DNA of 64,000 nucleotides from assembly GCA_037893245.1 (NCBI GenBank), contig JBAIAA010001121.1, positions 124,001 through 188,000 of the forward strand. Direction: 5' to 3'. The notes beneath the pieces are model-generated. The model was not told the origin of the DNA. It saw only the letters and a program-made list of their open reading frames with translations, and searched no databases. The DNA is from Crossaster papposus. Taxonomy: Eukaryota > Echinodermata > Asteroidea > Velatida > Solasteridae. The position numbers and the translations under genes are program-made. Positions 1 through 64,000 of the stretch are shown here, in pieces; the stretch's first letter is position 1; the number at the start of each line of letters is the position of its first letter.

Positions 1-37
1 GAATCTCCTTTTAAAAATTTGTTTTTCTATCTTCCAG

Positions 38-3000
38 GTGGTACGAAAACCTGGCCGTGGAGCTTCTGAGCCAGTGCTTTGAGGTAGACGCTGGCTTCAC
101 TCGTTTGCTCCTTTGTGCTCAGCTAGATAACTGGAGCGAGCAGACTTGCCTCTCACTGGCCGCGGCTTACAACCATTCACGGTTCATCGCCCATCCTAGC
201 ATACAGTTCCTCCTGAATGACCAGTGGTACGGAGTGTTCAGTAAGATATCCAACATGAAGGTGAGTCCTTGATAAAAACATTCTGACTATTACTTCTGAA
301 TTATTATGTCCAGTAGCCGCCAATGATTGTTACGATCTTCTAGCTCGTGATTTAGAAGGTGTTTCTAATTTTTAACTGACTCGGAACCCGCTATGATTTT
401 GTACAAGTTGTTACGATATAGCTTGTGACTCAGATGTTGAAGTCTGATAATCTTTCCTGTCTGTCATTTCAGGAGTTTACAGAGTGGCTGTTTCCGCCGA
501 AAAACTCAAACTCTAACGATGAAATACTGCGAAGCCTGTCTGTCCGGCCTGCTAACAAAAACAGTGGTCGTTTGAAAGAAGGCATCGCATCAGAATACGA
601 AATGCAGAATAGTGCTGTAAGATAACCACTGGGGATATTTCACCGAGAGAGTGAAAAAGATTTCCATCCAAATAAGTGTTTCTTATAAAAAACACTCCAA
701 AAAGAAGAAAATTGAGTTTTTTAGATTGAAAACTACCTTAAAAAAGTGAAAACCATTCAAAACGAGTAACTTTTCACTCTTTCTAGGAGTTTTGTGAAAG
801 ACAGCACTTTTGGGGAGTTGTCCCTCATATGACTCCTTTAGAATGTGACAATTTCACTTATTTGGGAGTAGTTTTTACTCCAAAAAAAATACATTTTTCT
901 TGAAGGTGTTTGGGCAAAATGACAACAATGGCTTTAAAATCAGTTTGCATTTCATTTTGATATTTCTGGGGGCATATTTCCCTCTTTCTTTCATTTAACA
1001 TTGGACATGGAAATAGAAGAATGCTTCGCTGTAATGTTTATTTGATATAGAAAGACGGTAGGAAACAGAGCATACACAGTGTAGGCTCTTTGGGTTTTGG
1101 TATCCATGGACCGACCTTCAAGCGAAGATTGCCGTACTGCACCTATGGACCTATGACGGACGACCCTAACGAAACATCGCTGTTTGAGAAAGCACGACTG
1201 CTACTCGTGGCGCCCATTCTCAAGTTCTGGATCAATACGGTAGGATTGGTTAACTTCCTCATAAGTCGGGGCATCTGAAAACACATTTACGGGTAGATTT
1301 GGGAGTCTTAGTCTTAACCGTTATACCATTAGTTAAGCAAGGAAATATCACAAGGCTTTTTTGGCCATTTTGTTGCTTTCCCTTGTAGGTGTTCTACTTC
1401 ATATTCCTGATGATGTTCAGCTTTGTCGTTCTGGTGGACCTAATACAAGGTGAAATCATGATTGTGGAGTGGGTTGTGTCCTGCACGGTGTTCACGCTAG
1501 CCATGGAGGAATTTAGACAGGTGGGCAAGATGACAGTGACATATCTGAAAATGGCTGACAGTGACATATCTGAAAATGGCTGACAATGGCCGACAGTGAC
1601 ATCTGAAAATGGCTGACAGTGGCCGACAGTAACAACTGAAAATGGCCAACAGTGGCTTACAGTAACATCTCACAGTGGCAGACAATGACATTTGACAGTG
1701 GCTGGAAATGGCTGACAGTGACATCTGACAGTGACGTCAGAAAGTGGCCGACCTTAAGTGGCCTAAGCTTTGACCTTGTGATGGGCGATTTGCATTTAAA
1801 CAAAATAATGTTTGTCAAGGTTCTCATGATGGGCGAACACGGCCGCCTCACCCTCTGGCAGAAGGCCAAGATGTGGGCCTCGGACAAGTGGAACATCTGG
1901 GATCTAGTTGGCATCTCCCTCTACATCCCCGGGTTCATCTTTCGTCTGTGTTCAGTATTTGGCGAGGACGCGACCGCGACCACAGCCCTGCCACTAGCCA
2001 GGATGTTCTTTTGCTTGGACGTCATGGTGTGGTACATCCGACTGCTAGACGTGTGCAGTGTGAACAACGTCATGGGGCCCTACGTCAACATGATCGGTAA
2101 CATGGTGGGTCAAATTCACTGCTCAATCTTGAAGACTTACTTGATTCTCCCATGTTCCACCAGAGATATTGTATTAATTTTTCTTTTCGCTATGATGTCG
2201 TATTATTAACAAGATGACTTTGTTGCGTAAAATGTAAATGTGCTAATTAATGTGTGCGTGTATATAAAATACGTGTATACAAAAATAGCATTAGTGTTAA
2301 TAAAATTCAAAGAGCATGTTAAAAAATGATGGCTTTATCATGAATAAGGTCTATTTTTATTCTTCCTTTCCCTTAGATTCGTGACCTGGTGTACTTCATG
2401 TTAATTCTGCTCGTCTTCCTCGTAAGCTACGGAGTGGCTCGCCAAGCTATCCTCTATCCTCGCTCTAAGTGGGAATGGTGGATTCTAGCTGATATCTTCC
2501 TGGTTCCCTATTGGCAGGTGTATGGGGAGCTCTTCCCTGACATGCCCGATAACCTCCAGAATCCATACAGTAAAAACCATTTTCAAAACTTTATCAACAT
2601 TCTTTCTGGTAATAAAACCAAGAAATCCTCAAAAGTATCCTGTAGGCACGATAGTTTGAAAGCCTGAAGGAATGGCCAGAAGAATATTTAGGGGGGGAGG
2701 AAGGTCCACAGAATTGGGTAGGGACTGAAAACCCAATCCACATATTGGCCCAGGTGGAATTCAAACCATAGCTTGCAATATGCTTTCCCCATTACAGCGA
2801 TCACATGCCCGTGCTAGGACCGTCTCAGAACCAGCAGATTGCGACATCATAACCATTCAATATCCAAACACTCATGATAATTATAAGCACAATAAATTAA
2901 TCTACCAGCAGCATTCACCTGCCAATGTTGGTTTACATTACAGAATTGATGACAATGGCAGCAACAATTGCTTCTCGGGTAATTTAGTGGAATTAGAAAA

Positions 3001-6000
3001 AGCTGCATTATCGTTCATCATCTAGCTATTCAGCCGAATTCAATTGAATTGCCAGTTAATTCATACAGAGTGATAGGGTGAACTAGTACCTCGATAATTA
3101 CAGTTATATTTCATTTAATTATGATAGAAAAAAAATATGGGAAATTAATTCCAACGATGAAACACTTTTTCTGTGTGTACACGATGGTTTGACCCAGTTC
3201 GTGCCGGAGGATGTACATGTACATGTAAATACTTGCAAAGTTTGTTTAACCAGTTCGCGCCGGGATTATTTTAACATCACCGAGCCGAGGGGCGGGATTA
3301 TTTTTAACAAAACGCAATCCGAAGTGGGTTCAGGCTGATAGTGCCGGGAAGCACACCCACGCATTTCCGGCCATGCTCGCTGCTGACAATTACATTTCCG
3401 AACTTGAACTTGGTGTATTTATGCGTCATCCGTTTTGAATTTGGGGAAACTTTTGCGTTTATATACGTCATCCGGCGCGAACTGGTTAATGGATGACAGA
3501 TAAACATGTCACAAGCAAGGCTAGAAATATCAGGGTGTGCTATCCACTAATGCCGGCCTGAACCCACCTTGGATCAAGGTTTCTAAAAATGTCAAAATAA
3601 TCCTTGTTACTTGTTAAACAAGTATGTTTAAAATCGGTGGACCCAGATGACCCTTGCTTTTGGCTCGGCATAACGTGTCTGATTTGCTTATTAACAGACG
3701 CAACAGCTAGTCCACAAGCCGCCACCCATTCCCTAGATAATATGATCGTGATTGGCATCATGAGTGTTTACTTGATGATTGTCAACGTCTTGCTGTTGAA
3801 TTTGCTGATCGCCATTTTCAAGTGAGTATTGGGTCCGTGGTAAGTAAGTAGTGGTCCGTGGCAATAGAATTGTTTCTTAAAGACAAAATAAGATCACAAA
3901 TTAATAAGTACTACTGAATTATTCTCCACAAACTTAAGGCCGGTTCATACTCGGCACGAAAGCAAATGCAAACGTGCATTTGTGATGTCACGGCAAATGT
4001 CCACGCTGCAAATTTGCAAAAGTTGAACACATTTCAACTTTGGCAAATGTTGACAGTGAATGCTTCTTGATGTCACAATCAGATCGCATTAACTTTCATG
4101 TGAAGTATAAACTGACCTTTATTCAGTTGGTATGGTCTGACCCCAGTTCAGAATGTAACCTTGAACATACATAGTAAACCTAACCTTTTAGCCGAACTAA
4201 AACTCCAACATTTAGCCTAACCAACTGGACAAAAAAATGGCCGCTTAAAAACCTAATCCACGACGCCTTTAATTGTTTGTTTGTTTTGATTTCTTCCCGT
4301 CAGTAACACGTTCACGCGTGTTCACGACAACGCCAGCGAGATTTGGAAGTTCCAACGATATCGACTGATCATGGAGTACAGTGAGAAACCATTCCTGCCG
4401 CCACCGTTTACAGTCATCATTCACGTGACCATGGTCATCAAGCGCATCATGTTCTCGTGCTGTGGGCGCGCCTGCGAAACACCAGAGATGGGTAGGTTAC
4501 CAAAGAGACTAATTATCGAGGACCACTTTAATTTATCCTAAAAGTAACCAAATTATTATCCAGAAACGTTTACTAACATTTAAAGATCGTACTGGGACCG
4601 CCCAATGAAATGATTCTGCCTTGCTTGCTGTCATTGAGAACTGAAAAACAATCAAGAAATTTAGGTGATTTTCAACGATCAGTCAATTGGCTGATTTTTG
4701 GAATAAAGAATGGTATCGATGAAATCGTGTTTTAAGATCATAATTATGTGCGTGTTTTTCACCGTTTTCTTTAAATGTTTAATATTGCTGTTGGCCGGGC
4801 GCGATCGGTGGATCTGCGCTATCATTTAATACACTTTACAAAAACAATTTGTACAAAATATTGTAGGTGCATTGAACCTACTTTATACGTATGGGCCCAA
4901 TACACGTTTGTTTGTTCTTTTAAATGATTTTAAGTTCAAGTTCACAATCAAATTTCAGAGGAACTTTTGGACGAACCTTCCATGCAACTCCTGTATAACT
5001 TTGAGGAAGAGTGCACCGAGAACTACTTGAGACAGAAGGCACTTGAAAAACAGCTGTCGGTGAATGGAACAATACATAGGATATCAGAAAGGTAGGCAAC
5101 TTGGTACCCCACACCGGCACAATATTTTTTAAAATATTTTATAAAAACACTTCCGCTATACTATGGGCTCACATTTAAGCACATTGAGTTACATATCAGG
5201 TTCTAGGACTTGATTTTCCCGTAAAAAATCCTCTAAACCACAAATTAGCAATTAGGCTACATAAAAAAAATGAATTGTTTCTCATCAGAACCCTTTTGAA
5301 AAAATGGTCCGTCAGGGCATTTTATATTTTATATTTTATAGAATAAAAATGTCGCCGAATCTTTGAAACCGGTATCTGACTAAACAACTACAGGCGCGCT
5401 GGTTTCGTTCGTGCCTACCGCATATACATACATGTACATACATGTACATGTACATGTTGATGAACCGGGCGTTGGTGGTAAGCGCTGATGTGCATTTAGC
5501 TCTGATATGATAATTTTTGTTGCGACCTGCAAACGTATAGGTTACTACTTCCGTGGCTCAGCTGCGTGGCAGAGCATGTACGCTACCCAGAATGCCGTGC
5601 GTTTTTCGACACAGAAATCTATGAAGCTCGTCAGGTGTTTTCCAGCGCCCAGTTATAGTATGGGCGCCACCGCGGTAGGCGCGCTCGCTTAGTGTGCGGG
5701 GGTGAAAGCGCTAGTTGACAAAAACTTCGTTGGGACATTGCATTCTTTATCTAAATTACAAATTGTTTTCGTTGATTTACTTTCCAAAACTGACTAATGC
5801 ACACATTTCAAATAGAATAAAAGCTTAAATAATGCTGGTAGAAACACAAAAATATAGTTAAGTCGATTTATTTTCCCATCAGTTATTTTGAGCACCCCAG
5901 TTTTTGTTAATGAAAGAGGCACACAGACACCGTTCTCACTACTATACTCGGCTTCTCCGATCTCCTGTCCGCCGTCGATTTAGATTTTTCCGGTTTGCTT

Positions 6001-6822
6001 CTGCTGGAACATGTATGGCCACTAAAAACATTCACTTGGCCCGCGTGAGTTTTAACTGTTATTGCTTTCAACAGCGTATTTTTACAGCATATACAAAATA
6101 AAAAAATATAAAATCTCGGAATTTTCGGGCGTCCGGTACATTTATATTTTGTTTATAAAATATAAAAAAATATCCACCCGGCACGAAAAATTGGCCCGGC
6201 CGCTGATGAGAAACAATCAATTTTTTGTATGTAGCCTTATAGACGTTATAAGTATGGCTTGCACTTATTCACGGCTATGTAATCCTATTGCAAATAAAAT
6301 GTGGCCCAACTACATGTAGATTTAATAAATTTGGGGTAGTGTTTGAAGATCGCTGGAAATTGATACAAAATTTCACTTATTTTGAAAAGACTAATGACAC
6401 TAATGCACTAACCAATAGACTAATGTAGATCTCAAGTGGCAAAGGTGTTTAAAATGTTTATACTAGGATTCTCCAATCCCGTAACATCATCGCAATAGTG
6501 ATTGGGTGACTTAGCAGGCCTTTATATACTTGGCTGAAATTTAAAACAATCTAAAGAATGAGCACGTTTCTGACCAATGCTTAAAATGTGAGTGTAATTT
6601 CTTGCAAGGGTGGACACATACTCCAACTTTCAAGAGGAGCAGCAACAACGTGACATGAAGTACAAGGAATCAGTCAGGCGCCTGACTGAACGAGTAGTTG
6701 GTGTCGAGAAATCCATGCAAGACATGATACGACTCATGAGCAACGAAGTCGAGGAACCAGACGGCAAGAAGGGGACTGCTGGTAAACTCGCGTCCGCGTC
6801 CTCGTCTCCCGTTAAAGTCTGA
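38..6822 (+). CDS. TRPM-family cation channel, 3' part (10 exons, N-terminus outside window)
   Basis: Spliced exons: 38-260, 473-616, 1051-1239, 1389-1520, 1820-2104, 2377-2569, 3698-3821, 4304-4491, 4959-5091, 6609-6822 (TGA). All have AG/GT borders and compatible phases, giving 607 residues. The N-terminal part (about 1-185) matches the TRPM pre-channel region (NWSEQTCLSLA, KFW). Transmembrane segments S1-S6 lie at about 177-430. The pore stretch PYWQVYGELFPDMPD is in exon 6, the S6 end LLLNLLIAIF in exons 7-8, and a TRP helix (IWKFQRYRLIMEY) in exon 8. Exons 9-10 give FEEEC and a C-terminal coiled coil. TRPMs are tetrameric plasma-membrane cation channels. The pore and tail resemble the TRPM1/3/6/7 group more than TRPM2/4/5/8 (inference). 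No kinase or NUDT9 domain follows; the protein stops about 70 residues into exon 10. Missing: everything upstream of residue W1, encoded before position 38. Confidence 0.93.
261..335. repeat. Dispersed repeat fragment (CAATTCTGACTATTTCTGA family), copy 1
   Basis: The core ATTCTGACTATTACTTCTGAATTATTA...CCAGTAGCCGCCAATG is shared with 6868-6952 and 53525-53593, so it is an interspersed repeat. It sits in TRPM intron 1, directly after the exon 1 donor. Confidence 0.55.
1521..1819 (+). repeat. Degenerate minisatellite filling TRPM intron 4
   Basis: About 1530-1745 is made of imperfect tandem units of roughly 20-30 bp built on ATGGCTGACAGTGACAT and CTGAAAATGGC. The repeats begin almost immediately after the exon 4 donor (CAG/GTGGGC). 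The exon 4 frame meets TGA at 1581-1583, so retention of the intron would truncate the channel. Confidence 0.8.
2377..3821 (+). CDS. TRPM exons 6-7: S5, pore loop and S6
   Basis: Exon 6 (2377-2569) encodes S5 (LVYFMLILLVFLVSYGVARQ) and the pore helix and filter region, with acidic residues at GELFPDMPD. It ends in phase 1 at a GTAAAA donor. Exon 7 (3698-3821) restores the frame with an Asn codon, producing an N-A-T glycosylation sequon in the outer pore, then S6. The outer pore loop has about 30 residues and no cysteine, whereas many TRPM channels carry a Cys pair there. The 1.1-kb intron between the exons holds a TTAA foldback element and a second, truncated copy. Confidence 0.85.
3246..3489. 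mobile_element. TTAA-flanked foldback MITE (family A), full copy in TRPM intron 6
   Basis: The termini are the inverted repeats TTAACCAGTTCGCGCCGG and CCGGCGCGAACTGGTTAA, giving a 244-bp element. Internally it carries two TGACG/GATGACG blocks, TATATACG and a GGCCGGAAATGCGTGGGTGTG-like block shared with all family copies. There is no transposase, so it is non-autonomous. TTAA at both ends fits the TTAA target choice known for piggyBac-type elements, but TTAA could also be part of the terminal repeat. Confidence 0.85.
3490..3604. mobile_element. Family A MITE, truncated diverged copy
   Basis: Directly abuts the full copy at 3246-3489. It shares GATGACAGATAAACA, ACAAGCAAGGC, AGAAATATCAGGGTGTGC, GCCGGCCTGAACCC and GGATCAAGGTTTC with other copies, but lacks clean termini. 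Confidence 0.6.
3936..4119. mobile_element. Foldback element with AAGGCCGGTTCATACT termini
   Basis: The left end AAGGCCGGTTCATACT and right end AGTATAAACTGACCTT are imperfect inverted repeats, and the homology extends inward (GCAAATG...CATTTGCC-type pairs). The element is about 184 bp, non-coding, in TRPM intron 7. Confidence 0.6.
5250..6241. mobile_element. About 1-kb foldback transposon in TRPM intron 9
   Basis: The left arm at about 5250-5345 (AGGCTACAT, TTGTTTCTCATCAG, ATTTTATATTTTATA) pairs with the right arm at about 6130-6241 (CTGATGAGAAACAA, ATGTAGCCT, TATAAAATATAAA). The interior holds a TACATG repeat (5425-5456) and no convincing coding sequence, so it appears non-autonomous. It occupies most of the 1.5-kb intron before the last TRPM exon. 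Confidence 0.6.
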
Positions 6823-6867
6823 CAACCGGGAGAACAAATGATCCGTTCTTAGATAAATGCCCTCGCT

Positions 6868-6952
6868 ATTAGTCTGGTTCCCAGACCAAATAATTCTCAC
6901 TATTTCTGATGCATTATTAGGTCCGGTAGTCACCAATGTTACGCAACCAAAA
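6868..6952. repeat. Dispersed repeat (GGTTCCCAGACC family), copy 2
   Basis: Shares GGTTCCCAGACC, CTATTTCTGATG and ATTAGG-CCGGTAG-CACCAATG with 53525-53593. It lies just after the TRPM stop codon, in the putative 3' UTR. Confidence 0.65.
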
Positions 6953-7410
6953 CTGGAGGAATTCCTCCAGTTTCCGAAAATGTCCAAAGTTTTCCCGAAT
7001 ATGCTCTATGATTCGAGTATTATCGTCAATGTTTGCGATGTTCAAGCGGTTGTAAGGTAAACAACAGAAAAAAAAAAATGCTTATCGATACAGATTCGTT
7101 TTGTCTGGTTTGCATAAAAGTTCGTATCGGCAAAAACACAAGATGAAATGTCAAGTGGTGTAACCACGGGGCCCTGGGGGGAAACTTGCCCCCACCCCTC
7201 CTACCCCGCCAAACAAAACATTACTGGTGCAATCGTAAAGTCATTGTAAAATTTATAATTAAGCTTTAAATATCTTATTGTTTTCTTGCCTGGCAGGTAT
7301 CATAACTGCCAACAGAGGGCGTCACGGATGTAAACAAATGTGACATAATCTCTAGTTATCACAGGGAGCTAGCATGCATGGTGGAATACTAGGCTGACAT
7401 TTTGTTACGA

Positions 7411-7416
7411 AATAAA
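7411..7416 (+). promoter_or_regulatory. Candidate TRPM polyadenylation signal
   Basis: AATAAA lies 589 bp after the TRPM stop codon on the sense strand, in an A/T-rich stretch. There is no independent evidence of use. Confidence 0.3.
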
Positions 7417-8087
7417 TAATAATTGTTACGTGCAGAGCAACACAATTTATAGCTTATGGGTCAAGGATGATTCATTACATTTTCAGATTAATCTGGATCC
7501 AGATCAGGAATAGAAATCAAACAAAAACAAATTTTAAAACATTTTCCACTTTGAAATGTAACAGATGTGTACACCTGAGCAGAATTTCTTTTATAACTTA
7601 CCTAATTTGTTTATGTATTTTATAGCAAAAAAAGTAATTTAAGATGAGGTTAGTGTAAAATATCTTAAGCAAATTTTTATAATTCTTTATACTGCAAGTG
7701 ACAGTCAAATAAAATTATTTTAGTCAGTATTTGAGATTCTTGTTTCCTCTTGGAGATTATCTTTATTTGTGTCACAAATGCGGTTATGTGCAAATATTTT
7801 GCCGTCAAATAAAAGGCGTCAAATTTTGAGCTAAAACTTTCAACTTAACCTCCCATAACCCCTCGTAATTCACTGTTGAAAATCGAGATGACACTTTCTT
7901 TGAAGTAACAGTTCCTGTGCAACTTAAATCAAAGTCTATTGAGTGAGTTGGTAGACCAAAAACCCGCTCATTTCCAAAAAGAATCGCGACTAACAAAATA
8001 ACTCCATATTTACCATCCACTTTTGTTAGAAAGACACCAATTTTATTGCAACGCTCGTTACCAAATAACAATTATGCTTACAGCATA

Positions 8088-8290
8088 TATACCCAGCATG
8101 ATATGAGACCGAGAGACTCCCCTTAGCCCCCCATACCTATACATTGTCTAGACTATTGCTACCCAAAGCAACGCCCCCCCCAAAAAAAAAAAAATAATAA
8201 TAATAATAACCTAAAAAGAATTCCTGAGAAACCCCAACACAATGACCACAACAAAGGAGGGTTCTATCATTCTCTTATCTTGCTCTATAG
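8088..8290. repeat. Dispersed element copy, CACGATATG...GACCACAACAAAGGAGG family
   Basis: Shares the order CAGCATGATATG, CCCCTTAGCCCCCCATAC, CTAGACTATTG, a C/A run, AATTCCTGAGA and ACAATGACCACAACAAAGGAGG with 38925-39105 and with the inverted element at 60911-61280. Confidence 0.6.
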
Positions 8291-8847
8291 GACAGCAAAG
8301 GCCTAAGAATACAAGTCTTAGAAACATAATTTGACTCGATTCAGAGATTACCAGCCCACTGTTTCATAAAAAAACAGGGCTCCGAAGTTGATGTTGAGCA
8401 AGGCGTTGCCCTTTTGAAACCACGCCCTTTTTAGATCTACCATTACTGAAATCAACTGCATATATAATATGCAAGTTTAATCTTGCACATCATACAACCA
8501 TATTTTTTTAACATTGATATCAACGATATACTTACGAAAAATATACTTTGGGGTGTATTTATAGCGATGCATAAAATGACAAAAATGAGTTCATCTATAC
8601 TTTCCTTTAACTTATGTTAAAATTCGGATTTGGATGCAAAGATGATCTTGTTTTTTTTTAACTGCATTTACATTGTTTCACACCGCTGTTGGTTTCTGCT
8701 CGATGTTTTTTTTTGGGGGGGGGGTTAAAAATACTGGGTCCATTCTATTCGCGACAGTGCACACTTTGGACGGCCACGTTGTAGTAGGTTTGGTTGGCAC
8801 GTAGGGCGATCATAGCGCCCTGTGTGCCACTGGACGGCCAGTGCATG

Positions 8848-8879
8848 CATGGAGCAATAAACTAGTTTATTGCTCCATG
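8848..8879. other. 32-bp perfect palindrome
   Basis: CATGGAGCAATAAACT is followed immediately by its exact reverse complement, with no spacer. It is flanked by further near-symmetric TGCATG/GTGCATGC. Probably the core of a foldback element, or a cruciform-capable site. Confidence 0.8.
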
Positions 8880-9894
8880 GTGCATGCTAGCCATTTGTAT
8901 CTTGTAGCTTGCTAGCTAAGGCGTGCATCTTCACAGTCAATACTGGACCGATAAATCTGTTCCTCTTCGGGTTCTTACTCGGCGCCACATCCTGCAGACA
9001 AAACCCTGAACAAGTGGCAGACCAGCAGCTCCCCGTGTCTGACTGCGCGATGGGCCGGTGGCTGTACGATAACAATTTGCGTTAGCCACTGTGGGCTGTA
9101 CTAATTGGTATTTATTTGTTCATTTCGTCTTATTGATTATTGTCGAGTAAAGTGTTTTCTCACAGTAGGGCCAAGCTACTTTCCAATACCCTTTGGCAGT
9201 TCTTGCCGCGTGCCGTGGGTTCAACCACACAGTGACAGATGCTGGAGGGCAGTACAAAACACATGGACGAGTGAATTAAATTCGGGGCTTGGATATATAA
9301 AGGCACATTTCCAATAATACATTTGTTGTTCTTTTTAGTAATATTTGTTGTTATAGCACGGCGGATATCTGTTTACACAACCTTGATTGTCACAATAAAA
9401 ATATTAAAATAAAGGTAAATTCTGTTTCTCTAAAAAAAAAAGGCATGCAGAAGCTCGGACGTCACGAAAAACCGAAGATAGGTAACTCGTAGAAGCACAG
9501 AAGGTACATGTAATCGGCATATTAAAGTTAGTAAACAAGACAATAAAGTCAAGATATTTACACTGAACTAAAAAAAAATAACAGCAAACTCTGTCGCACC
9601 ACTTGAAACCCAAATACGTTCTATTTATCAAGGAATTATTGGTAACAGTGGTTCAATAAACCATTAATACAAATAAACAAAAAATATGTGATTACCGGCC
9701 GACCTTATTTTGAATTTCCGGTCCTATTTATTTTATGACAACTCCTAAAAATAAAAAACAATTGTCCGGACTCCTATCTTCCCGACCCCGGTCCTAATGT
9801 TCAATGTTTACGTGCCTACCTAGACGCAGGAAAACCTCAATAACAAATAACAGAACGCTGCAGTCTGGCAGTTGAATCTTTGGAGTGTATGTGG

Positions 9895-9917
9895 CCCCCC
9901 CCCCCCCCCCCCCCCCC
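9895..9917. repeat. Poly-C run of 23
   Basis: An uninterrupted C homopolymer in the spacer after TRPM. Length is likely variable and may be imprecise in the assembly. Confidence 0.9.
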
Positions 9918-11279
9918 AACACATTATCGGTGCCATTTAGTTAGAGAGTTTTCTGACACATCTCTTTTTGTGAAAGTCTGACGTAAGTCAGTTGTAAAAA
10001 TTGTTACATTTGAGGCCAGCAGTGTTAACAAACTAAATTATATGACAAGAAAAGCTCCACAGCATTTAAAAGTTTGTCAAAGGCACTACGGATTTTTCTT
10101 TAACATTTATTTTGCAGGAATTTGTTAAATGTTTCGGGTTATGCAAGTGACAAGTTAATGGCAGTACATAATGCCCATAGAAATATTCATAGCTCCATTA
10201 TTTAAAACATTTTAATTTTATTTAGGTACTAGTGATGATATGGGTCATTTGTCAATATGACATCTTATTAGTTTTACTTATTAAAAGGCACTTTACAATT
10301 ATAAACATTATAATTGTGAAACTACATGTATAATTTATAAAAAATGTGAACAAATATGAATATTATATTCGAAAACATGAAAGGCACATCAGAAAATTGA
10401 AACATCTTTAACTCGACCGGCCACCATAACCAAAAACTTCAAGTCTTGGTTCATAATTAAACGTTTATAAATAAAGATTTTGTTACACATTTTGTGAATA
10501 CTGAAATTAAAAATCCTATTGTCAAAATGTCAACAACAAAAAAGCAAACTAAAATTTCCAAATGATCATGCCAGTCGCCGCAAATAATTTGTCAGAAACA
10601 GTTTAGTTAAACTCGTTGATTTGTAATAAGCTAATTCAATTTAACCCATTTTTTACTGTTATTAATTAACTTGAGTAAAATAATAGAAACTAAAAATAAA
10701 AAAAATTAAGAAAAAACAAACTGTCCCTATTTAATACCCGAGACAGATTTATATTACATGTATCTGCCAACAAAATAATTTAAGCACAGGAACAATATTA
10801 ATTTTCTGTAATATTCAAACTGTTTCTTACATTTAAAAAAAATGTATTTACAACAAGCTGGAAAAAAATTCTCTTTTTAAATATCTACTATAATAGGATA
10901 AATATCTCAGGAAATAGCAACAATTGGGTTTAATTGTTTACATATTTTACGATTTGTAGCCTCTTAAGTTAATATTGCATAAAAAAAGTGTATAGCAAAG
11001 CAGTGACATTGAAAGATACGCCAACTGTTTGATAAAAAAGACTTCACATGTGTTTGGTGGTTGCCCGGGATCGCAAAAACAAATATCCCATCACACAAAA
11101 CCATTACAATACAGCACCTCGAGTCAAAAGGTATGACTGAAATTACCACAAACTTGCATTTTAAACGTTAAAAATGTTTCTTGTGGTTTATGTATTCTTG
11201 CCATAATGGAGGGGATAATGTGACGACTAAGAACCTTATATTCAGCTACGCATTGATTGAACCCAAGGGGGAGCTTATC

Positions 11280-11437
11280 TCATGCTGAAGACCCCGTAGC
11301 CCTGTTGGTGATGACATGTAGAGGGGTGCCTCGGGGGTACAACACACCCTGATAGAGCACCCCGTTAAGCTCAATGCTGACTACGAGAGAGTTATCACCA
11401 CGTAGCTCAAAGAGAGGCAAGCCCGTGTCTCGCTGAG
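11280..11437 (-). CDS. ARID3 (dri): ARID3 exon 7 (C-terminal REKLES-beta and stop)
   Basis: 158 nt after a TTCTTGCAG acceptor: QRDTGLPLFELRGDNSLVVS, then IELNGVLYQGVLYPRG, ending GSSA and TGA at 11282-11280. The IELNGVLYQGVLY string is the signature end of REKLES, which in Bright is linked to self-association and nuclear shuttling. Confidence 0.93.
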
Positions 11438-14400
11438 CTGCAAGAAAAACAATAAGTAGAACTCCTTGAAATCAAAACAAACAGCAAGGCTTGAACCAGT
11501 GACCTCAAATTTGCCATTCCGGTGCTCTACCAACTGAGCTATCCCCAGGGATCATGCCCAAAGTCACTATACTAACACACAAATCTGGACGCAAATTCTT
11601 ATCACATTAGCATGCGCATGAAGTTTGACCCGACCTTCACTCGGATGCGACTCGAACCAACAACAAAATTGCTTGCTAGTGCAGATGTCTTCGTCAACTA
11701 ACCACCTTCAAAGAATTGGCTGAACTGTAACATTCAGTGATCTAGTGGTTGATGCATCTAAACTAGTAAAATAGAGGTCACAGGTTCGAGTCCCACCAAT
11801 GCCATTAATATCATCTTACCATGATTGCTTGTAACCTTGATATGAGCGGCTGGAGGAATCATATGCTGCGGTTGACGCTCAATCAGATAGCGATGATGAT
11901 GCTCCTCCGTCAACAGAGGGCGCTTTGCAGGTGGGGTGATAGGCTCGTCGTAGAGGTCGTGTTTCATCGAGTGTTTGGTCAGTCTAGGCTGGAGGAAAGG
12001 TCGTAGGGGCGGATAGTCCCGAACGTCACGCTCGTCATCTGTTGGATGTTCAAGACAAAAAATATCAAATGCGATCGCTTTGACTTGTCTTATGAACACT
12101 AACCCTAACTCCTTTGGGTGATTTTTAACCTTTCTCATCCTTGCAAATCCCAACACCGTGTTCATTAAACTGTGCACTAAACGGCTGGACTCTGCCAATT
12201 CCTTATGTTGAAGTTTGGCTGGATGGTGATTGTTAGGGTTATAATGTACAAACTATGTTAATGTATTCTCCACTTTCTTGACTAACTGAGTTTTGGTAGT
12301 ATTCCTATTTGAGTCTTTTACGGAAGTGAAACAAAACAAGACCAGGCTGGTGTTCCCAAGCTAGGGATGAAAGGAGTCTCAGGGAGACTTTATTTTAAAC
12401 TCTAAAGGTCTTTGGATCTCTGGCTTAGTCTTCAATTTTAGGCTCCCAACGGCGGGAACTCCGTCTACAATCTGATGCCTGTTGTGTTTCAGAAACATTC
12501 AATCGGTTGGTATGAATCTAAAAATTTGAATATTTCTATAAGTCAGAGGCAAAGCCGAAGCCTAAGACAAAGCAAAGGTTTTGAAAACCCCATGACTCAG
12601 TCAGTCAGTAAGGATGCGTCCGAATCTCTTATCTATGGCTATTGCCTAGGTGTTCGCCATTACAACAGTGTGAGCAGGCTGACAATAGACATAGCCAGAG
12701 CTCTGGAAACTAGTTTCGAAAACGGCCTCAGTCACAGAATAACAACAGGCTCCAGCCCAAACCCTCACCGTATTCTGGCGAGTCCCTGACGTTGGTTGGA
12801 ATGGCTGACGGATGGGGTATCATGGTGGGAAGGGTGGGTGAGTGGGGGGGCAGACCAAAGCCCATGGCATTGGTGGTGTAGACCTGCCTACGACCCTCAC
12901 GTCGATTGCCATCAATTGCGGCCTGCAGCTCCGATGGGGTACTCAACTGACGCTTCTCGCACTCATAGGGGTACAGGTACTTCATGTACCTGTGAAAACA
13001 AATGTCATCAACGTCAAACTCCCTAGGGTGTGTGGACTGGAAAATCATATTGAAATGGAAGGACTCAGGACTGTTAGGGTTACAACTGTTCTTGTAGTCT
13101 AGCTGGTTCCTTGACTTCCTTCAGACAAAACAGAGTAATCTATAGTCATCGGGGAATAATCGGGTTAGGAAACCAGACTGCTTGGCCTGAATCCAATCAC
13201 GGATACATGTGCAACAGTATTGCAAATAAAATATAGACTAACTAAATAAATTGGGGTGGATGGAAATTGATACCAAATTCAACTTTTCTTGATAACCACA
13301 CCACATGCTGTGATTCCACAGGATGCTAGAGACTGTTATTCACTTAGTCAAGTCAAACAAATCATAATAATTCAGTAGTTTTTTGTTTTTTTGTTTGTAA
13401 ATGGTTTACTACATTGTACCTTTAAAGTTTTATTTCATTGCATTTGCATTGAACCGTGAAATGTAATCACTGAGGCACAGCTAGTGAAATTAGTCTCCTT
13501 TCAAGTTTGTAGTACCAGGTACCGGTACATGTAGTTACGCTTCAGAGGCCTTACATAGAGAACAATAGAAGACTGTTTTTGTTCCTGTCTGTTGAACTCA
13601 CATCAGGGGGCTGAAATGACTCTTCTATTTACTACCGGCATAGGACGGAGATACAACAGACGCACTGTTTGCATGCATTCCCTACATAAATGTACCGGTA
13701 CATGGTGGTATTTCTTTTAACCAGTTAGCGCCAGAGGACGTATATACACGCAGAGTTTTTCCGAGATTCAAAGCGAACGCATAAACACGCCATGAGCAAG
13801 GCCGGAAATGTCTGTCAGCAGCGAGCAAGGCCGGAAACGCCATGGGTGTGCTTCCCGGTACCTTGGCCTGACCCCGCCTCGGATCGCTTTTCGTTAAAAA
13901 TAATCTCGTGCCTCGGCTCGGTGAATGTTACAAAAATCCCAGCGCAAACTGGTTAATGAGAGGGGGAAGAGGTATGCACATTTCGATAAGGCTTTTTAAA
14001 AGGGGTGTCAAATGGGGTTATAAACGCCCCCCTCCCCCACACATTTTTTTCCACCGGTTCCAGATTATGGGATTTAGTACTAGTAACCAACTTTACAATT
14101 CACCAAGTACAGTAACTTCTCGAACAATAAAAACAAATTCACCTCAACAATCTTAATACAACCTTAGTACGTTCCTTGGCCCTTGCAAATAAGGAATCAC
14201 TACCTATGCCTTGCTTTCCAATGATTCTACTTAAGATTCAAGATTAATTTAAGAACCTACCGGAAGTTCGTCGGTATTGTATGGTCCTTAAAAATACCAT
14301 GACAATAATAGCGAGCCAGCAACTTCCAAAACTTGAATTTTAGGGAAAGGTTTGTTTGACGGGTTTCTGTATTACCCATAAATTCACACCCCCAGGGATA

Positions 14401-17400
14401 ATCATTTTCCATATTCAGCGTAGAAACATTTGCTGAGACAACAAGCTCCCCTTCCCCTCCAAAGAAAACCAAAACACAATACATTACAATGTTCTTCATC
14501 TGCTTTCTACTTTCGTTTGCCAAATTTACACCGAAATGATTAAGCTATTACCCAGTTCAGCTTCAAATATGTCCTTGGATGAAATATTAACCAAATTTTA
14601 TTACATACACAAAATTATCTCTAACTGAGAGAGCAATTTTGTTATGATATGATAGCACAATGTCGGTTAGCACAATGTTGGTTATAAGTATAATGCCGGC
14701 ATCAAGACAAAACAGACGTTCCGCATTATTAGCCACTCATAATTGCTCAATTATTGATAATAATAAAGTCTCTCGCTCATGTTCAAAGGACCTTAATTTC
14801 CAGGGGGGTAATATTCATGCCTGAATGGCAATTCTATATCCGTATTCTGTTTCATGAGAACCAAAGTCTGGATCATCAAACTGACTGTGGCCTTCGTCTT
14901 GTATAATATCCTTTTTAATAGCAGCTGCGTTATTGACGCTTCGTTGCTTGCAATTGGATTGGAGCAACAACCAAAGAAAAGCCAATCAGTTTATTCAGAC
15001 AATCCACAGGTACATGTACCTCTACATCAGCACATGCGTTTAAGGTCACACAAAATATAGCTTTGCTTTCAAATTTCATGTATTTCAAAAATAGGCTCGG
15101 TTGGTCAAAAAGTTTTGTTTTTGCCAATTTATTTGTTTGTGCTGATTGAATGTGGTGTATTATACATTGTGTACCGAACACGATTTGTGACAAATTCATG
15201 GCGTGTGCGAGTACCACACTATACACTGGTAAACGTAATGCGGTTTTATTTACATGCACAGTTACAGGTTACCAGTTTGTAGCAAATAGCCTTGCGGTTG
15301 CCACCGCATGTATCCTCTAAATGTTTTATTTTCGCTAAGAAAGCCACACAAAAATGGTTTTAAAAACTTGCCTTAATTAATGTCAGAAATATTTATGGGT
15401 AATAATTCTTTAAATTAATAAAGGATTTAGGTGATGCGCACCACTATGCACAACAATAAACAACAATAACAATGACGAAAAAATGCGAACACTGTCTGTT
15501 TATCGCACGGTAAACGTGCATGATGCACTTTCCGTGGCGAGCTATGAAACCTTGTGTTGCGGCAGGAAATGTCAGGGGAACACTTAGAGTACAAGCTGTA
15601 CAAGCTCAAAATATATTCATGAATACGGGAAATACACTGTACATACATAGACAAGAAAAAGAGCAGACTGGTATTAATTTGTAATTAACTTTATTTCATT
15701 AGTTTAATTTTGTATTTGCAAGTTCCCAAAATAAAGACTTTATCTCACTTTCAATTTAGAATGGCCGATATTTTTAGACTTACTGTGTTCTGAGCGTGAA
15801 GGCAGCACTGGTAATAGATGCAGGCAGGTTCAAGCCTTTAGTAATCTCGCGCCACTGTTTCTTGTTAATGACCTCCACCAGGCCACCCTTGGCAGTCACC
15901 AGGTTGAACAGCTCGTACAAGTCCAACACTTGTTTGGCCATGATAGGAATTCGGTTTACTGGGGTACCTTTTGGTTAGAACAAGAAAAGAGTTTTGGAAA
16001 TCGAGGAGAAACACATCTGGGGGTCTTACATTTCAGATCTTGGCAGGACCTTTGTGAGGTGTTCTGGCAAAATGAGACGGAACTGGGCCTCGGGAATAGT
16101 GGAGAAAAATGAAAAATAGTGAATAATGGGTGATTTTTGTATTTTCATATTTATTTATATTTGTCATCTTTGTTATGTCTACTACCATATTTTGTTAAGA
16201 AATAGTATGGAGTTAGTGGTATGAAAGTGTTTTTATGTAAAAAAAATTGCCATTTTTCAACATCACATGTTCTTTATAAAATTAAATTTCAGAATAATTA
16301 CAGGATATCTATCGCAATCATTTTGCTGGATGCCTAGAATCATTATTTACTTTCAGATGAGTATGATATTTCTTAATAATTCGGTAGTAATTTTTTTTGG
16401 ATATTTGCAAATGGTGTATCCTACCTTTAAGTAACCAAATTTGACAACAAATTTAAAAGAACAAATTTAGTACAAATAAGTATGTTATCTACGTTGTAAA
16501 CATGAATTGGCATGTAGCACAACATTTAGATGGAATTGTTTCAATCATGTTAATAATTCATGAATATTAATCAAATGTTCTTTTAATGTAAAGGAGCATA
16601 TTTCTTTCAGAGACTAATAATTTCTGTACTTGTCAATAAAATATCAGTTACAGTCATGCATTTCCACCGGTTGTTTTCGAAAACAGAACCGAGTTTTGCA
16701 CCGGACCACCCTTCTTAATAAAGGCTATTATTACATTCTAGGCTTCCGCTAAGTACTTAAAAAAAATAAAAATTACCAACAAGCATCCTTGCTTGCTATA
16801 TGAACTTCCCCATGCGACAACCACGAGTGATCCCCCCCCCCCCCCCCTCCCCCCCCCCCTTTTAATAATCACCTGGGGTTTCTTGATAAATTACCGCACG
16901 TAATTAAGTCATACAGGAAAATGAATAAATCTTTCAATGTCGCCCCGTGTGGGCAGGGAAGTATCTTAATTGCCCGGCTGGCTTTTGAGTGGACGAGAAA
17001 TAATAAAGGAGAAAAAGAAAAGCCTGAAGAACAAGCGAGCACGTTCTATATCTTGGGCATTTTTGTTATGATTTTTCCCCCTCAATGGTCGTTGATAATT
17101 TGAACTGGAAGTGCTTCTCGTAGTCTCCCTAACACCTAGGTTTTTTTAAGAAGCTGTTCCATTGTGGATTGGCCAGTGAATATAAAAAAGAAGAGAAATT
17201 GGAAGTCGGAACAGAACCCAAGTAACTTGTAAACTAAATTGAAAAAGTGCCCAACCAACGGAATGACACTAACGTCACGTCACGGATCATTGTGATTTTG
17301 ACAAAGTGCCAAATCTGCCCCTAACAAAACTGATACTTTAGTAATTTTGAATATTTTTGGATATTCTAAGTCTTTGGTTATTCTTATAATTGGTAAATTA

Positions 17401-20400
17401 ATTCAGGTAAATAAATATTGTTTTCAATTTAATACATGTATATACAAAATTACAATTAAAAAAAAAAAAAAACCAATTTTAAATGCGATTCTTTTTTCAC
17501 AACTCAGTTTTGCAGCCGTTTTAATTAATTGTGGTATATTGGTGTATTAATTAATTGCCAGATTTCTCTCTTCGTTACTATTTACGACAGTCTTAACAAC
17601 ACCTCAAAGTAGCTAAAAGCTAAATATACTGGAATGCAACATTTGTAGGTTGAATATTTTAGTTTTTTTAGATTTGAAGGTTTGCATGGTGCAATGGCAA
17701 TAAGATGAGTAGTTGACGGGGTTCTGAAAAGAAACAGTATGCTCTTTAAACAGTATGCCTATTGTCAAGAGAATGAGCTACATGTAGGGCAGAGCAAACT
17801 ACTATCTCAAGTTTGTTTTTTGTTTGTTTATTAAACTCAATGTTGAAAATACCTCCGGACCATTGCAAGAAATGGTACCTGACTGTACTGGATTTGCAAC
17901 TCTCCAAAACATGCTCAACTTTATATTTTATGACAACGCTTATTTGCACCAGTACTGGTATGCTTATCTTGCAAGAACATACTAGGCTCAACGGCCACCT
18001 AATCAATCTTTAATTTGCTACCAAATCCATAAAGAAAACTCAACTCATAGTATCATTGAATGGGCAGGAAATCCAACTCTATCGTCACCATTCAACTCAT
18101 AGATAGAGCAGCCCATCAGCGCCAGATTGAACACAGAGATCAGATCTTAGCGTCAAGACGTCTGACTCCTGCTAAATTGGAGTGCCAATTACAAATTGCT
18201 TAGAGGATTTTTGTTTTTGGGTTGGTGAGCCACTCCCTATGTGTATCTCAGGTGTTTCCTGATAGCTGTCAAAGCCGTTAACGTTTCAAAGTTGTGGGAA
18301 TCGAGGCTTAGCAATATGAATCAATAAACAAACAATGTAAGTGCAAGACAGCCAAACTGTCTGGGCATCCAGATGGATTTTTTGCTGGTGGGGAAGGGTT
18401 TTATTGGATTCAGGTTATGTGTAAGAAAACTAAGGTATGGAGTTAGGGTTTATTTATGTTGCACACCATTGGATAGCTCTTGTTCTGCAGTATACAGAAC
18501 AGTATCTCAATTCTTAAAAAGTAAAACTTTAAAGCTTAATTTTAATGACAGCCACATGTAGGTCACATTTTATAAATCTTTACAGACGTTTTATAACAGA
18601 ATCAATGCATTACTGTAACTGCTCATTTATCACAAACAAACGTAAATTGGCAATTCTTGAGTTTAAATTTGCCACAATGATTAACATAAGTTTTGTCAGA
18701 GAAAAGAAATACTTTTCTATTTAAAAGCCATGGCATGTATGGAATAATATATTTAAACACACCACGCCCTTTTAATTCAATTTCTGAGATAATCTAGGCC
18801 AGACGCCATCAGAAACATACATGTAGGTCGGTTGTTTTGAGATATTAAAGAAAACAAACCAGGCAAACAAATGCTGCCGTAAACAAGATATGGTTCACTA
18901 AAATCCTAAGAACATAACGAAAAAAGCCCCCAGTGGCCTTATTATGACCAAGAAACTTAGAAAATTGCCCGGCCCCTCCCAAGCAATTATTGTTCCCTTT
19001 TTAATCGAGGTAATCCCATAAGGCCAAAGTGGCTTCATAATGAATGGCAGGTGGGTTGTGGCCTGGCCCAGGGGATCACCTATGATCTGATGTGTGGCGT
19101 TGATAGGGAAATTGTTAAATTATGCGCTAATTCCATGAGTTTAGCAAACAGGAAGTAGGGACCCTACGCAGTACAGTGATCAACTCTCTAGCTTGAAGGG
19201 AGGGAAGGGGGGTTGTGGAGTGAGGGAGGGGGGCGCTGGGAGCTGGCGCTGATTTTTGATTGGAAGGAAGGAATCTGGAAGTGCCATACGCAACAGGTTT
19301 CTGCCCAGCAATTATTAACCATTTACGGCGCGTTGCAGCCTCTCAGTAATCAGACAACTTCCACCGTGTTTGTGATTTACCTGCTTTAGTTTGCTGTTGA
19401 TGAATTGTTGCCGGTAGTTTTGTTTTTTGTTTTTTTGTCTGGTTTTAGCACGTGTACTCGTAAACAAAGTTGCTTCAAGGTTAATAAATTATCACGTACT
19501 TAGGAGCTAAGCGAATTTGGCAGCTGAATTTAAAGGAGTGTTTTGTTGTCAAATGATTTAACCCCGCCCAAATATTTAATGTACCTTGGAAAAAATGTAC
19601 ATCTGCATCACATAAAACCACGCAAATGTAATTACTACTGAGAATCAATTTCTTTACACTTTTATTAACATCTTTATCAAAACATAAAGGGCATTTTGTC
19701 CAACTAGTACAATAAGATACTAATTGTAACAAGTGTTTTGTAAGACTTGTCATGTTTTTTGGTGTACCATTTTCTGTTTGTATTTAACTTATTTTCAAAT
19801 CAGAGTTGCAACGGTTGTAACAGAGACGCACACTTTTAATGCACATTAAAAAAAAGTAAATTTTGTATTCCAATATAAGGTACTTCGCAATCTGATGACT
19901 TTAAAAGGTTTAAAGAATTTAACAACTTATGTTTTGCTAAAAGTATACATGGGATGTAGTCTACCCAAGCAGTGAAATGAATGGTTGTATTATTACATGA
20001 CGTTAACAAATTCTCGATCTGTCTCAATTTGAGTTGATCCTGTATAGGTTTCTGAAATTGTGTTTGTCCTTGTTAACTGAATGCCTTTTTCTGCAAGGTA
20101 CACGTGTACCTTTTCACTTTGATGACTTTAACCAGTTCGCGCCGGATGACGAATATAAACGCAAAAATTTCCCCAAATTCAAAACGGATGACGAATATAT
20201 ACGCCAAGTTCAAGTTCGGAAATATATGTCAGCAGCGCGCAAGGCCGGAAATGCGTGGGTGTGCTACCCAGCACTATAGGCCTGAACACGCTTCGGATCG
20301 AGTTTCGTTAAAAATAATCCCGCCCGTCGGCTCGGCGATGTTAAAATAATCCCGGCGCGAACTGGTTAAAAGGTTAAACAAACCTCAGAAAGAATTAAAC

Positions 20401-23400
20401 ACCTTGAATAAAATGAAATTCAATTTAAATTAGTATCAATTTTAAAATATGGATTCAACATGTTAATGGCCTTGCTCCTGGCGTGTTTATCTGTCATTCT
20501 TTTTGAATTTCGGAAAACAAAAATTGTATACGGGTATACACGTCATCCGACACAAACTGGTTAATTACGACAATCAACCAATTTAAGATTTATTAAATGT
20601 CTACATCACAGTCTGGGTGCAGTCTAGTTGCAATAAATAAATTACTTGGCATTAAATCCACTGTTACTGGTACTTGTAGGCAAGTTTTTGTTAACTGCTT
20701 ACCAGCTGTCATAATAATAATAATTATAATATAGGCAATAAATAATGTGCCATTATCCATCAAAAGAGGAAAAAAGGGCATCTTTTGTTGTAAAAAACAA
20801 AATGCCAGGTGATAAGGGGTTACAGTAGGATCCTTTCAGGCCTGACTTCACATACCGTAACCCCCATCACCCTCTTCACCCCCCCAAAAAGAAGAAGATA
20901 AGAATCATATTGACAATTTGAGGCTTTATGGTTACACTGCGACTTACAGGGATCTACATGTACACAAAAGACAAATTAATGATGGCAGAAAGTACAATCA
21001 TAGAACAGGTAAGTAACAAGCCTTTTAAGTCATCCACAATATTGATGAATGTTTTGGATGGTGAAAAAACACACAACCATTGAAATTGAAACCAATTTGA
21101 AGATCACTTAATCAAAAGTTTATAATTGCTAGTTCAGGGTCACAAAGTCTGGGCTATCACTTCAGATAATTAATTCAAGGGTTTACAGAAACTAACTACC
21201 TTAATTGAATGTAAACGATGCTATATTTCAGCCTGGTAAAAGACTTTTGTTTTTTAATCAAATTGGGCTATTTTCATTGTAGTGGTTATCACTATCTACT
21301 AATGTGCTGGTTGCACTTGAGGGACACTTCTATTGGAAACCATTGCAGCGTGAAATGAAATTGATTATCGTTGGCCTATTTACACACTCTACTATAAATC
21401 AACAATTTCAACGGCTGTCAGTACCAGCATTTTTTTAAATATTTTGTCCTGCCAGCCACCATCTAGTAGAGCCATTTGTTCTCTATTATGATGAGCGTTT
21501 ATGATGAGAAAGAGAGAGCAACAATGATGATGGAAAGAGAGCAACAATTTCTTGAAGCGACTATTTGTCGGTTGTGCATTTTATTTGTTTGAAGCAGCAA
21601 AAGTGCACAAATTTTAAAGAAATATGTTTGACACAACTAACCTGATAAGGATGTATCTCTGTGAATGCTGTATTTCTGAGAAAACAACATTCACGATTGC
21701 TATTTCAATTCAATCAGCAATCAAGGCGCATTCTCATTCAGTCGATTGAAGCTACTGTACATCGTACGCGTGCACGTGTCACACACTGAACTAACCAATA
21801 ATGACACTCACGTGTGCTAGTGCATCGTTCCATTGCTTGCACGCCCTATTCGCACAGTACAAATAAACCACTAATTGACATTTCCAAACGTTTCTCTGAG
21901 ACGCATCTTTCGAAATAACTTTTTTTGTCATTTTCTTTAAACTGACAGCATGCCAGAAGGAATATTTATACAGATACATGTAGTTTAGAGTCATTAATAT
22001 CCTTATATATGTAGGTAAGCTTTTTAATATTATTATTATTAAGGTTGGTTACATTTTGGATAGCTGCATAAGGTAGACTTCCACTTTAAAGTGCATATAG
22101 CTCACAACATTTGAAAACATCAAAAAGCAAAACTACCGAATGTTACAGTATTGTGTAATACCGAACCTTACTTAACATTTCTCTAGCTTTCTGTGAATTC
22201 TTTTGAAATACAAAAATTACGTCACTTAAATACATCTCCCCTATCGTAAATAATTCCATCTAATGAATTTTGTGAATATTACACCCCCCCCCCCCCCCCC
22301 CCCCCCCCAACACACACCTCTCTTTCTGATAAACATGATCTCGCCCACCAATTTAAAAGCCCAATAAACACAATCTGGTTAGCATCTAGGTTGATAAGGC
22401 ATCTCAAGTGATAATCACCCTCATTACAATCTTATTGGGCTGTCCTCTTATTAATTCACACAAAGCTGGTGTTTGGGAGGTCAACTGTCTAAATTCCCAC
22501 CCCAATTTCTTAATCCTAATTCCCATATGACTAATGTGGAGAGATTAGCAAGTACTTAACTTTATAATCCCTTGCTAGAATTAGCAGCTGTTGACTCAAA
22601 TCTCAACTAATAAATGGCTTGTGATTATGCTGAGTTTATGTTCAGGGGTGGACAATGAAACACCAAGTCTTATCATTAACTGTAACTCCCTGGTTCCTGC
22701 ACTAGTAAACACACTAAACCCAACCAACTAACAGCTCACACAGGTTCAGTAATTATTGGTACACTAAACCCAAACCTACTACAGTCAAACCTGGCCTTGC
22801 GGCCACCTTGATACAGCGGCCACCTGGCTTAACTGGCCACCTTTGCTTGGTCCCAGTTTGATTCTTGCATAAACATACCATAACCATTTCTGCTAATGCG
22901 GCCACTGCGTAACGCGGCCAGTGGCCAACCCATAATAGCCCACAGCAAATAAAATGTGTACAATTACATTGCCGTGAAACCTGTGTACTCCGGCCGCAAA
23001 AATAAAATGCGCCCTCTGTTGACTTTGAAATCTCCCCTGTTGTTTGGTTCCTGGACTTCATACAGTTATGTACATGTATGGGTGTGTGTACATGTGTACG
23101 TCTTGCTATAGTGGCCACTCCTTGCGTATAGTGGCCACGAAAACCGGCACCGTCGATGGCCGCTATATCAAGGTTTGACTGTAGTACTAAACCTGCCAAA
23201 CACCAACAGTTAAAATGTGGCTTTTGCAGAAGTTTGAATACTATCCATATAGAAAACCAGCAAGAAAGAACAAACAATCTGGATTATCTTAAAAGAGGGC
23301 TCTACTGGGACTCGCGCTAGGATATAAAATTATGATTTCGACACATGGTCTATCCTATACTCTAAAAGATGCTTCCTGGGAAAATTATTCCAAGGCTTGA

Positions 23401-26400
23401 ACGGATTGGTAATGTTTTTTTGTGCTTCCCTTTCATAACAACATGGGAACCCCCAGGCCAAACTTCTAGGAATGAACACACAGGAATACCTTGCCAGGAA
23501 AAAAACAAATGCAGATGGATTAAGCCATTTTAACTCGGCATCCCTTTTTAGAATTGGGACAAAGTATCGGGAACGGTATTGATAAGTTTTTCCTTCTACA
23601 AACAAACGGGCAAAGGCAATTAATTGCACTACAATCCCATTGTCATCCCTCCTCAGATCTTAGATCTCATCAAAATTAAGCTTCTGGTGTGCATCGGTTT
23701 TATTTCAATTGTACCTTTTTGTTTGTCCATCTTTTAATTCCACATTGCCAACTCCACTAAATCCACTCACAAAACAAATTGGCTCCCTCGTTATCTTTAA
23801 TATTCACCATCCCTGAGGGTTGGAGGGTGGGGGAGGGGGAAGGGTGGGGGGAGGGGAAGGGTGGGGGGAGGGGGGGTGGGGGGAGGGGGGTGGGGGAGGG
23901 GGAAAGGATGGGGAGAGGGGAGGAAGGGTGGGGGGAAGGGTGGGGGGGGGGGTGGGTGGGGGGGGGGGGGGTGGGTGGGGGAGGGGGGGGGGAGGGGGGG
24001 AGGAGGGGGGGGGGGGGGAGGGTGGGGGGGGGGGGGGGGGGGGGGGGGGGTAAGCAAGCAGTCACTAAATATACCCTTCTGTCCCCCTCCCTGAGTAACA
24101 AGTGTGGCAAAGCAAACTAGGACCCCCCCCCCCTTTTTGATTAAAGTCATTAGGCTCAATGGTAGGATGTATACACTATTGCAGATTTGAAAAAATGTTA
24201 CTACCAAATTATTAAGAAATTTCATACTTATTTGATACTAAATAATGATTGTATGCATCCAGTAAAAAGATTGTGCTCGATAATTGTTTTATAAAATTAA
24301 ATCGCGATCGTAAAAAAAACAAAAAAAACAAGAACAACTGCCCTACGCCAGTTGAAAACGAACGATGTTTTTCTTGCTTTTTTTCTCGGCATCCATGATT
24401 GTAGAACTTTGGACAGGTCATAAAATAATATAAAATAAAATACCACACCCCCCAAAAAAAAAAAAAAAAACGATTTAAAACAAATTGATGATGTATTTCC
24501 TTTAAGACTAGATCTTCAATAATAAAAGAACCTATCACACTGACTGACATTACCAGTAAGTAGAGTATTTTACTCAATCAAAAGATCGAATTAGAATGAA
24601 ATTAGGATCCAGTGGTAGGACCAGGGGGGGGCGGAGGGGGGGGCCCAACAAAGTGCGCCACCAACGTTGAAATGTATCTCATTCGTTTTTCCACGCTCAT
24701 GAGCCACACATCTCACACAGTAATTATACGTATAGATCGCTACCGCGAAGCGCACCGTTGAAACACGTACAAATTTGCTCCGCGCTCGCTCTCCGAATTC
24801 AGTGATTCATATAACGTCAGCAAAGCCAGGTACACAGGCACGATCTACACAAATTTGTTTTGGGGCGATGTCATTTTCTGCCATTTTCGTTCGAAAACAA
24901 CACGATAAAACGCAAGGCAGATTTTTTAAAAAATTCAGTATATCACTGCTACATCCTTTTTAAACGTATCCATGGAAAAAAGTGAGTGGGTTCGAAGCAC
25001 GATTTTTCACAATTTATCGATTATTATTGCCCTTTTTAGGGGAGGTATTTGTCAACGTCGTTTTAGTATTTGTGCACAATCTCTACGTGCATCAACGGTA
25101 CGTCAACGCTTAATTTTTTCGACTGCTTTTTTTTATTTTCAATACAATTTTTGTCATTGGATGATAAAAATTAAGGTAAATAAAAACCTTTTACAACTAC
25201 AAAAGACAAGATGTTAAGATTGGATGCCAAAAACTCTTTATTTTTTCGCGTGAGAAAATTGTTCCCACCTATTTTGAGAATGGACGGTACGTCAGCGTTG
25301 CGCAATCACAGTCTCGAAGGCCCCCTGGAGTGGGGTGTGAACCTGTGACCTCCGGATTGCCATTGCGATGCTCACGAGAACATTCATTGGTAAGAATTGG
25401 AACAATTAGATGCAAAACTTTCGCTGCACAAATTACAGATTTTTACACAGCAGTGTCTTGCAACACTGGATATTTATTCCTAATCAACTTCAATGCTACA
25501 AAGAAAACACTTCCACCAAGCCCTACCTCAGCTGATTGGAGATTAGGACTAAAACAAAAGCAAACAAACATCCATTAAGCCTGGTACTAATTACCATAGT
25601 CTAGTCCCAACCTAATCTAATTATTGCAAATTGCATCCAGAAAACAGGTGTCACAATCTGTCTGGCTCACTGCCAAATTCAGATTAATTTGTCAATCTAC
25701 ATCCAAAGCATGTCAGAGTTAGCACGTTGACACGTTCATTTCCTATCATCAAACCATCCCCCCCCCAAAAAAATATATATATATATATATTTTTAAAAAT
25801 GAGATCAATGTGTGTGTAGACGCACAAAAGTAATAATTCAGGGTTTTGTATAGCAAGTCTGTGATATTTTCTGTTGTGGGATAACTATTTGATGGCATCT
25901 CTGCAGGAAATCCCCACTTGCACCTGCCTCTGAATAAATAGGCCTAACAATTAAATAAATAAATCTACAAAAGAAAATACTCAAATTTTAGAGTATCTTC
26001 ATGTTTGCACCCTATTACAATACTATTAACTATACAATGTACAGTACAGTCAAATATTAGCACACCAAGGGCCAATTTCAATGGGGCCACGTATGCAAGC
26101 ACAAAATTTGCTTAGCAAACAAATACTTTCTTGGCAAAACAGGGTTACAAACATTTTAGTTTATGTTTGTTTTTGACTGGTATTCAGCTGTTTTTGTTTT
26201 GTGATGTTTATTGTTTTGTACTGGTATTCAGCTGGGTTTTTTTTGCTTTGAATGTCAAGCATATGGAGTTTTGGCCGATAACCTGTTTTTACTGAGCAAG
26301 ACTTTTTTATTGCTAAGCAAATTTTTGAGCTTTCATGTTTTATGAAATTGGCCCCAGCAATTTACACTCACAATAAGCCAGTTTGGTATTCTAACTGCGC

Positions 26401-29400
26401 ATGTGCACAACAAGATTCCAGAATGGGATAAACGCGGCAGATGCATACAAGGCTATGGGAGACGTGGTAACCAAATCTGCATTCTGTGCATTTTTTCGTG
26501 AAATCAAAAAAAGATGAATGGAAACTTTTGTTTAAACAGAAGTTTTGACACATGACAAGGCCCCTTAACCAGTTCGCGCCGGATGACGTATATAAACGCA
26601 AAAATTTCCCAAAATTCAAAACGGATGACGCATAAACACGACAAGTTCAAGTTCGGAAATGTATGTCAGCAGCGAGCAAGGCCGGAAATGCGTGGGTGTG
26701 CTTCCCGGCACTATCAGCCTGAACACGCTTCAGATCGAGTTTCGTTAAAAAAAATCCCGCCCGTCGGCTCGGCGTTGTTAAAATAATCCCGGCGCGAACT
26801 GGTTAAAACACTCCGCATGTATGGTACATATATGTAACCAACTTAAATTATATACATGTACCTGTAATTCTTCTCTAAGATAAAAACAGAAGGTTTTGTT
26901 TGAAATTTTCAAACCGAAACCAGGCTACATGGAAAAAAAAATGTTAAGCTAAGAAAAAATTTCAGTTGACACCTTAAAGCTACGACGGCATAATCACCTC
27001 TGTCTAACAATTTACCAAGAGAAATGTCATCGTGCTGCCAACAAATATATAAAAAATACAATTGAAACTCACCTCGTTTCTGCATGAAGGAGAAAAGCTC
27101 GTCCAAAAATGCCTTCCGTTTACGGTCGTTAGATAATTCATAAAGCTGTGGCCAAAAGAAAAGGGGGAAAATAGGAATGATTCAAGCTGATCGACAGATA
27201 GTGGTTTAGAAGGCATTGGCAGGTACCGGTACTTAGCCTAGGACAACAAATTTGTTTGAAATTGGAATTTTCCAAACTTGTGTTTTATTTCTTTAAAGGT
27301 AGGATACACCATTTGCAGAAATCAAAAAAATTTACTGCCGAATTATTAGGAAATGTTTTACTTATTTGAAACTTGAAAGTAAATAATGATTCTAGGCATC
27401 CAGCACAATGATTGCGCTAAATATCCTGTAATTATTCTGAAAAAAACACAAATTACATAAGAATAACTGCTTGACGCCAGTTGAAAACAAACGCTGTTTT
27501 CGGGCTTTTCTCGGCATCAATGACAGTGAAACTTCGGACAGCTCAGTTAAACGGTATTTACTATAAAATACAACCCTCCAAATCTACTCATTTATGATAA
27601 TTCAAGCAATTACCAATGGTGTATCCTACCTTTAAAATGTATTGTTTTCAGCTTAGAAGGGAAAACAAAGTTTAGCATTGTTAGGGGCAACTTGAAATGA
27701 AGAGCTTAAAAGTAAGTGCGGATTGCCGTGGTCTCAGGGTCTTAATTTGTGGTCTGCGGGTGATTCTGCGGGTTGTGGGTTTGAGTCCAGCCTGGGGTTA
27801 TGGTGCGCGTGCCCTTGGGCAAGAAAATGAAATAAGGGAATACAAATCAAGCTGGCACTAACTCCACTTTAGCCACACTCCAATTTATTCCATCAAAACA
27901 AATTATGGCAGCCTCCCACGCAGGAAATCAAAAATCGGATTATTTCATAACAAAGGATGTGCACAATCTATGAGGCGCCAAAATCTCCTTGATAATCATA
28001 TTTTCATCGGGCGGAACTGGCCAATAAGACTGGGGGAAAAGTAATTAAGGTGGAAAATCTCCCCCTGATGCAGGAAGTGCTGATGCAAGAAAACAAAAGG
28101 TGTTTCTTGCTGATAAAAAAATCAAGAGGAAAAAATATAAGTCTGGAGGAAGTCTGAGGCAAAACGGCCGTGAGAACTGATTGAATGGCTCAAACTGAAG
28201 ACTGAAAAATACTCTCGGGATGTTAAACATTGGGCAAACATGCTCAGTTTGTTTCTAGTTTTATGAGTGATCTGAGCCCCTTCCAACTTGGCTACAGCTC
28301 AGAGTAAACACTCAATGGCACTCATGTGTATCATGATAACTGGATGAAGCCATAGCTGTAGTCAGGTTAACTAGCCCAGCACAGCCATTAGAGAAACTGC
28401 TAAAAATACTGCCAAAATAAAAATAGGTTGTATCTCTCGTAAAGTACACCAAGCTGAAACTTCAACATTATATATTTGGAACATCTTTCTTTGGAATTGG
28501 AGTGGTTGTAATTGGAAACGAATGAAATGTCTAACTCCACTGCGATCCCCAATGCACAGGTAGCTAAGGATTTCCGTGAATTCACCAAGATTCATCAATA
28601 TTTTTTCTTGGGATAAACACGGCAGATAAATATACACAATGTATAGGGACGTGGTAACCGAATCTCGACATTTTGTGCGATTTTTGCAGGCAATCGAAAA
28701 AGACGATGGAAACTTTTGTTCGAACAAAAGTTTGGACACACAAGACACTCGAAAACAATGCGCTGTCCAAATGGTTTATTTGAAAATGTTACTTCAGAAC
28801 ACCACAAACTCTAAATTTGCTGGTACCCGCTATGCTTTAGCACGTATGCTATGAATTGTTTACAAATGTACATTGTATCTCGAAGGAAAAATCATCAAAT
28901 CTTGATGTGCACACGCACAGTTGCAATACCGAACCAGTTGGTTTATTGCCTCAATAGTTTGGATTTCACACGTGTGTACAAATACAGTTCAGTATAATAC
29001 ATACTTAACTTGTACAGTAGTTGTAAACCCTTGCTGTGATGTATTTTGTGCCCCAACTCGACCGCCAAAAGAAAACATTAGGCCCTCTTAACTTATTTGA
29101 AAAAACCGAACAAAAAACCTAGAGACTATTATTTTACTTAATCAATCATCGTTCATCCACACTCTGAAGCTACCTGTACAATACATGTACTTTATAAATA
29201 GGCTAGGCCCACCACACTTTCTCTTTCAGTACACAATTATCAAAGTCGTATCTGTCATTATTTTTGTGATGTTCCACAGATCGCTGCACCCTGATAAAAG
29301 ACACCATTGAATAAGGGCCTACTACATGAATGTAATCCTACTTGTATTGATCCCCGCTTAGCAATGCTTAGCTCTTTTAAGTGCTCCTTTGTGGCAATTT

Positions 29401-32400
29401 TCGTTATACATGATGATGTAGCCAGGGGGTGAGAGTCTAGGAACATGGGGTGCACAGTGGGTCCCATGTTATTGGACAATGACAGGTGAATTATTAATAG
29501 GCCGAGATCTACCATACATGTACCATAAGCCGTGTTCGCACTGGACTTTTTTGGGGGAAGGTTTTACTGAGACGATGGTAAAATAAAAAATGGTCAAATG
29601 TTACCACTGTTCGCACTTGGACTTTCGACACAGGAAAATTTTACCTAGACCGTGGGAGAAGTAGCCAAGCTGTCATTATAATAACTCGTGAGGGCGCTTT
29701 GCGTGACCTTTTTGCATTGACCCCGGTGTACCCATTCGCGATTGCGATCCGATCAAATCATTGACGCCATGCCATCGTAGGTACGGTATTGCATCCGTTG
29801 TCGTGCTTTCATTCGTCGTAAGACACGTTGACGTTCTTTATTATCATTTGGAAATGATGCACTAGTAGCACCAATCAAACTTCCGACTGTATCAATAATA
29901 ATATCTGCCATAATATTGACCAAAGGAACCCCAACTCTACGTAATCTTTTTGCAGAACCACGTGCGAATGTGATCACGATGCGATTTGCATGTATCAGCG
30001 TGCCCGCATGTAAACAATGCAAAGAGCGCATGCGCAGTGCCTTGTATAGCGTGACCTTGCACTGGACGGCCGGGTGGACGTTTTCCTGGGACGCTTTTAC
30101 CGGGTCGCGCTGTTCGCACTGGACTTATCGTCTAGGGAAAGGTGACCAGGGACGTTTTTCCGGGCAGCAGTTGGCCGGTAGAAGTACCCACTGGACTCGG
30201 GAGAAGTACCCGAGAGGAAAACGTCCTAGGCTGTCCGCACTGGACTTAAAATGGGAAAAGGACCCATCGTCTAGGTACGTTTTATCATTTTAAGTCCAGT
30301 GCGAACATGGCTTTAATCACTATACATGTTGGTAAAAAGAATGCTTAGTTTACATGTAGCTTTGCGAAACTGTCTGGGGATTGTACGTTATGATCGCGAT
30401 GTGAATTCAATGATTTTGATCAACGGGTTGAGTTTTATTTTTGAAAAATGTACAAAGTTTTATGAAATCTAATGAAAATGAAAACAAAAAGTGGATAGGG
30501 ATAGGTTCCCCATTTTCAAAAATGTTTAGAATTAAAGGTATAAGTACTGGTGGGCCATTTGTGAATTGTGCAGTCATCATTTCAAGCAGCAAGTCCTTCA
30601 AATCTAATGAATGATCCTTGACAACTAATCAAGTTTTAGCTCTGCAAATGCTGTATATTCTGAGAAAACGATTTGTTTCCAAGATTTTGATTTCAATTAA
30701 AAATTTAAATTTAAATTGCGACTACAATCAGCATTCAGGGCACGTTCTCGATTGCAGCGTGCCAACTAATCCCGTGTCACGCACTGAACCGACCAAAGTT
30801 TGGGTTAGTTGAAAATTGAAAATTGAAAATTGTACCTTAATAAGTTTGGTGAAATAAATCCTAGGACGAGTTGCGTTACCAGAAGAGATATGCGTCTTAG
30901 TGTTTCGGGATTATTTTGACACTGACCGGACAGGATTGTTTTTCATGAACCTCGATTTGAGATGGGTTTAGGCAAGCATCTGTGGATAGCACACCCTGAT
31001 ATTTACGGCCTCTCTCGCTGTGAGCTGGTCACTAACATATTTTCGGCTTTACTCGTTGCACTGTTTATCAGTCATTGGTTCTGAATACCGCAAAACCTTT
31101 GCGTGTAAACACGTCATCAGACGCGAAGTGGTTAAAAAGACGCAAGAAATTGTCGCACACAATTTTTCTGTTGTCAGATCCGATGGAATAATGCAAAATA
31201 CATTTACTGCCGAAACCTAGTCTGTGGTTTTCAGGCAGCGGTGAGTCATTAAAAAAAGAATCAGTCATCGTTAGGAAATGAATCTCCTTAAGCATCAGGG
31301 CATTGGCCAACACAACTTGTCACTTTCACCAAACATTTGTGCAGCAAAACGCGGGCGGCACCTGGCAATAGTGAAGACAGAAGAACCGTTTAAAACTGAT
31401 CTCTAAATCGATGCCCAGGTGAATTCTGGCTATGTCCGAGTCTGTACTTTTCCCCAAGTCCTGGAGTTGTTTACACACATTTTAATAATATGCTGCAAAG
31501 TCCAGCAACGCAATTTGTTTGAACCCTACAGTAGCAATTCATATCTAGTCAAACTCCAACACCAAATTATGTTGGAATCTGTTAGAATGGGTACTGGGCC
31601 CTTGAACTGTTACACTGGGTTAGGTATACCGTACCTCCACAATCAGAGTCCAACAGTTTGTGTGTACAGTTTACCATAATGGTGTTGGAATTTGCCAGGA
31701 TGGGTATGGCTCCTCGTTATTTACACTAGGGAGTTAGGGTTAAAGCAATTTTTTAAGCTAAACTTTAACAACTCCCACACTTGGTTTAAACTTTAGTTTA
31801 AACAAAATTGTAATACCCCTTACCTAAATACTGTATCTCCATGTATAATCGTATTTGTAAAAAAATGTCTTGACAAAAATTAATTGAAAAACAAAACCTC
31901 ACCTGCTTAAACTGCTCTTCAAATGTCCACTCGGACTGTCCACCACCTCTGTCAGACATTCCAGCCTCCTTGAACGCCGTTGGCGAGATAGGTTTAACGT
32001 CTTCCAAGATGTCATTGTCGCCTTCGGAATACGGGCTGCCCTCACACGGCTGCTCCAGTTTGATTGAATAGTCCTCGGGTCGGTTGGCCAGATTCAGTAC
32101 GTTAGTCTCGTCATCGGAGGGGCATCTCTCCAATGGTGACGGGCATCGTTCCAAGGAGGCACTCTCTCTTTCTAAAGAGGACCTCTCGGAGGCTTTCTCC
32201 GATGTGAGCCTGTCAGAGAGTGACCCAGATCTCCCCAATGGAGACCTTTCTAATGGAGACCTTTCTAATATCGACCTCTCTGGTGAGATCCTCTCGCATG
32301 TTCTCTCTCCCCGAGTGGCATATTCTCTGATTTGGGCGGTTGGCGACAATGAGTTCCTTCTACTGCGAGGTTCGTAGCCAACAGGGCTTCCATTGTTGGG

Positions 32401-33498
32401 GGATGAGGTGTTCAGGTGCGGTGGTGAGGTCTTATAATGCCTTGGTGGGAATATGGGGTGTGGGTGGGGACTCAGTTTGATAGGGTTTCGGTGTCTTGGT
32501 CCAAGGGACAAGTCTAGTTCCCTGTCCTCTGTTGACAGCATTCCATTCTCTGGTTCATCCCTTTCCTTGCAGTTGAATTCTCTGTCCATCTCATCGGAAT
32601 CGTAGTCGTCGCGGCCATTTACCATCTCAAGACGACGGAAGATCTGCTGACGTCTTGCGTGGTCAAGGGAGAGCGCAGACATCATGGCTCGACTGTAGAA
32701 AGGATGATGCCTCGGCTGATGAAACAGACAAAAACAATTGACAAACAAGTGCTGCATAAATTCAGTTAAATCGAAAAGAATATACCGGTAGTATCCCGAC
32801 GCCACTTCAACTGTTGTGTACAGTCAGAGTCTATTGGAGAGTCAGACAAATTTGTAAAAAAATATTTTTTGCAATGACTGACTTTTATTGAGATGATTAT
32901 GATACATACTGTACAAGTTACAATCAATGCCAAAGAAATGTATAGAAAACTTTTTTTCTTCAATTAATCCTATTAATATTTTCATTAGCTTGAACATTCC
33001 AGCTCTAGAGCTTATGACACGAAATAAGCAGCAAATCTCCCCACTTAAGTTAGAGTTAGACTTAGAGCTGTAATTTTTAAGCTAGATTTTCTTTGCTATG
33101 GTTTTATTTTTTTAAGAACATACCGTACCTTTCAATTTCTAGGCTAGGCCTGACTGAGATTGAGAAGAATTGTACAACTAAGTACTTTAGTAAGTACATG
33201 TAATACAATTTACAAGTTGTTTCCTACCTCCATGGTTACATCAATGCGTAGGGCCCAAAAGTACGTTTGAAAATTAGGGTTTGCTTTTTTGAAGGTCGTG
33301 CACATTTTTCGCCCACAGCTCCATGTTACCAAGATTTTATGGGCTAGATCCTATGTTTGTAAAGTTGGCATAAAAAGTAAACTCGACGTGACGATAATTG
33401 TTAATATGATTATGAATCCAACTTACCGGTAAAATGTGATTCTGTGACCGTACACCGTTGCTGTGCCCTTGCTCCAAAACCTCCACACTTCGCTCCAT
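11280..33498 (-). CDS. ARID3 (dri): ARID3-type transcription factor (dead ringer / Bright), complete, 7 exons
   Basis: Minus-strand exons: 33498-33427, 32715-31903, 27145-27073, 15967-15784, 12989-12769, 12038-11820, 11437-11280 (TGA). All junctions keep frame, giving 579 residues. The extended ARID DNA-binding domain spans about 287-410 (WTFEEQFKQ, FLDELFSFMQKRG, NRIPIMAKQVLDLY, KGGLVEVINKK, WREITKGLNLPASITSAAF, YMKYLYPYECEKR). The C-terminal FELRGDNSLVVSIELNGVLYQG (534 onward) matches the beta part of the REKLES domain. ARID3 proteins are nuclear A/T-rich-DNA-binding regulators; the sea urchin orthologue acts in mesenchyme and oral-ectoderm gene networks. The classic alpha REKLES helix is not obvious. 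Residues 25-295 are low-complexity (Ser/Arg/Glu/Pro). Intron 3 is 11.1 kb and intron 2 is 4.8 kb, both repeat-laden. Confidence 0.95.
11475..11552 (-). repeat. tRNA-derived SINE head
   Basis: On the minus strand, GATAGCTCAGTTGGTAGAGC is a canonical A box region and ACTGGTTCAAGCC a B box. The acceptor stem does not close, so this is a SINE-like pseudo-tRNA rather than a gene. It lies in ARID3 intron 6, just upstream of the last exon. Confidence 0.65.
11735..11800 (+). repeat. tRNA-like SINE fragment
   Basis: GATCTAGTGGTTGATGCATC (A-box-like) and GGTTCGAGTCCC (B box) are separated by an anticodon-arm-sized gap. It lies in ARID3 intron 6; a related degenerate minus-strand copy lies at about 11640-11715. 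Confidence 0.5.
11820..12038 (-). CDS. ARID3 (dri): ARID3 exon 6
   Basis: 219 nt encoding DERDVRDYPPLRPF through PPAKRPLLTEEHHHRYL to HIKVTSNHG. The PAKRPLL and EEHHHRY stretch sits where other ARID3 proteins have the EKKMALVADEQQRLM region of REKLES, and may be its diverged counterpart (inference). Phases 1/1, with a GTAAGA donor. Confidence 0.88.
12099..12245. repeat. Short element bracketed by telomere-like AACCCTAACTCC / GTTAGGGTT
   Basis: The left end AACACTAACCCTAACTCC and right end GATTGTTAGGGTTATAA form imperfect inverted termini. Comparable pairs occur at 13014-13083 and 42945-43008. Confidence 0.45.
12405..12593. mobile_element. Foldback MITE, CTTTGGCTTAG / CTAAGACAAAG termini
   Basis: Homologous to the element at 56935-57175 (shared CTTCAGAAACATTCA-TCG-TTG-ATG, GGCAAAGCC and GACAAAGCAAAGGTTTTGAAAACCCC-type right end), with inverted termini. 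In ARID3 intron 5. Confidence 0.6.
12611..12728. mobile_element. Foldback MITE, GGATGCGTCCGAA / TTTCGAAAACGGCCT termini
   Basis: Inverted relation to 43407-43529. Shared blocks are TCTATGGCTATTG, GGTGTTCGCC, GTGAGCAGGCTGACAATAG and CATAGCCAGAGCTC. Next to another MITE, just downstream of ARID3 exon 5 on the minus strand. Confidence 0.6.
12769..12989 (-). CDS. ARID3 (dri): ARID3 exon 5 (end of ARID and Pro-rich linker)
   Basis: 221 nt: YMKYLYPYECEKRQLSTPSE, then LQAAIDGNRREGRR, then a Pro/Met/His-rich tail. It follows a TTTTCACAG acceptor and ends at GTGAGG. Confidence 0.96.
13014..13083. repeat. About 70-bp element with AACTCCCTAGG / TGTTAGGGTT ends
   Basis: Aligns along its length with 42945-43008 (GTGTG, AAAATCATAT, GAA, GGAAGGA-T-AGGA-TGTTAGGGTTA). 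It lies immediately upstream of ARID3 exon 5 in transcription order. Confidence 0.5.
13717..13956. mobile_element. Family A (TTAA foldback) MITE, ARID3 intron 4
   Basis: TTAACCAGTTAGCGCCAG at the left and CAGCGCAAACTGGTTAA at the right; 240 bp. Retains GGACGTATATACACGC, ACGCATAAACACG, GCAAGGCCGGAAA and GGGTGTGCTTCCCGG. Opposite orientation to the copy at 3246-3489. Confidence 0.82.
15784..15967 (-). CDS. ARID3 (dri): ARID3 exon 4 (ARID core)
   Basis: 184 nt encoding the helix-turn-helix core of ARID: TPVNRIPIMAKQVLDLY, GGLVEVINKKQWREITKGLN, PASITSAAFTLRT. The acceptor is CAAAAG and the donor GTAAGT, in phase 2. Confidence 0.97.
16255..16437. mobile_element. Family B MITE (GGTAGGATACACC), partial, inverted
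   Basis: Contains AATAATTACAGGATATCT, CGCAATCATTTTGCTGGATG, CTAGAATCATTATTTACTTT and TTGCAAATGGTGTATCCTAC, the reverse complement of the family at 27292-27636. In ARID3 intron 3. Confidence 0.75.
16833..16860. repeat. Poly-C tract with one T interruption
   Basis: About 28 bases of C with a single T, in ARID3 intron 3 (G-rich in the ARID3 transcript). Confidence 0.85.
20128..20369. mobile_element. Family A (TTAA foldback) MITE, full copy
   Basis: TTAACCAGTTCGCGCCGG at the left and CCGGCGCGAACTGGTTAA at the right; 242 bp. Two GATGACG-ATATA blocks lie 40 bp apart. A weak open frame crosses it on the + strand, but the same string is shared by all copies, so it is not evidence of a gene. Confidence 0.87.
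20470..20565. mobile_element. Family A MITE, right-half fragment
   Basis: GCCTTGCTCCTGGCGTGTTTAT, TTTGAATTTCGG-AAA, TATACACGTCATCCG and CACAAACTGGTTAA match the end of family A copies; the left half is missing. Confidence 0.65.
21660..21800. repeat. Dispersed repeat, CTGTATTTCTGAGAAAAC...GTGTCACACACTGAAC
   Basis: Aligns with 30640-30796: AATGCTGTAT-TCTGAGAAAAC, CAATCAGCA-TCA-GGC-C-TTCTC, and CGTGTCACGCACTGAAC near the end. Nature unknown. In ARID3 intron 3. Confidence 0.5.
22284..22308. repeat. Poly-C run (about 25) plus CACA
   Basis: C homopolymer followed by AACACACACC in ARID3 intron 3. Confidence 0.9.
22782..23181. mobile_element. Pogo/Tigger-like MITE with TA target duplication
   Basis: The left end CAGTCAAACCTGGCC and right end CAAGGTTTGACTG are inverted repeats, flanked on both sides by TA. 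The sub-terminal blocks GCGGCCACC...GTGGCCACGA are also inverted. CAGT..ACTG termini with TA are typical of the pogo branch of Tc1/mariner elements. At 400 bp without a transposase it is non-autonomous. The 174-residue open frame across it on the minus strand is not supported. Confidence 0.75.
23815..24052. repeat. 235-bp G-rich (GGGGGAGG/GGGGTGGG) tract
   Basis: The + strand is almost pure G with isolated A and T and not one C between about 23829 and 24050. It ends in about 24 consecutive G. Dozens of G3+ runs make it strongly G-quadruplex-prone. In ARID3 intron 3; the ARID3 transcript is C-rich here. The several long frames crossing it (poly-Gly, poly-Pro) are compositional artefacts. Confidence 0.95.
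24165..24445. mobile_element. Family B MITE (GGTAGGATACACC), diverged copy
   Basis: Shares ACTACCAAATTATTAAGAAAT, ACTTATTTGATACTAAATAATGATT, TGCATCCAGTAAAA, GATTGTGCTCG, ACGCCAGTTGAAAACGAAC and TTTCTCGGCATCCATGATTG with 27292-27636; the termini are lost. Confidence 0.7.
26068..26355. mobile_element. Foldback element, AGGGCCAATTTCA / TGAAATTGGCCCC termini
   Basis: About 45 bp at each end are imperfect inverted repeats, including TTTGCTTAGCAA against TTGCTAAGCAAA. The interior has a duplicated TGACTGGTATTCAGCTG-type block. 288 bp, non-coding. Confidence 0.7.
26426..26558. repeat. Dispersed repeat pair member (GATAAACGCGGCAGA...ACGTGGTAACC)
   Basis: Homologous to 28608-28742: GGGATAAACGCGGCAGAT, GGGAGACGTGGTAACCAAATCT, TGGAAACTTTTGTT-AACAGAAGTTT. 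Same orientation, 2.2 kb apart, on either side of ARID3 exon 3. Confidence 0.6.
26565..26806. mobile_element. Family A (TTAA foldback) MITE, best-preserved copy
   Basis: TTAACCAGTTCGCGCCGG at the left and CCGGCGCGAACTGGTTAA at the right; 242 bp. Contains GGATGACGTATATAAACGC near the left end, i.e. a TGACG ATF/CRE-like half site directly before a TATATAAA box. In ARID3 intron 3, about 270 bp from exon 3. Confidence 0.9.
27073..27145 (-). CDS. ARID3 (dri): ARID3 exon 3 (ARID helix 1)
   Basis: 73 nt encoding LYELSNDRKRKAFLDELFSF and MQKR, with a GCCACAG acceptor and a GTGAGT donor in phase 1. It is a near-exact family match and is separated from its neighbours by 4.8 and 11.1 kb. Confidence 0.95.
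27292..27636. mobile_element. Family B MITE, reference copy in ARID3 intron 2
   Basis: The left end TTTAAAGGTAGGATACACCA and right end TGGTGTATCCTACCTTTAAA are perfect 20-bp inverted repeats. At 345 bp with no coding capacity it is a non-autonomous DNA element. The symmetric TTTAAA hides any target duplication. Confidence 0.88.
28608..28742. repeat. Dispersed repeat pair member (GATAAACACGGCAGA...ACGTGGTAACC)
   Basis: Second member of the pair with 26426-26558. Several minus-strand frames in both copies give similar peptides, which reflects the repeat rather than a gene. Confidence 0.6.
29527..30313. mobile_element. 787-bp element with AAGCCGTGTTCGCACTGGACT termini and iterated GCACTGGACT
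   Basis: The right end AGTCCAGTGCGAACATGGCTT is the near-perfect inverse of the left. Inside, variants of GTTCGCACTGGACTT recur at about 29608, 30053, 30111 and 30231. The C+G content exceeds that of the flanks. A minus-strand frame at 30031-29753 gives a basic peptide (NDNKERQRVLRRMKARQRMQ) that might be a remnant of a transposase N-terminus (weak inference). In ARID3 intron 2. Confidence 0.75.
30640..30796. repeat. Dispersed repeat, partner of 21660-21800
   Basis: Shares AATGCTGTATATTCTGAGAAAAC, CAATCAGCATTCAGGGCACGTTC and GTGTCACGCACTGAACCGACC with the other copy. Confidence 0.5.
30900..31135. mobile_element. Family A MITE, strongly diverged copy
   Basis: GGGATTATTTTGACACTGACC, GATAGCACACCCTGATATTTACGGCC and TGCGTGTAAACACGTCATCAG followed by CGCGAAGTGGTTAA align with family A, but the left terminus has decayed. 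In ARID3 intron 2. Confidence 0.65.
31903..32715 (-). CDS. ARID3 (dri): ARID3 exon 2: acidic/Ser-Arg-rich linker and start of ARID
   Basis: 271 codons between a TTTCATCAG acceptor and a GTGAGG donor. It contains an internal degenerate repeat of about 6-7 residues (LERSPLERSPLGRS, SLERCPSPLERCPS). It ends with SEWTFEEQFKQ, the first strand of the ARID domain. The open frame extends upstream into the intron, but the splice site and exon 1 make that extension unlikely to be coding. Confidence 0.9.
33427..33498 (-). CDS. ARID3 (dri): ARID3 exon 1 (first coding exon)
   Basis: ATG at 33498-33496 opens 24 codons (MERSVEVLEQGHSNG...HILP) ending exactly at a GTAAGT donor in phase 0. This joins in frame to the phase-0 acceptor at 32716. 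An open frame on both sides of a strong donor and acceptor is why this start is preferred over the internal Met-Met at 32685. The internal start remains the alternative. Confidence 0.75.
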
Positions 33499-33999
33499 CT
33501 CAACAAATCCTCCAGATTTGTTCTCCCCAAGCGACCAGGGGAATTCCTAAGAGGTTCGTCTCGGTATCCCACAAGTTTGAGAAATCAATCGATACAGTAC
33601 TCGTCGTACTGTCGTACTCGTACAGCTTGAACGACGAGCTCAGAACGACAACAAAAAACTGTTCCAAGTTTCCCGCATACAGTTTGTACGACGTGTATGG
33701 ACCTCGTGCGCGAGTGCAAGCTGCACACGTACGTACGTGTTTACGTTTATGTACGTTGTGGGATCACCGGCCGCACACGTGCGCATCAACTGTAGGGCGC
33801 CATCCAGGTGCAGCCCCTGTCCAATCACCGCCGCGCAGCGCGCAAGGCCAAGGTGCTAGGTATGTGAAGTTGTACTGCACTAGTTCAAGAATCCACAAGT
33901 CGACATCACTGGGGTTTCATAAACAAAATTAAATTATTGTCCGATTCTTCATCTTTCCATTTCTTTTCAATTGTAGGTGGGTTAGCCAATGACATTTGT

Positions 34000-34165
34000 A
34001 AAGGAAGGATACACCATTTGAAGATATGGGAACATGTTTACTACCGAATTCAAGAAATAACTTACTTATTTTAAAGTAAATAATTTTTCTGGGCATCAAG
34101 CAAAATGATTGCGCTAGACATCCTGTTGTTGAGAAAATTGAATTTTATAAAGATAATTCGCGATC
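34000..34165. mobile_element. Family B MITE, left-half copy
   Basis: AAGGAAGGATACACCATTTG, ACTACCGAATT-AAGAAATA, ACTTATTTTAAAGTAAATAAT and GCATCAAGCAAAATGATTGCG match 27292-27636; the right end is missing. Confidence 0.7.
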
Positions 34166-34258
34166 GTCGAGTTGCAGTTGTAAAACGGTTTTGTCAAAAT
34201 GAACTGAATTTTTTTAATGTGTCAACTGAATCGATCTACAAATTTCCTTAAAAATAAA

Positions 34259-34291
34259 TAAACTAATTAATTAATTAATTAATTAATTAAC
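34259..34291. repeat. (TTAA)n microsatellite
   Basis: About eight TTAA/AATT units. Of note because TTAA is also the flank of family A elements, although no element is inserted here. Confidence 0.85.
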
Positions 34292-35582
34292 CCATCAACC
34301 AGCTGCACCCTTGTGGTTGTTGAATGGGGAGGGGGGTGGGGGGGGGGGGGGGGGGGTCGTTCTCAATATCATCGTCCGTATCGTATCGGTTCAACATTGA
34401 ACAAAATGAGTGCCATAAAAGAAATTTGTTGTTCAACGGCCAGGCCGCGAAACTGCAATCTTAAACCATAGAGTATATATTCTAGTGACCCCATAATGCA
34501 CTTTTAGATCTACACATTACATACTGTAGTGTAGTGTATACATTTAATGGATCTGTAATTATATGTTGTATATTCAATCTATAATGTATTGATATTATTT
34601 TTATGAGCTCATTTGTTTTAGATAGTTTAGCTCCCATTGTATACTAATAGCACAGTTTTATTACCTATCATTATCATCATAAACCTAATGAATCGTATTC
34701 ATATTGGCGACAAGCTTCCTAGCGGCTGGGGCATGCCCTTCTCTATTAATATATCTATATATCTGAGGTATACCACAAATTGCGTCATGCATGTACACGA
34801 GCCCAATAATGATGATAGCGATATTGGCGATCGGACCGCAACACATCAATGATGTAGGCTCCACTCGATCTTTATAAGGCTACATTTTTGACATAGAGTC
34901 CGTAACCCAGAAGTTTAAAAAAATAATTGTTAACTAAAAGTAAAGCTTGTTAGATAATCAAAATCCCTCAGGCCAAATAATAAAAAAACATGTTTAGCGT
35001 CATGCCTTTTTTTAACGAAAGGAGGAGGCCCTTCTTTTTTTTCTCAAAATGGCCGCCCGAGTCATGTAGTGAAAATGTCTCACCCTTTCTTTCTATTTAA
35101 AATTAAAACATGTCTCACCCACGAATACAAATCAAAATTCATGTGGGTCGATCATGTATGCACCATACACGTCACACCCTAGCCTTCCCATTAGAAAAAT
35201 ATATATTTCCACAGCATGTACACAGTGATGCTAAAGTCTAAAATACAATCTTAAAATTATATTATCTTTTTTTAATAATCTTTTTTCAAAAAGAAAATAT
35301 TTATCATTTTTGTTTTAAAAAAAAGAAAAAAAAGAAGGGGGCGGCCTTCAAAAAGGAAGCGGGCGGTGACGCTAAAGAAATATTTTATTTGGCCTTATCA
35401 GTTAGCCTTATCACAGGTTCCGTCAAGTTCCTCTTCTCTACGAATCAGAAAGTTTAGTTTGTTTTTGCAGCAGCCCCTAGCCCTTGTTCATTCTGCTGGT
35501 TACACTTTGTTCCTACCTCCATGGTCAAATTGAACAGCGCCCTCTATTGAGGGTTCGATGGAATACTCGATTACGACCATAG

Positions 35583-35606
35583 AGCTATATTAAATTTAAT
35601 ATAGCT
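35583..35606. other. 24-bp perfect palindrome
   Basis: AGCTATATTAAA followed by its exact reverse complement; A/T-rich, between ARID3 and the small coiled-coil gene. Confidence 0.75.
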
Positions 35607-35815
35607 ATAATTATGACCTTTATGCCTAATACTTAGGAACGAACATACTGGGGGGGGGGGGCGGCGAGGGGGGCCAGATAGTGTTTTTGTTGTACATGAA
35701 ACAGCGTTACAAAAATCGTTCCTTAGTAATGAAAGTGAACAAGTGAGGGCGCCCTCTATCTACGGCTCTGCGTCGAGGTCGTCGGTACGGTACGGTACGG
35801 TCAGGCGTGCGGTGT

Positions 35816-36786
35816 ATGGCAAGAATTTGCTGCCTGAAAATGTCTTCAAAGAAGATGAAAATGATCCAACCGCGCCCCGAGCCACCGGGCCTGGACAGTG
35901 TTTGGAGCGATCTGGAGAAAGCACCAAATGATGACGTGGTATTCACATTTTTCAAGTCGGTATTGAACGCTGATCCACCTTCGACCATGTCGAACTTGAC
36001 GGGGTCGAAGTCAAATGCGAGTCCATTTCCACACAGTCAGGACAGTCAAGCCATGTCGTGTATGTCTATACTTTATGACTAATGAGTATTTGTAGGCCTA
36101 TTTCCATATCTTTTGCTCCGAAACAAAAAGGAATAAAGAATATTGCATCATATTTAAAAGCTAATCCAATTCAATGTCTCAGGCGCGCGCGCAGGGAATT
36201 GGTGAATAGAATTTGGATAAACAAACCCTGGAATTAATGCTGGATGCGTATTGTGCATTGCGTAGGCACCAGACCCGTGAACATGGCGGCGTTATATATA
36301 TACACCGCAACGCGCTGTTGTAATTTTGAACACAGTCTGATCGTCAACGTCATCCACATGTGCAAACAACGCCATCGAATGTGTGCACATGCGCTGAATG
36401 AACCGATTGACTGCAAGGTCACCATGCGCAGCAAAAATGTCTAGTCCTGGCTAGATGGTCTTATCTTGTGGTCTTTTCGCCTTGAAAACCTTCAAATCTC
36501 ATCTAATTCAGTCTTAATTTTCATTCTTTACATTTTTTTAACAGCTGTAGAAAGCAACAGTGATGTCTTAAAATCGTCCTTGCCATCACAGCTTCTGTCC
36601 ACAGTCCCCGCGAATCAAGGGTCACATGACCTCGATCTCTGCTACAAGCAGACGCTGGAGTTCCTTCAGATGAACGCATACTTGAGAGATTCTCAGGACA
36701 GGCTTGCCGACCAGGCTAGTGAGCTACAGAGGCTCGGACAGGTCATTAAAGAACAGGTGGATTCATTGAGGACACAACTCGGCTGA
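35816..36786 (+). CDS. Small two-exon gene: unrecognised coiled-coil protein
   Basis: Exon 1 is 35816-36059 (donor T/GTATGT, phase 1). Exon 2 is 36545-36786 (acceptor TTTTTTTAACAG, stop TGA), giving 161 residues. A second ATG at 35840, with A at -3, would give 153 and is equally plausible. The N-terminal half is charged and proline-containing (QPRPEPPGLDSVWSDLEKA, FFKSVLNADPP). The C-terminal half (about 110-161) is a clear heptad coiled coil (LEFLQMNAYL, LADQASELQRLGQVIKEQVD). There is no signal peptide, membrane segment or known domain. The joined frame and strong splice signals argue that it is real. Family not recognised; a small adaptor or cytoskeletal subunit is possible but only a guess. 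Confidence 0.7.
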
Positions 36787-37907
36787 TGTCACTTTAGAGG
36801 CACCATAGATTTAACAAGGAAAATCTGAGTACATAGTCAAACAGCAGGCACGAATGGGCAAAAGATGGAAGAAGAATTAACCCTAACCCCCTAGGCCTTA
36901 CTTTGGGCTAAAGAACTGCGTACTACAGAATACTACTTAGTATTTTGTAGCACTGGGTCTCTCTGTGACTGACAATTGGGTGTGTACTGACAGAGTACAG
37001 ATACTGCCAACTACAAAATACTAATAGTGGCAATACAGGTCAGTAATACTTACCTGGCAAAAAATGCAGTAGTCCAGCCTTGACCCATTGCTGTGTCCCA
37101 AGTGACAATTTTTGCTGTAGAGTATAGAACACCCTACACAGCATACATGGGCCGTTCACACTCAGCAAGCAGAGGGACCCAATGCTAAAAAGTACTACGA
37201 GTGCAATTAGGGGTGAAGTACCCAATACTAAAAATTACTACAGGCATTGCACACAAGTCAGTGAGAGTACTGCATACTACCTTTTACTACTAGTAGTAAA
37301 AAGTAGCATTAGGTAGGGTTAGGGTTAAAGAAGAGATCGTCGCAAGTGTTTCGATTCTGGAATTCCAACAATTAAAATGTGAACTCTGACTGTGGTACAT
37401 GTAGTAAAATGCAGCCTATAACGATGGGCAGATTGGTGTACAAAGATTGGTGTACAAACATTGTTCAATTGATGTTAAAATATTTCATTTTAAAATAACA
37501 CATTTCGAGCAACAAGTGTGTGTTTGGGACATTGTCCACGTTGCACAACATGTGCTTGATTGCGTACTACAAAATCAACCCGACCTCAAACCAACTGGGT
37601 CGGGTAGGTTTTTCCCATCATTTTATTGGAGTCGGTTTCGGTTTTGTGTTTGTGTTTTCCAGGTAGAGTCAGGTCAGTTAAGCTATTTTGTGAAAAATGA
37701 AAAAAATTAAATTAATCGAAAATAAGTAAATAACTGGAAAAAAACCAAAACGAAATACAGGACAATAACAATGAAAATTTATTGATATTAAATTAAAATC
37801 ACTTGGCAAAAAATCTATTGTATTCACAATGGGAGTGTCAGTCCACTTTTTCATTTAGGTTTTATTACCCCTAGTTTTATTGAAATACAATGTATCAAAA
37901 CTATTCT

Positions 37908-37913
37908 AATAAA
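37908..37913 (+). promoter_or_regulatory. Candidate polyadenylation signal of the small coiled-coil gene
   Basis: AATAAA about 1.1 kb after the stop, followed by a T-rich stretch. Use unproven. Confidence 0.25.
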
Positions 37914-38220
37914 GTTATATTGAATTTACACAAAAAGTGTCATTGTTTAATACTTTAATTAAAGATAGATTTTATATATTATTTTTAGAAAAGATAGTGC
38001 TTCAGGTAACCCCTAACCCTCAATACCGTGTGTATGACTGAGAAAGGAGCTAGACTACTTTGAACTCTTGAGGAAAACAATCCTATGGACTTGCCATCCG
38101 CTTTAAAATGTAGGTCGATCATATCCCATCCGGACGATGAAGGAATCGTAGCAGACGATATTCCCAATCATTAAAGCGAGTTGGGCAACAATTCCATTGG
38201 CATTTGGCACACACTGTTCT

Positions 38221-38659
38221 GGGGTGCGTTCCACTTACGCGAACTGTTTGCGCGAACGTTCGCCAACGTTTTGAGTTTGCGTTAGTTGAAGTGAAACGAT
38301 ATTTTAAAAACTACGTTTTCAAAATGGCGGCGCCCATTGACAGTGACATCGTTTGGTTGGCTGCTTTTTGTCCAACTCATTATTTTTCTTTAAAAGATCC
38401 CTGTAACTGCTCAAAACAATCCACCATTTATAACGAAAAGTATGAAACGTAAATCAAAACTGAAAAGAACACTGCCGTCTGCTAACCTCTTCGCCATCTT
38501 TAAAATACGTCACTGGTCAACAGCGAACAGCTCGGAATGTCGTTCGCCGTTTTCGCTAACGTTCGCCAACATAATTGGTGCACATTGCGGTTCCACTCAA
38601 GCGAACAACGCAAACGTTGGCAAACGTTGGCCAACGTTCGCGTGAGTGGAACGCACCCC
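38221..38659. mobile_element. Foldback element, GGGGTGCGTTCCACT termini
   Basis: The left GGGGTGCGTTCCACTTACGCGAAC and right end CGTGAGTGGAACGCACCCC are inverted. Multiple direct copies of CGAACGTTCGCCAACGTT lie inside both ends. 439 bp, no transposase. Confidence 0.75.
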
Positions 38660-38924
38660 TGTATTACACACGAAAGACAAACGCCCTCAGCGCGACACCG
38701 CCGTACAGAGATCGCGGGCGTAATATTATTTGTCTATACTTGACGATGATCACGAACCTCTGCGCATTTTGGATAGGCCGATGAGAATACTGTCGAAAAT
38801 ACTGTCGTATTTCTCAGTAAACTTGCTATTACTGTTCGATTTCTTTAGTCCTCTCTTGCCGTAACCCGTGTTAACCCGTGGGCTGTGCGTACCACTACTT
38901 ATTTTATCTGTCTGGGACCGAGCG

Positions 38925-39105
38925 ACTATCCCCCTTAGTCCCCCATACTTATACACTCTCTAGACTATTGTTACCTAATGCACCCCCCCCCCCCCTTAAA
39001 ACCTCAAAACACCACAACATTCCGCAAGCACAATGACGACCACAAAGGAGGGGGGGGGGGGGGGGGGGGGGGCTCTCCCCATCCCATATATTGCTTCATA
39101 CTATG
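38925..39105. repeat. Dispersed element copy with poly-C and poly-G insets
   Basis: CCCCTTAGTCCCCCATACTTATACA, CTAGACTATTGTTACC, a C run, and ACAATGACGACCACAAAGGAGG followed by 20+ G align with 8088-8290 and 60911-61280. Confidence 0.6.
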
Positions 39106-39507
39106 AACGCCTAAATAATCCCCATCGGATGTGATTGGTGGATCGTTGCGTTCCATCGCACGACACAGCTGCGGTATCATCATCTAGGCGCTTCCGTCAC
39201 GTAGCTTTGACATCGCGCAATCTGTCAGTGTTCCCCATTGGTCCTTTAGTGTTGGTTCTTGATGTCGAACCATGTGTCTTTTAGGTATAATTATGTTCAT
39301 TATTTCAGCCATGTTGTTCTTTGTCCACCTCTCAGTAGTTTTTAGAGGCGGGTTGCCCCTGTCAGTGCTAGTTTGGCTGGTGCGTCGTCTAGTACTAGTG
39401 GAGATACCCTGTCAGCCACGCAGCGCTTTTACGCGCTTTTTATAGTATTAGCGCTCAAACAATTCAAGAGCCCGTTAAACTCTCATCGGGATGACATTTT
39501 CAGTGCT

Positions 39508-39538
<31 letters not shown>
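39508..39538. repeat. Poly-G run of about 30
   Basis: A G homopolymer joined directly to the truncated family A element at 39539-39700. Confidence 0.9.
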
Positions 39539-39539
<1 letters not shown>

Positions 39540-39700
39540 GTCGTTATTTTTAACGAAACTCGATCCGAAGCGGGTTTAGGCCGATAGTGCCGGGAAGCAC
39601 ACCCACACATTTCCGGCCTTGCTCGCAGCCGACAGACATTTCCGAACTTGAACTTGGCGTGTTTATGCGTTCTCCGTTTTGAAATTTTTTGGGGGAAAAT
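39539..39700. mobile_element. Family A MITE, truncated at a poly-G junction
   Basis: TTATTTTTAACGAAACTCGATCC through GCCGGGAAGCACACCC and ACTTGAACTTGGCGTGTTTATGCG match family A; both termini are missing. The poly-G run replaces the left end. Confidence 0.75.
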
Positions 39701-40302
39701 GGATTCTAGATGCTTTGTGCCACAAAGCGTGGTGCAATCTGAGGCATTTCCTGGCTACTTTCCTCTGACTCTTTGAATCAAATTTGGTAAATTTTTCTTG
39801 GCATTTTTTATTGCATTATTTTTCTTCTGAGCGGAACTAATCAAAGAGCAGGGAATGACTGGCATCATGATCAAAAGGTGATCAGCATTAAGACATATCA
39901 TCGCCTATTAATTTGTATACAGTTTAATGCAAAATCGCCTACTTTTAGCAATTTACTGTAGTGTACATATTGTGTAGGCCTATACCAACCAAGGGTAAGA
40001 TTTCAGATTTATAATTCTGTGGAAATTTGAACTCCTTGATCTGCCTAATGATAACTACGGTCCCAAGTCTCACAACAAATTAGGGTAAAATGGGGGCCAA
40101 TGTACACCTGACAATAGATGATGACTAAAGTATGCAATTACTGCAGTACTAAGAAGGCTTTCTGTGCTATTTCCCTTTCTGGAGCCTCGCAGTCGGCAAA
40201 TGGCAACCAACATTATTAATTGGGTGGCCCATTTTGTCAACTGAATCAGTTGCCGACTGAGGCTGGAAATGCCGACTGAGAAAATTTATTGGGGTGTGCG
40301 TA

Positions 40303-40472
40303 CCTAAAGGGACATATGACGAATACAAAACACCGTGACGAAATAATTTGAGTTTTTTATTTCTTGAACTCGAAATGACTGGATTTCGTGCCCACGAAAT
40401 GATTTCGTGCGCAAATAAAAAATTCAAATTATTTCGTCACGGTGATTTGTATTCGTAATATGTCCATTTAGG
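40303..40472. mobile_element. Hairpin element (inverted arms of about 65 bp)
   Basis: CCTAAAGGGACATATGACGAATACA and TGTATTCGTAATATGTCCATTTAGG pair, as do CACCGTGACGAAATAATTTGA and TCAAATTATTTCGTCACGGTG. The loop is about 45 bp and itself has CATTTCG/CGAAATG pairs. MITE-like. Confidence 0.8.
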
Positions 40473-41064
40473 GGCTCCGTATAAGCTGGTGTGCTAAGAA
40501 GAATAAAATTATAATAGCCATTTTTGCTGAAAAAAAGTAATAGATCAATTAAAACATTTGCATCTCATAAATATTCATAACAAAAAAGGCAAAGGTCAAA
40601 AGACGTGTATCTCTAGATTGGTCCTCTACTGAATTAATATGTTTGCGTGTTGAATTGTATGTGAAGACAGGGACCAGTGCACCATATGACAGTTAGCGCG
40701 ATTATGGAGGGCGCTAAGCGCCGGCGGCACATACCCGGCCCACTGCACTGGTGAGTGTACTCGTCGGCCACGTACTTTTATTTTATACTTTCTTCTGCAT
40801 TTTGTTGCTATATTTCCCAGGTGAATTAAATGTTATGACACATAACCGACACTGCCTTCAGTCATAATTGTAGGTGATGTTGCCGATCCACAAATCCCGC
40901 ATGTTTATTTTGATATATCGATAATATATTAATTTCAATTTCATTATCAACAATACCGATTACCGGCATTTTAATATCAGAGATGATGCGCATCGTCATC
41001 ACACCGTAGGCAACCACCCCCTGCCCTTGACATCATCATATTAATTAGGCTCCTATTATATGGG

Positions 41065-41225
41065 TATAGGTAGGATATATCATTTGCAGATATCAACAAT
41101 TTTACTACCGAAATTAAGAAATATCTTACTTATTTGTAATTAATGATTGTACATGGCATCCAGCAAAATGATTGCGCAAGAAATTCTGATTCTGAAATTG
41201 TTTTAAAAAAAATGAATTTTATTTT
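41065..41225. mobile_element. Family B MITE, left-half copy
   Basis: GGTAGGATATATCATTTGCAG, ACTACCGAAATTAAGAAATA and GCATCCAGCAAAATGATTGCG; directly followed by an inverted second copy at 41231-41603. Confidence 0.7.
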
Positions 41226-41230
41226 TGTTT

Positions 41231-41603
41231 CTTAAAGGTAGTATACACCATTGGTAAATGCTTGAATTATCATGAATGGGTGGATTTGGGGGGTTGCATT
41301 TTATAGTAAATATCGTTTAACTAACCTGTCCGAAGTTTTACAATCATAAATGCAGAGAAAAGCACAAAAAACAGCGTTTGTTTTCAACTGCGATCGCCGT
41401 CAACTTCAATCGCGATAGCCGTCCGGCGATCGCAAATTTGTTGTTATAAAATTATATTTTTCAGAATAATTACAGGATATCTAGCGCAATCATTTTGCTG
41501 GATGCCTAGAATCATTATTTACTTTCAAATGAGTAAAATATTTCTTAATAATTTGGTAGTAAATAATTTGTAAGAATGATTCGCCAAACACTGCACCTTT
41601 AAC
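41231..41603. mobile_element. Family B MITE, inverted copy upstream of NKCC
   Basis: TTAAAGGTAGTATACACCATTGG at the left, then the reverse complement of the family interior (GTTTTCAACTGCGATCGCCG, AGGATATCTAGCGCAATCATTTTG, GGTAGTAAAT), ending near CACCTTTAA. It lies about 130 bp upstream of the NKCC start codon and so could overlap its promoter or 5' UTR. Confidence 0.75.
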
Positions 41604-41735
41604 TACATTGTAATAGGAATTGGCGCACACACCCTAGGGAGTTAGGGTTAACGTCATCTGAGTTATTCTCATGCAGCAACCTTCAACCAGACAGGAAATT
41701 GACGTTCTGCTAAGTTTTCCTCCACGACTGCTGGG

Positions 41736-42209
41736 ATGAGTGACTCAGAGCCTTGTGCCAACAGTGGCAGTGATCGGGGATCGGCTCTCACTTCGTTGCA
41801 AGACACTGAAGGTGGCAGGTACAAGCACCGTCAGGCTAAACACGAAGAGGCTGATCACGAAGACTCGTCAGGCGAAAGCATGGAGGAATACGAACTCCTG
41901 GAGAGAGGAAGATCTAGGAGGATTGGCTCCAAAAAACGATCCCTTTCCAAGAAGAAACTTGGCCGGTTTCACGTCAAGATCATTAGCGAGAGGGATGCGG
42001 CAAAGACGGCAAGTATGAAGCGGAATGGAGACTTGGGGAAGACACCGTTAAGTCCCGGGAGGCAGGAGAGCGCGGATGAAGCCATGGCCACACACAGCTT
42101 CGGTCTCACTGTCGAGGCTGTGCCATCGCTGGAACATTACCGTAATCGGTACTCGTTGATGGCAACAGGGAAGCAACGACCAACCCTGTATGAACTTCAC
42201 GAACCAAAG
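41736..42209 (+). CDS. SLC12A1/2-like (NKCC): NKCC exon 1: regulatory N-terminus
   Basis: 158 residues. RFHV at 77-80 fits the RFx[V/I] docking motif for SPAK/OSR1 kinases. [10 protein letters not shown] at 121-130 and [10 protein letters not shown] at 147-156 align to the phospho-regulated segment and the RPSLxELHE motif of NKCCs. Compared with the FGHNTMDAVP consensus this copy is one residue shorter and has Ser in place of the first activating Thr. HYRNRYS lacks the Thr that follows HYRH in other NKCCs. The ATG is preceded by an in-frame TGA two codons upstream, which fixes this as the first start in the exon. Confidence 0.88.
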
Positions 42210-45200
42210 GTAAACCTTAGGTATTGTCGAACCAGTTTTGAGAAGTTATTTAACCCTAACCCCCTAGTGGTTCCCCAGGACTTGCCTGCAAAATCCAACA
42301 ACTCTGACTAATTCCAGAACTGGCTTCCAGAACTGTAAGTTTATATAAACGTACATGAAGCGAAGTGAAATTATTGCTATTTCAGCACATGCCAAATACG
42401 TTTGGAGGAAAATAACTCTTGTGTGACAAACTTTTGGGTCCGGTATTTTCTAGGCACTATGAAGGCTTGACCAGTCACAAATAGGCTTACATATCAACGT
42501 GCGAGGTTAAACAATGTTGCGCCATGCACGTTGATATTAACATCAGAATTGTTGCTCTAACCCATACAGAGTTTGGTTAACCAGGCCGCGGACACACCCA
42601 TGGATGCCGCTGAACTCGCTGAGATAGGGGCGGTATCTGCAGCCACGCCCAGCGCAGGGATCAAATTTGGATGGATCAAAGGAGTGCTGGTAAGATACAG
42701 TTGGGGAGGGGAGGGGGGGGAGTAATGTGGGAAGGGGGATATGACCAGAGTTGATACTTGTACTTAAACACTACTTTCAATTATTTCCCCTGAACATAAT
42801 AATTGTCCACACGAATTTATTTAAAAAAATCAACAAAAGAATAATTATTTCCCAGCCTACACCTTTTTGGTTTTGTGCATTTTGATGAATTTCGGAGGCT
42901 AGGGGTACTGTACTGATATGCAACACAATTCCTTGGCTTGACCCTAACTCCCTACGCTGTGTGCAAAATCATATAGAATTTGAAGGATTGAGGATTGTTA
43001 GGGTTAATTAAGCATGCAATATTTCTTCAGAACAGCAAATCTCCTCATTTTTAACTCCATACTTTTGCTATTCAAAATATTCAAAAAATTAAAACTGTAC
43101 TAAGTGTTGTGAAGATTTGAATCTCTTCGAGTTGCCTGTGCTACTGCTAGTTTGGACAACACTAAAACTGATGACAACCTGTTGCTGAACTCCCTTTTAT
43201 TCTGTGTTTGGGCCAAGTCTCTACAAACGCTTAATACGACTCTATTGATTCTTCGCTGCATATGAGTCACAGACACAAAGCCTAATAAAGTCACATCCTG
43301 CAAGGGTCAGGGGGAAAACAAAATTTGCAAAAATAGTTCAGATTTAATGCATCCTCAATTGGAACTGGCCCCAATTAGTCTGCAAGGAAGTGACGTGGCC
43401 TATAGTAGGCCGTGTCCGAAACGGGCTTCTAGAGCTACGGCTACGTCTATTGTCAGCCTGCTCACGTGTATTTGTAACGGGCGAACACCAAGACAATAGC
43501 CATAGACAAGAGATTCGGATGCGGCCTTAGTTGTCTAAAGCATTGAATTTGTGGTCTACAGGTAGTTCTGCAGGTTGGGTGTTTGAGCCTAGTCTGGGCT
43601 ATTATACACATAATGAACTGGCAATAAGTACACTAGAGCACGTCTATTCCCCCGAGGGACTGTGAGTGACCAGAAGGGGGAGCTATGTATAAATAGGTCT
43701 CCCTTCTGGTTACTCACAGGCCCGAGGGGGGATAGACGTGCTCTAGTGACCGAATCATGCCAGTCTATGTGTTTGGTAATGCACCTCGGTCCAAAATATG
43801 ACAGGAGTATCGTGATCCTATCTAGACGCCGCAAAACTCTTGAGGGCACTGTAACCAGTCAACAATTTTAAGTTTATTACCCGCTTCGGGAACTATTTCC
43901 CGCAAATTCACGATAGCCTTCAGTAGTTTCCCGCTACCTGCTCATAGTCAAACAAACTAACTAACAAACAAACAGACAGACGGCCAGCCCGCCCGCCCGA
44001 CACCATGCCCAACCGACAGACACACAGACTGACAGCCCGACAGACAGACAGACAAACAGCCAGACAGCCCGCCCGGCAGCCCAACAGACAGACAGACATG
44101 AGATACATAACCTTCACCGTCAGAGATGGGCGGAGGTAATAAAAGGCACCCATGATGTAGGTTCCGCATCGCTATCTATCAACGAGCATCATAGTGATTG
44201 GTTGATTGATTTTATTGAAATATTGTTTGATTGTAGTTATTGGATAATGATTTTTGTTTTGTACATTTCATGCACACTCCAGGTGAGATGTCTACTCAAT
44301 ATCTGGGGTGTGATGCTGTTTCTTCGCATGTCATGGATTGTTGGGCAGGCTGGAATCGGTAAAAGACATTCAACATGAAAACAATTACTTGGCAGCTTAT
44401 TTAGTCTTTACTTTAAACTCTTCAAGGAAATTTGAAGACAGGAATTGACATGGTTGCATTGATATTTGACCGCTAAATGCATCAATTATCATATCTTTGA
44501 TCGCACCACAAAGTGTTGAACGTGTGCACCAAACCAATGGAAGATCTGTCCCTTTGTGGTATAGCAGAACTATCATATACGACACTTTGTGGTGCACTGA
44601 TGATATCATTATTTGATTACTCATTCTTAATTACATGTATTAGGGTCTCTTTTTTTTTAGTGGGGGGGGGGGGTGGTGTGGGGTTGAGTTGGTTTGGGTT
44701 GGCGTGGGTTGGCGTGGGGGGAACCAGAAAAATGTATTTTTGTAATGTAAAAATATTATAAATCTTGTCTCTGAAAAAGATCTTGTTAAGATCGAAATAT
44801 TAAGCCCTGTTAACTTATTTGATTTGTATATTTCAGGTCTTTCCAACCAGTAAGCAGTTTGCAGCAGTTAAAATTGTATTCAATATAGAAAATCAATTTA
44901 CGTTCCATGTACTTGTCTCAGGTTTTTCTGTTCTGATCGTCTTGATGGCTACCGTGGTAACGGTGCTGACAACGCTGTCAATGTCTGCCATCTGCACCAA
45001 TGGAGAGGTCAAAGGAGGTAGGTTGCCATGGTGATCAGGTGACTCAGGTCACTGCACATGCCCAGTGAGTGGCGTCGCTATGATTATTTAAGAGGGGGAG
45101 GGGGGGGAGGGGGCATCAGCAACTCATGGGGGTGCCAGCTTTCTATAGTCTGTTGAGTCTCTGTTTGGTTTGGGAAGGGAACAGGGATATCATGGTTTTT

Positions 45201-48200
45201 TTGCTGGCCGCACCCGGATGAGGTTGACAGATGGAATAATTTCATGCATGCAATCACCAATCCAGTCTTTTTCTTGTTAAAGCAAAGCTCATGACATAGA
45301 AGGGTTTGCTCTCTTTCAGGGGGAGCCTACTACATGATCTCGCGAAGTCTCGGGCCTGAATTTGGTGGCTCTATCGGCTTGATTTTCTCCGTCGCTAATG
45401 CCGTGGCTGTTGCCATGTACGTTGTTGGCTTTGCAGAAGTCGTACGGGACCTATTAGTGGTAAGTTTAAAATTGTCATTTTGGGTGATCGCAGAGGATCA
45501 TTTTAGTGTCCACTTGGCAACTTTCTGACACTGACTACTATAACAAAAGTGTTGCTAGGTTGCATAGTGCATCTATTAAAAAAAATATCGTGATTTTTTC
45601 ACATTTTATTTCTAAAACAGGAGAGTAACTTGAAGATCGTTGATCCCGAGAACGACGTTCGGATCATTGGTGAAGCGACACTCGTACTTCTACTAGGGAT
45701 TACGATGATCGGAATGGCGTGGGAAGCGAGGGTGAGTCATCAGCCATTTCTTCTGACTCGCTTATGACTTGCATATGACTCGTGTATGACTTGCATCTGA
45801 CTCGTGTATGACTTGCATCTGACTCGTGTATGACTTGCATCTGACTCGTGTATGACTTGCATCTGACTTGCATCTGACTTGCATCTGACTCGCTTATGAC
45901 TCGCTTATGACTCGCTTATGACTCGCTTATGACTCGCTTATGACTCGCTTATGACTCGCTTATGACTCGCTTTGACTCGCTTATGACTCGATTATGACTC
46001 GATTATGACTCATGACTCACTTATGACTCGCTTATGACTCGCTTATGACTCGCTTATGACTCGCTTATGACTCGCTTATGACTTCTTTATGACTTGCTCA
46101 TGACTCGTTCATCACTCGTTTATTACTTGCTTCCGATAGCGTTGTGATTCACAAGCTATTAAGATGATCTAATATACAAGCCGTTTTTCTTAGTTGTTGA
46201 CCTATCACTGTTTGCTAGTTAGCCACACCCCTTAGAAAACTAAGCATGAAGGTGTGATACGCGATTACGTGAATGATGCAGTATCCTATAATGGGGCATA
46301 AATTGCATACACGCTCTCCCACTGTACGCAGGCAGACTTTCTGGCATTCACTGTTCGAGGAAAGGAGACAAATTGAATGTTTCCCAACTGTTTCCCAACA
46401 AGTTCCCCAACAAGTTCCCCAACAAGTTCCCCACTGACATGTTTAGGGAAAGTAGGTCTTGCGTAAATATGAATAAAGTAATAATGTTGCCACTATAACA
46501 TCTTGTCGTTTGTTTTGTTTTGTAGGCCCAAATGTTTTTATTGCTGCTTCTGGTTATCGCTATCTGCAACATGATGGTTGGAACTTTCCTCCCAGCCCCA
46601 GAGCATGAGAGGGCACAAGGCTTTCTGAACTACAAAAGTAAACATAATCATTTCCCACCAAATTCTAACGATACTAAAACTGTAATGATACATTATACTG
46701 AAAGATTCCTAGAAAGCGACATTATCACTGAAGCCTGCAAGCCTGTAAACAAAACTGCAAAGAGAAGACATTGAGAAGAAATTACGGTTTTAGAGGTGGG
46801 AGGAAAAGCTAGGGCGGGAATCGAACCTGGGCCATAAGGGTGGAATGAAAGGAAAGAATTGCTGTCCCAACCTGACGCCCAGACTTGGATAAGGTTCAAA
46901 CGGTTCAAGACCCCAGTTAACCCTATGATTGCACCTGAAAGTGAATTACTCTCCAAAAGTAAATTACTCTCAAAAAGTTAATCTACTCACAACCTTTTTA
47001 AACTGAAACTCTCAACAATTTTGTTACTACTTTTCCCCAATTTTACAGGTGAGCTTTTCTTTCAAAACGTTGGTCCTGATTATCGGAACAATGAAGGATT
47101 TTTCTCCATATTTTCCATCTTCTTTCCGGCTGCAACTGGTATTCTGGCCGGTGCCAATATTTCAGGGGACCTCAAAGTAAGTTTTGTTTTGTTTTTGTTT
47201 TTGTTTTTGTTTTGCCCAATCTTTGACTTCTAGCTTTAAACTCTTGCCGCTTGCAAAGTTTTTCTTAATGGCTCGCAAAACCAATTTCATAAAGTCAGTT
47301 TTAGAGCTAAAAATAAATACCTCAAAAGCTTGATTGAAGCTATTGGCGAAATGGCTTTCCTCAAGATTTTCTTTCCCTGAAATATTTGTGTTTAACTGGC
47401 CTTTTAACCATAACTTGAATACAAACAATTGATCCTTCTGGTAATAAACGAATAAAGTGCGCGTATACACGTAAAGTTTGCATAATGCAAAAACAAATGA
47501 CGGATAAACCCATCACGAGCGAGACCGCAAATTTCTGTCAGCGACTGACTCGCAGCGAGCGAGGCTGGAAATATCAGGGTATGTCATCCACAGATGCCGG
47601 CTTGAACCCGTCTGAGATCGGGGTTGGTTGAAAAGAATCCCATGCCTGAGCCTGTTCAATGTCCAAATAATCCTTGCGCGAACTGGTTTAAAGCTATATT
47701 TTCACAAAAACAATTTGTAATGTATAATTAAATTTGTTGTGATTTTTATTTATTTTTGCTAGGATGCACAGATGGCTATTCCGAAGGGGACCCTGATTGC
47801 CATAGTGTCGACCTCAATTAGTTACGCTGGATTGGCTGTCGTTCTGGGGTCGTGTATGACCAGGGAAGCCACTGGTGACATTGGAGACCTCATCGCGGGA
47901 AACTTTACATCGGCTTGCGAGGAAGTCGATGCTGATTGCAAATACGGACTGCTGAATAGTTTCTCCGTAAGCTGACAAAGTCTGTTTTTCTTGAGAACAG
48001 TTTCTTACTGACATTTGTCTGTAAGATACTAGTAAGTGACTAACTATGACTTGAAAACTGTTAGAATTTAGCCCACAGTGAAAGCTTCTAGAGGATTACC
48101 ACTAACCCCTCAGGCCTTTTTGCTAGGAACCATTCTCAATCCTGCAATTAAAATTGACAATCGACTGGTTTAGTCCCTCCTGCAAAATCAACATGTCCGA

Positions 48201-51200
48201 CGTTTACAGCCCGTTGTGTTGTGGGCAGTAACATTTTGGATGTTTTTGTAAAGCTAGTGATTATTTGAATGTGTTTGTTGCATCCTAGGTAGCAAGCTTG
48301 ATATCTGGTTGGGCTCCGTTGGTTCTGGCCGGTGTGTTCGCAGCCACCTTGTCATCGGCTCTGGCTAGTCTCGTCAGTGCACCCAAAGTGTTTCAGGTAA
48401 TGGATAATATATCAGTTTTGAAATCTCTAATAATGATTACAGTCAATAATGATTACAGTCCTATTCGCAGATTATGGTTCACATGCAAAACTTGCAATTG
48501 ATTTGTTGGGTTTTTTCCCAATAGGCTTTGTGCAAGGACAAGATTTTTCCCAAGATTGAGTTCTTTGCAGTCGGTACTGGGGCAGGGGACGAACCACGTA
48601 GAGCCTACATTTTGGCGTTCTTCATTGCTGCTGCCTTTATAGCCATTGGTCAGTCACAGTCTGTCTGTATTTTTTTCCAGTGCTTTAATATTTTTGTGTC
48701 CCCTGAACAAAGTTTTAGGAGACACTCCCTAGTCCAAAATGTTGACCATATTCCCAAATGACCGTTACATTTTCAGGTTAAGTTTTTGGTCTTGTTCATG
48801 TTTTTTTTTATAAAACATGAATGCATCTAGTAACACTTGGGTAGGAAGACACAATTCCTTATTGGATTTCTTAGGTCAAAGGTCATGTAAGGGTCATGTA
48901 AGGGTCATTAGGGCCGTTTTCCAAACCCCAGCTTCGTCTCTGTTTTGGCTTTGTTCAGGCAGTTTGGCAATGGTGATGGAGCCGCAGATGGAGCCTAAGC
49001 TGGGTTTGGAAAATGGCCTTGATTAAAGTTTATTGTTTAAAGATGTCTCAAATGTTTTTTGTCTACAGAATTTGCTGGATTTTAATTTCACTTGGATGGA
49101 GTGATCTTTAGGTTTATCGCAATTCTTCTTGATTTGGAGGTCAAAGGTCATCTAGGGGTCATTGTCATATTTTTTTAGGAACACGAAACGTATAGGGATC
49201 GACTGGGGAAAAAGCGAGACGGGCGATGCGCTGATCACTTGTTTACAGAGCATACTTATTGCCCTCGCGATCGACATGAACCCAACAAAAATTGACATCT
49301 CGCAAGTTTTAAAAATCATCTTGGAGTTTCTTTTCTCAAACCTGTTTCCTTTTTTCTCTTCCGCAGGAGAGCTGAATGCGATTGCTCCAATCATTTCCAA
49401 TTTCTTCTTGATGTCTTACGCTCTCATCAATTTTTCCTGTTTCTCCGCGTCGTTGGCCAAGTCACCAGGTAAGATGCATATCTAGGCAACTTTCTCAAAT
49501 TTGGTGGGAGTAATTTTCTTAGGCAAAAAAAAACCAAAGAAAGAAACAATGACAACCTAAATTCATTATATTTAGCAGGATGTGATTTTAAAAATCACAT
49601 CCTCTTCCAAATTTACATCAGGATGAGGTCATTAATATGCAAATTAACATCTAGTAAATGTGAATTGGGATTCTAACAACTTAAACCAAGATATGAATTT
49701 GGCCTCAGGATGTGAATTTGGAGCATTTGGATGTAATTTTGGAATGTTTTTTTTGTTGAAATCACATCATGAACGGTGTCTGCTTTGAATGCCAAATCAC
49801 ATCATGCTCATTCCTATTGTTTTAACCCAGAGTGGCGTTTAGCTATAGAGCAGCTTGCATTATTATAAAGGACTTGTTTGTTATTCCACCAGTTTCGACC
49901 AGGTCATATGGTGAACGCAGCTTCGCTCACACTGCCTCAACCCTATGGAACAATCTCCCGGAACATTTGAAAAATATTGATTCCATTGATAAGTTCAAGA
50001 TTGCTTTAAAGACGCACCTATTTAACATTTAAGTCATGCATTTTTGTTTGAAACCTAGTACATCTTGTATTTGTATTTTGTTGTCTTTTTTTCTTTCTCT
50101 ACAGCGCATAGGGACATGTTTAATCACTATGTGTTATGCGCTATATAAAAATGGTTAATTCTTCCAAATAGGCACTTTGGGAGACAAATTAGCGATAGTT
50201 TTGATTCACTTGGGAGACAGTGGCACTTAGGGAGACATTTCAGTGTCTCCCTAAGTGTCTAGCTACCCCACAAAACGATATTTGGGAGTTATTTTTGCTC
50301 GGAGAAGACAGATTTGGGTCTAAATAGCATAAATATGAAATTTCGTGGAAAAAGCTCCAGGTAAAAACGGGTTAGGTTACAATAAAGATTGTGCACGACT
50401 CTATGGGATTGTCTCCCCAAGTGCCCATTTGGAGGTATATAAATTATTATTATTATTATTATTTTTCTCTGTAGGCTGGCGCCCAGGATTCCGTTATTAC
50501 AACATGTGGGTAGCCCTATTGGCTGCTGTACTATGCATGGGGGTCATGTTCCTGATTAACTGGTATACCGCACTGATCACCATCGTTATAGTCACAGCAC
50601 TGTACACGTACGTGCACAACACAAAACCAGGTAGGTGGTTGGGAACCAGTTAATGAATTGAATTATAACAGATGGTGCCTCAGCATTAGCGAAAATTTCT
50701 ATTTGCACGTAATTTTTAAAAGTAGTGTGTAATATTTATTGTTGCCCAAGAGCTGGTTTAAAAACAAATTGACAATCGTAAATACATTATAATTTGTAGA
50801 ATATGAGTGTTTGTGTTTGAGTGTTGTATCAGTCAGAATGAATATGGTTAAAAGTATTAGTTTGACCCCCTAGAAGGGTTGATTTGGCAACATTTTGGAT
50901 TTAATGTGGTCGGGGTGAAGGCACTTTGTTTTCACAAGTAGACTGCCTTCTCCCAAAAATGTGTTTTCCTGTGGAGACTTCTCTTAATTTGTTCTTTTGT
51001 ACAAAATTTGTGGACTTAAAAAACTACTTTCAAAATGTTTCTTCTTCAACCACAATTACTTTCCTGGGTTGAAATTTGGACCACATATATTATATATTAT
51101 ACCCTAACCCAAATATTAACCCTAACCCTAATCCTAATCAAGAGTTTTAGTGAAATCCATATATCTATTTAGAGAAAACCTTGTTGAGCCCTATTCACCT

Positions 51201-54200
51201 ATATAAATTGCCCTGTGGAGACCTTTTCAATCCCATTGCCCCCATTGTGTTTAGGTCTCTACAGGGTACCACCTTTATGAACTAAGTACCCATAGTGAGT
51301 TGTTGATTTCCATCTTTGCTTACTAGAGATCAACTGGGGTTCTTCTAACCAGGCGTTCATCTACAAACAAGCGTTGACCAACACACTGAAGCTGAATCAA
51401 ATACCAGCACACGTCAAAACGTTCAGGTGAGACAATAGCCGCGCTTTCATTCCACGTACGTCCCCATTTACTCAACGTTTAGGTGAGACAATAGCCGTGC
51501 TGTCATTCCACGTACGTCCCCATTTACTCAACGCTTAGGTGAGGCAATAGCTGCGCTGTCATTCCACGTACGTCCCCATTTACTCAACGCTTAGGTGAGG
51601 CAATAGCTGCGCTGTCATTCCACGTACGTCCCCATTTACTCAACGCTTAGGTGAGGCAATAGCTGCGCTGTCATTCCACGTACGTCCCCATTTACTCAAC
51701 GTTTAGGTGAGACAATAGCCGTGCTGTCATTCCACGTACGTCCCCATTTACTCAACGCTTAGGTGAGGCAATAGCTGCGCTGTCATTCCACGTACGTCCC
51801 CATTTACTCAACGCTTAGGTGAGGCAATAGCTGCGCTGTCATTCCACGTACGTCCCCATTTACTCAACGTTTAGGTGAGACAATAGCCGCGCTTTCATTC
51901 CACGTACGTCCCCATTTACTCAACGTTTAGGTGAGACAATAGCCGCGCTTTCATTCCACGTACGTCCCCATTTACTCAACGTTTAGGTGAGGCAATAGCT
52001 GCGCTGTCATTCCACGTACGTCCCCATTTACTCAACGTTTAGGTGAGACAATAGCCGCGCTTTCATTCCACGTACGTCCCCATTTACTCAACGTTTAGGT
52101 GAGACAATAGCCGCGCTTTCATTCCACGTACGTCCCCATTTACTCAACGTTTAGGTGAGGCAATAGCTGCGCTGTCATTCCACGTACGTCCCCATTTACT
52201 CAACGTTTAGGTGAGACAATAGCCGCGCTTTCATTCCACGTACGTCCCCATTTACTCAACGTTTAGGTGAGGCAATAGCTGCGCTGTCATTCCACGTACG
52301 TCCCCATTTACTCAACGTTTAGGTGAGACAATAGCCGCGCTTTCATTCCACGTACGTCCCCATTTACTCAACGCTTAGGTGAGACAATAGCCGTGCTTTC
52401 ATTCCACGTACGTCCCCATTTACTCAACGTTTAGGTGAGACAATAGCCGCGCTTTCATTCCAAGTACGTCCCCATTTACTCAACGTTTTTGCATCTTCCG
52501 TTTTGAATCTGGGGAAAACTTTGCGTGTATATACGTCCTCCGGCGCGAACCGGTTAACCAAAAGGCTGATTTTGATAAGTTTGTTGTATTATTGTATTTT
52601 CCTTGTACAGACCACAGATTATTGCATTGACTGGTCTTCCTGAGTGTAGGCCGGCACTGGTTCACTTTGTCTCTCATATCACTAAGAGCACAAGCCTTCT
52701 CATATGCGGGGCTGTGATGATCGTAAGTGGTCTGCTACACGGAAAGAGTGTGTCTTTGTGTGTCTTTGTGAAGCATAATGATTTGTGGTTCAGGAGCCAA
52801 TTTCAAGGATATACTAAGCACAAACATTTGCTGAGCATGACAAAGTTCGGCATATGACAGAATAGGGTTTTTCAAATAGAAATTTGTTAAAATTCCATAA
52901 TTGACCTTTCACTGAAAATGTTTGTTTATACTTTTAACGACTTTACGCTAATTTTGTGCTGCCAGATTGCATTCAATGTTTTCATCCAAAAACAGTTTAT
53001 TTTTTTTAATTTGAAAGTATTTTTGTTAAATGAATGCATACTGAGCTTTAAGGAGAGATATTTTGTCCCGTTGTTTTGCACAGGGTGAGCAGAGCTCTAA
53101 TTTGACTGCTCTTTTGACTGACTCCCACGAGAAATGGCTGGATTTTCAGAAGATTAAGGCATTCCCTGCCATGGTAGCCAGCCCTACGCTGAGAACTGGT
53201 GCACAGGCACTCATGCAGGTAAGGGCCTTGACAAAATTCTTTCAAAGTTGCTCAAATGTAAAAACAAGATTATCCTTGTTCACGTTTTGCAATGTTAAAA
53301 GTGGTCTGATTTTGCTTGACCCAGACAAATGCATTCAATTTGACCCTTCCTTTTTTTTCTTCTCGTCTAGATTGGCGGTCTGGGTAAGATCAAGCCCAAC
53401 ACAATCTTCATGGGTTTCCTGGGAAAATGGAAGACGGAAAAACCGCAGTATGTCAACGATTACGTGGGTATCATTCAGTAAGTAACCAGTCTAAAACAAT
53501 GTTGACCTCGACCTTCGGTTAGTTAGGTTCCCAGACCGAAACAATTCTGACTATTTCTGATGAACGATTAGGCCCGGTAGCCGCCAATGTCACATGACCA
53601 AAACATCGCTGTAATGCTTTCACATATTTGTCAACTACAGGGGTGCATACTTTGCCCCAAAATCATCATGAGCTTTATTGCCCTCATTTGATACCGACCA
53701 ACCCTCCAAGCTGACGACCTGATATGGCAAATTAGCTTCAGCCAGTTATTTCCAATCTTTCTTGCAGCGATGCGTTTGACCTCAACTTGGGCGTTGGTAT
53801 ACTGCGTATCAAGGAATCGTTTGATGTGTCTAGTGCCCTGAATACCCCTGGCTTCACTGACTATGTTGAAGAAGGTAAGCTGTGATTTATAGACTGGCGA
53901 CCTGACCATAGGCCCGAGATGTTGACTAAATCTTTTATTTCTAAATTACCTATTTCAAATTCTATCAAACAAATTAATAGTTCCACCTATAGTATACTGT
54001 TCAGTGCCCCGCCCCCCCCCCCCTTTTTTTTAAACTTAAATTGCCAACTCCCCCCCCCCCCCCAAGCCCTGATGCACATACAACTCACAACAAGCCTTTA
54101 GCACTCGCACTTGCACGAACTGTCAGTGTCAACTATTTGATTGACATAAACCTTGATGTAGATCTGATAGCAACGCACGTAAGCTATGAAACTAATGGAT

Positions 54201-57200
54201 TCTTAGCCGAGATTTCTGCACTATTTTTTTTTGTTATGTAATATAAAAACATAAATTGTTAGTATCTTACAAAAGTACCATAAAATTCCAAAATAAAATT
54301 TTCCACTAAGAATGCATTGTTATTGTAGCTTACGTACGTTGCTATCGGCCCACATCATTGTTTATTTAAACAAAATTGTCATTACGGTGAGTTTGTGCTT
54401 GCGCATATTGTTACATAATTTGTGGGGACCGTTAACGCACACAATCTTGACGAGAGATCCCTAGCCTCCTAGATTACTTAATAGTATTGTTCCTTTTATT
54501 TGGCTAACTAAGTTCTTCATCAGCCTGATCATGGACAATCCAGATTTCAGATCGGTAAGCTAGCTTCAAACGTGTCAATGATAGAGTTTACGAGTGACTT
54601 AATCGTTTCTCTATCGATTTATAAACCCGATTTGGTGAAACAAGGCAAAGAAAATGTTTTTATCAAGTGAATCATTGCTCTTTGCTTACTTCGTTGTCAT
54701 GACAATTGATTAGGGAATGTTATAATGACGAAGACAGTGCACTGGTCATCTTGACTAGGGTTGTAGAGGGGTCATAACAAGGTCACGTTAACTCTCTCTG
54801 TAAGTGTCTAGTCGACTGTGTCACCATTTTGTATTTCCAAGTTGTTGTTGTAAAACTTGATTTGTTATATCGTGTGTTTGGATACTGTAATTTGATTGGC
54901 CTAGAACGATCATGTGTCCGAGCTATAATTTTTGTTTATTTTTTGACACGATATAACAGAACAATTGTTTACCGCTGTGATGTTGGATATGACGTTTTGA
55001 ACACCCGTCGGGAAGCATAGCCCCCTCGGCTTGACTCTGGCTGCTATGCGTTCCTTGGGTGTTAAAAGGTCATATCCCACATCACAGCAGCCAACAATTG
55101 TTAAGTATATATGTTTTGTATAAATAGTGCGATGTACTTTTGTCGTAGATTTAGAAAGTTTTTTGAATATGTTAATATTACATGTAAATATGTGTTTACA
55201 TTTGTTTCAGTTGAATTAAAGTTGGTGTTTTTGTTATGCTCCTTTCCCATTCATTGCATGCCTTTGACCAGTTCGTGCCAGGATTATTTTAACATCACCG
55301 AGCCGAGGGGCAGAATTATTTTTAACGAAACACGATCCGAAGCGGGTTCAGGCCGATAGTGCCGGAAAGCACACCCACACATTTCCGGCCTTGCTTGTGC
55401 TGACAGACATTTTCGGCCTTGCTCATGGCGTATTTATGCGTCATCTGTTTTGAATCTGGGGGAAACTATGCGTTTATATACGTCATCCGGCGCGAACTGG
55501 TTAAAACATTTATATCGCGTCATATTATATCACAACAATCAACAATTTTTTTTCCGTAATTCCTTGTATTTGGCGTAAAAATTTACTAGCTGGGAAGATC
55601 CGTTTCATGATGTAAAAGAATTTTTTTCAGCTAAGCTTAACAAACATTTAGAAGTAAAATACCAGTCTGAAGTTTAGTAGACTAGTTTGAACAAAGATAT
55701 TGACGAATTTGGTGAACTGCCAACACAGGGCCGGGTAGCTCAGTTGATTAAGCACCGGAACTGTAATCCAGAAGTCGATGGTTCGAGCATTACTCCAGTC
55801 GATATTTTTGTTCAATTTTTAAAAATACTTTGATTCAGAGCACAACCTCAACTGTTTCCCATATTCCCTTTATATCTCTCTCTCACTTATTTTGTTAACA
55901 GAGAAAGTGCCTGAAATCAAAGTGGAAATGGCGCCCTCTACAATCCCAGAGGAAGTCATCAAGGAGGAAGGGGCGGAGCCAGTAGAACCATCGGCCGCTG
56001 AGTCCACACACCCTCCAATCGAAACAAAGATCAATCTGAGTGACGGCATGGCACTCATCAAAGGACAGCCCATCGATGATGTCATCAAATCTATGCAGAA
56101 ATTTCAGGCCAAGATGCCAAAAGGAAACATTGACGTGTGGTGGCTTCTGGATGATGGAGGTAGGATGAAATGGCATAGTGGGGTCAATAGGAGGAATATT
56201 TGTGGAAATTATGCCTTTGCATGAAATGACAAGCATGAAATTTGGCATACAGTCAGAATATGTCATGAAAAAGATATTTCACTATAGGGTCATCGTAGAT
56301 TTGAGTTCCCTCCGGTTTTTTTTAGAACCACACAACCCACAAAAGAGAATTACCACATGGTGCTACTGCAAATAACTTTAAATAATAATACTTAGAAATA
56401 ATAATATGTTTCTAAGTATCTCCTAGTACATCTGTCTCATGTACACCTCTCTGTCCCCTCTCTCCCCCCCCCCCCCCCCCCCCCCAAGGCCTGACCCTAC
56501 TCATCCCCCACCTCATCTCTATGAAGTCCAACTGGGAGAAATGCAAGCTGCGCGTCTTTGCCACCACGGGCAAGAAGGAGCAAATCGACCGAGAGAAGAT
56601 GAACATGGCCAACATGCTGAGCAAGTTCCGCATCGACTGCTCGGACGTGGAGATCATCCCGGACCTGAACAAGACGCCGAAGGAGGAGAACCTGAGACGG
56701 TTCAAGGAGCTGTCTAAACCCTGGATGCTGGACGAGAAAGCAGGGGAGACCGCCGAGCAGTTTCCTTGGAAGATCACCCAGGATGAAGTCAACACGCTCA
56801 AAGAGAAGGTAGACTCTCTTACGCTAAAGCCCCTCACCCCTCCCTCCAGACAGGACAAACATTTTTAACGCGAGCCATTTGAGCCATTTACATCCTAGCT
56901 TGTAAATACTGGTACTCACACATAAGGAAAATATGGGCCTTTTCGAAACCGTTGCTTCGTCTTCGTCTTTGGCTTAAGGCGATTTTTGAGTTCCCAACTG
57001 CAAGATCCCCAGCCACATTCTGACGCCTGTTTTTCTTCAGAAACATTCACTCGATTGATGTGAACCCCAAAGTTAGACTATTTCAATTTTCTTTCATTTC
57101 TATTTGCTTCTCAGTAATTCGGAATTCGGAGGCGAAGCCAAAGCCAAAGACGAAGCAACGGTTTCGAAAAGCCCCTATGCACTCACTCTTTCTGAATGTA

Positions 57201-58041
57201 ATATGTACGTAGTCCATCCGTATGTATGGGCCATATTGATTGAAGTTTTGAAAATATGGTCTTATAATATGCAAAGGTGAAGTCTAATTACAATCCAACT
57301 TGGGTCGTGGATGCAATAGTGTAACCTTCATAAGACGGTTGTGTAAAGGTCATTTGAGGTCAAGTTAATATCTGTTTAAGTTGGTCAAATCTTTTGAAAT
57401 TATGCCAATGATTTTCAACAAAGTGAACTGATCACTTTCAATTCACGTGGGACAACTCTTTGTCAATTTGATTTACCAAGTGGAATTAAACAATTATAAA
57501 ACATCAATAAACCAGTCTATTTTCAATTTTTTCCCTCTTTCAGACCAACAGACAGATACGACTTCGTGAATTGCTTCTTGAACATTCCCAGGAGGCTCAG
57601 CTCATTGTCATGTAAGTACACAAAGCCACGTACCAGAGTTGTATTAACACGACACGAGTACCGATGGGTAAATGACTCGACTCGACTTAAATGAAGGCTA
57701 ATAAGACTTTAGTGTTTACTTAAATATTTGTGACTCTAGCTATTCGATCATAAGCCCCGCCTAGTGCTTGTGACCCAGTCTGACCATAGACTGAGCTGCT
57801 CTGGTCACCTGATCACCATTGGTGATCTGAATGGTCAATGCGTAGTATTTGAATGACAGACAGAGAGGGTCCATCTTTTAACCTTTTTTCTCTGATATCT
57901 TGCAGGAGTCTACCTATTCCCAGGAAGCGTACTTGTTCAGCTTACATGTACATGTGCTGGATGGAGACATTATCCAAGGATATGCCTCCTATACTCCTGC
58001 TCAGGGGCAATCAGACATCTGTTCTTACGCATTATTCATAA
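41736..58041 (+). CDS. SLC12A1/2-like (NKCC): NKCC-type Na-K-2Cl cotransporter (SLC12 family), complete, 22 exons
   Basis: Exons: 41736-42209, 42570-42689, 44283-44358, 44922-45017, 45320-45459, 45621-45731, 46526-46637, 47049-47176, 47763-47966, 48289-48396, 48525-48648, 49367-49468, 50475-50630, 51327-51426, 52611-52722, 53084-53218, 53371-53477, 53768-53874, 55902-56159, 56489-56808, 57544-57611, 57906-58041 (TAA). Phases agree at every junction; the sum is 3294 nt, 1097 residues, close to vertebrate NKCC2 length. Twelve membrane segments begin at [27 protein letters not shown] and [16 protein letters not shown]-type strings are family signatures. The SLC12 C-terminal domain runs from [12 protein letters not shown] to [12 protein letters not shown]. 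The family moves Na, K and 2 Cl together across the plasma membrane. Tyr289 ([12 protein letters not shown]) corresponds to the K-coordinating Tyr of NKCC1, which is His in NCC, so this is NKCC type (inference). Confidence 0.96.
42570..50630 (+). CDS. SLC12A1/2-like (NKCC): NKCC exons 2-13: transmembrane core
   Basis: Covers TM1 ([20 protein letters not shown]) to TM12 ([20 protein letters not shown]). The extracellular loop between TM7 and TM8 (exon 9) carries Asn-glycosylation sequon NFT and four cysteines (SCMT, SACEE, DCKY region), the usual disulfide-bearing NKCC loop, shorter than in NKCC1. Introns of this block hold a TGACTC minisatellite (intron 6), a GTTTTT microsatellite directly after the exon 8 donor, a diverged family A MITE (intron 8), and a LINE tail and a foldback (intron 12). 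Confidence 0.94.
42945..43008. repeat. About 60-bp element with ACCCTAACTCCCTA / TTGTTAGGGTTAA ends
   Basis: Aligns with 13014-13083 from end to end. In NKCC intron 2. Confidence 0.5.
43407..43529. mobile_element. Foldback MITE, AGGCCGTGTCCGAA / TTCGGATGCGGCCT termini
   Basis: Inverted termini and a shared interior with 12611-12728 (GCTATTGTC/GACAATAGC, CAGCCTGCTCAC, GGGCGAACACC). In NKCC intron 2. Confidence 0.7.
43630..43749. mobile_element. 120-bp near-perfect hairpin element
   Basis: TACACTAGAGCACGTCTATT plus CCCCCGAGGGACTGTGAGTGACC at the left pair with the right arm (GGTTACTCACAGGCCCGAGGGG, GATAGACGTGCTCTAGTGAC). The loop is only a few bases around TGTATAAATA. In NKCC intron 2. Confidence 0.85.
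43955..44100. repeat. (CAGA)n / CAGC-CCGC degenerate tandem tract
   Basis: Units CAGACAGA, CCAGCCCGCCCG and CCAACCGACAGA repeat over about 145 bp in NKCC intron 2. The Cys/Leu/Ser-rich minus-strand frames here reflect the repeat. Confidence 0.8.
45733..46135. repeat. TGACTCGCTTA minisatellite in NKCC intron 6
   Basis: About 35 tandem units of 10-12 bp. Variants include ATGACTCGCTT, ATGACTTGCATC and GACTCGTGT; the most homogeneous block is 45887-46083. It starts at the exon 6 donor, where GTGAGTCA itself contains the AP-1 heptamer TGAGTCA (45733-45739). Two perfect TGACTCA heptamers sit back to back at 46006-46012 and 46013-46019. Confidence 0.9.
46377..46434. repeat. 13-bp tandem repeat (GTTCCCCAACAA)n
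   Basis: Four to five copies of AAGTTCCCCAAC / TGTTTCCCAAC, in NKCC intron 6, about 90 bp before exon 7. Confidence 0.8.
47450..47692. mobile_element. Family A MITE, diverged copy in NKCC intron 8
   Basis: GCGTATACACGTAAAGTTTGC, AAATGACGGATAAACCCATCACGAGCG, GAAATATCAGGGTATGTC and CCTTGCGCGAACTGGTTTAA match the family; the left terminus has decayed. Confidence 0.7.
48912..49020. mobile_element. Foldback MITE, GGGCCGTTTTCCAAA / TTTGGAAAATGGCCT termini
   Basis: Inverted ends with internal CAGCTTCGTCT and GTTTGGCAATGGTGAT blocks. Homologous, in inverse orientation, to 62518-62616. In NKCC intron 11. Confidence 0.75.
49830..50155 (+). mobile_element. 3' end of a CR1/L2-like non-LTR retrotransposon (truncated)
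   Basis: The + strand encodes the last about 65 residues of a LINE reverse-transcriptase [23 protein letters not shown], then [18 protein letters not shown] and a stop at 50030-50032. This is the standard C-terminal signature of CR1/L2-type elements. It is followed by a short 3' UTR ending in GCGCTATATAAAAATGG, as L2-like tails do. 5'-truncated, in NKCC intron 12, same strand as the gene. Confidence 0.8.
50162..50438. mobile_element. Foldback MITE, CCAAATAGGCACTTTGGGAGAC / GTCTCCCCAAGTGCCCATTTGG
   Basis: The outer 22-bp ends are inverted. An inner pair (CACTTAGGGAGACA...TGTCTCCCTAAGTG) makes a second hairpin. It follows the LINE tail directly, in NKCC intron 12. Confidence 0.8.
51097..51140. 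repeat. Short interstitial telomere-like motif (CCCTAA)
   Basis: ACCCTAACCC, TTAACCCTAACCCTAATCC: a few TTAGGG-type units in NKCC intron 13. Too short for a former telomere. Confidence 0.6.
51327..58041 (+). CDS. SLC12A1/2-like (NKCC): NKCC exons 14-22: cytoplasmic C-terminal domain
   Basis: Begins at [11 protein letters not shown] and [14 protein letters not shown], the conserved C-terminal domain start. [34 protein letters not shown] and [16 protein letters not shown] are further family blocks. Exon 19 carries an acidic/Pro-rich insertion ([19 protein letters not shown]). The end [14 protein letters not shown] closely matches the vertebrate RGN..VLTFYS terminus, so the protein is complete. 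Two splice junctions here are odd: the exon 14 donor is followed by 19 tandem copies of itself, and the exon 20 acceptor uses a 22-C tract. Confidence 0.94.
51427..52490. repeat. 56-bp minisatellite, 19 copies, each carrying the NKCC exon 14 donor
   Basis: The period is exactly 56 bp and 19 units span 1064 bp. Each unit begins GTGAGACAATAGC or GTGAGGCAATAGC, then CATTCCACGTACGTCCCCAT, and ends ACTCAACGTTTAG. The end copies exon 14's last bases (AACGTTCAG), so every boundary reads (C/T)AG/GTGAG(A/G), a consensus 5' splice site. Unit variants fall in the order A C B B B C B B A A B A A B A B A A' A (A: GAGACAATAGCCGCGCTTTC; B: GAGGCAATAGCTGCGCTGTC; C: mixed), which suggests block duplications. 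The right end abuts a family A remnant. Confidence 0.95.
52490..52558. mobile_element. Family A MITE, right-end remnant abutting the minisatellite
   Basis: CATCTTCCGTTTTGAATCTGGGG-AAACTTTGCG, TATATACGTCCTCCGG and CGCGAACCGGTTAA are the last about 70 bp of family A; the rest is missing at the minisatellite junction. Confidence 0.8.
53525..53593. repeat. Dispersed repeat (GGTTCCCAGACC family), copy 3
   Basis: The best-preserved of three copies (others at 261-335 and 6868-6952). It lies in NKCC intron 17, about 50 bp after the donor. Confidence 0.65.
54958..55103. mobile_element. Hairpin element (arms about 46 bp) in NKCC intron 18
   Basis: AACAATTGTTTACCGCTGTGATG and CATCACAGCAGCCAACAATTGTT pair, as do GGATATGACGTTTTGAACACCC and GGGTGTTAAAAGGTCATATCC. 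The loop is about 50 bp. Confidence 0.8.
55265..55504. mobile_element. Family A (TTAA foldback) MITE in NKCC intron 18
   Basis: The left end TTTGACCAGTTCGTGCCAGG is slightly decayed; the right end CCGGCGCGAACTGGTTAA is intact. Same orientation as the copy at 3246-3489. Confidence 0.85.
55729..55806 (+). repeat. tRNA-derived SINE head (pseudo-tRNA)
   Basis: GGGTAGCTCAGTTGATTAAGC matches the A box and GATGGTTCGAGCATT the B box, with CTGTAAT in the anticodon-loop position (GTA, Tyr-like). The 3' acceptor strand and T-arm are imperfect and no clean 7-bp acceptor stem closes, so it is a SINE relic rather than a working tRNA gene. In NKCC intron 18, about 100 bp before exon 19. Confidence 0.6.
56464..56488 (+). 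promoter_or_regulatory. Exon 20 acceptor with a 22-C homopolymer polypyrimidine tract
   Basis: 22 consecutive C (56464-56485) are followed immediately by AAG and the exon. U2AF65 prefers U-rich tracts, so an all-C tract is atypical. Confidence 0.85.
56935..57175. mobile_element. Foldback MITE, GGGCCTTTTCGAAACCGTTG / CAACGGTTTCGAAAAGCCCC
   Basis: Twenty-base inverted termini extending about 45 bp (CTTCGTCTTCGTCTTTGGC against GCCAAAGACGAAG). TAT on each side may be a 3-bp target duplication. Homologous to 12405-12593. In NKCC intron 20. Confidence 0.85.
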
Positions 58042-59106
58042 AGCAATGGCTGCAATTTGCATACACAATGCATTATTCATGATGTTGATTTCATTATTAA
58101 TGAAGGGATGGGTTGACAGACATAACTTTGCACATAAAGACATTAATGCATAATTCAATGAATTTGCATAATTTATGCATTAGGATATGGGATGATGTTC
58201 TTATACATTCAATAACCACAATGGCTGAAAAATTATAAGTGATTATCTGGAGTTGAAACTTAATCATTGCACTCAGAAATCTTAATTTTAACTTATATTT
58301 TATAGTTAGACATTCCAGATTTTCATGAAAATACATAATTCATGAGCTCATGTAGTTTATGTCATTTGTCAAAATATTTGTCAAATTGCACAAGTTAAGG
58401 TTTTGTCTTTTATAGGTGTAATTTATGCACAGTTTATTTTTGGCATATTTGGAGGTATTTATTTTAAGCATTTTAGAAGTACAACTAATAAGATAGCTAT
58501 TTTGAACTGTTCTATGTAAATGATTTTGTCAAAAATGACATTAGATATTTGGTTTTAAAATTGTACGAAGAAACGGTGAAACTCATTTTGAATTTGGAGA
58601 TCTTTAAGTTGACTTTGCTCATCTCCCCAATTATTGGGGCCTTGGGAATGGCTCATTTCTGCAGGATGCATGACATAATTATCCTCCAGCCCTCATTGGA
58701 TAACATTTAATTGAACGATGACGCAGGTTGACCCTTCTGTGAGCACTGAATGTATGCGTATTGATTCAGGCAGCAGGGTACCCACAAGGCTTAGTACACC
58801 AGTGCTTCCTTCACAAATGTGTGTGAAGCAGAATAGCCCTTCCCAGTGCCCTGTTAGTGAGAGGAAGGGTGGGATGAGGGTCCGAGAGGGGGGTGATGGG
58901 GAAATGTGCTTATGTGACGGCACTAATAATGGGGACTTTGTTTTTATATTATTATTTGGGTTTTTGTGTATACAAGAAAACTTATGATATGAACTTATTT
59001 TTGCTTTTATATTAAAAAAGGTTGAATGTAAACTGTTCTGCAAATGCAAAGGCATATTTGTACACGAATGTAATGTTAATATTGGGATATATCGGAGAGG
59101 AGGGTG

Positions 59107-59169
59107 GGGGGGGTGGTGGTGGTGGTGGTGGTGGTGGTGGTGGTGGTGGTGGTGGTGGTGGTGGTGGTG
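59107..59169. repeat. (GGT)n microsatellite
   Basis: About 18 GGT units after a G7 run; another 20+ G run lies at 59240-59262. Poly-Gly and poly-Thr frames here are artefacts. Confidence 0.95.
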
Positions 59170-60910
59170 TGGGGAGTGGCAGGCCCGTCACATATTTTGA
59201 TGTTTGATTGTTGGTAATACAGCCAACAACAAAAACAATTGGGGGGGGGGGGGGGGGGGGGGGAGGGCGGCGGCATAGTTCCGACCCCTAAAACCCCCTC
59301 TTGATTATTTATTTTATGAGTATATTATTTTAATATTAACGTTATAAAATCATGATGTAATGCAAATTATTTAATTACATGTAAGACACTTTTTTTGAAG
59401 TTTGCGATATTTTTTTAATTATAATATTTAAGGAAAATGTAGGAAAAGTTCATAGATTTCTTTCTTTTTGGGTAGGGGGGGGGTTGACTTGTCCTATAAA
59501 TTGTTGTGATAATTTCGAGTTGCCACTGTAAATGTGCAACTACTTGAGTTTAAAGAAGCACAAACGACCAACAAACATGAATTAAGCACTTCAGTATTGG
59601 AGGAGTGTGCATGTTTCTTTGTAATTTCATACGTTAATTATAATATTAAGTTGACTTTTGTGTACATATATATATTATTAAAACGTTTCAATAGTTAATG
59701 TTTGACAAGACCGCAAAAGCAATAACTTTTTCAACATCGCGTGATAATTCAACACAAATGAAATTAAACACAAACACACTGCCATTTTCCTATACAAATT
59801 AATTGAAACAAAATTCTCAGCAGACTTGAAATATCACCTCTTTTGTTACCCCAAAGAAAACAAGAAATCACATTATTAAGTGTTGATTATTATACCTCAT
59901 CTTGCGCATTTATTCATTTTATAATTGGATAATCAATGAGGTGATCTAGTTTTTTTATTTTTCTATGGTCGCATATTTCAAAATTCTAAGAGAGATTATT
60001 GTGCCCCAATGTTGAATATATTGACATTTATTTGCTTATTCAATAAAGTATGGTCAGAACAAGGAGAGGTTGTATTTCATTTACAATCATTAATCAAAAT
60101 TAAGGTCAATAAAATAATTCCACTTAAAATCCCGTAAAGCGATCCATAAAAGCTTTAACTGAAGATTCTAATCAGTTGAGAAACCCTTCTCACTAAATTG
60201 GAATTTGTTCTTTGCATTACAAACTGTAATTAATTTAGATTTCTTTTCTTTACTGTCTATTTAAACAGCTCACAATTTCACTGATGCGTGAGTATGATGA
60301 GTGAGTTTGCAATAAAGAAATGCTGGTTAAGAACAATATAATGGTTTTGAATTTTTAAATCATTTCGTGGGCTTTAAACTCTACGGCCAACTCGATTTCC
60401 CCCTATTTTGTGGGCAACTTTCCGGTTTAGAAAATAAAACAAAAATATGTCTTGTTTTCCACTAACTAATGGGACATATAAACACATTTTTTGTTCCATA
60501 CATAAACTGAAGTTGAGCAAAGGGACTCATAAAAATGGCGGTAAATGTTTTTCATTGTCAATCTGGTATTTTGCAAATCTTTGTTTCGTTTGAGATTCGG
60601 ACAATTCACAGTGTCGGCGACACAAGTATGTATTCTCAACGACATGTGATATGTGATTGACAGCGCGCAGTGGCCAATCACAAACCGGGCCAAGTTCCTC
60701 AGTCACTGCTCAGGAAATCGATGGCAAGTTTTTAAGTCAGGAGTAGAAAAGACGAAGGTAATCTAGATACACCCGTGCATATACACCCCTACAGGCCTAG
60801 TTGATTTGTGAGAGTAAAGTTTTCTTATGTGTGCCTATAGCACCTCCCAGAAATGTCCCCCGGATTTTACGCGACATGTATATTCAATTTTGATGCGGCG
60901 CAAAATAATG

Positions 60911-61280
60911 GGACCCTCCTCTTTTGTGTTGGTCATTGTGTTCATGGAATCTCAGGTTAGGTTACAATAGTGTTGAGTGTGTATAAGGTTTAGGAATAAG
61001 AGGGGGGTACCCCTCTGCCACATATCGTGCTGGGTATAGGGGGGGGGGGGGGGTGTTAGATAACAATAGTCTGGTGCCGCGTGTATAAGGGCGGTGTTTC
61101 CCTTGGGCCCCATTTTGTTTATACTCAGCACGATATGTGGCAGAGGGGTACCCCCCTCTTATCTCTATACCTTATACACACTAAACACTATTGTAACCTA
61201 ACACATCCCCCCTTAAAACCTAAAAAGAATTCCTGAGATTCCGGGAACACAATGGTCGACACAAAAGAGGGGAGGGGGGT
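60911..61280. mobile_element. Long inverted-repeat element (arms 83 bp, outer ends also paired)
   Basis: The arm at 60955-61037 (AGGTTAGGTTACAATAGTG, TACCCCTCTGCCACATATCG) pairs with 61121-61204 (CGATATGTGGCAGAGGGGTA, CACTATTGTAACCTAACA). Farther out, CCTCCTCTTTTGTGT pairs with ACACAAAAGAGGGGAGG. A 14-G run sits in the loop. A third copy of the CTCTGCCACATATCGTGCT end follows at 61281-61301. Related to 8088-8290 and 38925-39105. Confidence 0.8.
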
Positions 61281-62517
61281 TTCTCTGCCACATATCGTGC
61301 TTCATATGATTGTTTTGAGCAGGGTATTATTTTGTTTAAAAGAACTGTGCAGACGAGTCCAGATTTTCCATTACGAAGTGGGGATCCATTGCTAATGGGA
61401 GTTTTCTAGCGACATTTGGGGGTAAGTAGACAGTATTTTGAGGCAATTTGCGACGGTTGGGGATTATAGTAAGGGGTTCTGGTCTTCACTGACGCAATTT
61501 ATAAACTCGGTTACTCGGCGTTGTCCACTGGGGTGGGATTCGAACCCACGACCTCCTACTTTCTACATGTCTTTACATCACCCCTACGAATATTTCATCT
61601 TGTCAAACATTTTGGTTGAGGTGCCTAATACAATTCATAACGGGGGCGGATCAAGGAAATCTTGATTGGGGGGTGTCGGGACCGTGAGATTTGTGTATGT
61701 CCGATTGTTTTGAGAAGCGCACACCATGCAGAAAATATCCCCTTTAAACAAATATTTTCTGGATCCTGTTCTTAGGGTGTAAAATGTCAAATAATTCTTA
61801 TTCGGTATATTTCGATATCCATACCTTTAATAACTTTAATAGTTGGCGAAATACTTGGTGAGAAATGTTCCTTTTTGCATTCAGTAAAATTGCACAAGTA
61901 CTGACCGTCAGCGAATTCGCGTTGGTTCTTATTTCGTAAAAATGTAATGTAACAACCAATCGGGATAAATATTTGTCAACGAAACTTTTAGCTTAATCGC
62001 ACTTAATGTTTCCATTTGTCTACCCTATATAGCTAACGGGTTAGTCAAAATTGACAACATTCGAGTTCGGTTGCTATCATGCCGCCCAAGTTTTACTGGT
62101 AAGTCTTTACACCAACGAACAAACGGCTGTTCCAATTTTACTTTTTGGGGGGCCGGGAAAACGATCAACATTATATAAAGCATTTTTAGTTATCCCAGAA
62201 ATAACTCGATTACGCTTACGTCGATCTCAAACACTCACTGGAATTACCTCATCCGGCAAGAAATGTAAGTGCTTTTCGACGACTAGTTTTATTGGCATTT
62301 TCTTTTTTATTAATAAATAGAGTGCTATAGACGAAATTGTGTATAATAAGACAAATATTGTGCATCATGGTTTTACTTTTTTTCTCGAAGTGTAATGTCC
62401 ACGTAGCTCCAACTTCACCAGATTTGGTTTTAAACGCTCTTCTTTGGTTATTGACTGGTGTTATTAGAAACGAAAGAAATGCATGGAAAGCAATGGTCCC
62501 ACCTTGTATAGTTCCAG

Positions 62518-62616
62518 GGCCGTTTTCCAAATCATCCATCTTCGGCTTTATCACCATTGCCAAACTGCATGAACGAAGACAAATAGAAGACGAAGCTGAG
62601 TTTGGAAAACGGCCCA
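62518..62616. mobile_element. Foldback MITE, GGGCCGTTTTCCAAA / TTTGGAAAACGGCCC termini
   Basis: Fifteen-base perfect inverted ends; the interior (CATCTTCGGCTTTATCACCA, GACGAAGCTGAG) is shared with 48912-49020. 250 bp upstream of the lectin start. Confidence 0.82.
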
Positions 62617-62867
62617 GGTTAAGTAACTGGCTCTTGTTGCAAGACAAGTACCCCTTCAATGTTTACGAAGGGAGAGTTGAGTGAAGCCACTGGTAGGATT
62701 GACATTCGAATTCAAACACATTGCTCAAAAGAAACTAGATAGCAAAGTTTCTAACATAAGTGCAACTGCCAAAAGGGTATTTCAAAATTACAGGCTAGGT
62801 CGAAGAAAACTATTATTACACGCGTGGATAAAAATGGTTTGTTTATCACGTTTCGTACTTTAGCTTG

Positions 62868-63689
62868 ATGTGGGTCCTGTACGTGACCTCGACGTACGCA
62901 ATGGGTCAATCGGACGCATTAGACATCTGCGCCATCGAAGCCACACCATGGAGCCGCTTTGAGGGAACCCTCGTGCACGTGTCAGTGGGGCAAGCGGGAA
63001 AGTGGGGCGTGGACGCCAACAGACTCGTCTTCTACGGAGACCCGGCTTACGGGGATCCTGACTCCTGCGAACCGTGGGAACTGATCTTAGGCAGTCTCAA
63101 GCAGCTGGACGTAGGTAACGACGTCGTCTGGGGGGTCGCTGGTAATGACAACATTTACTATCGCCATGAGATCACCCCAAGCAACCCAAAGGGTACCCAG
63201 TGGGTTCAAGTGTCAGGCCGTCTGAAACACGTCAGCGTCAGTCAGAGGGGCCATGTGTGGGGCGTGAACGCCGACGACAACATTTACCACAGAGTCGGGG
63301 CGAGTAATTGCAACAGGGCCGGGGACAGTTGGCGGCAGATTTCGGGCGGACTGAAGCAGATCTCGGTGGGTAAATCGGGCGTGTGGGGTGTGAACTCGGG
63401 CGACAATATCTACTACAGGGACGGCACACACGGCGATCCCAAGTCGGATCCAGACGGTAGCGGTTGGACCCAAGTTCCTGGAGGTCTCAAGTACATCAGC
63501 TCTGCCGATATGGTGTTCGGGGTGAACTCTAACTACGCTATCTACTACCGGGCCGGTGTGTCGGCTGCCGCCCCGACCGGCAGCGACTGGCGGAACATTC
63601 CCGGGGGCCTCAAGCAGATTGAGACCCTTTCGTGCGCCGTTTGGGGTGTCAACTCCAACAACGAAATTTACAAAAAGGACCTTGACTAA
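62868..63689 (+). CDS. Tectonin-repeat lectin (fish-egg-lectin / tachylectin-like)
   Basis: 273 residues from ATG 62868, an uninterrupted exon ending in TAA. Five tectonin repeats of about 40-45 residues, at roughly 70-100, 112-142, 155-185, 200-229 and 241-269, follow a partial one at 28-58. Each has the pattern W-x-x-(I/V)-x-G-x-L-K-x-(I/V)-S-V...VWGV(N/A)xxDNIYYR. This five-bladed beta-propeller family includes fish egg lectins, which bind LPS and sugars and are secreted. The N-terminal MWVLYVTSTYAMGQS is hydrophobic but short for a signal peptide. TACTTTAG/C just upstream could be an acceptor, so a leader exon may be missing. Four cysteines (about 21, 67, 148, 256) could form disulfides. 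G+C-richer than all neighbours. Confidence 0.9.
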   Translation: MWVLYVTSTYAMGQSDALDICAIEATPWSRFEGTLVHVSVGQAGKWGVDANRLVFYGDPAYGDPDSCEPWELILGSLKQLDVGNDVVWGVAGNDNIYYRHEITPSNPKGTQWVQVSGRLKHVSVSQRGHVWGVNADDNIYHRVGASNCNRAGDSWRQISGGLKQISVGKSGVWGVNSGDNIYYRDGTHGDPKSDPDGSGWTQVPGGLKYISSADMVFGVNSNYAIYYRAGVSAAAPTGSDWRNIPGGLKQIETLSCAVWGVNSNNEIYKKDLD

Positions 63690-63707
63690 AATGAGCCAGA
63701 CATTAAT

Positions 63708-63713
63708 AATAAA
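63708..63713 (+). promoter_or_regulatory. Candidate lectin polyadenylation signal (proximal)
   Basis: AATAAA only 19 nt after the stop codon. A second AATAAA at 63966-63971 is a more usual distance. Confidence 0.35.
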
Positions 63714-63965
63714 AAATGTTGTTGATGGAAATTTCGTAAAACAAGTTTAAAATGTAACGCAATTCGTGCAGCGAGGTATCGGCCTTCGAAGCGTATTTGT
63801 TGCGGTCGGACCGGGATAGTTTTATACATAAACCTTAATTTTTGTATTGTTTTGCCTAAAACACGTTTTAACTCGATTTATTTTGCCATTGAAAACAAAT
63901 TCATATTAGGTCTACTGTTATGCCTCTTGCTAATGACCACTAGTTGAGAAGCGCGCCCTCTTCTG

Positions 63966-63971
63966 AATAAA
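63966..63971 (+). promoter_or_regulatory. Candidate lectin polyadenylation signal (distal)
   Basis: AATAAA 277 nt after the stop, followed within 30 nt by a GT/T-rich stretch (GGTAGGATTTTGTCG), as expected for a cleavage site. Confidence 0.45.
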
Positions 63972-64000
63972 ACCTTTGGTAGGATTTTGTCGCGTTTTGG

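Follow-up and report, generated by a model that had tools for sequence, protein, structure and literature searches.

Tandem copies of a splice donor at the head of an NKCC intron in Crossaster papposus, and similar arrays at other exon ends

Several described systems come close to the one reported here. In the dual-specific array of polyubiquitin UBC, to which similar repeat-borne introns of human can be added, the AG|GT unit boundary matches both donor and acceptor, and the repeat has expanded with the splice site inside the unit; in UBC the repeat is coding and holds both ends of the intron, whose length is therefore a whole number of units (Duan et al., 2024, PMC10809524). In the model of Rogers, as set out for potato RdRp, splice signals are copied when a segment that spans an exon-intron boundary, or lies close to one, is duplicated in tandem. 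The segment duplicated in potato runs over the other boundary, from intron 1 into exon 2, and the same paper cites an example from fission yeast in which a 24-bp segment is present in several tandem copies (PMC4974935). Recursive ratchet points juxtapose an acceptor-like AG with a donor GT, lie mostly in long introns and come with an RS-exon (PMC8605326). When two equal donors compete, the length of the flanking introns decides between them in the cases covered by the excerpted text of PMC9225289. In seabream myostatin a strong acceptor is predicted 65 bp inside intron 1 in one repeat allele (PMC3045353). A search of the open-access literature turned up no account of an intron headed by tandem copies of its own donor.

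The locus described here, in an NKCC gene, resembles each of these systems in part. As in UBC, AGGT is found at the unit boundary, in 19 of 19 units; unlike UBC, the 5' end of the intron alone lies in the array, the acceptor is outside it, each unit consists of 9 nt of exon and 47 nt of intron, and use of the boundaries as acceptors is putative. A duplication across an exon-intron boundary is shared with the Rogers model, but no new intron has come from duplicated exonic AGGT: the unit is intronic over 47 of its 56 nt, the normal acceptor is outside the array and an existing intron has acquired copies of its own donor. Unlike the ratchet points, the 18 copies are evenly spaced within a 1.2-kb intron and score poorly as acceptors. 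The experiments with competing donors used two sites, whereas here there are 19 natural donors and the repeat itself sets the intron length. The array has the homogeneous 56-bp tandem units, the edge variants and the short direct repeat at both edges of an intronic minisatellite, but it begins inside a coding exon and contains a functional splice site.

The exon 14 junction and its 56-bp array

The window is the whole 64,000-nt stretch of DNA that was analysed (contig C1120:124001-188000, part of a 1.02-Gb assembly of 1841 contigs), and positions given without a contig refer to it. The NKCC gene occupies about 41.7 to 58.0 kb of the window on the + strand. Its exons were set by eye at GT/AG boundaries and named from the matches of single exons to Pfam SLC12 and AA_permease, some of these matches being sub-cut-off, together with PDB NKCC1 matches over the exon 14/15 junction. 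Exons 3-22 join into a single open frame of 899 residues and a stop, and the joined exon 14/15 peptide aligns with PDB NKCC1 chains without a gap over the junction (best E 3.4e-14). Because of this protein alignment and the open frame the boundary of exon 14 is taken to be right. The initial annotation had allowed that exon 14 might end elsewhere in orthologues, and the conserved NKCC junction speaks against such a misplaced exon end. The features of the junction are as follows.

51327..51426, + strand: exon 14 of NKCC (SLC12 cation-chloride cotransporter), 100 nt; its last 9 nt (51418-51426) are within array unit 1
51418..52481, + strand: array of 19 gapless 56-bp units, with YAG|GTGAGR at unit positions 7-15 of each, 7 variable columns and 7 unit types
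51427..51432, + strand: true 5' splice site of intron 14, CAG|GTGAGA; if unspliced here, an in-frame TGA follows at 51428-51430
51427..52610, + strand: intron 14, 1184 nt at present, 176 nt if it held one unit
51483..52440, + strand: 18 decoy donors, TAG|GTGAGA or TAG|GTGAGG, at positions 51427+56n, n=1-18
52482..52488, + strand: AACGTTT, an incomplete 20th copy; it is the 3' member of a direct repeat with the AACGTT of the 5' edge
52486..52557, + strand: right-end fragment of a ~243-bp terminal-inverted-repeat (MITE-like) element, its left side cut off by the array
52611..52722, + strand: exon 15 of NKCC, acceptor TTTTCCTTGTACAG|ACCACAG

The presence of 19 tandem 56-bp units carrying a donor, as first proposed, is borne out by TRF, which gave a single 56-bp array (51418-52488, 19.1 copies, 0% indels), and by phasing from 51418, where 49 of the 56 unit columns are invariant over the 19 full units, followed by AACGTTT and unique sequence. 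The head-to-tail units (56 bp x 19.1, no indels) are inside the range of about 10-100 bp of a minisatellite. The unit types are arranged in the order ABCCCBCCDDEDDEDEDFG. Units differ pairwise by a mean of 2.5 of 56 positions, and neighbouring units are no more alike than in shuffled orders (2.33 vs 2.51 differences; 35% of shuffles as low). Two particulars of the initial annotation have to be corrected. The array was said to start at the exon/intron boundary; it starts 9 nt inside exon 14 (AACGTTCAG) and ends at 52488, unit 1 being the last 9 nt of the exon together with the true donor. It was also said to add 19 decoys to the true donor, making 20 sites; the 19 copies include the true donor, hence there are 18 decoys and 19 donors. 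The locus is present once in the one assembly searched.

Other features were noted in the same window. In NKCC intron 6 an 11-bp array of 35 copies (45750-46132, CTTATGACTCG) starts 18 nt past the exon 6 donor (45732). It contains ATGACTC 18 times, complementary to GAGTCAT of that donor (GTGAGTCAT), and the donor stretch with two array units gives a duplex of -15.8 kcal/mol. From this model the intron 6 array could mask the exon 6 donor, although the complementarity may be due to chance. A tectonin-domain protein has an exon at 62832-63689 (Pfam Tectonin, E 1.2e-71), and 23825-24050 is a G-rich, homopolymer-like run of 226 nt with a poly-G match of 72%.

Origin of the array

Whole-assembly searches with the full array and with two units, in which very common words were skipped, matched the NKCC locus alone. 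The duplicated segment comprises 9 nt of exon and 47 nt of intron with AACGTT at both edges, and the same hexamer stands at both edges of the array (51418 and 52482), 56n bp apart. The idea that the array arose by tandem duplication of the exon/intron junction is supported, as the unit is found at the NKCC locus alone and unit 1 is the junction itself. The best explanation is a private minisatellite, locally born, that spans a splice junction of an otherwise intact NKCC gene. The seed was probably the short direct repeat AACGTT, one copy being exonic and the other at the edge of the truncated MITE-like element, and slippage or unequal exchange between these two repeats would be the simplest reading. 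A C to T difference at -3 sets the exon copy apart from every other unit; the change took place in the array at an early stage or else came later, in the exon.

The 3' edge of the array enters the last 72 bp of the MITE-like element, which is 87.5% identical to the copies in the window. This element is abundant (5083 first-look candidates across the assembly; 40 of them scored):

window 3245-3489, 13715-13956, 20127-20370, 26565-26807, 55263-55505 and 39544-39698, and loci L002-L031: ~243-bp MITE-like element with 18-bp inverted ends (TTAACCAGTTCGCGCCGG...)

The adjoining fragment is what would commend the view that the unit is itself a mobile or introner-like element, or that the array is an assembly artefact, its likeness to the exon end being coincidental. 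We consider this very improbable. A MITE origin of the unit was rejected because its best local alignment to the MITE consensus scored 14, below all 500 shuffles (mean 21.5), and introner-like elements are expected as similar copies in many genes, whereas this unit, with very common words skipped in the search, was not found elsewhere in the assembly. Coincidence does not fit the exon's 9 bases, of which 8 are shared with 12 of the 18 other units and 7 with the remaining 6 of 18; this is more than chance would give, because among these bases the donor consensus dictates AG alone. Other junction-spanning arrays exist, with unrelated units (see below), and since similar arrays recur at other junctions an assembly artefact becomes less likely.

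Strength, frame and choice of the donors

Every decoy had been held to be at least as good as the true donor, which overstates the case: the U1 duplex is -11.1 kcal/mol for the true donor and -9.5 or -10.0 for the decoys, and a matrix trained on the gene gives 7.96 against 6.89 or 6.50, so that the decoys are slightly weaker by both measures. They are still credible donors by these models, because 14 of the 20 other donors of the NKCC gene form U1 duplexes weaker than -9.5. In three settings the 9-nt donor was predicted to be unpaired with a probability of 0.0037, 0.00079 and 0.0011 at the true site and of 0.0048, 0.00039 and 0.00025 for the median decoy; the true donor thus came out as more accessible than the median decoy in two of the three, at values that were low throughout. 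The fold z for 1, 2, 3 and 6 units was -0.10, -0.85, 0.67 and 1.14. Predicted accessibility and fold z lend no support to RNA structure hiding the decoys, though they do not cleanly exclude it.

Exon 14 ends in ACG TTC AG, so that retaining the first intron base turns the final AG into AGG, which TGA follows directly. Translation of decoy-to-exon 15 products for n=1, 2, 3 and 18 met this in-frame TGA immediately, and the frame is identical for all decoys. From the sequence, any decoy product would stop at the start of the C-terminal domain. The earlier argument that decoy use truncates the protein stands as regards the stop, which comes at once with any decoy; its other part, the point that 56 is not divisible by 3, has no bearing, since the TGA is in frame for any decoy. 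Decoy use would give an exon 14 of 156, 212, 268 nt and so on.

The decoys might in principle bind U1, or be used more often as copy number rises, and so form a dial on NKCC output (a sponge, a noise source or a poison exon). There are 18 of them, with U1 duplexes stronger than those of most other donors of the gene, and the TGA puts every decoy product out of use, both of which would suit such a role. It is nevertheless an unlikely one: no folding signal accompanies the array, the z values above staying between -0.85 and 1.14, and such arrays are also present in genes with no relation to NKCC (LRP2-like, PSMD6-like, ABCB-like, Piwi-like and others), so that the cause would seem to lie in mutation and not in anything specific to NKCC.

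It is also conceivable that the array is a chain of 56-nt GT...AG units whose boundaries act as acceptor and donor at once, in which case a decoy transcript could be repaired and the intron removed stepwise. Every internal boundary reads TTAG|GTGAG, a juxtaposed AG|GT. The accessible part of PMC10809524 has dual-specific AGGT sites used in human, with the tandem array in UBC, and that of PMC8605326 describes recursive splice sites as juxtaposed acceptor/donor pairs. This possibility is doubtful for several reasons. As acceptors the unit boundaries score 2.2-2.6, lower than 18 of the 20 scored real acceptors of the gene, and 83-92 of its 822 other AGs score as high. A length of 56 nt is close to the minimal intron size, the 31-nt units of the LRP2-like array described below are too short for an intron, and the length of intron 14 is no multiple of 56.

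The reading that we find probable is a minisatellite from a duplicated junction, seeded by AACGTT, in which the first donor is used by exon definition and the decoys are mostly silent. The exon-attached copy would retain the coding end and the true donor, and added copies would accumulate in the intron as look-alike donors. With introns 13 and 14 at 696 and 1184 nt, exon 14 belongs to the long-intron class. Recognition across the exon, together with these long flanking introns, should let the donor nearest the upstream 3' splice site win, and decoys of n>=3, which would extend the exon beyond 250 nt, may be disfavoured further by size. Decoy products, with their immediate stop, should be degraded, and the array may accordingly be close to neutral. 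Near-exclusive use of 51427 is predicted by analogy with studied donor pairs. In the accessible part of PMC9225289 the switch from intron to exon definition is placed at 200-250 nt of intron, and five minigenes, each with a pair of identical donors and with introns of 365 nt on either side, spliced exclusively at the upstream donor. For strength-matched human events the same text has long introns going with the upstream donor and a short downstream intron with the downstream donor; in the full data set, without strength matching, the downstream donor is favoured, in about 60% (PMC9225289). The initial suggestion that exon definition or proximity governs donor choice now appears, by analogy with these minigenes and from the other exon-anchored arrays described below, to be the best-supported mechanism.

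It is tempting to speculate, as a tentative possibility, that growth of intron 14 from 176 to 1184 nt itself brought exon definition and thereby silenced the decoys. A donor copy in a short intron would at first be dangerous, as intron definition would favour the copy nearest the downstream acceptor. Each added unit would lengthen the intron, and past about 250 nt exon definition would let the original donor win whatever the number of decoys, so that arrays surviving the first two or three copies could expand freely. Intron 14 would measure 176, 232 and 288 nt at 1, 2 and 3 units, and the intron with the LRP2-like array, 2426 nt at present, about 161 nt with one unit. This possibility is raised because both introns would begin in the short class.

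Donor-bearing arrays at other exon ends

The assembly was searched for three donor-like motifs 20-55 nt apart. AGGTRAG gave at least 6 arrays among the matches listed, 5 of which were fetched; CAGGTAAG gave at least 10 among the matches listed (up to contig C398), all fetched at the 5' edge; and the list for CAGGTGAG was complete, with 12 places, of which one had been seen already and 11 were fetched, two of these (C197 and C344) being the same array. In total 25 distinct donor-bearing arrays besides that of NKCC were inspected. An exon end was called by eye where an AG and an open frame were seen together with AG|GTRAG that lay within the first unit or began it. By this measure 13 of the 25 arrays start at an exon end and 11 do not, and in one (C355) the array fills the fetched flank. 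Homology supports 8 of the 13:

C3: LRP2-like; Pfam Ldl_recept_b 4.4e-6; joined exons match LRP2 residues 3351-3463, domain E 2.3e-15; 31-nt units
C354: PSMD6, 3.6e-15
C326: ABCB, 3.7e-6
C204: Piwi, 1.9e-8
C196: protein kinase, 5.5e-11
C41: EGF_CA, 2.8e-6
C181: HEAT; Pfam 3.8e-4, sub-cut-off; PDB 'Helicase-like protein' 1.4e-4, ranked after designed repeat proteins
C662: TPR_2, 8.6e-10

The exon frames at C31, C87, C398, C349 and C495 gave no significant family match. Some array loci lie in genes that we take to be BTAF1-like and DAPK-like. On sequence grounds at least eight other genes appear to share a junction-spanning donor array.

Decoys could be scored in 7 of the 13 arrays. In four of them (C31, C204, C181, C349) the true donor and the nearest of the listed decoys are equally strong, and a decoy is stronger in the other three, by 0.1 (C3), 0.9 (C41) and 1.5 to 4.0 kcal/mol (C196); among the scored arrays, NKCC and these seven, NKCC alone has the stronger true donor. 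Donor strength therefore cannot be the general rule, the true donor being equal or weaker in all seven, and so position, rather than strength, is the factor common to the arrays. The unit at C181 carries up to about 50 nt of the exon, and with such units the local exon context is copied too. Within the fetched stretch an in-frame stop follows the first donor in 7 of the 13 arrays and is absent from 6, so that a later donor could serve in those six. Units of C31 (51 nt) and C204 (45 nt) keep the frame, and later donors may be usable in both. At C204:626500-627000 (L083) the Piwi-like exon end is present three times in frame, 45 bp each, with no stop and with three equal CAG|GTAAGC donors, and from this sequence proteins with 0, 15 or 30 extra residues could be made.

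Junction-spanning donor arrays are a real, modest but general phenomenon. The choice of the spliceosome among equal donors has been studied mostly with two sites in minigenes, and this genome provides natural test cases in genes that are ordinary in other respects, with about 3 to 74 donors of equal or nearly equal strength, where at some loci the decoys match the true site in strength and carry up to about 50 nt of the exon's end. Such loci would let donor choice be measured against number, spacing and intron length, and they bear on whether minisatellites can expand at splice junctions harmlessly and on whether expression is tuned by copy number.

The recurrence has to be seen against the abundance of arrays in general. 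Arrays with a period of at least 10 and at least 5 copies were present at 6 of 29 MITE-selected loci (94 kb in total), and two lie in the 64-kb window. In the assembly searches donor-motif arrays were no commoner than those of the reversed motif (1479 vs 3316, 159 vs 159 and 78 vs 473), and there is thus no sign that arrays are born preferentially at junctions. A large fraction of the CAGGTRAG words in any genome must be real donors; if arrays can form at any place and are tolerated at junctions, much of the 13 of 25 is therefore to be expected. Among 12 control arrays of GAATGGAC, a weak control as several belong to one repeat family, none of the 8 with a visible edge shows an exon ending in unit 1 (by eye), and 4 fill the flank; three open frames from these controls gave one sub-threshold Pfam match (GCV_T, E 0.0015). 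A codon-usage score trained on one gene, tried for exon calling, scored simple repeats highest and did not separate the two array sets. The search for acceptor-spanning arrays (TTTGCAGG) gave a list dominated by a dispersed repeat.

Three of the 11 arrays that do not start at an exon end deserve mention. Those on C201 and C394 (L082, L105) begin 24 and about 75 nt past exon-like donors, the donors themselves being excluded, and arrays in this assembly are often placed just inside introns. On C749:469060-469500 (L108) a 15-bp array with CAGGTGAGCGCTGAG begins exactly at the stop codon of a transmembrane-like frame. The 24-bp donor-bearing array found twice with the same flank, at C197:1415030-1415470 (L100) and C344:148690-149130 (L101), is either a retained second haplotype or a duplication, and the pair is usable for a comparison of copy number.
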